From NCBI GenBank assembly GCA_947630595.1, contig CANRIG010000027.1, positions 1 to 36,978 on the forward strand: DNA of 36,978 bases, in the 5' to 3' direction. The position numbers and the translations under genes are program-made. Positions 1-36,978 of this stretch are shown here, piece by piece (positions within the stretch are counted from its first letter, which is position 1; every line of letters starts with the position of its first letter). The notes below the pieces were generated by a model. That model was not told the origin of the DNA and did no database searches. It saw only the letters and a list, made by a program, of their open reading frames with translations. The stretch is from an uncultured Lachnospiraceae bacterium (GTDB lineage Bacteria; Bacillota; Clostridia; Lachnospirales; Lachnospiraceae).

Positions 1-3000
1 TCAAACTCCACATCGTTTGTAAACGCATATCCGGCCGGTGCGCCTTCCTCATGGAGGACATATTTGCCAGGCGCCAGACCTTTGACCACCTTTGACTCGG
101 TTCCGGAAGTCCAGTCAAGCGTTTCGCCGTAAACGGTCACTGCGGCTTCTGTGCTGCCGTCTTCGTTGACTTTCAGAACCTGCAGGTGTGCGCCCGGAAG
201 CTCTTCTTCACCGGAGAGGGCTTTCTTGCTCAGTTCGATTTCGGTGGCGGTGTTAGTTACGGGTACGTCTGCCGTCACCACTTCACCATTTTCACCTGGC
301 TTATTGCTTACGCTAAAGGTTACCGGCTGTGCCTTGGTAAACCCGCCCGGTACGGAGGTCTCGGTCAGGGTGTAATCCCCTGCCGGAAGTCCGTAAATAA
401 TGTCAGATACATAGGATACTTGGGAGCCGTCGCTCTGCCTGTCATCCTGAGTCAGCGTGACAGTATACGGGAAAGCGGTTATCGGCCCGTTCCCGGATGC
501 GGTTTCATTCCCGCTTGCCGCTTCACCCGAAGCGTCGCCTGTCGTGCTGCCTGCCGGTGTAATCTCGAAAGTAATGGACTCGCCGTCTTTCAGTTCGTAG
601 TTGTCCTCAAATGTCTTGGTTACCCGAGTCTGGGTCAGAGAGTCGTTGATGATAATTGTGCCATCCTCATCCGTCAGACCATCATCATCAACGCTCACCA
701 CGCCGTACTCATCTACGGAGAAAGTGATGGAGTTTGCAAACACATAGCCTTCCGGTGCTATGGTTTCTTCCAGGATATAGGAGTAGCCGCCGACAATCTT
801 ATCGCCGAAGTCCTTTGTCTCCCCGGATTTTGATACCCAGCTGTCAATTTCCTGATCTTTACTGTACAGCAGGTTGTCGTTTGCATCATAGATGTCTTCC
901 GCGGCTTTCAGGACAATGGTTGCGCCATCCACTTCCTTATCGTTTGTGATATCCTTCTTGTTGACGTTCAGTTTAATATCGTCATCTGTAAATGGCCCAT
1001 TATAAAGGTTTGTTAAATCTATGACTGTTTCGGAATCATGCCCACTTGCTTCCACAGAAAATGAATATCTGTTTCCGTCCGCCGGAATACTGTAGCCTTT
1101 TGGCGCTTCGAGCTCCTTAACATAATAGTCACCTGCTGGAATATCCTGCGTAAATTCAGCTATACCACCGTCTGTAGTAACTGCTGTACCGAGCCATGTA
1201 TCCGCCTGAGCTAATTCGCTGCCATTGCTTTCGATAGCTGACCCAGCAAACAGGCCAAATTTTGCGCCTGCCAATGGAATGCCGTCAGAACTTTCTTTTG
1301 ACAATGTCACTTTGACATGCTGACGCATATTTTTGAGTGCAAAGTCACTTCCGGAAAGATTTACAGTATAATCTGATTTGCCTTCTTCTGGAATAAGCCC
1401 CTCTACAACAAACGGTTTCATTGGAACATAACCGTCCGGAGTATTGATTTCTCCTAACCAGTAAGTGCCAATTCTTATATCTGAGCGTCCGCCTTCTCCA
1501 TTATCATTTGTTGTAATTGTATAAAGTGCCTTATCTGCATTCCCTTCTTTTGCTTCTTTCTCACTTGCAAACAGACCAAATTCAATTCCAGCTCCTGGAC
1601 CATATGAATCATATATGAAAGTCTTGTTGCCATCATCGCCTTCGATACTGGAAAGCTGTTGTAAGAGTTTTTCCAAAGTCAGCTTTCCTCTGATCGGCGC
1701 GTCAGAAACCTCAACAGAAACCTGGGAAACCACATTGTCGGGTGCTTCTGCTCCCACTGTACCAACTGGAAACTCGACAGGAGTTTTATTCAGTTGATAG
1801 CCGAGAGGTTCTTTCACTTCCTCTACCTGGTAAGTGCCGGTTTCCAGATATACAATTTCTTCAACTTCACCGTTCTCACCGGATATAAAATGGTGTGCAC
1901 TCCCTTGATCTGAAATCCATCCTCTACCGTCGAAGTATTTATTGACGGTATTTCCGTTTCTGTCAGTCAGCCACTTTACAATAAATTCTGCGCCGGCAAG
2001 AGATGTACCTGGGCCAACAACTTTGTCGGCAGCTGCATCCACTTTTTTTATTTTCAATGAAGCTTTGAACAGTCCGTTTTCAAAAGTGTGTGTATATTCT
2101 ATTTCCGGATTCTTCTTATAATCTTTCTTGATTTCAACTGTCCATGTTTCATCGGATTTTATATATCCAGCGGGAGCTTTGGTTTCTTTTACATAGTAGG
2201 TACCATACTCCAACAGATCAGAGGTCGCTTCGCCAGCTTCATTTGTTATAAGAGCTATTCCTACTTGGGTGCTGCAGTCTGAATCGCTGAAAATGCTAAA
2301 CTCTGCGCCTCCTAAAGGTATATCCTGCCCTGGCTGGTCGCCAGCAGAACTGCCCGTACCTTTTTTCACAATGTGAATCCGATTTTTAATAATCTCATCT
2401 GATACCTTTGCTTGAGCAGGAATGACTGTAGTTGTACCACTGTACAAATTTACAGTGACCTTTTTAACCGTATCACTGAGCGTATAACCTTCTGGCTCTT
2501 TTATTTCTTTTAAATATACATCCATTGTAGTTTGAGATGCAGAAGGAATATCCGTTTCAAAGGCCAAACTACCTTTGCCCTCAGCGTCCGTTACAATTTT
2601 TCCTATGAACGATCCTTCAACAATAGTATTTTCATTTTCGTTACCTTCTTCGTATACACCGTATTCTGCACCTGCAAGTGTTGTACTTGGATTTGTTTCA
2701 TCTGCAGTTTTTATAAGCTCTATACTTGCATGCAGTTTATCGGGACTATTTTTAATATAACCATCTGCACTGATACTATCACCCAAAACAGCTGGATCTG
2801 AATATGTCACGGGAATTCGACTGTCAGGGGCAATATATCCTGCTGGTACGGTTTCCTGAAGATAAACCATTCTACCAGAGACTTTATCACTGGCAAATTC
2901 AGCATATGCCTTCCCGTCTTCACCTGTAGTGATAGAACCAAGTGGAGTGCCGCCAGTTTCCACAGGATACACATCAAATCTAACATTCGGCATCAAAGCT

Positions 3001-6000
3001 TTATCATAACCATCCTGTTTTTGAATACGAATAGCTACTTTGGTGCGTGTAAAATTAATTGATAACTCTTGGGTTACTGCTGCTGTGTATGCAGAAGTTC
3101 CAAGTGTTTGATACTTCTTATATTGACCTGTTTGATTGACCAATACTGGTTGCCAGTCTCCGGGGCCAGTAAAAGTAACGCTAAATGTGCCTGCACTAAC
3201 GCCGCCTGCCATGTCTGAAAAGTCTTTCTGACATAAAAACTGGAATTTCTGACCAGCGTTTAATTTGACAGAGTTTCCCCCAAAATACCTGTTCCCATTA
3301 TTATCAACACAATCCAAACCTGCTGGGACTGTGAAGCTAATATATGCGTTCTGTACAACAAACCATGAAGAACCTGCAGATGAAATCGTATAGCTACCTG
3401 CTACTGCATTTCCATCTTCTAGTTTTAATAATGGCAGTTCTCCATTCTCATTGGTCATTCCTCCAGATACTCCACTCATATTTACAAGAGCGTTGTACCA
3501 TGCTTTTGCAAGACTTCTTCCAGCATCAGAGACACCATATCCTGAGCTGGAAAAGTCTCCATCTTCGCTATTATTTCCGCCTCCCCAGCCATTATGACTT
3601 TCGTCATATGTCCACTCGTAATAACGATGAGAAGCTGCAATATGAGTAAGAACATAGTAAAAATTATTAATTATATTTTGATCTCCACAATCTAATATCG
3701 ATGCAAATTCAGAATTGCGAATTAATGCATCTAAAGTATTTTTTCCCGTAGGATTAAATCCTGGACCACCATAACCATAATACAATACCTTTTGCAGTTT
3801 GGAATCATTTAGTAGTTCTGAGTCTTCATATGTACCTTCCAAAGTGGAAGCAAGTCTGGACTGCAGGCAGTATGCAATCATCTCTTCTGTTATATCATCA
3901 TTCCCATCATTCCATTTCACATCAACTTTAAAAATAGTTGTTCCATAATAACTAGTTGTTCCATCATCATTTTTGAAAGGCGTTCCAAATAGTTCACCAT
4001 CTTTACCATATTGATTGAAAGTATCATAATCAATCGATTCTTCGTGAGATTTTACACGGGCCGAAACAATTGTTGAAAAACTCCCTACATCAAATCCAAT
4101 TAGGTTAATTTCATTATTTGCAGTTGTGCTGATGGTGTCCGTTACATCTTCTACGACATTTGTCTGTTCATTGATATGGTAGGTAACGTATTCATCGGTT
4201 TCCGAGTCCATATCGCCAAAGATCGGCTGTTTGTAGCGCATAACTACACGGACATTTCCTGCTTCCGGCTCAATCCGTTCGCCATTCGCTTCAAAATAGA
4301 CGTCATAGCAAACAAATTCCTCAAATATTTTTTCTTCACTGCCCATCTGCGACTCGATCGCCGTTACCGCTTCATTATAGCCTGCGCTGCCCTCCGGCAG
4401 ATAAGATGCTTTCAGCACTGCATCCTGCGGCAGGTTCGCATCCGGCTGTGCAGTGGCAACGATAACAACCCTTCCGTCCTCATAGCGGAAATCTGTTTTC
4501 GGTTCTTCTTTCATCGCTTCTGCAGTTACTGTCACTGTAATTCCATCTGCCGGAATATCTTCGATCGTATATTCGCCGGCAGCGTCTGCAGTTTCCGGAG
4601 TCTTGCCATTTTCAGAAACATCCGCAGTTTCCTCATCTGTATCTGCTTTTTGCACATCTGCATGGTCAGATGTTACTTCTGTGATGGTATAGCCTTCCTC
4701 CGCAGTTACCGTGAATGTGATCGCTCCGTCTGTCGCCGCCACATCCGCATTTGTGACATCCTCGCCGTCTACAGTGACAGCTGCGCCTTCGTTTACCGAA
4801 AAGGTCACCGTCGGTTCTTCGGCAAGTTCTGTTTCAGATTCAGTCTCAGACTCAGATTCCGACTCCAGTTCAGACATCGGCTCCATCCCGGAAAGATCCG
4901 CCTCGCTTTCCGTCAGCGGTTCTGTCTCCGCCTCCGTACTTTCGGTCTCGTCCGCAGCCGCCGTAACGGTCACGATAAAGCTCTCCTCATAAATAACGCC
5001 ATCCGCTTTGTAACCGTGGGAAACCGTTGTGGTTCCTTCCGCCACCGCGCGGATATGGCCGAGCGCCCCGGTGCTGTCCCCCAGTATTTCCACCGGTCCG
5101 TCTTTCAGCGCCAGCCAGGAGTGGTCGCTGCCCTCGTAGCCGTTTAAGTAGGCCTCGTCGCCCACCTGCAGGATCGGCTGGTGCAGGTCAACGATGAATT
5201 CCTGTTCGTTCGTCTCGGATTCAAGTTCCGTCTCGTCCGTGATTTCCAGGTAGGAAACATTGATCTCAATGTTCTTTATAATATGTTCAACTTTGTATTC
5301 ATTCTTTTCTTCGTTTTCGGTCTTCGGTACTTCCTTGTCCTCGACCTTCACGTGGTCTACCTTGTAGCCTTCGTCCGGCACTACCTTGAATACGAACGTG
5401 CCGTCTTTTTCTACTTCCTTATAATAATCCTTAATCTCGATGTCCTGCTCGATGCCTTCCTCGTCTTTGACGCGGATGGTGCCGTGTTCGTCGGCCTTCT
5501 CACCAAACTCGATGCGGTAGGTGATTTCCTCGGTTTCTTCTTCGCCCTCGGTCAGTTCCTCCGTCTCCGTTTCCCCTGCCGTTTCGCTCTCTGTGCCCGG
5601 CTGGGTCTCATTCGGCGTAGACTGTTCCGTATTGTTCTGCGTATTTGCCGCTTGGCTTTCGGCCTCGCTCTGGCGGCTGGATTCCGCCTCGCTCTCAGCT
5701 TTTGCGCTGCTTTCGGCTTCGCTCTGCTTCCTTGCGTTTTCGCTCTGCGCATTGGACTCCGCTTCGTTCCTCAGCCTTTCGCTTTCCGCGTTGGACTCCT
5801 TTTCGCTCTGCTTGTTGGATTCCGCTTCGCTCTGCAGCCTCTCGCTCTCGGCGTTGGATTCCGCCTCGCTCTGCAGCCTCTCGCTCTCAGCGTTGGATTC
5901 CGCTTCGCTCCGCAGTCTTTCACTTTCCGCGTTGGATTCCGCTTCGCTCTGCAGTCTCTCGCTCTCGGCGTTGGATTCTGCTTCACTCTGCAGCCTCTCG

Positions 6001-6212
6001 CTCTCGGCGTTGGATTCTGCTTCGCTCTGCCTGTTGGATTCCGCTTCGCTCTGCAGTCTTGCCTGCTCGGATTCGTCCGTGTTCGACACGGTCGTAATCC
6101 CGCTCTCAGTTGACGCCTCGCCTGCGCTGGTCACGATGCCGTTCTGCAGAAGCATGGTCGCCGTCAGCAGAATCGCCAGTGCACGTTTCCATTTTGCATT
6201 CATTCTCCTCAT
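1..6212 (-). CDS. Giant SpaA/Cna-B-type surface adhesin (partial, C-terminus outside window)
   Basis: The minus-strand frame is open from the ATG at 6212 to the window edge, giving 2070 visible codons. An AGGAGG ribosome binding site lies 8 nt upstream of the start. In order: a signal peptide (about residues 1-34, basic start then ALAILLTATMLLQ); a Ser/Glu/Ala/Asn-rich 13-residue repeat stalk (about 50-190); acidic Thr/Glu linkers with beta-rich modules; a thioester-domain-like module with YCLQ at 781-784 and THIAAS at 856-861; and from about residue 1050 a series of Cna-B/SpaA-like modules. At least nine modules carry the closing L-x-E-x-x-x-P-x-G-Y signature, for example LQETVPAGY, VKETKAPAGY and LHEEGAPAGY. 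The family builds isopeptide-stabilised cell-wall stalks and host-binding adhesins. The sortase signal would lie beyond position 1. The middle (about 1000-4100) is clearly more AT-rich than the neighbouring operons, which fits an exchanged accessory gene. Family assignment is sure; the ligand is unknown. Confidence 0.9.
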   Translation of the reverse strand, partial: MRRMNAKWKRALAILLTATMLLQNGIVTSAGEASTESGITTVSNTDESEQARLQSEAESNRQSEAESNAESERLQSEAESNAESERLQSEAESNAESERLRSEAESNAESERLQSEAESNAESERLQSEAESNKQSEKESNAESERLRNEAESNAQSENARKQSEAESSAKAESEAESSRQSEAESQAANTQNNTEQSTPNETQPGTESETAGETETEELTEGEEETEEITYRIEFGEKADEHGTIRVKDEEGIEQDIEIKDYYKEVEKDGTFVFKVVPDEGYKVDHVKVEDKEVPKTENEEKNEYKVEHIIKNIEINVSYLEITDETELESETNEQEFIVDLHQPILQVGDEAYLNGYEGSDHSWLALKDGPVEILGDSTGALGHIRAVAEGTTTVSHGYKADGVIYEESFIVTVTAAADETESTEAETEPLTESEADLSGMEPMSELESESESETESETELAEEPTVTFSVNEGAAVTVDGEDVTNADVAATDGAITFTVTAEEGYTITEVTSDHADVQKADTDEETADVSENGKTPETADAAGEYTIEDIPADGITVTVTAEAMKEEPKTDFRYEDGRVVIVATAQPDANLPQDAVLKASYLPEGSAGYNEAVTAIESQMGSEEKIFEEFVCYDVYFEANGERIEPEAGNVRVVMRYKQPIFGDMDSETDEYVTYHINEQTNVVEDVTDTISTTANNEINLIGFDVGSFSTIVSARVKSHEESIDYDTFNQYGKDGELFGTPFKNDDGTTSYYGTTIFKVDVKWNDGNDDITEEMIAYCLQSRLASTLEGTYEDSELLNDSKLQKVLYYGYGGPGFNPTGKNTLDALIRNSEFASILDCGDQNIINNFYYVLTHIAASHRYYEWTYDESHNGWGGGNNSEDGDFSSSGYGVSDAGRSLAKAWYNALVNMSGVSGGMTNENGELPLLKLEDGNAVAGSYTISSAGSSWFVVQNAYISFTVPAGLDCVDNNGNRYFGGNSVKLNAGQKFQFLCQKDFSDMAGGVSAGTFSVTFTGPGDWQPVLVNQTGQYKKYQTLGTSAYTAAVTQELSINFTRTKVAIRIQKQDGYDKALMPNVRFDVYPVETGGTPLGSITTGEDGKAYAEFASDKVSGRMVYLQETVPAGYIAPDSRIPVTYSDPAVLGDSISADGYIKNSPDKLHASIELIKTADETNPSTTLAGAEYGVYEEGNENENTIVEGSFIGKIVTDAEGKGSLAFETDIPSASQTTMDVYLKEIKEPEGYTLSDTVKKVTVNLYSGTTTVIPAQAKVSDEIIKNRIHIVKKGTGSSAGDQPGQDIPLGGAEFSIFSDSDCSTQVGIALITNEAGEATSDLLEYGTYYVKETKAPAGYIKSDETWTVEIKKDYKKNPEIEYTHTFENGLFKASLKIKKVDAAADKVVGPGTSLAGAEFIVKWLTDRNGNTVNKYFDGRGWISDQGSAHHFISGENGEVEEIVYLETGTYQVEEVKEPLGYQLNKTPVEFPVGTVGAEAPDNVVSQVSVEVSDAPIRGKLTLEKLLQQLSSIEGDDGNKTFIYDSYGPGAGIEFGLFASEKEAKEGNADKALYTITTNDNGEGGRSDIRIGTYWLGEINTPDGYVPMKPFVVEGLIPEEGKSDYTVNLSGSDFALKNMRQHVKVTLSKESSDGIPLAGAKFGLFAGSAIESNGSELAQADTWLGTAVTTDGGIAEFTQDIPAGDYYVKELEAPKGYSIPADGNRYSFSVEASGHDSETVIDLTNLYNGPFTDDDIKLNVNKKDITNDKEVDGATIVLKAAEDIYDANDNLLYSKDQEIDSWVSKSGETKDFGDKIVGGYSYILEETIAPEGYVFANSITFSVDEYGVVSVDDDGLTDEDGTIIINDSLTQTRVTKTFEDNYELKDGESITFEITPAGSTTGDASGEAASGNETASGNGPITAFPYTVTLTQDDRQSDGSQVSYVSDIIYGLPAGDYTLTETSVPGGFTKAQPVTFSVSNKPGENGEVVTADVPVTNTATEIELSKKALSGEEELPGAHLQVLKVNEDGSTEAAVTVYGETLDWTSGTESKVVKGLAPGKYVLHEEGAPAGYAFTNDVEF
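5752..6069 (-). repeat. 39-bp tandem repeats encoding a 13-residue stalk unit
   Basis: Within the adhesin gene, near-identical 39-bp units follow each other: 5815-5853, 5854-5892, 5893-5931, 5932-5970 and 5971-6009. Each encodes a 13-residue block of the type SEAESNAESERLQ. Shorter 24-bp units (5791-5814 and 6010-6033) flank them and keep the frame, as both lengths are multiples of three. More diverged copies continue towards 5640. The encoded segment is highly charged and Ser-rich, and would act as an extended or helical spacer just after the signal peptide. Copy number is likely to vary between strains. Confidence 0.9.
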
Positions 6213-6824
6213 TTTACTTTCCTCCTTACTTACCAGTCTAACCTTTATTTTCAACAACCTGACACGGTTGGAATCTGGAATAAAAATGTATAAATATTAA
6301 ATTTCTACACTCTATATTCATTCGGGGCCGATTTTGGCCTTTCCCTTGTTTTCCCCTTGTTTTTTTGAGTGTCGAAATCGCTGGAAGCCCCGATTTTACG
6401 GGCTTTTTTGAGTCAGTATGCAAATGTGGATTTGCTGACTGATTTTTGGAAAAAGCCCGTATTTACGGGGTTTTCCGGGCGTTTGGGAAGGGAAAAAGCA
6501 GATTTCTTCCCTTATTTTTTCCCTTACGGGGACTTTTTCCCGAAAAACGGGAAGTTCCGAAAACGCCCTGTTTACGGGAAATTCCGGGGTTTTTGAGGGA
6601 GAAAATTTTTCCCTTGGAATCCCCTTATTTTTCGTTGGATTGTGGTCTGGAAAGTAGGTTTTTGTGCAGTTCGATGAAAATGGCAGAAGTGAAAAATGCT
6701 TTGCTGATTTCGCGGGAATAACACGTTATGTAAACTAAATATTGTAAAATCGGGTGAAGCAGGAGAGTTATATTAAAAAATTAAGATGAATAATTATGAA
6801 ATGGAAATAATAAAGAAGTTATTT
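6213..6824. other. Intergenic region with an array of small G/C hairpins upstream of the adhesin
   Basis: No gene is supported here. On the minus strand (adhesin sense) the region 6386-6600 carries several short dyads built on a CCCGTAAA-like word: AAGCCC/GGGCTT at about 6385-6406, CCCGT-ATTT-ACGGG at 6456-6469, TTCCCG-(5 nt)-CGGGAA at about 6537-6553, and copies of (T/C)TTACGGG at 6395, 6462, 6523 and 6571. Several are followed by T-rich stretches in the adhesin direction, so they could act as weak attenuators in a long leader or be repeated protein sites. A 12-bp palindrome, ATAACACGTTAT, lies at 6718-6729. I could not find a convincing promoter for the adhesin. Confidence 0.5.
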
Positions 6825-6869
6825 AACGGCCGCCCCGTGATGAAATGAATTCTGGTCGGAGCGGCCGTT
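6825..6869 (-). terminator. Terminator downstream of the Rpn-family gene
   Basis: A 9-bp perfect stem (AACGGCCGC at 6825-6833 with GCGGCCGTT at 6861-6869) encloses a loop that contains a further CCG/CGG pairing. It starts 40 bp after the stop codon of the minus-strand gene and is followed on that strand by a T/A-rich tract. On the plus strand it is followed by TTTGCTTT, so it may work both ways. Confidence 0.7.
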
Positions 6870-6908
6870 TTGCTTTATCTTACGTATCAGGAAATTCGTT
6901 TCGGAACA

Positions 6909-8018
6909 TTACCGGTTCAGCTGCTTCTCAAGTTCGACAATGCGCTGCTCAAGATTTCGGATGATATGATTGTATTCCTGAATCTGTTTTTGCTGGTTGT
7001 CAAGCTTTGTTTTCTGACTTTCGATCGTAGCTTTCTGGTCATCGATTTTCGCTTTCTTGCTGTCGTTTTCCGCTTTCAAGTGATCGATTACATCTTTCTG
7101 TTTGTCAATATCAGCCTTTTGTTTGTCAATGTCGGCCTGCATCTCGTCGATCATGTACTGTACGGTATTCCGGTCAAGAATACGCAGTTCTTCTGAAAAC
7201 ATCTCCATCACCCTCTCCACATTCTGGCACAGACGGTATACGTCTTCATACATGGGCCTGAATTCCGGGTAAGCCCCGAGCAGCCGGAGGATGATCTCCG
7301 GGTCGTCCTGGCTGAGGAACGCAAGCCATGCTTCGGTCTCGTTGCTGACATCTTTATTCTGAATGTTCTGCCCGAAAATGTCAAGCGGTATGAACAGGTA
7401 TTTCTGCAGGAGTTCCATTCGGAGGCCGGTGTTGGAGCGCTGCTCGAAATAGTGCAGGTAATCCTCCGGAAACTCCCGGAATCCTCCGGTGCTGTTCTCG
7501 ATAAAGATGATGGTGTAGACTTCCTTGACCTCCAGATAGCTGAATTTTTTCTTTCGCCGGTCGCGGATTCGCTTGTACTGGCGCAGCAGGAGATCGGCGG
7601 AGTAGCAGGCGCTGCGCTGGCCGGGGAAGGCGTAGCCGATTTTCTGCGCTTCTACATCGGCCAGGCTGCCGTCGTCGAGCTGCACGATGATGTCCATGAT
7701 CAGCAGGGAACTCTCGTCGGCGATGCGCGCAGAATCGCCCGGCAGGACCTGCTTGATGGTTACATGCCTTCCAAGCAGGACGGAGAGCAGCCGGTTGAGC
7801 CGCTCGGGAGTGTACTCGGGGCTGAGGATTTCCTTAAAGAAGAAATCGTACAGCAGCTTGACGCCGCGGACCCCGGTGCAGAAATCGAGAAATTCCTTCT
7901 GCTGGTATGGCTGCCAGCTGTCAAACTGCTGTCTGAGGGAAGGGGTGGACTGAATCTGTTCCAGCAGGGCTTCTCTTTCGTGAATCATGGGAAAATGCTG
8001 TTTCAGTTTGCTTGTCAT
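6909..8018 (-). CDS. Rpn-family recombination-promoting nuclease / putative transposase (PD-(D/E)XK)
   Basis: A 369-residue protein starting at ATG 8018 behind a GAGGAGG ribosome binding site. The N-terminal part (about 40-270) matches the PDDEXK_2/Rpn family: a short LLYDFFFKEI lead-in, an acidic residue in LLIMDIIVQ (Asp109), and the ADVEAQ motif (Glu123, Gln125) of the PD-(D/E)XK core. Family members are DNA endonucleases that promote RecA-independent recombination or derive from transposases; many occur as scattered multicopy genes. Residues about 285-369 form a long heptad-rich coiled coil with repeats such as ADIDKQK and ends in a leucine-rich segment, probably for self-association. No terminal inverted repeats are visible around it, so it stands as a single gene rather than an insertion sequence. 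Confidence 0.85.
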   Translation of the reverse strand: MTSKLKQHFPMIHEREALLEQIQSTPSLRQQFDSWQPYQQKEFLDFCTGVRGVKLLYDFFFKEILSPEYTPERLNRLLSVLLGRHVTIKQVLPGDSARIADESSLLIMDIIVQLDDGSLADVEAQKIGYAFPGQRSACYSADLLLRQYKRIRDRRKKKFSYLEVKEVYTIIFIENSTGGFREFPEDYLHYFEQRSNTGLRMELLQKYLFIPLDIFGQNIQNKDVSNETEAWLAFLSQDDPEIILRLLGAYPEFRPMYEDVYRLCQNVERVMEMFSEELRILDRNTVQYMIDEMQADIDKQKADIDKQKDVIDHLKAENDSKKAKIDDQKATIESQKTKLDNQQKQIQEYNHIIRNLEQRIVELEKQLNR

Positions 8019-8080
8019 GGTACCTCCTCGGGATGAAACTTAAAATTATTTGATACACATTACATATAAAATGTGAATAT

Positions 8081-8109
8081 ATGATAACATAGTTTACCAA
8101 GGAATGCAA
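8081..8109 (-). promoter_or_regulatory. Promoter of the Rpn-family gene
   Basis: Reading the minus strand, TTGCAT (8109-8104) and TATCAT (8086-8081) are separated by 17 bp and lie about 65 bp upstream of the start codon. Confidence 0.6.
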
Positions 8110-8288
8110 GCAGACTCGTTCGACAAATTTCGACATTTATTCGGCAGACTTGTGTGGAAAGAATAAGATTACGTCATTTTGGGCAAAGAAAAAGAGATGG
8201 TCAAGGGAAAAGAGATACTTCGCTTCAATGAAAAATGCTGCTGTGAAAAATTGTACAAAAGCCGGATAAAAAACCCGCGAAAAACACA

Positions 8289-8317
8289 TTGACAACTCCA
8301 CTGGAATGTAGTATAGT
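8289..8317 (+). promoter_or_regulatory. trp operon promoter
   Basis: TTGACA at 8289-8294 and TATAGT at 8312-8317 with exactly 17 bp between them form a near-consensus sigma-A promoter. The start site would be near 8324, directly ahead of the T-box leader. Confidence 0.9.
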
Positions 8318-8323
8318 GTTAAA

Positions 8324-8626
8324 GAATTTAATACGTCAAACCGATGAAGCGGAAGTAACGGCAGTTATGCGCGCACAGAGAGTCCGGGAGGGTGAGAGCC
8401 GGGTGGAGATGCAGATTGTCAAATGGGCCGCGGAGGGCGCAGTCAAAGGCAGCGGGGCAGCAGCCGAGTATTCTGCGACGTGAGGCATACGTCAGTTGCA
8501 GGAGATATGATGGTATCTCGACGAGAGCACGGGCAAAGGAAATCTTCCGGGCCTGTGAAGCAGGGTGGCACCGCGGAAATGCATTTTCGTCCCTGGCAGA
8601 CATTCAGTCTGTCAGGGATTTTTTAT
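8324..8626 (+). ncRNA. Tryptophan T-box leader
   Basis: The leader has the classic T-box order. Stem I carries an AGAGAG element (about 8376-8381) and a GGGTGAGAG distal loop segment. A specifier region follows in which UGG (8424-8426) sits in the expected place, indicating tRNA-Trp. The T-box sequence AGGGTGGCACCGCGG is at 8562-8576. The bulge sequence UGGC can pair with a GCCA 3' end, which agrees with the G73 discriminator of bacterial tRNA-Trp. The terminator hairpin is at 8591-8624. Uncharged tRNA-Trp should favour the antiterminator and let transcription enter trpE. The specifier assignment is by alignment by eye to the family pattern. Confidence 0.93.
8591..8626 (+). terminator. Intrinsic terminator of the T-box leader
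   Basis: An 11-bp stem (CCCTGGCAGAC with GTCTGTCAGGG, one G-U pair) with a 5-nt loop is followed by ATTTTTTATG. Its 5' flank overlaps the TTCGTCCC segment expected to pair with the T-box sequence in the antiterminated state. Confidence 0.93.
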
Positions 8627-8663
8627 GCGCAGGCTGGAAATTTACAGTTCAAGGAGGCACAAT

Positions 8664-10160
8664 ATGTATCCATCACTGGAACAGGCAAAGGCGGCCGCCG
8701 CGTCCGGGCCCTACCGCAGGATTCCGGTCTGCCGGGAGCTGCTGGCGGACCGGTTCACCACGATCGAGGTCATGCGCACGCTGCGGGCGGTGAGCAGCCA
8801 CTGCTACCTGCTGGAGAGCGCGGAGGCGCACCAGCAGTGGGGCAGGTATTCTTTTCTCGGCTACGCGCCGACCATGGAGATCACATGCCGGGGCGGGCAG
8901 GTGAAAATCCGGCGGGGAAACGATATCTGCAGCGGCAGGGAGACGATTGCCGAAGAAATCCGCACGGACAGCCCGCAGAGCGTAATCCGGGAGGTGCTGG
9001 CGGCCAACCGCAGCCCGAAGCTCCCGGGAATGCCGCCGTTTACCGGCGGGCTGGTCGGCTACTTTGCCTACGATTACATCTGCTACAGCGAGCCGTCGCT
9101 GAAGCTCTCCGGGGAGGATCCGGACGCGTTTCAGGATGCGGATTTGATGCTGTTTGACCGGGTGATCGTGTTTGACAATTACCGGCAGAAGCTGATTCTG
9201 ATCTGCGGGGTATCGACGGAAAATCTGGAACAGTCGTATGCCGAGGCGGAGCGGAAGCTGGACGAGATGGCGGCTCTGCTGCGGGGAGGGCAGAAATACG
9301 AGTTCGGACGGCTAAAGCTGAAAGAGGAGATACAGCCCTGCTTTTCCCGGGAACGCTATACGGAAATGGTGGAAAAAGCGAAGCACTACATCCGCGAGGG
9401 CGACATTTTCCAGGTGGTGCTGTCGAACCCGATGGAAGCGCGGGCGGAGGGCAGCCTGTTTGACGCCTACCGCACGCTGCGCACGACCAACCCGTCGCCA
9501 TACATGTTTTATTTCACGAGCGACGACATCGAGCTGGTGGGCGCGTCGCCGGAGACGCTGGTCAAGCTGGAGGAGGGAACGCTGCACACATTTCCGCTGG
9601 CGGGAACGCGGCCGCGCGGCAAAACGGACGAGGAGGACCGGCGGCTGGAGCGGGAACTGCTGGCGGACGAGAAGGAGCTGGCGGAGCATAACATGCTGGT
9701 GGACCTGGGGCGCAACGACATCGGAAAAATCAGCGAGATCGGCAGCGTGTTTGTGGAAAAGTATCTCACGATCGAGCGCTATTCCCACGTGATGCACATC
9801 GGTTCGACGGTAGCAGGAACGATCCGGAAGGACCGGGACGCGGTGGACGCGGTGGACGCCATTTTGCCGGCCGGCACGCTTTCGGGCGCGCCGAAGCTGC
9901 GGGCCTGCCAGATCATAGACGAGCTCGAGGGCCGGAAGCGCGGCGTCTACGGAGGCGCCATCGGTTATCTGGATTTTGCGGGCAATCTGGACACCTGCAT
10001 CGCCATCCGTCTGGCGTTCAAGAAAAACGGGCGCGTGACCATCCGCTCCGGCGCGGGCATTGTGGCCGACAGCGTGCCGGAACGGGAATTTGAGGAGTGC
10101 CGCAACAAGGCGCGGGCGGTGGTTGACGCGGTCCGGCAGGCAGAGGAGGGAGTCGAATGA
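8664..10160 (+). CDS. trpE: Anthranilate synthase component I
   Basis: A 498-residue protein that makes anthranilate from chorismate, using ammonia supplied by TrpG. The ATG at 8664 is chosen because AAGGAGG sits 6 nt upstream; an upstream in-frame extension would run into the T-box. The N-terminal domain carries the tryptophan feedback-binding motif LLES (49-52) followed by YSFLGYAPT. The C-terminal chorismate-utilising domain shows DIFQVVLS, a GASPETLVKL segment, PLAGTRPRG, the ELAEHNMLVDLGRNDIG block, AGTLSGAPK and the terminal RSGAGIVADS. Length is usual for the family. The stop codon overlaps the trpG start (ATGA), so the two subunits are translationally coupled. The LLES motif separates it from PabB-only enzymes. 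Confidence 0.97.
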   Translation: MYPSLEQAKAAAASGPYRRIPVCRELLADRFTTIEVMRTLRAVSSHCYLLESAEAHQQWGRYSFLGYAPTMEITCRGGQVKIRRGNDICSGRETIAEEIRTDSPQSVIREVLAANRSPKLPGMPPFTGGLVGYFAYDYICYSEPSLKLSGEDPDAFQDADLMLFDRVIVFDNYRQKLILICGVSTENLEQSYAEAERKLDEMAALLRGGQKYEFGRLKLKEEIQPCFSRERYTEMVEKAKHYIREGDIFQVVLSNPMEARAEGSLFDAYRTLRTTNPSPYMFYFTSDDIELVGASPETLVKLEEGTLHTFPLAGTRPRGKTDEEDRRLERELLADEKELAEHNMLVDLGRNDIGKISEIGSVFVEKYLTIERYSHVMHIGSTVAGTIRKDRDAVDAVDAILPAGTLSGAPKLRACQIIDELEGRKRGVYGGAIGYLDFAGNLDTCIAIRLAFKKNGRVTIRSGAGIVADSVPEREFEECRNKARAVVDAVRQAEEGVE

Positions 10161-10735
10161 TACTGCTGATTGACAATTATGACAGCTTTTCCTACAACCT
10201 GTTTCAGCTTGCGGGAACGGTGCGGCCGGACATTCAGGTCATCCGCAACGACGCGTACACGGCGGAGGAGATCGCGGCCATGGAGCCGGAGGCGCTGATC
10301 ATTTCGCCGGGGCCGGGGCGGCCGGCCGACGCCGGCGTCTGCATTGAGGTCATCCGCAGGCTGGCCGGCAAAGTGCCGATCCTGGGCGTGTGCCTCGGGC
10401 ATCAGGCGATCTGCGAGGCCTTCGGGGCCACGGTTTCCTACGCGAAGGAGCTGATGCACGGGAAACAGTCGCAGATGCTCATATCGGAGGACAGCCTGCT
10501 GTTTCGGGGCCTGAGCAGCCCGGTGCCGGCGGCCCGCTACCATTCGCTGGCGGTGCTGGAGGACACGCTGCCGCCGGAGCTTAAGGTGACGGCGCGCGCC
10601 GACGACGGGGAGGTGATGGCCGTCGAACACACGGAATATCCGGTTTACGGATTGCAGTTTCATCCGGAGTCAGTGATGACGCCGGACGGGCTTCAGATTA
10701 TAAAAAATTTTATGGAGGGAATACATCATGATTAA
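10157..10735 (+). CDS. trpG: Anthranilate synthase component II (glutamine amidotransferase)
   Basis: A 192-residue class I glutamine amidotransferase. It begins [14 protein letters not shown] and has the oxyanion segment [11 protein letters not shown], the nucleophile Cys79 in GVCLGHQ, and the His169/Glu171 pair in LQFHPES. It hydrolyses glutamine and passes ammonia to TrpE. Such subunits can be shared with PabB, but its 4-bp overlap with trpE and 8-bp overlap with trpD put it in tryptophan synthesis. It is a separate gene here, not fused to trpE or trpD as in some bacteria. Confidence 0.96.
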
Positions 10736-11738
10736 AGAAGCAATTATCAAACTTTCCAAAAAGGAAGACCTGACCTATCAGGAGGCGGAAGCGGTTATGA
10801 ACGAAATCATGAGCGGGGAGGCGACGGCGGTTCAGATGTCCGCTTACCTCACGGCTCTGTCGCTGAAGGGCGAGACGATCGACGAGATCACGGCATCCGC
10901 GGCGGGAATGCGCGCGCACTGCATCAAGCTGCTGCATGAGCAGGATGTGCTCGAGATCGTGGGCACGGGCGGCGACGGTTCCAACTCTTTCAATATTTCG
11001 ACGACGGCGGCGATGGTGATCGCGTCCGCGGGCGTGCCGGTGGCAAAGCACGGCAACCGCGCGGCTTCTTCCAAGAGCGGCGCCGCCGACGTGCTGGAGG
11101 CGCTCGGCGTAAAGATCACGATTCCGCCGGAAAAGAGCACGGAGCTGCTCTCAAAGCTCAATATCTGCTTCCTGTTTGCGCAGAATTATCATATTGCCAT
11201 GAAGTATGTGGCTCCGATTCGCAAGGAGCTGGGCATCCGCACGGTATTTAATATCCTGGGGCCGCTCTCCAACCCGGCGGGCGCGAACATGGAGCTGATG
11301 GGCGTTTACGATGAGGCGCTGGTGGAGCCGCTGGCGCAGGTGATGATGAACCTCGGCGTAACCCGCGGCATGGTGGTGTTCGGGCAGGATAAGCTGGATG
11401 AAATTTCCATGAGCGCGCCAACTTCGGTCTGCGAAATCCGCGACGGAAAGCTTTCTTCCTATACGATTGAGCCGGAGCAGTTTGGATACCAGAAATGCGG
11501 CAAGGACGAGCTCAGGGGCGGAACGCCGCAGGAGAACGCGGAGATCACGAAGGCGATTCTCTCCGGCGCAGACCAGGGCCCGAAGCGCCAGGCTGTCTGC
11601 ATGAACGCGGGCGCGGCCCTGTACATCGCCGGCAAGGCGGAGACGATCGCCGCGGGCGTAGCGCTCGCCGAGCAGCAGATCGACAGCGGCGCGGCGCTGG
11701 CGGTGCTGGATGCCTTTGTAAAAGAGAGCAATCAGTAA
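10728..11738 (+). CDS. trpD: Anthranilate phosphoribosyltransferase
   Basis: A 336-residue enzyme that joins anthranilate to PRPP. An N-terminal helical domain is followed by the PRPP-binding [14 protein letters not shown] motif (79-92), then [21 protein letters not shown] and the [13 protein letters not shown] segment, all typical of TrpD. A GGAGG site precedes the ATG, which lies inside the last codons of trpG. Length is normal and no fusion is seen. Confidence 0.97.
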
Positions 11739-11749
11739 AGGATGCGGTT

Positions 11750-12610
11750 ATGAATATTTTAAATGAAATTGCGGAAAAAACGGCGGAGCGGATTGCGCGG
11801 GAGAAATGGCAGCGCCCGCTGGAGCAGGTGCGCCGGGAGGCGGAGGAACTGCTGCAGTGGCAGACCGCCTGCGAGGCCCGGGAAACGCTGCGAAAGCAGG
11901 CCGGAAGCGAAGGCGGGGAAGCGCAGACCGATCTGCTGCCAGTGTTCGCTTTCGAGCGGGCGCTGGCGGAGGACGGCATCTCCTTTATCTGCGAGGTGAA
12001 AAAGGCTTCCCCGTCCAAGGGGCTGATCGCGGCGGAATTTCCGTATCTGGACATCGCCCGGGATTATGAGCGGGCGGGCGCCTCGGCGATTTCCTGCCTG
12101 ACGGAGCCGTTTTATTTCCAGGGACAGGACCGCTACCTGCAGGAAATTGCGCAGACGGTGCGGATTCCGGTGCTGCGCAAGGATTTCACGGTGGACGAAT
12201 ATATGGTTTACCAGGCCAAGGCGCTGGGGGCCGGGGCGGTGCTGCTGATCTGCGCGATTCTGGACGACGCCCGGCTGCGCGCCTACGGTCAGCTGGCGCG
12301 GGAGCTGGGTCTGTCGGCGCTGGTGGAAGCCCATTCTGAGGAGGAAGTGGAGCGTGCGCTGCGCGCGGGCGCGCGGATCGTCGGCGTCAACAACCGCGAC
12401 CTGCGGACATTTGAGGTGGACCTTGACAACAGCCTGCGGCTGCGGAAGCTGGTACCGCCGGAGGTGCTTTTTGTATCAGAGAGCGGCATCCGCACGGCGC
12501 AGGATATCCGCAGGCTGCGGGAGAACGGCACGGACGCGGTATTGATCGGCGAGACCCTGATGCGCTCAGGCGAAAAGGGAGCGCTGCTGCGGGAGTGGAA
12601 GACCGTGTGA
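11750..12610 (+). CDS. trpC: Indole-3-glycerol-phosphate synthase
   Basis: A 286-residue TIM-barrel enzyme that cyclises CdRP to indole-3-glycerol phosphate. Catalytic residues are visible: Glu82/Lys84 in CEVKKASPSKG, Lys144 in VLRKDF, Glu193 in LVEAH, Asn214 in GVNNRDL and the FVSESGI segment (Ser243-Glu244). The ATG at 11750, 12 nt after the trpD stop with AAAGGA upstream, fits the family start; the frame is open further upstream inside trpD, but that part has no family similarity. The segment between the N-terminal helix and the barrel (residues 35-65) is longer and more charged than in minimal TrpC proteins. Confidence 0.96.
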   Translation: MNILNEIAEKTAERIAREKWQRPLEQVRREAEELLQWQTACEARETLRKQAGSEGGEAQTDLLPVFAFERALAEDGISFICEVKKASPSKGLIAAEFPYLDIARDYERAGASAISCLTEPFYFQGQDRYLQEIAQTVRIPVLRKDFTVDEYMVYQAKALGAGAVLLICAILDDARLRAYGQLARELGLSALVEAHSEEEVERALRAGARIVGVNNRDLRTFEVDLDNSLRLRKLVPPEVLFVSESGIRTAQDIRRLRENGTDAVLIGETLMRSGEKGALLREWKTV

Positions 12611-12676
12611 AACCCGTTTGAAACCTGAAACATCGGGTGAAAAGGGAGCGTGAACCCGAAACATGGAGTGCGGAAA

Positions 12677-13360
12677 ATGGAAATGGAACGAGAAATGGGA
12701 AAACAGATGAAAACGCAGGAAACCGTCCCAGAAAAGGAGCCGGTAAAAATCAAAATCTGCGGGTTGACCTGCCTGCGGGATGTTGAGTGCGTCAACGAGG
12801 CAAAGCCGGATTTCTGCGGTTTTGTCATCAACGTGCCGGGCCGGAGGCGCAGCATTTCCGTGGAGCAGCTGCGGACGCTGGTGCGGGCGCTGTCGTCGGA
12901 GATTGTGCCGGTGGGCGTGTTTCTTGACGCGCCGGTCGCGATGGTGAAGGAAGTGCTGGCGGAAGGGCTGGTGCGGACGGCGCAGCTGCACGGCAGGGAA
13001 GACGAGGCGTACATCCGGGAGCTGAAAGCGCAGGGCGATTACACCATCATCAAGGCGTTTCGCGAGGACACGCTGCAGAACGCGCAGGGAAGCGGCGCGG
13101 ATTATGTGCTGCTCGACCACGCCGGCGGCGGAACGGGCGAGACCTTTGACTGGGCGCTGGCGAAGCAGGTCAAAAGGCCGTTTTTCCTGGCGGGCGGCAT
13201 CGGGCCGGACAATCTGGCGGAGGCGCTGGCGGTTGTGCGGCCGTGGGCGGTGGACATGAGCACGAAGGTGGAGACCGACGGGCACAAGGACCGGGAGAAA
13301 ATCCTGGCGGCGGTGCGGGCGGTGCGCGCATATAATGCGGACGGCTGTGCGGCGCTGTGA
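12677..13360 (+). CDS. trpF: Phosphoribosylanthranilate isomerase
   Basis: A 227-residue TIM-barrel enzyme catalysing the Amadori rearrangement of PRA to CdRP. Key features are IKICGLT with the catalytic Cys (residue 28), AQLHG, the catalytic Asp in VLLDHAGGGTGETFDW, and the phosphate-binding FLAGGIGPDN. The start is uncertain. I prefer ATG 12677 because GGAG lies 8 nt upstream; a GTG at 12650 would add nine residues but has poor spacing. Either way there is a Met/Glu/Lys-rich N-terminal extension of about 20 residues before the family core. trpC and trpF are separate genes here, not fused as in E. coli. Confidence 0.93.
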   Translation: MEMEREMGKQMKTQETVPEKEPVKIKICGLTCLRDVECVNEAKPDFCGFVINVPGRRRSISVEQLRTLVRALSSEIVPVGVFLDAPVAMVKEVLAEGLVRTAQLHGREDEAYIRELKAQGDYTIIKAFREDTLQNAQGSGADYVLLDHAGGGTGETFDWALAKQVKRPFFLAGGIGPDNLAEALAVVRPWAVDMSTKVETDGHKDREKILAAVRAVRAYNADGCAAL

Positions 13361-13389
13361 GGAATGCGGCATTTTATATCATATGGGCT

Positions 13390-13442
13390 GCCGGCATTTG
13401 TGTGCCGGCGGCGGCAAATATATGACCCCGGCGGCGCCGGGG
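13390..13442 (+). other. Two tandem hairpins between trpF and trpB
   Basis: The 96-bp trpF-trpB gap contains two perfect 7-bp stems: GCCGGCA/TGCCGGC (13390-13396 with 13403-13409, 6-nt loop) and CCCCGGC/GCCGGGG (13426-13432 with 13436-13442, 3-nt loop). The second ends just before the AGGAGG of trpB. Neither has a T-run, so they are not terminators; they may block 3' decay or tune trpB translation. Confidence 0.6.
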
Positions 13443-13456
13443 AACAGGAGGAAATC

Positions 13457-14638
13457 ATGAACGGAAGATTTGGAATACACGGCGGGCAGTACATTCCGGA
13501 AACGCTGATGAACGCGGTGCTGGAGCTGGAGGAGGCGTACAACCGCTATAAGGACGATCCGGATTTTAACCGCGAGCTGACCGCGCTGCTGAACGACTAC
13601 GCGGGCAGGCCGTCGCGCCTGTATTTTGCGCGGCGGATGACGGAAGATCTGGGCGGCGCGAAAATTTATCTGAAGCGCGAGGACCTGAACCACACGGGCG
13701 CGCACAAGATCAACAACGTGCTGGGGCAGGTGCTGCTGGCGAAGCGCATGGGCAAGACGCGCGTGATCGCGGAGACGGGCGCGGGCCAGCACGGCGTGGC
13801 GACGGCGACGGCGGCGGCCCTGATGGACATGGAGTGCGAGGTGTTCATGGGCGAGGAGGACACGAAGCGGCAGGCGCTGAACGTGTACCGCATGCGGCTG
13901 CTGGGCGCGCAGGTGCACCCGGTGAGCACGGGCACGGGGACTTTGAAGGACGCGGTCTCCGAGACCATGCGCGAGTGGACGAAGCGGATCGACGACACCC
14001 ACTATGTGCTGGGCTCGGTCATGGGGCCGCACCCGTTCCCCACGATTGTGCGCGATTTCCAGAGTGTGATATCGAAGGAAATCAAGGAGCAGCTTCTGGA
14101 GCGTGAGGGAAAGCTCCCGGATGCCGTGCTGGCCTGCGTCGGCGGCGGCTCCAATGCGATCGGCGCCTTTTATCATTTTATCGAGGACGAACAGGTGCGT
14201 CTGATCGGCTGCGAGGCGGCCGGGCGCGGCGTCAACACGGCGGAGACGGCGGCTACCATCGCCACCGGCAGGCTTGGCATTTTCCACGGCATGAAATCGT
14301 ATTTCTGCCAGGATGAATACGGGCAGATCGCGCCGGTGTACTCGATTTCGGCGGGCCTCGACTATCCGGGCATCGGGCCGGAGCACGCCTACCTCTACGA
14401 TAAAGGCCGTGCGGAGTACGTGCCGGTGACGGACGACGAGGCCGTGGAGGCGTTCGAGTATCTGTCGAAGCTGGAGGGCATCATTCCGGCGATCGAGAGC
14501 GCGCACGCGGTGGCGCACGCGCGGAAGCTGGCGCCGGCCATGTCGAAGGATCAGATCATCGTCATCAATATCTCCGGGCGCGGGGACAAGGACTGTGCGG
14601 CAATCGCACGCTACAGAGGGGAGGATATCCATGAATAG
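13457..14638 (+). CDS. trpB: Tryptophan synthase beta subunit
   Basis: A 393-residue PLP enzyme that joins indole and serine. It starts [17 protein letters not shown] after AGGAGG; upstream in-frame codons lie in the hairpin region and are not part of the protein. The PLP lysine is Lys84 in HTGAHKINN, the catalytic Glu is Glu106 in AETGAGQHG, and the phosphate-binding GGGSNAIG follows. Length and motifs are those of the canonical TrpB1 partner of TrpA, in line with the 8-bp overlap with trpA. Confidence 0.98.
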
Positions 14639-15419
14639 GATACACAGGGCATTTGAGCACGGGAAAGCGTTTATTCCCTTTATCACCTGCGGCGACCCGT
14701 CGCTGGAGATCACGGAGCAGCTGGTCTGCGAGATGGAAAAGGCGGGCGCCGACCTGATCGAGCTTGGCATCCCGTTTTCCGACCCGACCGCCGAGGGGCC
14801 GGTGATTCAGGAGGCCAACCTGCGGGCGCTGACGGGCGGCGTCACGACCGACAAGATTTTTGAGATGGTGCGCCGGCTTCGCCGCAAAACCGACATCCCC
14901 CTGGTGTTTATGACCTACGCGAACGTGGTCTTTTCCTACGGGACGGAGCGCTTCGTGCAGACCGCGGCGGAAATCGGCATGGACGGCCTCATCCTCCCGG
15001 ACGTGCCGTTCGAGGAAAAAGAGGAATTTGACGACATCTGCGCGCGGCACGGCATGTCGCTGATCTCCCTGATCGCGCCCACCTCGCACCAGCGGATCGC
15101 CAGGATTGCGGAGAAAGCGGAGGGCTTTATCTACTGCGTTTCCTCCCTGGGCGTCACCGGCGTGCGCAGCGAGATCACGACCGATATCGGCGCGATGGTG
15201 CGGCTGGTCAAGGAAAACAGCGACATCCCGTGCGCCATCGGCTTCGGCATCTCCACGCCGGACCAGGCCAGGGCCATGGCGCGCCACGCCGACGGCGTGA
15301 TCGTCGGTTCCGCCATTGTGAAAATCTGCAAGGAATACGGGGAAAACTGCGTGCCGCATGTCGTGGAATATGTGCGGAGCATGAAAGAGGCGGCGGTTTC
15401 CGCGTCAGAAAGCGTATAA
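14631..15419 (+). CDS. trpA: Tryptophan synthase alpha subunit
   Basis: A 262-residue TIM barrel that cleaves indole-3-glycerol phosphate and channels indole to TrpB. ATG 14631 has GAGGGGAGGA upstream and overlaps the trpB stop by 8 bp. Motifs: [11 protein letters not shown] at the N-terminus, catalytic Glu44 in [17 protein letters not shown], and the phosphate loop around [10 protein letters not shown]. The second catalytic acid, Asp60 in enteric TrpA (ADGP), is Glu55 here (AEGP). I believe this substitution also occurs in other clostridial TrpA proteins. This is the last gene of the trp operon. Confidence 0.97.
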
Positions 15420-15425
15420 AAATCA

Positions 15426-15450
15426 GGGCTGCTGAGGCAGCCCTTTTATT
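15426..15450 (+). terminator. trp operon terminator
   Basis: GGGCTGC (15426-15432), a TGAG loop and GCAGCCC (15437-15443) form a perfect 7-bp stem followed by TTTTATT, just 6 nt after the trpA stop codon. Confidence 0.93.
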
Positions 15451-15483
15451 ATAGCGTGAAACGCCCTCTCCCGGCAAATCTTC

Positions 15484-15512
15484 TTGACATCCATGCGAAA
15501 AACCGGCACAAT
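15484..15512 (+). promoter_or_regulatory. Promoter of the ATPase/purine gene cluster
   Basis: TTGACA at 15484-15489 is followed after 17 bp by CACAAT at 15507-15512. It lies directly behind the trp terminator and about 40 bp ahead of the ATPase ribosome binding site. The -10 element is a partial match. Confidence 0.6.
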
Positions 15513-15559
15513 AGATATTGCATTTTAGGGCGCAGGCCCGAAAGGGGAAGTTGACGGCA

Positions 15560-17221
15560 ATGAAGACGCAGCAGGAGCTGAAAAAACAACTGTTTCAGAT
15601 TGACCACAAGGGGTACAAGGCGTACAAGGCGCTGGAGGGCGAATACGACTTCGGCGCTTACCGCCTCTGCATCGACCATGTGCAGGGAGACCCCTTTGCC
15701 ACGCCCTCGCGCGTGCGCATCGTTTACCGCAATCAGGGCAACATTGCGCCGCAGTATTTCGCGGGGAAGCACCGGCAGACCGCGGTGGAGGATTACCTGC
15801 TGCGCCGCCTGCACCGGAATCTGCGCAGCTGCGGCGGCGGAGAGCGCAGGGGCTCCGGCAAGAGCGGGCTGGTGACGGCCTGCCGGGCGGGACAGGAGAT
15901 TCTGGAGCGGACGGCCATGCACATCACGGGCGAGTCGATCGAAGCCCGGATTGAGGTGGGCTTCCCGGCGTACGGGCGCACGATCGCGGCCGGAGAGCTG
16001 GCGGAGATTCTGTTTGAGCTGCTGCCGGAGGTGGCGGAGCGGACGTTCCGCATGCAGCGGACCATGCAGCGGGAGCTGGAGGAGACGGTGCAGCTGGCGG
16101 ACGACCAGGATTACATCCGCCGGGAGCTGGAGCCGGGAGGGCTGGTCGCCTTTGTGGCGGACGGCGCGGTGCTCCCGCGCGAGAGCGGCGTCTCGCAGAG
16201 GCCGCTGGCGCAGGCGGTGGCGTTTCGCAGCCCGGACAGCCTGGCGGTGACGATGCAGCTTCCGCACCGCGGCGCGCTGCGGGGCATGGGCGTCCGCAAA
16301 GGCGTGACCGTGATCGCGGGCGGCGGATTCCACGGCAAGTCCACGCTGCTCAAGGCGCTGGAGCGCGGCGTTTACAACCACATTGCCGGGGACGGCCGGG
16401 AGTTTGTGATCACGGACCGCAGCGCGTTCAAGCTGCGCGCGGAGGAAGGCCGCTGCATCCACGCCACGGACATTTCGATGTTCATCAACCGCCTGCCGAC
16501 GGGAGCGGATACGACCCGCTTTTCGACGGAAAATGCGAGCGGCAGCACGTCCCAGTCCGCCAATGCGGTGGAGGCCCTGGCCTGCGGCAGCCGCGTGCTG
16601 CTGATCGACGAGGACACCGCAGCCACGAACTTCATGGTCCGCGACGGGCGGATGGCGCAGCTTGTGTCGGACGAGAAGGAGCCGATTACCCCGTTCATCC
16701 GCAAAATCCGCAGCCTGTACCGCGACCTCGGCGTCTCGACGGTGCTGGTGGCGGGAAGCTCCGGGGATTATCTCGCGGCGGCGGACGTGGTGCTGCAGAT
16801 GGACTGCTACCGGGCTCTGGATGTGACGGAGCGGGCGCGTCAGATCGCCGGGCCGCTCCCGGAAGAACAGGCCAGGGCGCAGGCCTGGGTGAAAAAGCCG
16901 GTGCGGCGGGCGCAGATTGAAAAGGCGCGCACGCACGGCTGGGACACGCTGAGCCTCGACCGCACGGAGATCGACCTGCGCTATCTGGAGCAGATCGTCG
17001 ACGAGAGCCAGACGGCGGCTCTGGCCTACCTCATGCAGTACGTGCTCGGGCGGCTGGCGGACGGGAAAAAGACGGCCGATATGCTGGCGCACGAGGCCGC
17101 GCAGAAGCTGGCGCGCGAGGGAATCCTGTCGGTGACGCCGAAGCATTACGGCGCCGGGCCGGCGGCGGAGGTGCGTGAGCAGGAGATTCTGGCCTGCCTG
17201 GCGCGTTACCGGCTGCTGTAA
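15560..17221 (+). CDS. ABC-class ATPase domain protein (predicted ATPase)
   Basis: A 553-residue soluble protein of the ABC_ATPase (PF09818/COG3044) family. ATG 15560 follows AAAGGGGAAG and matches the usual family start. Residues 1-240 form the family-specific N-terminal region, including a Gly/Arg-rich loop near 90-102. Walker A is GGGFHGKST (254-262), the ABC signature-like segment is ENASGSTSQS (about 324-333), and Walker B is RVLLIDED (345-352). There are no transmembrane segments and no partner permease. The family is widespread but its cellular role is not known to me; a nucleic-acid or translation-linked role has been guessed from its chromosome-associated relatives. It may be co-transcribed with the two purine genes that follow. 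Confidence 0.9.
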   Translation: MKTQQELKKQLFQIDHKGYKAYKALEGEYDFGAYRLCIDHVQGDPFATPSRVRIVYRNQGNIAPQYFAGKHRQTAVEDYLLRRLHRNLRSCGGGERRGSGKSGLVTACRAGQEILERTAMHITGESIEARIEVGFPAYGRTIAAGELAEILFELLPEVAERTFRMQRTMQRELEETVQLADDQDYIRRELEPGGLVAFVADGAVLPRESGVSQRPLAQAVAFRSPDSLAVTMQLPHRGALRGMGVRKGVTVIAGGGFHGKSTLLKALERGVYNHIAGDGREFVITDRSAFKLRAEEGRCIHATDISMFINRLPTGADTTRFSTENASGSTSQSANAVEALACGSRVLLIDEDTAATNFMVRDGRMAQLVSDEKEPITPFIRKIRSLYRDLGVSTVLVAGSSGDYLAAADVVLQMDCYRALDVTERARQIAGPLPEEQARAQAWVKKPVRRAQIEKARTHGWDTLSLDRTEIDLRYLEQIVDESQTAALAYLMQYVLGRLADGKKTADMLAHEAAQKLAREGILSVTPKHYGAGPAAEVREQEILACLARYRLL

Positions 17222-17258
17222 AGGAACAGACAACCAACACGAAAAGGAGAACAGGCAT

Positions 17259-17975
17259 ATGCAGATGATTTCTTTGGAAAAGGAACTGAGAGAGAACAGC
17301 TATCCGGGCCGCGGAATTATCATCGGCCGCTCGGCGGACGGGACGAAAGCGGCGGCGGCTTACTTTATCATGGGACGCAGCGAGAACAGCCGCAACCGCA
17401 TCTTTGTGGAGGACGGCGAGGGCATCCGCACGCAGGCCTTTGACCCCTCGAAGCTGACCGACCCCAGCCTGATTATTTATGCACCGGTGCGTGTGCTCGG
17501 CAACAAGACCATCGTCACCAACGGCGACCAGACCGACACCATTTACGAGGGCATGGATCATCAGCTGACGTTTGAACAGTCGCTGCGCAGCCGGGAGTTT
17601 GAGCCGGACGGCCCCAACTATACCCCGCGCATCTCCGGCATTCTGCATCTGGAGGGCGGGAAATACAGCTACGCGATGTCCATCTTAAAGAGCAATAACG
17701 GCAATCCGGCCGCCTGCAACCGCTACACGTTCGCCTACGAAAACTGCGTGGCCGGCGAGGGGCGTTTCATCCATACCTATCAGTGCGACGGCAATCCGCT
17801 GCCGAGCTTTGAGGGGGAGCCGAAGCTGGTGGCGATCCCGGACAGCATGGAGGAGCTTGCGTCCCTGCTGTGGGAGAATCTGAACGGGGACAACAAGGTG
17901 TCGCTGTTTGTGCGCTACATCGACATTGCGACGGGCGCGTACGAGACAAAAATCATCAACAAAAACCAGAAATAA
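17259..17975 (+). CDS. IMP cyclohydrolase, PurO-like
   Basis: A 238-residue protein of the IMP_cyclohyd (PurO) type, which closes FAICAR to IMP in the last step of purine synthesis. It starts at ATG 17259 behind AAAAGGAG. Visible family features are the N-terminal NSYPGRGIIIGRS, the YFIMGRSENSRNR motif, and the N-T-I-Y-type core around PNYTPRISG. This fold is best known from archaea, where it replaces the cyclohydrolase half of PurH; several clostridia also have it. The next gene encodes the matching transformylase, so the pair does the job of bifunctional PurH. The last codons and stop form the first unit of a 13-bp tandem repeat. Confidence 0.9.
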   Translation: MQMISLEKELRENSYPGRGIIIGRSADGTKAAAAYFIMGRSENSRNRIFVEDGEGIRTQAFDPSKLTDPSLIIYAPVRVLGNKTIVTNGDQTDTIYEGMDHQLTFEQSLRSREFEPDGPNYTPRISGILHLEGGKYSYAMSILKSNNGNPAACNRYTFAYENCVAGEGRFIHTYQCDGNPLPSFEGEPKLVAIPDSMEELASLLWENLNGDNKVSLFVRYIDIATGAYETKIINKNQK

Positions 17976-18008
17976 AAACCAGAAATAAAAACCAGAAATA
18001 AAAACCGG
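17961..18008 (+). repeat. 13-bp tandem repeat spanning the cyclohydrolase stop codon
   Basis: The unit AAAAACCAGAAAT occurs three times perfectly (17961-17973, 17974-17986, 17987-17999) and once degenerately (from 18000). The first copy encodes the C-terminal residues of the cyclohydrolase and the T of its stop codon. Extra copies look like slippage duplication into the spacer before the next gene. Confidence 0.85.
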
Positions 18009-18047
18009 TAAGGAATCTTTGCAGACAACGAAAGGAGCAGGGTGTTT

Positions 18048-19226
18048 ATGAAAGAACTTGCATTAAAATACGGCTGTAACCCGAACCAGAAACCTTCCCG
18101 CATCTACATGGCGGACGGCGGCGAGCTGCCGATCCGGGTGCTCTCCGGCAAACCGGGCTACATCAACTTCCTCGACGCGTTCAACGGCTGGCAGCTGGTC
18201 CGGGAGCTGAAGGAGGCGACGGGCCTTCCGGCCGCGACCTCGTTCAAGCATGTGTCCCCGGCGGGCGCGGCGATCGGGCTCCCGCTCGACGAGACGCTGG
18301 CGAAGATTTACTGGGTGGATGATTATGAGCAGCTCTCTCCGCTGGCATGCGCCTATGCGCGGGCCAGGGGCGCGGACCGCATGTCGTCGTTTGGCGATTT
18401 CATCGCGCTGTCCGATGTCTGCGACAAGGCGACGGCGCTGCTGATCAAGCGCGAGGTTTCCGACGGTGTGATCGCTCCCGGCTATACGCCGGAGGCGCTG
18501 GAGATTCTGGGGCAGAAGAAAAAGGGCAATTACAACGTCATCGAGATCGACGGGAGCTACCGGCCCGACCCGCTCGAGCGCAAGCAGGTTTACGGCATCA
18601 CCTTTGAGCAGGGCCGTCAGGAGCTGAAAATCGACGACGCGCTGCTGTCACATTTTGTCACTGAGAAAAAAGAGGTTTCGGAGGACGCGCTGCGCGACCT
18701 TAAGATTGCGCTGATCACGCTGAAATACACGCAGTCCAACTCCGTGTGCTACGTGAAGGGCGGGCAGGCGATCGGCATCGGCGCCGGGCAGCAGTCGCGC
18801 GTGCACTGCACGCGGCTGGCCGGGCAGAAGGCGGACAACTGGTTCCTGCGCCAGTGCCCGAAGGTGCTGAATCTTCCGTTTGCGGATGCGATCACCAGGG
18901 CCGAGCGCGATAACGCGATCGACGTCTACATCGGCGCGGAGTACATGGATGTGCTGGCCGACGGCGCCTGGGAGAAGGTATTCACCGAGAAGCCGGAGGC
19001 GTTCACCGCGCAGGAGAAGCGGGCGTGGCTGGACCAGATGCAGGGCGTGACGCTCGGCTCCGACGCTTTCTTCCCGTTCCCGGACAACATCGAGCGCGCG
19101 CACAAGTCGGGCGTCGCCTACATCGCGCAGCCGGGCGGTTCGGTGCGCGACGCGGATGTCATCGCGGCCTGCGACAAATACGGCATGGCGATGGCGTTCA
19201 CGGGCATCCGCCTGTTCCATCACTGA
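18048..19226 (+). CDS. Phosphoribosylaminoimidazolecarboxamide (AICAR) formyltransferase, stand-alone
   Basis: A 392-residue protein equivalent to the C-terminal AICAR transformylase half of PurH, without the N-terminal MGS-like cyclohydrolase domain. It transfers a formyl group from 10-formyl-THF to AICAR. Diagnostic stretches are ELALKYGCNPNQKPSR, SFKHVSPAGAAIG, the K-Y-T-Q-S-N-S segment, QAIGIGAGQQSRVHC and FFPFPDNIERA, ending near ITGI-like FTGIRLFHH. ATG 18048 is preferred over the GTG two codons earlier; AAAGGAG is 10 nt upstream. Together with the preceding PurO-like gene it completes IMP synthesis. Confidence 0.94.
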   Translation: MKELALKYGCNPNQKPSRIYMADGGELPIRVLSGKPGYINFLDAFNGWQLVRELKEATGLPAATSFKHVSPAGAAIGLPLDETLAKIYWVDDYEQLSPLACAYARARGADRMSSFGDFIALSDVCDKATALLIKREVSDGVIAPGYTPEALEILGQKKKGNYNVIEIDGSYRPDPLERKQVYGITFEQGRQELKIDDALLSHFVTEKKEVSEDALRDLKIALITLKYTQSNSVCYVKGGQAIGIGAGQQSRVHCTRLAGQKADNWFLRQCPKVLNLPFADAITRAERDNAIDVYIGAEYMDVLADGAWEKVFTEKPEAFTAQEKRAWLDQMQGVTLGSDAFFPFPDNIERAHKSGVAYIAQPGGSVRDADVIAACDKYGMAMAFTGIRLFHH

Positions 19227-19429
19227 GGTTTGATTTAGCAATAGTGCATAAAAATCACCCCTCCGTTTTGTGCAACAGGTAAAAAATACCGGAACGATCA
19301 TAAAATAGAACATAGTTCATATAATACTCTTGATAAAGAACATAAAATATGATAAGATTCTTTTAACAAAACAAAAACACCATAACATATGAATGTTATG
19401 ATTGTTTTGTGAGAAAAAAGGAGGGCTAT
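19227..19429 (+). promoter_or_regulatory. ula operon control region with dyad symmetries
   Basis: This 203-bp AT-rich gap holds the operon promoter and two candidate operators. GAAC-ATA-GTTC lies at 19308-19318, upstream of the -35. CATAACAT-ATGA-ATGTTATG (8-bp arms, 19381-19400) lies downstream of the start site, nested inside a looser ACAAAAC/GTTTTGT dyad. They are natural candidates for the DeoR-type repressor encoded in the operon. The second is also able to fold as an RNA hairpin just before the ulaG ribosome binding site. Confidence 0.6.
19330..19358 (+). promoter_or_regulatory. ula operon promoter
   Basis: TTGATA (19330-19335) and TAAGAT (19353-19358) are separated by 17 bp, giving a start site near 19365, about 65 nt upstream of the ulaG start codon. 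Confidence 0.75.
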
Positions 19430-20533
19430 ATGAGCAAAATCGACGAAATCACACGCGAAAGTTGGATCATGAGCACATTCCCTGAGTGGGGGACATGGCT
19501 CAACGAGGAGATCGAGAATGAGGTGGTAGCGCCGGGCACCGTGGCTATGTGGTGGCTTGGCTGCACCGGAATGTGGTTCAAGACGCCGGGCGGCGCTAAC
19601 ATCACGATCGATCTCTGGATGGGCAACGGCAAGCGCACACACGGCGACGGCAAGATGAAAGTGGGACATCAGATGGCCAATATGTGCGGCGCGCGCGCAA
19701 TGCAGCCGAACCTGAGAGCGGTACCGTTCGTGATCGACGCATTCGCAATCAAACAGGTGGACGCGGTGCTGGCGACGCATTATCATCAGGACCACATGAG
19801 CGCCGAGTATGCATCCCACGTCATCAAGTCCGGCATGACGACCGTGGACGAGAACGGCAGGGAGATCCCGGTGCCGTTTATCGGACCGAAGAAATCCGTT
19901 GAGCTGTGGCAGAAGTGGGGCGTTCCCGCGGACCGCTGCATCACCGTGAAGCCTGGCGACACCATCAAGATCAAGGACCTGGAGATCGTGGCTCTGGATT
20001 CCTTTGACCGCACCTGCCTGGTCACGACCGATTCCACCGGTCCGGACCGCGAAGAGCTGACCGGCATCTGCCCGACCGACATGGACGACAAGGCAGTCAA
20101 CTACCTGATCAAGACCCCGGGCGGAAACATTTACCACAGCGGCGACTCCCATTACTCCATCTACTTTGCAAAACACGGCAAGGACTACGATGTGGACGTG
20201 GCGTTCGGCTCCTACGGCGAGAACCCGGTGGGCATGGCCGACAAGATGACGAGCTGCGACATCCTGAGAATGGCGGAAGCGCTCAGATGCAAGGTGGTTA
20301 TCCCGATTCACTACGACGTATGGACGAACTTCATGGCAGACATCAACGAGATCCGCGTTCTTTATGATATGAAGAAAGACCGTCTGGATTACAAGTTCCA
20401 TCCGTTCTTCTGGGAAGTGGGCGGCAAGTACGTCTATCCGACCGACAAGGACAAGAGGGCATACCATCACAGAAGAGGCTTCGAGGACTGCTTCGAGGCG
20501 CCGCAGAACATTCCGTTCCGCTCCTGCCTGTAA
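19430..20533 (+). CDS. ulaG: L-ascorbate-6-phosphate lactonase
   Basis: A 367-residue metallo-beta-lactamase-fold enzyme that opens L-ascorbate-6-phosphate to 3-keto-L-gulonate-6-phosphate. The metal motif is HYHQDH (117-122). Further ligands are expected in [10 protein letters not shown] and [10 protein letters not shown]. The N-terminal [15 protein letters not shown] segment is characteristic of UlaG. ATG 19430 follows GGAGGG; an earlier in-frame start seven codons upstream would cover the ribosome binding site. First gene of the ascorbate operon. Confidence 0.95.
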
Positions 20534-20578
20534 GCGCTGCAGATCAGGCAAAAAAACTGAAACCGGAGGATAAAGCAA

Positions 20579-21034
20579 ATGTTACGAAATTTCGTAGAAA
20601 ACAAGCACTACAAATTTGCCGAGGAGGCAAAGGACTGGCGCGATGCGATCCGCATGAGCTGCGAGAGCCTTGAGGCCGACGGCACGGTGGAGGCGAACTA
20701 CAAAGAGGACATCATCGCCTGTGTGGAAAAGCACGGACCGTACATTGTAATCATGCCGAATGTGGCGATGCCGCATTCCCAGGAGGGCGCGTTCGGCGTC
20801 AACAAGACCGCCATCGCTTTCATGAAGCTGGAGAAGCCGGTCAGCTTTGACGAGAACGACCCCGAGAAGGATGCGCAGCTGTTCTTTACGCTGGCGTCCT
20901 GCAACCCCGATCAGCACCTGGAGAACATGATGAAGCTCTCCGAGATGCTGATGAACGACGATGTCGTAAAGGCTCTTGCAGATGCGAAGTCGCCGGAGGA
21001 TCTGCTGAAGATCCAGGAGATGTATTTGGACTAA
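20579..21034 (+). CDS. ulaC: Ascorbate PTS EIIA component
   Basis: A 151-residue fructose/mannitol-type EIIA protein. The phosphoryl-accepting residue is His66 in IMPNVAMPHSQEGAFG. It passes phosphate from HPr to the EIIB Cys. It starts at ATG 20579 behind CCGGAGGA. Its position between the lactonase and the UlaA-type EIIC assigns it to the ascorbate system. Confidence 0.94.
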   Translation: MLRNFVENKHYKFAEEAKDWRDAIRMSCESLEADGTVEANYKEDIIACVEKHGPYIVIMPNVAMPHSQEGAFGVNKTAIAFMKLEKPVSFDENDPEKDAQLFFTLASCNPDQHLENMMKLSEMLMNDDVVKALADAKSPEDLLKIQEMYLD

Positions 21035-21064
21035 CCCAGCTGTTTGAGGGGGAAAGGAGAATTT

Positions 21065-22546
21065 ATGAATATTTTAATGAGAGTATGGACCTATTTTGCT
21101 ACCAACATTCTGCAGCAGCCGGCATTCATGATCGGCCTGATCGTAGCGCTTGGTTACATCCTGCTGAAAAAACCGTGGTATGACGTGCTTGCGGGCGTGA
21201 TCAAGGCGATCGTCGGCTACCTGATTTTGACGGTCGGTTCCTCAGGACTGGTCAACAACTTCCGTCCGGTGCTGGTCGGACTGAAAGACCGTTTCAACCT
21301 TGACGCTATGGTAATCGACCCGTACTTCGGACAGAACGCGGTGACCGCCGGCGTGGAGGAAGTGTTCGGCAAGGGCTTCGGCGACGCCATGATCCTTCTG
21401 CTGATCGCGTTTATCGTCAACATCCTGCTGGTTCGCTTCAGCAAGCTGACCAAGCTCCGCGCACTGTTCACCACCGGTCACGTGCAGGTGCAGCAGGCTT
21501 CCACCGCTTACTGGCTGATCATGTTCGCGCTGCCGGGTCTTCTGACCAAGCACGCGGCGCTTCTGGTTGTGATGGCTGTCATCCTCGGCGCATACTGGGC
21601 GGTAGGCTCCAACCTGATCATCAAGCCCTGCCAGGAGCTGACCGACGGCGCAGGCTTCACCCTGGCGCATCAGCAGATGTTCGGCATCGCGCTGAATACC
21701 TGGCTGGCTGAAAAGCTGTTCGGCGGCAAGAAGGGCAAAGAGGTTAAGAAAATCGACGACATCGAGCTTCCGGGCTTCATGTCCATCTTCAATGAAAACA
21801 TGGTATGTACTTCCATCCTGATGCTGATCTTCTTCGGAGCCATCCTCATCATCCTGGGCAGGGATTACCTGACCGAGAGCGGCTTCCTGGCAGAGGGCGC
21901 AAGTATGGTATTCTATGTCATCCAGACCTGTCTCTACTTTGCAGTATACCTGGCAATCCTGCAGCTCGGTGTCCGTACCTTCGTTACGGAGCTGACCGCA
22001 TCCTTCCAGGGTATCGCCGACAAGCTCCTTCCGGGTTCCGTTCCGGGCGTTGACTGCGCGGTTGCATTCGGTTTCGGTTCCGCAAACGCAGTTCCGCTGG
22101 GCTTCCTGGCAGGTTTTGTAGGACAGATTATCGCGATCGTTATCCTGATCGTCATGAAGAGCCCGGTACTCGTAATCTGCGGATTCGTTCCGGTATTCTT
22201 CGATAACGCATCCATCGCCGTATTCGCAAACGAAAAGGGCGGTATCAAGGCGGCTCTGATCCTGCCGTTTATCTCCGGCCTCTGCCAGGTATTCGGTTCT
22301 GCGCTGATCGCAGGCTGGGTAGGCATGGCGGCTTACGGCGGATACCTCGGCATGTGGGACTGGGCGATCGTATGGCCGGTTATGACCGGTGTCATGAAGT
22401 TCCTGAGCTACGCGGGCGTGGCAATCGTGGTGGTTGCGCTTCTGGCAATCCCGCAGCTCCAGTACCGTGCTGACAAGGAAGGTTACTTCCTGATGACCGA
22501 GGACTGGGAGGCTTACAAAGAGCTGAAGGCAAAACAGGCAAAATAA
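21065..22546 (+). CDS. ulaA: Ascorbate PTS EIIC permease
   Basis: A 493-residue integral membrane protein with about ten hydrophobic segments, for example PAFMIGLIVALGYILL and DAMILLLIAFIVNILLV near the N-terminus, and family-typical VAFGFGSANAVPLGFLAGF and VFFDNASIAVFANEKGG. It matches the UlaA/SgaT EIIC family, which carries L-ascorbate into the cell with phosphorylation. ATG 21065 follows GAAAGGAGA. It is slightly longer than enteric UlaA. Confidence 0.95.
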   Translation: MNILMRVWTYFATNILQQPAFMIGLIVALGYILLKKPWYDVLAGVIKAIVGYLILTVGSSGLVNNFRPVLVGLKDRFNLDAMVIDPYFGQNAVTAGVEEVFGKGFGDAMILLLIAFIVNILLVRFSKLTKLRALFTTGHVQVQQASTAYWLIMFALPGLLTKHAALLVVMAVILGAYWAVGSNLIIKPCQELTDGAGFTLAHQQMFGIALNTWLAEKLFGGKKGKEVKKIDDIELPGFMSIFNENMVCTSILMLIFFGAILIILGRDYLTESGFLAEGASMVFYVIQTCLYFAVYLAILQLGVRTFVTELTASFQGIADKLLPGSVPGVDCAVAFGFGSANAVPLGFLAGFVGQIIAIVILIVMKSPVLVICGFVPVFFDNASIAVFANEKGGIKAALILPFISGLCQVFGSALIAGWVGMAAYGGYLGMWDWAIVWPVMTGVMKFLSYAGVAIVVVALLAIPQLQYRADKEGYFLMTEDWEAYKELKAKQAK

Positions 22547-22591
22547 TATCAAAATCTGAAACATATCAATTACAAAAAGGAGACTAAGACA

Positions 22592-22897
22592 ATGGCAAAA
22601 GAAAATATGAGTTTTTTGGTTTGCTGCGCAAACGGAGCTGGTTCCAGCCTGATGATGAAAATGACGATGCAGAAGGTGCTTGACAAGGTAGGCATCAAGC
22701 CGGGCAAGATTCATCACTGCGCGCTGTCTGAGGGCAAGAGCGCGGCTGCGCAGTACGATGTAGTGTTCTGTGCGCAGAACTTTGCAAACATGTTCAAGGA
22801 TGCGGAGAAGAAGGGCACGATCGTGATCGGCCTGCGCAACATCATGTCCCCGCAGGAGATTGAGCAGAAAATGAGAGAACACGGCATTATCGAATAA
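22592..22897 (+). CDS. ulaB: Ascorbate PTS EIIB component
   Basis: A 101-residue cytosolic EIIB with the P-loop-like CCANGAGSS near the N-terminus. Cys12 is the expected phosphocysteine, and it has an unusual neighbouring Cys11. It transfers phosphate from EIIA to incoming ascorbate at EIIC. AAAAGGAG precedes the ATG. A perfect 9-bp hairpin lies shortly after its stop. Confidence 0.95.
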   Translation: MAKENMSFLVCCANGAGSSLMMKMTMQKVLDKVGIKPGKIHHCALSEGKSAAAQYDVVFCAQNFANMFKDAEKKGTIVIGLRNIMSPQEIEQKMREHGIIE

Positions 22898-22926
22898 TCA
22901 ATCACACGTGCAGCATACAGGATTTT

Positions 22927-22949
22927 GGGGCCGGACCGTTTCCGGCCCC
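22927..22949 (+). other. Intra-operon hairpin after ulaB
   Basis: GGGGCCGGA (22927-22935), a 5-nt loop and TCCGGCCCC (22941-22949) form a very stable stem with no T-run behind it. It separates the PTS genes from the regulator and catabolic genes. It could stabilise the 3' end of the PTS message or partly uncouple expression, rather than terminate. Confidence 0.6.
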
Positions 22950-23042
22950 GACATCAGCCCAACGACAGCATGTGTTCTTTTTTTATCGGTTTTTCTCGCC
23001 TGCGAGCAAGGTGACGTGCATACGGACTGAGGAGGAAAAGGC

Positions 23043-23810
23043 ATGAAGAGAGAACGGGCATATGTGGACGGCAGAAGAAGCCAGATCATTGAGCTGCTGC
23101 AGAAAAATCCCCAGGTCAGGGTGGACGACCTCGCCAGGCGTCTGGAGGTCTCGGTGATCACGATTCGCCGCGACCTGCAGTACCTGGAGGACAACGGACT
23201 GCTGACCAGGTTCTACGGAGGCGCGCGGGCGACGGAACGCTCGCTGCAGGAAGTGGACGATGTGGCGCAGAGCCGCGAGCTGATCGCGCGGTACGCGGCC
23301 ACGCTGGTGGAGGACGGCGATACCATTTTCATCAACAGCAGCAGCAATGCGCTCTCGATTATCCGGTATATCACCCGGAGCAATGTGACAGTGATTACAA
23401 ACAATGGCAAGGCAATCCATCAGGACAAAGGAGACGGCGTCAGCATCATCCTGACCGGCGGGGAGCTCCGCTACCCGAAGGAAACGATGGTGGGAGATTT
23501 TGCGGTGAGAAATCTGCAGAACATTTATGCAAAGAAGGCGTTTGTAGGCTGTTCCGGCATCACGGCCCACACCGGGATGACCACTGAGATTGCAAACGAG
23601 GTGAATCTCAATCAGCTGATGATTGAGCACACCACCCAGGAGGTTTATATTCTGGCGGATCACACAAAAATCGGCCGCAGCAGCAGTTTTACGAGCTGCA
23701 GCCTGGCCGGAAAGCATCTGATTACGGACGAAAAAGCGCCCTCCGCCGAGCTGGAGCTGATGGAGGCGGGCGGCGTCATCGTGCATCGGGTGCATTGGGG
23801 CGACGCATAG
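23043..23810 (+). CDS. DeoR/GlpR-family transcriptional regulator, probable ula regulator
   Basis: A 255-residue protein. The N-terminal winged helix-turn-helix (about 8-60) has VRVDDLARRLEVSVITIRRDLQYLED followed by the DeoR-typical FYGGA. The C-terminal DeoRC sugar-phosphate sensor domain follows, with NSSSNALSIIRYI and the KKAFVGCSGI block. ATG 23043 is preceded by GAGGAGG. Family members usually repress their own operon until a sugar phosphate binds. Its place inside the ascorbate operon makes UlaR-like autoregulation likely; the dyads at 19308 and 19381 are candidate sites. Confidence 0.92.
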   Translation: MKRERAYVDGRRSQIIELLQKNPQVRVDDLARRLEVSVITIRRDLQYLEDNGLLTRFYGGARATERSLQEVDDVAQSRELIARYAATLVEDGDTIFINSSSNALSIIRYITRSNVTVITNNGKAIHQDKGDGVSIILTGGELRYPKETMVGDFAVRNLQNIYAKKAFVGCSGITAHTGMTTEIANEVNLNQLMIEHTTQEVYILADHTKIGRSSSFTSCSLAGKHLITDEKAPSAELELMEAGGVIVHRVHWGDA

Positions 23811-23852
23811 CGCTCCCCGAAAAAATGAAAAATGCGTATACGGAGGAGAGAC

Positions 23853-24698
23853 ATGAAAGCATATACGCTGGGATTATACGAGAAGGCCATACCCTCCGAC
23901 CTGAGCTGGCGGGATAAGCTGGAAGCGGCAAAGCAGGCCGGGTTTGACTTTCTGGAGATCAGTATCGACGAGACGGACGCCAAGCTGGCGCGTCTCAACA
24001 TGTCGCAGGAGGAGCGGGCAGGACTGGCGGCCATGGCCGCGGGCATCGGCATGCCGATCCGCACCATGTGCCTGAGCGGCCACCGGAAATACCCGATGGG
24101 CAGCAACGATCCGCAGACCTGCGCGCGCAGCATGGAGATCATGGAGAAGGCCATCCAGCTGGCTGAGGATCTGGGTGTGCGCATCATCCAGCTCGCCGGC
24201 TACGACGTGTACTACGAGGAGTCCAGCGGGGAGACCAGGGCCAGATTTGAGGAAAACCTCAAAAAGGCCACCGAGATGGCGGCCCGCGCCGGCGTGGTGA
24301 TGGGATTCGAGACGATGGAGACGGAGTTTATGAACACGGTTGAGAAGGCCATGAAATACGTCAACATCGTAAATTCTTCCTATCTGAACGTATATCCGGA
24401 TATCGGAAACATCACCAATGCGGCTGTGACCTACGGGACGAACGTGCTGGACGACCTGGAGACCGGACGCGGCCATGTCTGCGCCATGCATTTGAAGGAA
24501 ACCGTGCCGGGCAAATTCCGTGAGATTCCGTTCGGAACCGGCCATGTAAATTTTGAAGCGGCGATTCAGAAAGCCTGGAGCCTGGGCATCCGCAAATTCG
24601 TGACCGAGTTCTGGTACACCGGAAACGAGGCCTGGAGGGACGACCTGGCGTTCGCAAACCGGATGATGGCCGCAATTTTAGAGAAACAGGGCAACTGA
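23853..24698 (+). CDS. ulaE: L-ribulose-5-phosphate 3-epimerase (UlaE type)
   Basis: A 281-residue AP-endonuclease-2-like TIM barrel that converts L-xylulose-5-phosphate to L-ribulose-5-phosphate. Features include the N-terminal LGLYEKAIP, FLEISIDET, MCLSGHRKYPMGS, IIQLAGYDVYYE, the metal-site Glu in GFETMETEFMNT, and HLKETVPGKFREIPFG with the metal-binding residues. ATG 23853 follows GGAGGAGAG. It is homologous to SgaU/UlaE; the operon context supports that assignment over other sugar-phosphate epimerases. Confidence 0.94.
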   Translation: MKAYTLGLYEKAIPSDLSWRDKLEAAKQAGFDFLEISIDETDAKLARLNMSQEERAGLAAMAAGIGMPIRTMCLSGHRKYPMGSNDPQTCARSMEIMEKAIQLAEDLGVRIIQLAGYDVYYEESSGETRARFEENLKKATEMAARAGVVMGFETMETEFMNTVEKAMKYVNIVNSSYLNVYPDIGNITNAAVTYGTNVLDDLETGRGHVCAMHLKETVPGKFREIPFGTGHVNFEAAIQKAWSLGIRKFVTEFWYTGNEAWRDDLAFANRMMAAILEKQGN

Positions 24699-24713
24699 AA
24701 GGCGGATACGGCA

Positions 24714-25760
24714 ATGAAAGTAAGCAAAAAAGTAATTTCAAATCTGACAAAGTGTTATTCCATCGCTCCCATCGTCTACCACGGCGAACCGCATTTCCTG
24801 GTAGCGGCGGAGAAGGTGGACAAGTGCCTGCTCTTTGACCAGGACGGAAATCAGAAGGATGTCGTCTGGGAGGAGCCGGGCGGAGTCATGACGATGGTGC
24901 AGGTGCCGGGAGCGGACGGACAGTTCCTGGCGACGCACAAATTCTACTCTCCGAACGATTCCAAAGAGGCGAAGATCGTCATCGCGACGGCGCAGCCGCA
25001 GGGCGGCTGGGAGATCCGCACGCTGGTGGACCTGCCGTTTGTGCACCGTTTTGACATCCTCGAGCGGAACGGCGTCCGCTACCTGATCGCCTGCGCGCTC
25101 AAGTCCGGCCATGAATACAAAGAGGACTGGAGATTCCCGGGCAAGGTGTACGCGGCGGTGCTTCCGCAGGACCTGAGCGGCTTTGACGCGGAGCACCAGC
25201 TGGAGCTTAAGGTGATCAAGGACAACATGCTCAAGAACCACGGCTACTACCGGGTCGAGGACGAGGGCGTGATGACCGCCGTCGTTTCCTGCGACAGCGG
25301 CGTATATCAGTTCGTGCCGCCGGCGGCGCCGGAGGAGGACTGGGAGATCCGCACGCTTCTGGAGACGCCGGCCAGCGACGCGGTGCTGGTGGACTTCGAC
25401 GGAGACGGCGAGAAGGAGCTGGGCGTGCTGGCGCCGTTCCACGGCGAAGTGATCGCGATTTACAAAAGAAAAGACGGTGTATTTGAAAAGGTTTATGAGT
25501 ATGGCAAACCGGCGGAGTTTGTACACGCGATCTATGGCGGTATGCTTTGCGGTAAACCGGCGTTCGTGGTAGGCCACCGCAAGGGGGCGCGCGAGCTGCT
25601 GGCATTCACTTACAATCCGCAGACGGGAAGCTACGACGTACAGGTAATCGACACCGACTGCGGTTCGGCAAACGTTTACCATTATGAGAAGGGCGGCAAG
25701 GATATCATCATCTCCACAAACCGTGAGATTGACGAAGTGGCAATGTACACGCTGGAATAG
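24714..25760 (+). CDS. FG-GAP/beta-propeller-like cytosolic protein of unknown function
   Basis: A 348-residue protein that I do not recognise as an enzyme. It has no signal peptide or membrane segment. It appears to be built from about six blade-like repeats, each with a short hydrophobic strand pair (for example [45 protein letters not shown]). One clear FG-GAP/VCBS calcium-loop motif, DFDGDGEKE, lies at 227-235 in [18 protein letters not shown]. It sits 15 bp after ulaE, and ulaF follows 14 bp behind its stop, so it belongs to the operon. FG-GAP propellers are usually secreted or integrin-like; a cytosolic one inside a sugar catabolic operon is unusual. It could be a lactonase, epimerase or sensor; nothing in the sequence decides this. 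Confidence 0.75.
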
Positions 25761-25774
25761 GAGGAACGCATACT

Positions 25775-26461
25775 ATGTTGGAAGAGCTGAAAAAAATCGT
25801 TTATGAAGCAAACATGGATCTGCCGAAATACGGCCTGGTGACCTTCACCTGGGGCAACGTCAGCGCGATCGACCGCGAGACCGGGTATTTTGTGATCAAG
25901 CCGAGCGGCGTGGACTACGACAAGCTGACTCCGGACGACATGGTGGTCATGGACCTGAACATGAACAAGGTCGAGGGCAAACTGAAACCGTCCTCCGACA
26001 CGCCGACCCACTGCGAGCTGTACAAGGCGTTCCCGTCCATCGGCGGCATCGTGCACACCCACTCTTCCTGGGCGACGAGCTGGGCGCAGGCGGGCAGGTC
26101 GATTCCGTGCTACGGCACCACGCATGCGGACTACATCTACGGCGAGGTTCCGTGCGTCAGAAACCTGACCAAAGAGGAGCTTGAGGACTACGAGGTAAAC
26201 ACCGGCAAGCTGATCGTGGAGCATTTCCAGAAGGCCGATGTGGTGGCGGTTCCGTGCGTGCTCTGCAAGAACCACGGCCCGTTCGCATGGGGCAAGGACG
26301 CGCACGAGGCGGTGCACAACGCGGTCGTGCTCGAGGAAGTGGCCAAGATGGCGGCGCGCTGCGAGATGATCAACCCGCAGGCGAAGCCGGCGCCGCAGGA
26401 GCTGCAGGACAAACACTATTTCAGAAAACACGGTGCAAACGCATACTACGGGCAGAACTGA
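25775..26461 (+). CDS. ulaF: L-ribulose-5-phosphate 4-epimerase
   Basis: A 228-residue class II aldolase-family epimerase (AraD/UlaF/SgbE) that converts L-ribulose-5-phosphate to D-xylulose-5-phosphate for the pentose phosphate pathway. Zinc ligands are His94 and His96 in IVHTHSS and a third His in [10 protein letters not shown]. The substrate-binding [14 protein letters not shown] segment (Asp75) and the C-terminal [10 protein letters not shown] are family hallmarks. AGGAGG overlaps the stop codon of the preceding gene. Sequence alone does not separate UlaF from AraD, but the operon favours UlaF. Confidence 0.95.
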
Positions 26462-26466
26462 AGCAT

Positions 26467-27186
26467 ATGATAAAGGCAGTATTCTTTGATATCGACGATA
26501 CCATGTATGATTTCACCGGGACGCACCGGATTGCGATGAAGGCGCTGACCGACTACTGCAGGCGGGAATTTCCCGAAGTGGAGGCGGACTTCCAGGAGAC
26601 CTTCACGAGCGCGCAGGCGACGATCGAGCGCAGGACCGGCACGGACTGCGCCGCCAACCACAACCGCCTGATCCGTTTTCAGTGTATCCTGGACCTGTGG
26701 GGCATACAGGCGCCCTCCAAAGCGCTGGAGATGTACCATGCCTACTGGGACACGCTGCTGTCCTTGATGAAGCCGGAACCTGGCCTGCTGAAGCTGGTGG
26801 CGGAGCTGCGCAGCCGCGGCATACTGCTTGGCATCGGCTCCGATATGACGGCGTACATTCAGTACAAGAAGCTGGAAAGACTGGGGGTGCTGGACGACAT
26901 CAGCCGGATCGTGGTCAGCGAGGAGGCCGGGGCGGAAAAGCCCGCCCCGCGTTTCTTCCGGCTGTGCGTGGAGAAGATGGGATGCCGGCCGGAGGAGTGC
27001 GTCTTTATCGGGGACAGCCTGAGAAAGGACGTCCGGGGCGCCATTGACTGTGGGCTGCACGGCGTATGGTACCGTCCGCGCAGCAAATACGGCGAGGAGG
27101 AAACGGAATATCCCTGCATCCGCTCGTTTGAGGACTGCGTCCGCGGCGACGCCGTCTGCCTGGGCGAGGGGCTGTGCATCGCGTGA
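26467..27186 (+). CDS. HAD-superfamily phosphatase
   Basis: A 239-residue haloacid dehalogenase-like hydrolase starting 5 nt after ulaF. Motif I is FFDIDDT (nucleophile Asp8, acid/base Asp10), motif II is the GIGSD segment, motif III Lys lies in GAEKPAPRFF, and motif IV is FIGDSLRKD. A helical cap lies between residues about 15 and 95. No specific substrate can be read from sequence. In this operon it may remove a dead-end or toxic sugar phosphate. The frame is open further upstream inside ulaF, but that part is out of frame with UlaF and not part of this protein. Confidence 0.9.
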   Translation: MIKAVFFDIDDTMYDFTGTHRIAMKALTDYCRREFPEVEADFQETFTSAQATIERRTGTDCAANHNRLIRFQCILDLWGIQAPSKALEMYHAYWDTLLSLMKPEPGLLKLVAELRSRGILLGIGSDMTAYIQYKKLERLGVLDDISRIVVSEEAGAEKPAPRFFRLCVEKMGCRPEECVFIGDSLRKDVRGAIDCGLHGVWYRPRSKYGEEETEYPCIRSFEDCVRGDAVCLGEGLCIA

Positions 27187-27259
27187 AGAAATTGCTATAA
27201 AAACAATGTAAGATATTTTAGAAATATAGACAGGAAAAAGAGAAAGAGAGGAAAGCGAC

Positions 27260-27517
27260 ATGAAATCATTTAACTACGTAATCAACGACGAACTGGGACT
27301 CCATGCAAGACCGGCTGGACTGCTGGTAAAAGAGGCAAAGAAATTTTCCAGCAAAATTACCCTGACCAAGGGCGAGAGAACCGTATCCGCAACGCAGCTT
27401 ATGATGATCATGAGCATGGGCGTGAAGAAAGGTGCGGAAGTGACCGTTACCGTTGACGGCGCAGACGAGGAAGAAGCATGCGCGGCAATGGAGAAGTTCT
27501 TCCAGGAGAATCTGTAA
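27260..27517 (+). CDS. HPr-like phosphocarrier with Gln46, ascorbate-operon paralogue
   Basis: An 85-residue HPr. The phosphoryl-accepting His15 is intact in GLHARPAG. The usual regulatory site is changed: aligned without gaps to B. subtilis HPr (TVNLKS at 41-46), this protein reads TVSATQ, so Ser46 is Gln. The following MSMGVKKGAEV keeps the normal HPr pattern. It therefore should serve phosphate transfer but not be phosphorylated at position 46 by HPr kinase, and so not act with CcpA in the usual way. GAGAGGAAAG precedes the ATG, and the Enzyme I gene follows 24 bp behind its stop. A small dyad (ATATTT-TAG-AAATAT) lies at 27213-27227. Confidence 0.93.
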   Translation: MKSFNYVINDELGLHARPAGLLVKEAKKFSSKITLTKGERTVSATQLMMIMSMGVKKGAEVTVTVDGADEEEACAAMEKFFQENL

Positions 27518-27541
27518 AATCAAGAAATGGGGATAAACAGC

Positions 27542-29155
27542 ATGGAACAATTTGAGGGAAAATCAATTTTTCGCAAGATAGCGATGGGCAAGATTCTCTT
27601 TTATGAGAAAGCCAGCGCTGTCGTAAAGCGCGAGAAGATCAGCGATCCGGCGGCGGAGCTTGCGCGTCTGGACGCGGCGAAGGAAAAAGCGGTGCACCAG
27701 CTTCAGCAGCTCTATGAAAAGGCCGTGAAGGAAGTCGGCGAGGCGGGCGCAGCCATTTTTGAAGTGCATCAGATGATGCTGGACGACGACGATTACTGCG
27801 AATCCATCCGCAACATGGTCGAGCAGGACGGCGTCAACGTGGAGTACGCGGTGGCGGTCACGGGCGACAACTTCTCCCAGATGTTTGCCAGCATGGACGA
27901 CGATTACATGAAAGCCAGAGCGGCGGACATCAAGGATATTTCCGAGCGCCTGGTGCGCATTCTCACCGGAAATGACAGCGACATGAGCGCGCTGGAGGAG
28001 CCGGTGATTCTGGTGGCCGACGACCTCGCGCCCAGCGAGACGGTGCAGATGGACAAATCAAAGCTGCTGGGCTTTGTGACGGAGCACGGCTCCTCCAATT
28101 CCCACACGGCGATTCTGGCGCGCACCATGAACATTCCGGCCCTGATCGGCGTGCCGATTCAGAAGGACTGGAACGGCAAGATGGGTATCGTGGACGGCTA
28201 CCGCGGCGTGTTTATCGTCGACCCGGATGAGGAGCAGATAGCGAAGGCGAAAGCCCAGATGGAAGAAGAGGCGCGCAAGGCGGAGCTTCTGAAAACGCTC
28301 AAGGGCCAGAAAACGGCGACCAAGAGCGGCCGTGAGATTCATCTTTATGCAAATATCGGCAGCGTGTCCGATACGGCGGGCGCTCTGGCGAACGACGCCG
28401 AGGGCATCGGCCTGTTCCGCAGCGAGTTTCTGTATCTCGAGTCGGATCACTATCCGACCGAGGAGGAGCAGTTCCAGGCATACAAGGTTGTGGCGCAGAA
28501 TATGGCGGGCAAGAAGGTCATCATCCGCACGCTCGACATCGGCGCGGACAAGAAAGTGGATTACTTTGAGCTGGAGCCGGAGGAAAACCCGGCGCTCGGC
28601 TACCGCGCAATCCGCATCTGCCTGACCAGGGAAGAGGTATTCCGCACCCAGCTGCGTGCGCTGCTGCGCGCGAGCGCGTTCGGCAACATCTCCATCATGT
28701 TCCCGATGATCATTTCGGTAAAGGAAGTCCGCCGCATCAAAGAGATTCTGGCGGAGGTGAAAGCGGAGCTGAAGGCTCTGGATATTCCTTACCAGGATGT
28801 GGAGATCGGCGTCATGATCGAGACGCCGGCGGCGGTTATCATCGGCGAGGAGCTGGCGAAGGAGGTAGACTTCTTCAGCATCGGCACCAACGACCTGACG
28901 CAGTACACGCTGGCGATCGACCGGCAGAATCCGAAGCTGGACGAATTCTATGACGCGCACCATCCGGCGGTGCTGAGGCTGATTCAGATGACGATCGACG
29001 CGGGCCACAAGGGCGGCGCATGGGTCGGCATCTGCGGCGAGCTGGGCGCAGACATGGAGCTGACCGAGCAGTTTGTGAAGATGGGAATCGACGAGCTGTC
29101 CGTTTCCCCGACCTTCATCCTGCCTCTGAGAGAGATTATCCGCAATATGGATTGA
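27542..29155 (+). CDS. ptsI: PTS Enzyme I (phosphoenolpyruvate-protein phosphotransferase), operon-specific copy
   Basis: A 537-residue Enzyme I that takes phosphate from PEP and passes it to HPr. The active His is His188 in HGSSNSHTAILAR. Downstream are LFRSEFLY, the ENPALGYRAIRI block, GVMIETPAA, FSIGTNDLTQYTLA and the PEP-site cysteine region WVGICGELG. ATG 27542 has GGGGAT upstream; an ATG at 27527 would add five residues but lacks a good site. The protein ends shortly after ILPLREIIRNMD and lacks the 30-40 residue C-terminal tail of typical 570-575 residue enzymes. It is likely dedicated to the ascorbate PTS, with a housekeeping copy elsewhere. Confidence 0.95.
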   Translation: MEQFEGKSIFRKIAMGKILFYEKASAVVKREKISDPAAELARLDAAKEKAVHQLQQLYEKAVKEVGEAGAAIFEVHQMMLDDDDYCESIRNMVEQDGVNVEYAVAVTGDNFSQMFASMDDDYMKARAADIKDISERLVRILTGNDSDMSALEEPVILVADDLAPSETVQMDKSKLLGFVTEHGSSNSHTAILARTMNIPALIGVPIQKDWNGKMGIVDGYRGVFIVDPDEEQIAKAKAQMEEEARKAELLKTLKGQKTATKSGREIHLYANIGSVSDTAGALANDAEGIGLFRSEFLYLESDHYPTEEEQFQAYKVVAQNMAGKKVIIRTLDIGADKKVDYFELEPEENPALGYRAIRICLTREEVFRTQLRALLRASAFGNISIMFPMIISVKEVRRIKEILAEVKAELKALDIPYQDVEIGVMIETPAAVIIGEELAKEVDFFSIGTNDLTQYTLAIDRQNPKLDEFYDAHHPAVLRLIQMTIDAGHKGGAWVGICGELGADMELTEQFVKMGIDELSVSPTFILPLREIIRNMD

Positions 29156-29206
29156 AGCAGTACCGGTGTCAGAGACACCATCAACAGCCAACCTTCCTAA
29201 TAAGAT

Positions 29207-29265
29207 AAAACAGGGTCTCCGGCCTCGCTGTTCGTATGTACGGCGAGTGTGCGGAGACCTGTTTT
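29207..29265 (+). terminator. Bidirectional terminator between the ula operon and pyrG
   Basis: AAAACAGG-G-TCTCCG (29207-29221) pairs with CGGAGA-CCTGTTTT (29252-29265), 14 bp with a single bulged G. An inner CTCGC/GCGAG pairing extends it. T-rich flanks exist in both directions, so it can end both the plus-strand operon and the minus-strand pyrG message. A smaller hairpin, GGTGTC-AGA-GACACC, precedes it at 29165-29179. Confidence 0.85.
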
Positions 29266-29402
29266 ATGGTCAGTTCAGGGATGCACGTGAATCTGCATCG
29301 GGAGGGATTGCTGCAAAATACGGCGGGCCTGCCACAGTCTGATTGTAGGCATGTCTGGTATTTTTACAATAGCCTCATTTAGTGTAGTTATAAGGCGTTT
29401 CT

Positions 29403-31016
29403 TTAGTTTCCGGAATTTCGCTGTTCAAGAGCCGCCTCCACGAAGCCGCGGAAAAGCGGGTGCGGGCGGTTGGGCCGCGATTTCAATTCCGGGTGCGCCT
29501 GCGTCGCGAGGAAGAACGGATGATTTTTGAGCTCGATCATCTCCACGATGCGGCCGTCCGGGGAGAGGCCGGAGAGGGTCATGCCGTTCTGGGTCAGAAC
29601 CCGGCGGTAATCGTTGTTGACCTCGTAGCGGTGGCGGTGCCGTTCCTGAATTTCTTCCGCACCGTATAACTGGTAGGCTTTGGTCGTCTTGTCAAGGACG
29701 CACGGATAGGAGCCGAGGCGGAGCGTGCCGCCGATGTCCTCCACGCCGTTCTGGTCGGGCAGCAGGGCGATGACCGGATGCGGCGTCTGCGGGTCGAGCT
29801 CGATGCTGTGCGCATCCCCAAGGCCGGCCACGTTGCGCACGAACTCGACGATAGCGAGCTGCATGCCGAGGCAGAGCCCGAGGAAGGGGATGTTGTTGAG
29901 GCGCGCGTAGCGGATGGCTTCGATTTTGCCCTCGATGCCGCGGTCGCCGAAGCCGCCCGGCACCAGGATGCCGTTCATGCCGGAGAGCATTTCCGCCGCG
30001 TTGTCCCGCGTCAGCTCCTCGGAATTGATCCAGTGCAGGTTGACAACGGCGCGGCTGGCGATGCCGCCGTGCTTCAGCGCTTCCACCACGCTGATGTAGG
30101 CGTCGTGCAGCTGGATGTATTTGCCGACCAGCGCGATGTCGACCTCGGCGGTCGGCGTGCGCAGCGCTTCGACCATGGCCTCCCAGTCCTCGAGGTGAGG
30201 CTCGGGGCAGTCCAGATGCAGGCACTCGCAGGCCACCTGCGCCAGATTCTCGCGCTCCATCGCCAGCGGCGCTTCATACAGGTATTCGACGTCCAGATTC
30301 TGCAGGACGTGCGAGCTGGGCACGTTGCAGAAAAGAGCGATTTTGTCTTTCAGGCCCTTGTCCAGCGGATATTCAGAGCGGCAGACGATGATGTCGGGCC
30401 AGATGCCCATGCCCTGGAGCTGTTTGACGCTGGCCTGCGTCGGCTTGGTCTTCATCTCGCCGGACGCCTTTAAATAAGGAATCAGCGTGACGTGGATCAG
30501 GATTGCGTTTTCGTGCCCGATGTCGTGCTGGAACTGGCGGATGGCCTCGAGAAACGGCTGGCTCTCGATGTCGCCGACGGTGCCGCCGACCTCGATGATG
30601 GCGATCTGCGTCTCGTCCGTCGTATAATTGCGGTAAAACCGGCTTTTAATTTCATTTGTGATATGCGGGATAACCTGCACCGTGCCCCCGCCGTAATCGC
30701 CGCGGCGCTCCTTGTGGAGGACCGACCAGTAGATTTTGCCGGTGGTGACGTTGGAATTTTTATTCAGGCTCTCGTCAATGAAACGCTCGTAGTGCCCGAG
30801 GTCGAGATCCGTCTCCGCGCCGTCGTCGGTGACGAACACCTCGCCGTGCTGAATCGGGTTCATGGTTCCGGGGTCGATGTTGATGTAGGGATCGAATTTC
30901 TGCATGGTTACCTTGTAGCCTCTTGCCTTCAGAAGCCGTCCGAGCGATGCCGCGGTGATGCCCTTGCCGAGTCCGGAAACGACGCCGCCGGTCACAAAAA
31001 CGTATTTTACTGACAT
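29403..31016 (-). CDS. pyrG: CTP synthase
   Basis: A 537-residue enzyme that aminates UTP to CTP with ATP and glutamine. The synthetase domain starts [17 protein letters not shown] (P-loop) and has [29 protein letters not shown] and [12 protein letters not shown]. The C-terminal glutaminase domain has PGGFGDRG, the nucleophile Cys in FLGLCLGMQ, and the His-Glu pair in ATQAHPE. It starts at ATG 31016 with AGGAGG 5 nt upstream. Length is usual. It is monocistronic here. Confidence 0.98.
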
Positions 31017-31081
31017 ATTCTCCTCCTGGTGCCGCGTTGGCTGCGATGAGTTGTAGGATTTACAAATAAAAACAATTTCAT

Positions 31082-31087
31082 ATTATA
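31082..31087 (-). promoter_or_regulatory. Candidate -10 element for pyrG
   Basis: TATAAT is read on the minus strand at 31087-31082, about 65 bp upstream of the pyrG start codon. No good -35 hexamer is seen at 16-18 bp, so the call is tentative. Confidence 0.4.
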
Positions 31088-31180
31088 CAACGATCTGTTT
31101 CGGAAAGCTATCATTATTTTAATGAATTAACACGAAGGCCGGGCAGCAAATAACGCGTGAAAATCACCTCATTTCTGTAT

Positions 31181-31209
31181 TTGACAAATCCATATGTTTA
31201 ACATATAAT
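31181..31209 (+). promoter_or_regulatory. Perfect consensus promoter of the candidate antitoxin RNA
   Basis: TTGACA (31181-31186), 17 bp, TATAAT (31204-31209): a perfect sigma-A match with no protein-coding gene behind it on the plus strand. The start site would be near 31217, facing the small toxin gene. Confidence 0.9.
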
Positions 31210-31216
31210 ATGCTTA

Positions 31217-31312
31217 ACAAGAGAGCCGAAAGCTAGAGTACACCTAGCCGCCGGCAAGCATCAGCCTAAAAGCAGCGCCTTATCTTACCAGGACGAGGGC
31301 GCTACTTTTTGC
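31217..31312 (+). ncRNA. Candidate antisense antitoxin RNA
   Basis: A short transcript of about 95 nt is predicted from the perfect promoter to a terminator made of AGCGCC (31274-31279) and GGCGCT (31298-31303) followed by ACTTTTTGCG. Its 5' part folds GCTAG-(7 nt)-CTAGC at 31232-31248. Its 3' end is complementary to the last toxin codons and the toxin 3' UTR. This is the convergent layout of known type I systems in Gram-positive bacteria. Confidence 0.7.
31274..31303. terminator. Shared terminator hairpin of toxin mRNA and antisense RNA
   Basis: AGCGCC/GGCGCT with an 18-nt loop. T-rich flanks follow on both strands: ACTTTTTG on plus and GCTTTTAG on minus. The two transcripts would overlap across it. 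Confidence 0.6.
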
Positions 31313-31391
31313 GTTTCGTGATAGTAATAACAAGAGTTATCACGGCGCAAAGCATAATCACAAAAGTAAATAAATTACTATATGTAACCAT
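31302..31391 (-). CDS. Small hydrophobic type I toxin, Hol_Tox-like (putative holin-like toxin)
   Basis: A 29-residue peptide from ATG 31391 to TAG 31302. AAAGGAGG lies 8 nt upstream. It begins MVTYSNLFTFVIM, continues as one hydrophobic membrane helix rich in Val, Ile, Leu and Thr, and ends in a basic TKRKK tail. This start, length and charged tail match the putative holin-like toxin family, which acts at the cell membrane as the toxic half of type I toxin-antitoxin pairs. The antisense RNA promoter faces it from below. Family assignment rests on pattern and size, so certainty is good but not complete. Confidence 0.85.
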   Translation of the reverse strand: MVTYSNLFTFVIMLCAVITLVITITKRKK

Positions 31392-31433
31392 AGCACCAGC
31401 CTCCTTTCAAAAAGTCCGGCGGCTGACGTAATC

Positions 31434-31478
31434 GCCCCTTCGGCTCCCCGGTTGAGCACGTTATAGCCGGGGCATTAT
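31434..31478. other. Hairpin in the toxin 5' leader
   Basis: CCCCGG and CCGGGG (about 31447-31473) pair around a 15-nt loop. The element lies in the long 5' untranslated region of the toxin mRNA. On the plus strand it is followed by a T-rich tract, so a second plus-strand terminator is possible. Confidence 0.5.
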
Positions 31479-31568
31479 TTTATTTTCTGTTTGCTTTCTG
31501 CGTTTTATCTGTCTGTTCTCTCATTGCCTGCAGTTATCTTGCCGACTTATATTTTTGTCTTCTGATTC

Positions 31569-31597
31569 AGTATACTGCCTGCACAAATAACATGCAA
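31569..31597 (-). promoter_or_regulatory. Toxin promoter
   Basis: On the minus strand TTGCAT (31597-31592) and TATACT (31574-31569) are separated by 17 bp. The start would be near 31562, giving a toxin message with a 5' UTR of about 170 nt, which is usual for type I toxins whose leader controls translation. Confidence 0.7.
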
Positions 31598-31655
31598 CCG
31601 TGTATTTTGTATGAACTTGCGGACACCTTTTTGTACAGTTTACATAAAATCAAAA

Positions 31656-31676
31656 GCTGCACGCAGCATTTTTTTT
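31656..31676 (+). terminator. Hairpin with T8 tract
   Basis: GCTGC-AC-GCAGC (31656-31667) is followed by A and eight Ts. An A-rich 5' flank allows extension. It would stop any plus-strand read-through from the toxin locus before the ftsH promoter. The stretch from 31677 to 31835 shows nothing else I can name. Confidence 0.7.
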
Positions 31677-31835
31677 GACGGGAGTCGATTTTCGGCAGGA
31701 AATGATTTTCAGCAGAGAATTACCAGAAGAAAATGTCGGGTTCGCGCCGGACACAAAAAAATCACAATATTTTCCAAACCCGCATAAACTGGGCACTTTT
31801 CCAGCTAAATTTAGAAAACATTTATATTTCCACTA

Positions 31836-31864
31836 TTGATTTATAAGTTTTGGATAATTATAAT
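31836..31864 (+). promoter_or_regulatory. ftsH promoter
   Basis: TTGATT (31836-31841), 17 bp, TATAAT (31859-31864). The start site is expected near 31871, within the first arm of the cloverleaf-like element, so the leader is close to 295 nt long. Confidence 0.8.
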
Positions 31865-31865
31865 G

Positions 31866-31948
31866 TAACTTATCGGAATCCGCGAAGCGGATTTGCCGCA
31901 TCCATTATGATGGAGGCGGCATGCTCTGCAGGAGCAGCCGATAAGTTA
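31866..31948 (+). ncRNA. Cloverleaf-like four-way-junction element at the 5' end of the ftsH leader
   Basis: An 83-nt segment is almost fully paired. P1: TAACTTATCGG (31866-31876) with CCGATAAGTTA (31938-31948), 11 bp. P2: AATCCGC-GAA-GCGGATT (31877-31893). P3: TGCCGC-A-TCCAT-TATG-ATGGA-G-GCGGCA (31894-31921). P4: TGCTC-TGCAG-GAGCA (31922-31936). Only G937 (31937) is unpaired at the junction. It is not a tRNA. If transcription starts near 31871 the outer part of P1 is lost, but six or so P1 pairs remain and the RNA 5' end is held in a helix. It could be a regulatory RNA, a stability element, or a palindromic DNA element. No known riboswitch class was recognised. Confidence 0.7.
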
Positions 31949-31950
31949 AC

Positions 31951-32166
31951 GAGGGAAAATGCGGAGCATTTTTTCGAGTCTGGTTAAACAGAGGAAAAGT
32001 GCAGGGTGCTTTTCCGGTCTGGTGAAGCAGAGGAAGAGTGCAGGGTGCTTTTCCGATCTGGTGAAGCAGAGGAAGAGTGCAGGGTGTTTTTCCGGTCTGT
32101 GAAGCAGAGGAAAAATGCAGGGCGTTTTTCCGGCCTGTTATGCAGCAGAAAATGCGGAGGAAACAT
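31951..32166 (+). repeat. Tandem 38-40 bp hairpin repeats in the ftsH leader
   Basis: Five copies (31951-31990, 31991-32029, 32030-32068, 32069-32106, 32107-32144) and a partial sixth run directly into the ftsH start. Each holds a hairpin of the form GGAARAG-TGCAGGGTG-CTTTTCC, with paired changes between copies (for example GGAAAAATG with CGTTTTTCC). The linker is GGTCTGGTGAAGCA-like. The partial last copy supplies the GGAGG ribosome binding site (32156-32160) of ftsH. Purine-rich arms and T-rich arms give each copy a terminator-like look. Confidence 0.85.
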
Positions 32167-34479
32167 ATGGATAACAATCAACAGAGAAATAACCGGCCGC
32201 CCGGCAATCAGGGACCGCAGGGCGGACCGGACAGAAACCGTTCATCGTTTACGGTCTTCCTGATTGTGACGCTGGTTGCGCTTTTAATTGCAGCAATGAT
32301 GAACAACATGAGAAACAGCACGGCGGCGGTGGAAGTGACGTACGATGACTTTCTGGATAGACTGGACCGCGGGCTGGTTCAGAGCGTCACCATCAGTTCC
32401 ACACGGATTGAGTTCACGCAGAATGTGGCGGGCGAGGTGGCCAACTGGATCGCCGGGAGCCAGATGCAGGGAGCGACTTACTACACCGGCAATCCGGACG
32501 ACCCGGATCTGGTGAAGCGGCTGGAGGAGGCCGGCGTCAAATTTGAGGCCGAGATACCGGACGGGACTTCGAGCCTGATTCTGGAAATGCTGATCAGCAT
32601 CGTGCTGCCGATTGTGCTGCTATGGATCGTTTTTGGTGTCATCATGCGCAAGATGGGCGGCGGTGGCGGCGGCATCATGGGCGTCGGCAAGAGCAAGGCC
32701 AAGGTGTATGTGCAGAAGGAGACCGGCGTTACCTTTAAGGATGTCGCGGGTCAGGACGAGGCGAAGGAATCGCTGCAGGAGGTCGTAGATTTTCTGGAAA
32801 ATCCCGGCAAATACACGACCATCGGCGCCAAGCTGCCGAAAGGCGCGCTTTTGGTGGGCCCGCCCGGCACCGGCAAAACCTTGCTGGCGAAAGCGGTGGC
32901 AGGAGAGGCAAAGTGCCCGTTCTTCTCGCTTTCCGGTTCCGATTTTGTGGAAATGTTTGTCGGCGTCGGCGCGTCGCGTGTGCGCGACTTGTTTGATGAG
33001 GCGAAAAAGAACGCGCCGTGCATTATATTTATTGATGAGATCGACGCGATCGGCAAGAGCCGCGACAGCCGTTACGGCGGCGGCAACGACGAGCGGGAGC
33101 AGACGCTGAACCAGCTGCTGGCGGAGATGGATGGTTTTGACACTTCCAAGGGCCTGCTGGTACTGGCGGCGACCAACCGCCCGGAGGTGCTCGACCAGGC
33201 GCTGCTGCGTCCGGGGCGTTTTGACCGACGCGTGATCGTAGACAAGCCGGACCTCAAGGGCCGCGTGGACGTGCTCAAGGTGCACGCAAAAGATGTCAGC
33301 ATGGATGAGACGGTGGATCTGGAGGCGATTGCGCTGGCGACGTCCGGCGCCGTCGGTTCGGACCTGGCCAATATGATCAACGAGGGCGCGATTCTGGCCG
33401 TCAAGAAAGGCCGCAAGGCGGTATCCCAGCAGGACCTGTTTGAGGCGGTGGAGATCGTGCTCGTCGGCAAGGAGAAGAAAGACCGCGTGCTCAGCAAGGA
33501 AGAACGGCGGATCGTTTCCTACCATGAAGTCGGCCACGCGCTGGTGAGCGCGCTGCAGAAGGATTCGGAGCCGGTGCAGAAAATCACGATTGTGCCGCGT
33601 ACCATGGGCGCGCTCGGCTATGTGATGAATGTTCCGGAGGAAGAAAAATTCCTCAACACGGAAAAAGAAATCCGCGCGATGCTGGTGGAGTTTGTGGCCG
33701 GGCGTGCGGCGGAGGAAATCGTATTTGACACGGTGACGACCGGCGCGGCCAACGATATCGAAAAGGCGACGCGCGTCGCCCGGGCGATGGTGACGCAGTA
33801 CGGCATGTCCAAGCGCTTCGGCCTGATGGGCCTGGAGATACAGGCGAACCAGTATCTGGACAACCGCCCGATCATGAACTGCAGCGATGTGACCGCGGCC
33901 GAGGTCGACCAGGAGGTCATGGGCGTGCTCAAGGATTCCTACGAGGAAGCGAAGCGCCTGCTCACCGAGCACCGCTCGACGCTGGACAAGATCGCGGAGT
34001 TCCTGATCGAAAAAGAGACCATCACCGGCAAGGAATTTATGGACATTTTCCGGGAAGTGGAAGGCATTCAGGAGACCGGGGAAAAGACGCCTGTTTCGCG
34101 GATTTCCGAGAAAGCGCATGAGGAGCCGAAAGCGGAAGCGCAGGCAGTACCGGAAGTTCAGCCGGGAGTACAAGCACAGGCAGCGACGGAAGTTCAGCCG
34201 GGAGCACAAGCCCAGACAGAGCCGGAAACTCAGCCGGAGGTACAAGCCAAGACTGCACCGGAGGTTCAGCCGGAGGTACAAGCCAAGACTGCACCGGAGG
34301 TACAAACACAGGCAGCGGAAGTTCAGCCGGAAGCACAAGCGCAGGCAGTGCCGGAAACTCAGCCGGAAGCACAGGCCCAACCTGCACCGGAAATACAAGC
34401 CCAGCCTGTACCGGAAACCCAGCCGGAAACAAAAACTCAGTCTGAGCCGGAACAGAACGAATCAGCGCCGGAAAACTGA
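32167..34479 (+). CDS. ftsH: ATP-dependent zinc metalloprotease FtsH with long C-terminal repeat tail
   Basis: A 770-residue membrane-anchored AAA+ protease that degrades misfolded membrane proteins and regulatory proteins. ATG 32167 has GGAGG 6 nt upstream; the frame stays open through the leader repeats, but that is not family sequence. TM1 is at about 27-45, an extracytoplasmic domain follows, and TM2 is at about 135-162. The AAA module has Walker A GPPGTGKT (231-238), Walker B FIDEIDA (Asp290, Glu291) and the SRH ending in RPGRFDRR. The protease site is HEVGH (453-457), with the third zinc ligand Asp530 in ANDIEKAT. Residues about 657-770 are an unusual Pro/Glu/Gln/Ala tail of degenerate repeats such as [12 protein letters not shown], absent from most FtsH proteins. 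Confidence 0.97.
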
Positions 34480-34508
34480 GCCTGCAAGATATTAAATATA
34501 GAAAAAAG

Positions 34509-34548
34509 AGCACTGCGACATATTAGTATATGAAGCAGTGCTTTTTTT
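34509..34548 (+). terminator. ftsH terminator
   Basis: AGCACTGC (34509-34516) pairs with GCAGTGCT (34535-34542), with an inner CATAT-TAGT-ATATG extension, and is followed by seven Ts. Confidence 0.93.
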
Positions 34549-34677
34549 ACGGGAATATACTGTCAAATACGATGGACAGCCCCCAGAGCGTATCAGCCGT
34601 CACCCGAATCTCTGCAATAATCCGGCAGAGATTGCGGATGAGACGCTGTACGAAACGTATGAATCCATGTGCTGTTG

Positions 34678-35538
34678 TTATGCGCTCTCCCAGCGCCCGG
34701 ACGCGCCGCACGGCAGCGCCAGCCCGCTTTTTGTGACCGGCAGGCCGATTTCCTGCGATTCGACATGTCCGTGAAACGGTTTCAGCTCGGTGGCAATCAG
34801 GTAGGTCAGCACCGCCGGGGCAAGGCCGGTCGTGTAGGAATTGACGAGGAAAAACAGCGGCCGGTCGGAGAGCAGCCCGGAGCAGAGCCGGATAAACGGA
34901 TGGATGGAATCCTCGATTTTCCAGATTTCTCCTTTGGGCCCGCGGCCGTAAGAGGGCGGGTCCATGATAATGGCGTCATAACGGCTGCCGCGCCGGAGCT
35001 CCCGTTCCACGAACTTTACGCAGTCGTCCACCAGCCAGCGGATGGGCGCGCCAGAGAGCCCGGATGCGGCGGCGTTTTCTTTTGCCCAGCCGACCATGCC
35101 TTTCGAGGCGTCCACGTGCGTGACCGACGCGCCGGCGGCTGCCGCGGCGAGCGTGGCCCCGCCCGTGTAGGCAAAGAGGTTCAGCACTTTCACCGGCCGG
35201 CCGGCCTCGCGGATTTTCTGGGAGAACCAGTCCCAGTTGACCGCCTGCTCGGGAAAAAGCCCGGTATGCTTGAAGCTGAACGGCTTCAGGTGAAAGGTCA
35301 GGCTGCGGTAGGAAATGCTCCACTGCTCGGGCAGGTCGAAAAACTCCCACTCGCCGCCGCCCTTTTTGCTGCGGTGATAATGGGCGTTGGGGCGGTTCCA
35401 GCCCGGATGGCGGCGCGGCGTGTTCCAGATCACCTGCGGATCCGGGCGCACAAGCAGATAGTCGCCCCAGCGCTCCAGCTTTTCTCCGCCGGAGGTATCG
35501 ATCACTTCATAATCCTTCCACTGATCAGCAGTCCACAT
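34678..35538 (-). CDS. RlmI/RlmK-like class I SAM-dependent methyltransferase
   Basis: A 286-residue protein with a C-terminal Rossmann methyltransferase fold. Motif I is VLNLFAYTGGATL (118-130), the acidic SAM ligand is Asp143 in THVDASKG, and the catalytic motif is DPPS (193-196) in IIMDPPSYGRG. The N-terminal part (1-100) is basic and Trp-rich and may bind RNA. This architecture is that of Methyltrans_SAM proteins related to 23S rRNA m5C methyltransferases; the exact target base cannot be given. The start at 35538 has GAGGAAA upstream. It converges with ftsH and has no obvious operon partner. Confidence 0.88.
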   Translation of the reverse strand: MWTADQWKDYEVIDTSGGEKLERWGDYLLVRPDPQVIWNTPRRHPGWNRPNAHYHRSKKGGGEWEFFDLPEQWSISYRSLTFHLKPFSFKHTGLFPEQAVNWDWFSQKIREAGRPVKVLNLFAYTGGATLAAAAAGASVTHVDASKGMVGWAKENAAASGLSGAPIRWLVDDCVKFVERELRRGSRYDAIIMDPPSYGRGPKGEIWKIEDSIHPFIRLCSGLLSDRPLFFLVNSYTTGLAPAVLTYLIATELKPFHGHVESQEIGLPVTKSGLALPCGASGRWESA

Positions 35539-35857
35539 ACGGTTTCCTCACATTCTCTGTTGGTATTTTGGGCGGGATGTTCCGCGCGGCATGTTTGCCG
35601 GGAACCGGCCCGTGCTGAAAGCTACCGCCATTATATATGATCTCCATGCGGAAAATCAAGTCAGGTTCGCATCGGCCTGAGCGATACGGTGCTTTTCAGG
35701 TTCGCATCGATTGAGCGATACGGTGTTTTTTGCACGCTGGGGAAAACTCTGCCTTTTTTTAGAAAGAATGGATTGAATTTGCAGGCGTCCCGGTGCATAA
35801 TAGGAACGTTGAAAATCATTTGCCGCCGCTGAGAGCGGAAAAGGGGATGCTTTGCTT
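35539..35857. other. Divergent intergenic region with a 35-bp tandem duplication
   Basis: A 35-bp unit beginning CAGGTTCGCATCG and ending GCGATACGGTG plus a T-tract occurs twice in a row (35662-35696 and 35697-35731), with a few differences. Each contains a weak ATCG/CGAT stem before the T-run, so they may be relic or weak terminators. A promoter for the transporter follows. Nothing else was seen. Confidence 0.7.
35773..35801 (+). promoter_or_regulatory. Promoter of the EamA transporter gene
   Basis: TTGAAT (35773-35778), 17 bp, CATAAT (35796-35801), followed by a leader of about 50 nt that includes a small CCGC/GCGG hairpin. Confidence 0.65.
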
Positions 35858-36811
35858 ATGAATGCCGACCGGGCTGGACAGGATCAAAAAGGACATTTGA
35901 AAACGGAGCGGGAGGGCCGCGCCGGGGGCCTGACGGGCCGCGGGGCGTCTGCGGCCGTCATTGCGGCCGGCTGCATGTGGGGCAGCATGGGGCTGTGGGT
36001 GCGCAGATTTACGGCGGTCGGGCTGGATTCCATGCAGATTCTGGCGCTGCGCACCGCGGTGACCGCCGTGGCGATGGGCATTTTTCTTTCCATATATAAC
36101 AGGAAGCTGCTGCGCATCCGCCTGCGCGATCTGTGGTGCTTTTTCGGAAGCGGGATTTGCAGCATTTTGTTTTTCGGCTACTGCTACAACCGCATGATCG
36201 TGCTCACTTCGCTGTCGGTGGCGGCGATTCTGCTCTACACGGCTCCGGCCATGGTGACGGTGATGTCCTGCGTTCTGTTTCATGAATCGCTGACGCGGCG
36301 GAAAATCCTGGCGCTGCTGCTGGCGTTTGCCGGCTGCGTGCTGGTGACCGGCGTGCTGGAGGGCAGGCAGGCGGTCAGCACCCTGGGCATTCTCACCGGG
36401 CTGGGGAGCGGGTTCGGCTATGCGTTGTACTCGATTTTCAGCCGTTTCGCCCTCGACCGCGCCTACCATCCGCTGACGATCACCTTTTATACATTTGTGT
36501 GCGCCCTGGCCGGCGCGCTGTTTCTGACGGACTGGGGGCCGGTGGCGCGGTTTGTGGCCGGCGCTCCCGGAAATGCTCTCTACGGGCTTGCCTACGGCGC
36601 GGTGACCACGGTGCTTCCCTACATATTATATACAAGTGGACTGCAGCAGATAGAAAACAGCCGCGCCTCGATCATGGCGACGGTGGAGCCGGTGGTGGCG
36701 ACGCTGATCGGCGTCCTCTGGCTGCATGAAAACATGACGGTCACGGGCGCCGCCGGGACGATTCTGGTGCTGGGCGCGCTGGTGGCGCTGGGGCGGGAGA
36801 AGGAGGAATAA
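35858..36811 (+). CDS. EamA/DMT-family transporter
   Basis: A 317-residue membrane protein with a charged cytosolic N-terminus of about 30 residues followed by ten predicted transmembrane segments in two EamA halves. Typical features are AAGCMWGSMGLWVRRF in the first helix, LRTAVTAVAMGIFL, the AAILLYTAPAMVTVMS helix, and in the second half the ENSRASIMATVEPVVATLIG signature. The drug/metabolite transporter family exports or imports small metabolites; the substrate is unknown. ATG 35858 is chosen with AAGGGG upstream; a TTG two codons earlier is possible. Confidence 0.92.
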   Translation: MNADRAGQDQKGHLKTEREGRAGGLTGRGASAAVIAAGCMWGSMGLWVRRFTAVGLDSMQILALRTAVTAVAMGIFLSIYNRKLLRIRLRDLWCFFGSGICSILFFGYCYNRMIVLTSLSVAAILLYTAPAMVTVMSCVLFHESLTRRKILALLLAFAGCVLVTGVLEGRQAVSTLGILTGLGSGFGYALYSIFSRFALDRAYHPLTITFYTFVCALAGALFLTDWGPVARFVAGAPGNALYGLAYGAVTTVLPYILYTSGLQQIENSRASIMATVEPVVATLIGVLWLHENMTVTGAAGTILVLGALVALGREKEE

Positions 36812-36873
36812 GCTCCCAAAAATCCTGCAAAAAAGGGCCTGCAAAAAAAGTCAGGGAAATTATAAAATATGGG

Positions 36874-36902
36874 TTGACATATACAGGAAAAAGGCGTATA
36901 GT
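36874..36902 (+). promoter_or_regulatory. Strong promoter at right edge
   Basis: TTGACA (36874-36879), 17 bp, TATAGT (36897-36902): near-consensus. It drives a plus-strand gene or RNA lying beyond the window. Confidence 0.85.
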
Positions 36903-36929
36903 CCCATCTTTGACACTTTATGACATTAG

Positions 36930-36971
36930 AAATCCCAGAAACTGTTGAAAAATCAATGGTTTCCGGGATTT
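36930..36971 (+). other. Long hairpin in the leader at the right edge
   Basis: AAATCCC-A-GAAAC (36930-36942) pairs with GTTTC-C-GGGATTT (36959-36971), and the intervening TGTTGA/TCAATG can extend the stem to an AAAA loop. It begins about 20 nt after the predicted start site, so it is a leader structure. The downstream context is cut off. Confidence 0.7.
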
Positions 36972-36978
36972 ATTGGAT

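Follow-up and report, generated by a model that had tools for sequence, protein, structure and literature searches.

Rickettsia palindromic elements are palindromic repeats that can be inserted in frame within genes; they share both traits with the repeat described here and are, to our knowledge, unrelated to it in family and anatomy. BOX elements of Streptococcus pneumoniae resemble it as short, interspersed, structured repeats of variable length, and have been judged parasitic and likely to affect co-transcribed genes (PMC3049150). In the available part of that source, the terminal inverted repeats of BOX are likened to an insertion sequence, whereas the closing helix of our repeat (P1) varies from site to site and begins at a constant distance from a TATAAT-like hexamer. 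The bcr1-bcr18 repeats of Bacillus cereus are likewise dispersed in untranslated regions and operon gaps; some are MITE-like and some have conserved RNA folds, but the accessible text describes neither an inverted copy of the host flank nor a promoter offset (PMC3446304). REP sequences of the REP/RAYT systems are short hairpins with a conserved foot, present in many copies and partly inside genes, as is our repeat; the feet given in the accessible portions of the sources are GTAG, GTGG, CGTC or, for class 3, CnGA, in contrast to ACGA on the 5′ and GAGTCT on the 3′ side here (PMC3733652, PMC6006769). A REP/RAYT assignment is not supported: the foot in our model alignment is ACGA instead of GTAG, GTGG or CGTC, and the conserved module lies at none of the 30 Y1 loci fetched from among the listed Y1 matches. 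Finally, template-switch hairpins share with our repeat perfect stems made from an inverted copy of neighboring DNA, whereas the part of the source at hand describes no conserved module or target motif for them (PMC8794818). As far as the available text of these sources goes, none reports a module that is joined to an inverted flank copy with its anchor at a –10 element (PMC3049150, PMC3446304, PMC3733652, PMC6006769, PMC8794818). Our literature searches turned up no account of this repeat family that we recognized; the main text of PMC8040213 mentions neither ftsH nor Blautia, and its supplementary table may hold the family.

The window analyzed is a 36,978-nucleotide stretch of DNA from an uncultured Lachnospiraceae bacterium, in which the repeat lies directly behind the ftsH promoter. 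Neighbors upstream of ftsH include pyrG, on the opposite strand, and the gene for PTS enzyme I. The features of the locus are the following:

31836..31864, plus strand: native ftsH promoter TTGATT-17-TATAAT, found by a scan and present in relatives with and without the element
31866..31876, plus strand: 5′ strand of P1, TAACTTATCGG, starting one nucleotide after TATAAT; from the folds and the fixed offset
31877..31893, plus strand: arm 1, a hairpin of 7 bp with loop GAA; from the fold, with changes on both sides at 7 of 7 pairs in the seven-copy alignment
31894..31921, plus strand: arm 2, a hairpin of 6+5 bp around a 1x1 A/G mismatch; from the fold
31922..31936, plus strand: arm 3, a hairpin of 6 bp with U-G as its last pair; from the fold
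31938..31948, plus strand: P1′, CCGATAAGTTA, the inverted copy of 31866-31876; from the fold and the seven-copy alignment
31949..31981, plus strand: 3′ module, ACGA-hairpin-GAGTCT; from the covariance models of the module and of the cloverleaf plus module
31954..32155, plus strand: 5.2 degenerate, module-like tandem units of ∼39 nt that reach the ftsH ribosome site; tandem modules also occur in other copies
32167..34479, plus strand: ftsH (NCBIfam TIGR01241, 766.9 bits at a cut-off of 600)

The end of the ftsH gene itself (34124-34452) carries tandem repeats with periods of 24-129 nt, mostly 36 nt, which code for a PEVQ-rich tail.

An earlier note on this DNA had proposed a four-way junction at the start of the ftsH leader, and RNA folding of 31830-31955 bears it out (–48.6 kcal/mol; z of –5.26 against dinucleotide shuffles, with 0 of 200 shuffles equal). 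P1 (11 bp), arm 1 (7 bp), arm 2 (6+5 bp) and the single unpaired base at the junction came out as described; only arm 3 differs, with 6 bp instead of 5 in the minimum free energy (MFE) structure, which counts the U-G pair. The A/G mismatch of arm 2 is also seen by eye in the copies of two other genomes (G003 and G025). The reverse strand of the cloverleaf folds similarly (z –6.36), as does its single DNA strand (z –10.0), and folding therefore cannot choose RNA over DNA. No Rfam 15 family matched anywhere in the window at gathering score; below threshold, nothing convincing appeared at E up to 10 in 31400-32300 or at E up to 1 in six related loci. A search for tRNA genes found none, and a search for a phage or plasmid origin gave no match at E up to 1.

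The element extends 3′ of its previously reported end, since the module follows directly after P1′. Its hairpin foot, AC-GA..GA-GT, allows a tandem G.A, which is replaced by Watson-Crick pairs in two copies at the acs locus (G035 and G037). A fixed-geometry count over 51 distinct module sequences gave 33 G-T against 1 A-C in the stems, mostly at a single stem position and shared by descent rather than independent, with the C-A variants of G023 left out; an earlier free symmetric count of mismatches over hairpins was too sparse to be useful (GT+TG 6, AC+CA 1, p 0.125). To the right of the module, copies share nothing beyond GAGTCT and a purine. At three loci (L312, L276, L277), the sequence after GAGTCT shows by eye a weak, direct-repeat-like similarity to the left flank, possibly a target duplication.

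A word search and two covariance models revealed many dispersed copies unrelated to ftsH. The word TATAATGTAACTTATCGG, with at most two mismatches, gave 101 hits in 30 of the 47 genomes of the genus, compared with 5 hits for the reversed control. With a 37-position model of the module, matches at E up to 0.1 were obtained in 35 of these 47 genomes, in 21 of 299 genomes of the family (the window's own genome, G000, and G025 among them) and in 4 of 246 genomes of the order, all four belonging to the same family. The model of the cloverleaf plus module, built from seven copies, matched 33 of the 47 genomes at E up to 0.01; matches spanning at least 90 nt occur in 28 genomes, while the others are shorter and lack most of the cloverleaf. 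Such long matches make up 58 of the 88 rows, one row being the window's own copy on the other strand. The window copy is in the training sets of both models, and its own score is thus high by construction. Copies lie at acsB-acsD, plsX, glgC, ruvB-zapA, hpt-ftsH2, tetR and elsewhere. Within G000, the matches are at ftsH, on contig C34 (a tandem array between the genes for an iron-dependent alcohol dehydrogenase and a serine acetyltransferase) and on contig C77 (between acsB and acsD). A BLAST search with the cloverleaf returned a single full copy in this genome, which is misleading since the models also match C34 and C77; likewise, a strict pattern joining P1′ to the module found one place only, and the covariance models were used instead.

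At L370 (G023:C31:306500-310500), a regular expression finds a tandem series of six module hairpins flanked by hpt and an ftsH gene different from the one matched at C31:556081-558354, and the repeat thus meets ftsH genes in two contexts. In another genus, a MITE-like repeat of genome G137 (L348-L363; 18 matches in the genome) encloses the same module hairpin, and its long copies have near-constant ends, GTAATTATTCAGCACCCC/GGGGTGCTGAATAGTTAC. Yet another repeat, TTATCGGAA..TTCCGATAAAAGGCGCGGATACGCGCC..CCTGTAATATA, occurs at L156, L160, L161, L163 and L164; it starts with the same TTATCGGAA word and is tandem at ∼94 nt in L161.

The family has a common architecture of P1, often three hypervariable arms, P1′ and then the conserved ACGA-stem-GAGTCT hairpin, and homologues with compensatory changes were found among ftsH leaders, in an alignment of acs elements and in an alignment of seven copies with a TAAC-type P1. 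The acs element was extractable from 27 of 29 acs loci, one per genome, and its location hardly changes across the genus. We aligned 16 of these 27, dropping 11 that were longer, shorter or near-identical: a stop codon opens P1, three arms, P1′ and the module follow, and changes on both sides occur at 34 of 50 consensus pairs. The seven TAAC-type copies include three ftsH leaders (three genomes, two genera), and all seven have folds with z-scores of –5.3 to –9.3. Five of them show the full cloverleaf in the MFE structure; in G226 this structure leaves much of arm 2 open, and in G120 the cloverleaf appears only in the centroid. In their alignment, where arm 1 of G003 is shifted by one position, all cells of P1 pair, 4 of the 9 P1 pairs covary, and 96.8% of the cells in the tested helices pair, compared with 85.7% in shuffles.

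At ftsH, TTGATT-17-TATAAT is the sole promoter-like site in 31600-32200. As 0.9 such sites are expected by chance, the weight of this site comes from conservation in the genus: 29 of 30 loci fit TTGATTT..TATAAT-like by regular expression and the thirtieth (L130) does so by eye. This promoter precedes leaders both with and without the element; that of G022, for example, is almost identical to the one of G015 but is followed by a 38-nt leader lacking the element. We read the leaders of 37 genomes (39 rows, which include one duplicate and one fragment). Seven of the 37 have a P1 helix of the window type at the leader start, with TAACTTATCGG, TAACATGTCGA, ACATGTCG, TAACCTGTCGGG, TAACCTGTCG or ACCTGTCGG and matching partners, and five of these seven run into ACGA within two bases. 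Helices of at least 8 bp (G-U allowed) lie equally early in 15 of the 39 rows and in 295 of 1950 shuffles; as shuffles give them too, the shorter helices in the other leaders are no evidence.

The earlier note had also placed the mRNA 5′ end inside P1. This is retained as a prediction, with a start at about A31872 if the promoter spacing is normal, but only 5 bp of P1 are then left in the RNA, and the outer six pairs cannot form in that mRNA. RNA folded from 31872 still gives a four-way junction with a shorter P1, and the 3′ module pairs differently in this MFE structure. If the predicted start is right, the outer pairs indicate an origin or upkeep at the DNA level. Bases 1-6 of P1, which should lie outside the promoter's transcript yet belong to the inverted repeat, are the main argument for creation or maintenance at the DNA level. 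The argument depends on predicted starts, and a transcript reading through from upstream would include P1 in full.

P1 keeps a fixed position at loci other than ftsH as well. Of 26 loci chosen by hand, 17 carry a hexamer that matches TATAAT in at least five of six positions and is separated from P1 by a single base; the match is poorer in the remaining 9. The background is 123 of 16133 T positions (0.76%), giving p ∼3e-30, to be read in the light of loci that are not fully independent (three are ftsH and two plsX). The set comprises 25 of 58 rows plus tetR; excluded were a further 21 acs copies, 5 rows with weak matches (L293, L311, L317, L322, L380) and 7 rows that are later copies in a tandem or duplicates by orthology. 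We took as P1 the longest stretch of perfect complementarity that is anchored at the base preceding ACGA; its perfection follows from this definition while its length does not: helices of at least 9 bp occur in 25 of 25 representatives and in 5 of 5000 shuffles. A –35-like hexamer is found for 21 of 27 copies with an exact TATAAT (7 of the 27 being ftsH) and for 1 of 11 without. The base at position 7 of P1, the expected start, is a purine in 23 of 26 loci. Within the window's genus, the P1 sequence varies from locus to locus; the ftsH-type copies have their own consensus, TAACWTATCGG, and their P1 may be borne by the element rather than copied from the host.

Two copies show P1 made of host codons. 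In G183, it consists of the end of obg (the codons for DYYK, the stop and the following bases), which is conserved in relatives. The module with its inverted copy is present in 1 of 28 obg loci, namely that of G183, and 26 readable relatives have neither (one further contig is truncated). At this one locus, we thus find what is expected of a template switch, an inverted copy absent from relatives that keep the ancestral flank; it is a single event, and the nearest empty sites come from other genera. In G163 (L365, G163:C1), the module lies in frame inside an hsdS-type gene (type I restriction specificity), whose frame stays open, and P1 provides the codons for LPYEKL; that YEK is native was judged by eye against the second half of the same protein. 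Neither copy has a good –35 box, but both have GATAAT or TACAAT at the same offset.

How, then, is the repeat best understood? The notion of an RNA specific to FtsH control, such as a thermometer or riboswitch, we regard as highly improbable. The same architecture does stand at the ftsH promoter in G000, G003 and, in another genus, G226 (arm 2 partly open in the MFE structure), and 7 of 37 genomes retain P1 with compensatory changes; however, 30 of the 37 leaders lack it, so that it is not both conserved and confined there, the same architecture precedes unrelated genes, no Rfam family matches, and the arms are hypervariable. This part of the earlier interpretation is not supported, while its alternative, a mobile palindrome, fits the dispersed copies better and is favored here. 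A genuine RNA element, a 5′ or intercistronic mRNA stabilizer or processing site that spread by duplication and was selected for RNA pairing, is a serious possibility to which we give less than even credence. In its favor, the repeat and its nearest downstream gene share a strand in 19 of 23 loci, or 20 if the overlapping reverse ORF at L271 is discounted (27 entries, minus three without the module by regular expression and one without a downstream gene, with orthologues counted separately). A first pass on bare ORFs was misled by antisense ORFs into an opposite downstream gene at L110 and L265, and the final pass required a ribosome site for that gene. The acs placement across the genus, with 34 of 50 pairs covarying, looks like that of a maintained element, which would speak against mobility; the G-T excess (33 to 1) points to an RNA strand rather than DNA, and the exchange of the tandem G.A for Watson-Crick pairs in G035 and G037 is on the same side. 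An RNA element does not explain why P1 includes bases before the predicted start, why the obg and hsdS copies use host codons as their 5′ strand, or why 30 of 37 genomes lack this P1 at ftsH. Moreover, the related repeat of G137 lies in both orientations: 10 same-strand, 6 opposite and 1 with none among the 17 copies read (16 from G137 and 1 from G292, in which 14 other fetched regions did not match the pattern).

An ordinary MITE or REP, with fixed inverted ends and a standard transposase, would account for the near-constant ends around the module in the long G137 copies, but in the window's genus P1 differs between loci instead of forming constant terminal inverted repeats, and GAGTCT and a purine are all that the right sides have in common; we consider it rather unlikely. 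A search for PF01797 gave us no mobilizing enzyme, a point that also weighs against the mobile reading favored here: Y1 transposase genes occur in 24 of the 47 genomes, but the module is near none of the 30 loci fetched, where two loose GAGCCT matches were judged unrelated. Sporadic template-switch mutation, which according to the part of the source available creates and maintains perfect hairpins (PMC8794818), would place such hairpins at random and leaves the conserved module and the fixed TATAAT offset unexplained; we hold it to be very unlikely.

The repeat is a small dispersed DNA element with a conserved hairpin end and, just before this end, an inverted copy of the DNA that starts one base past a hexamer, TATAAT-like at most sites. 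We think it likely that this DNA repeat forms fold-backs and is probably mobile, and that it is retained mostly in the sense orientation and transcribed as a structured leader. Such a repeat could be acquired by fold-back or template-switching, in which the strand beyond the site would template an inverted copy of itself that becomes linked to the module, a step possibly favored by the opening of the DNA at a promoter. The ftsH copy sits on a native promoter, which in relatives also occurs without the element. Transcription would start inside P1, and the new RNA would fold at once into three hairpins. The resulting structured 5′ end may affect the lifetime of the mRNA or its expression, but would not be essential to ftsH; the 5′-end protection suggested before is possible as a side effect. 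More tentatively, and with a probability that we put rather low, this may be a new form of DNA mobility, in which the element targets the –10 region of promoters, possibly the opened bubble, and fold-back copies host DNA with each insertion. Copying would start at a fixed point behind TATAAT, and each copy would thereby acquire a closing helix specific to its site.

When a hypervariable leader is perfectly paired and shows compensatory changes, this usually counts as proof of a functional RNA. Here, the outer pairs lie before the predicted start and host codons can form the 5′ strand, so copying by DNA fold-back can imitate the covariation of an RNA. If the targeting of –10 regions holds, insertion would be tied to the initiation of transcription in a way that can be tested, and the repeat would supply new structured leaders throughout the bacterial family.
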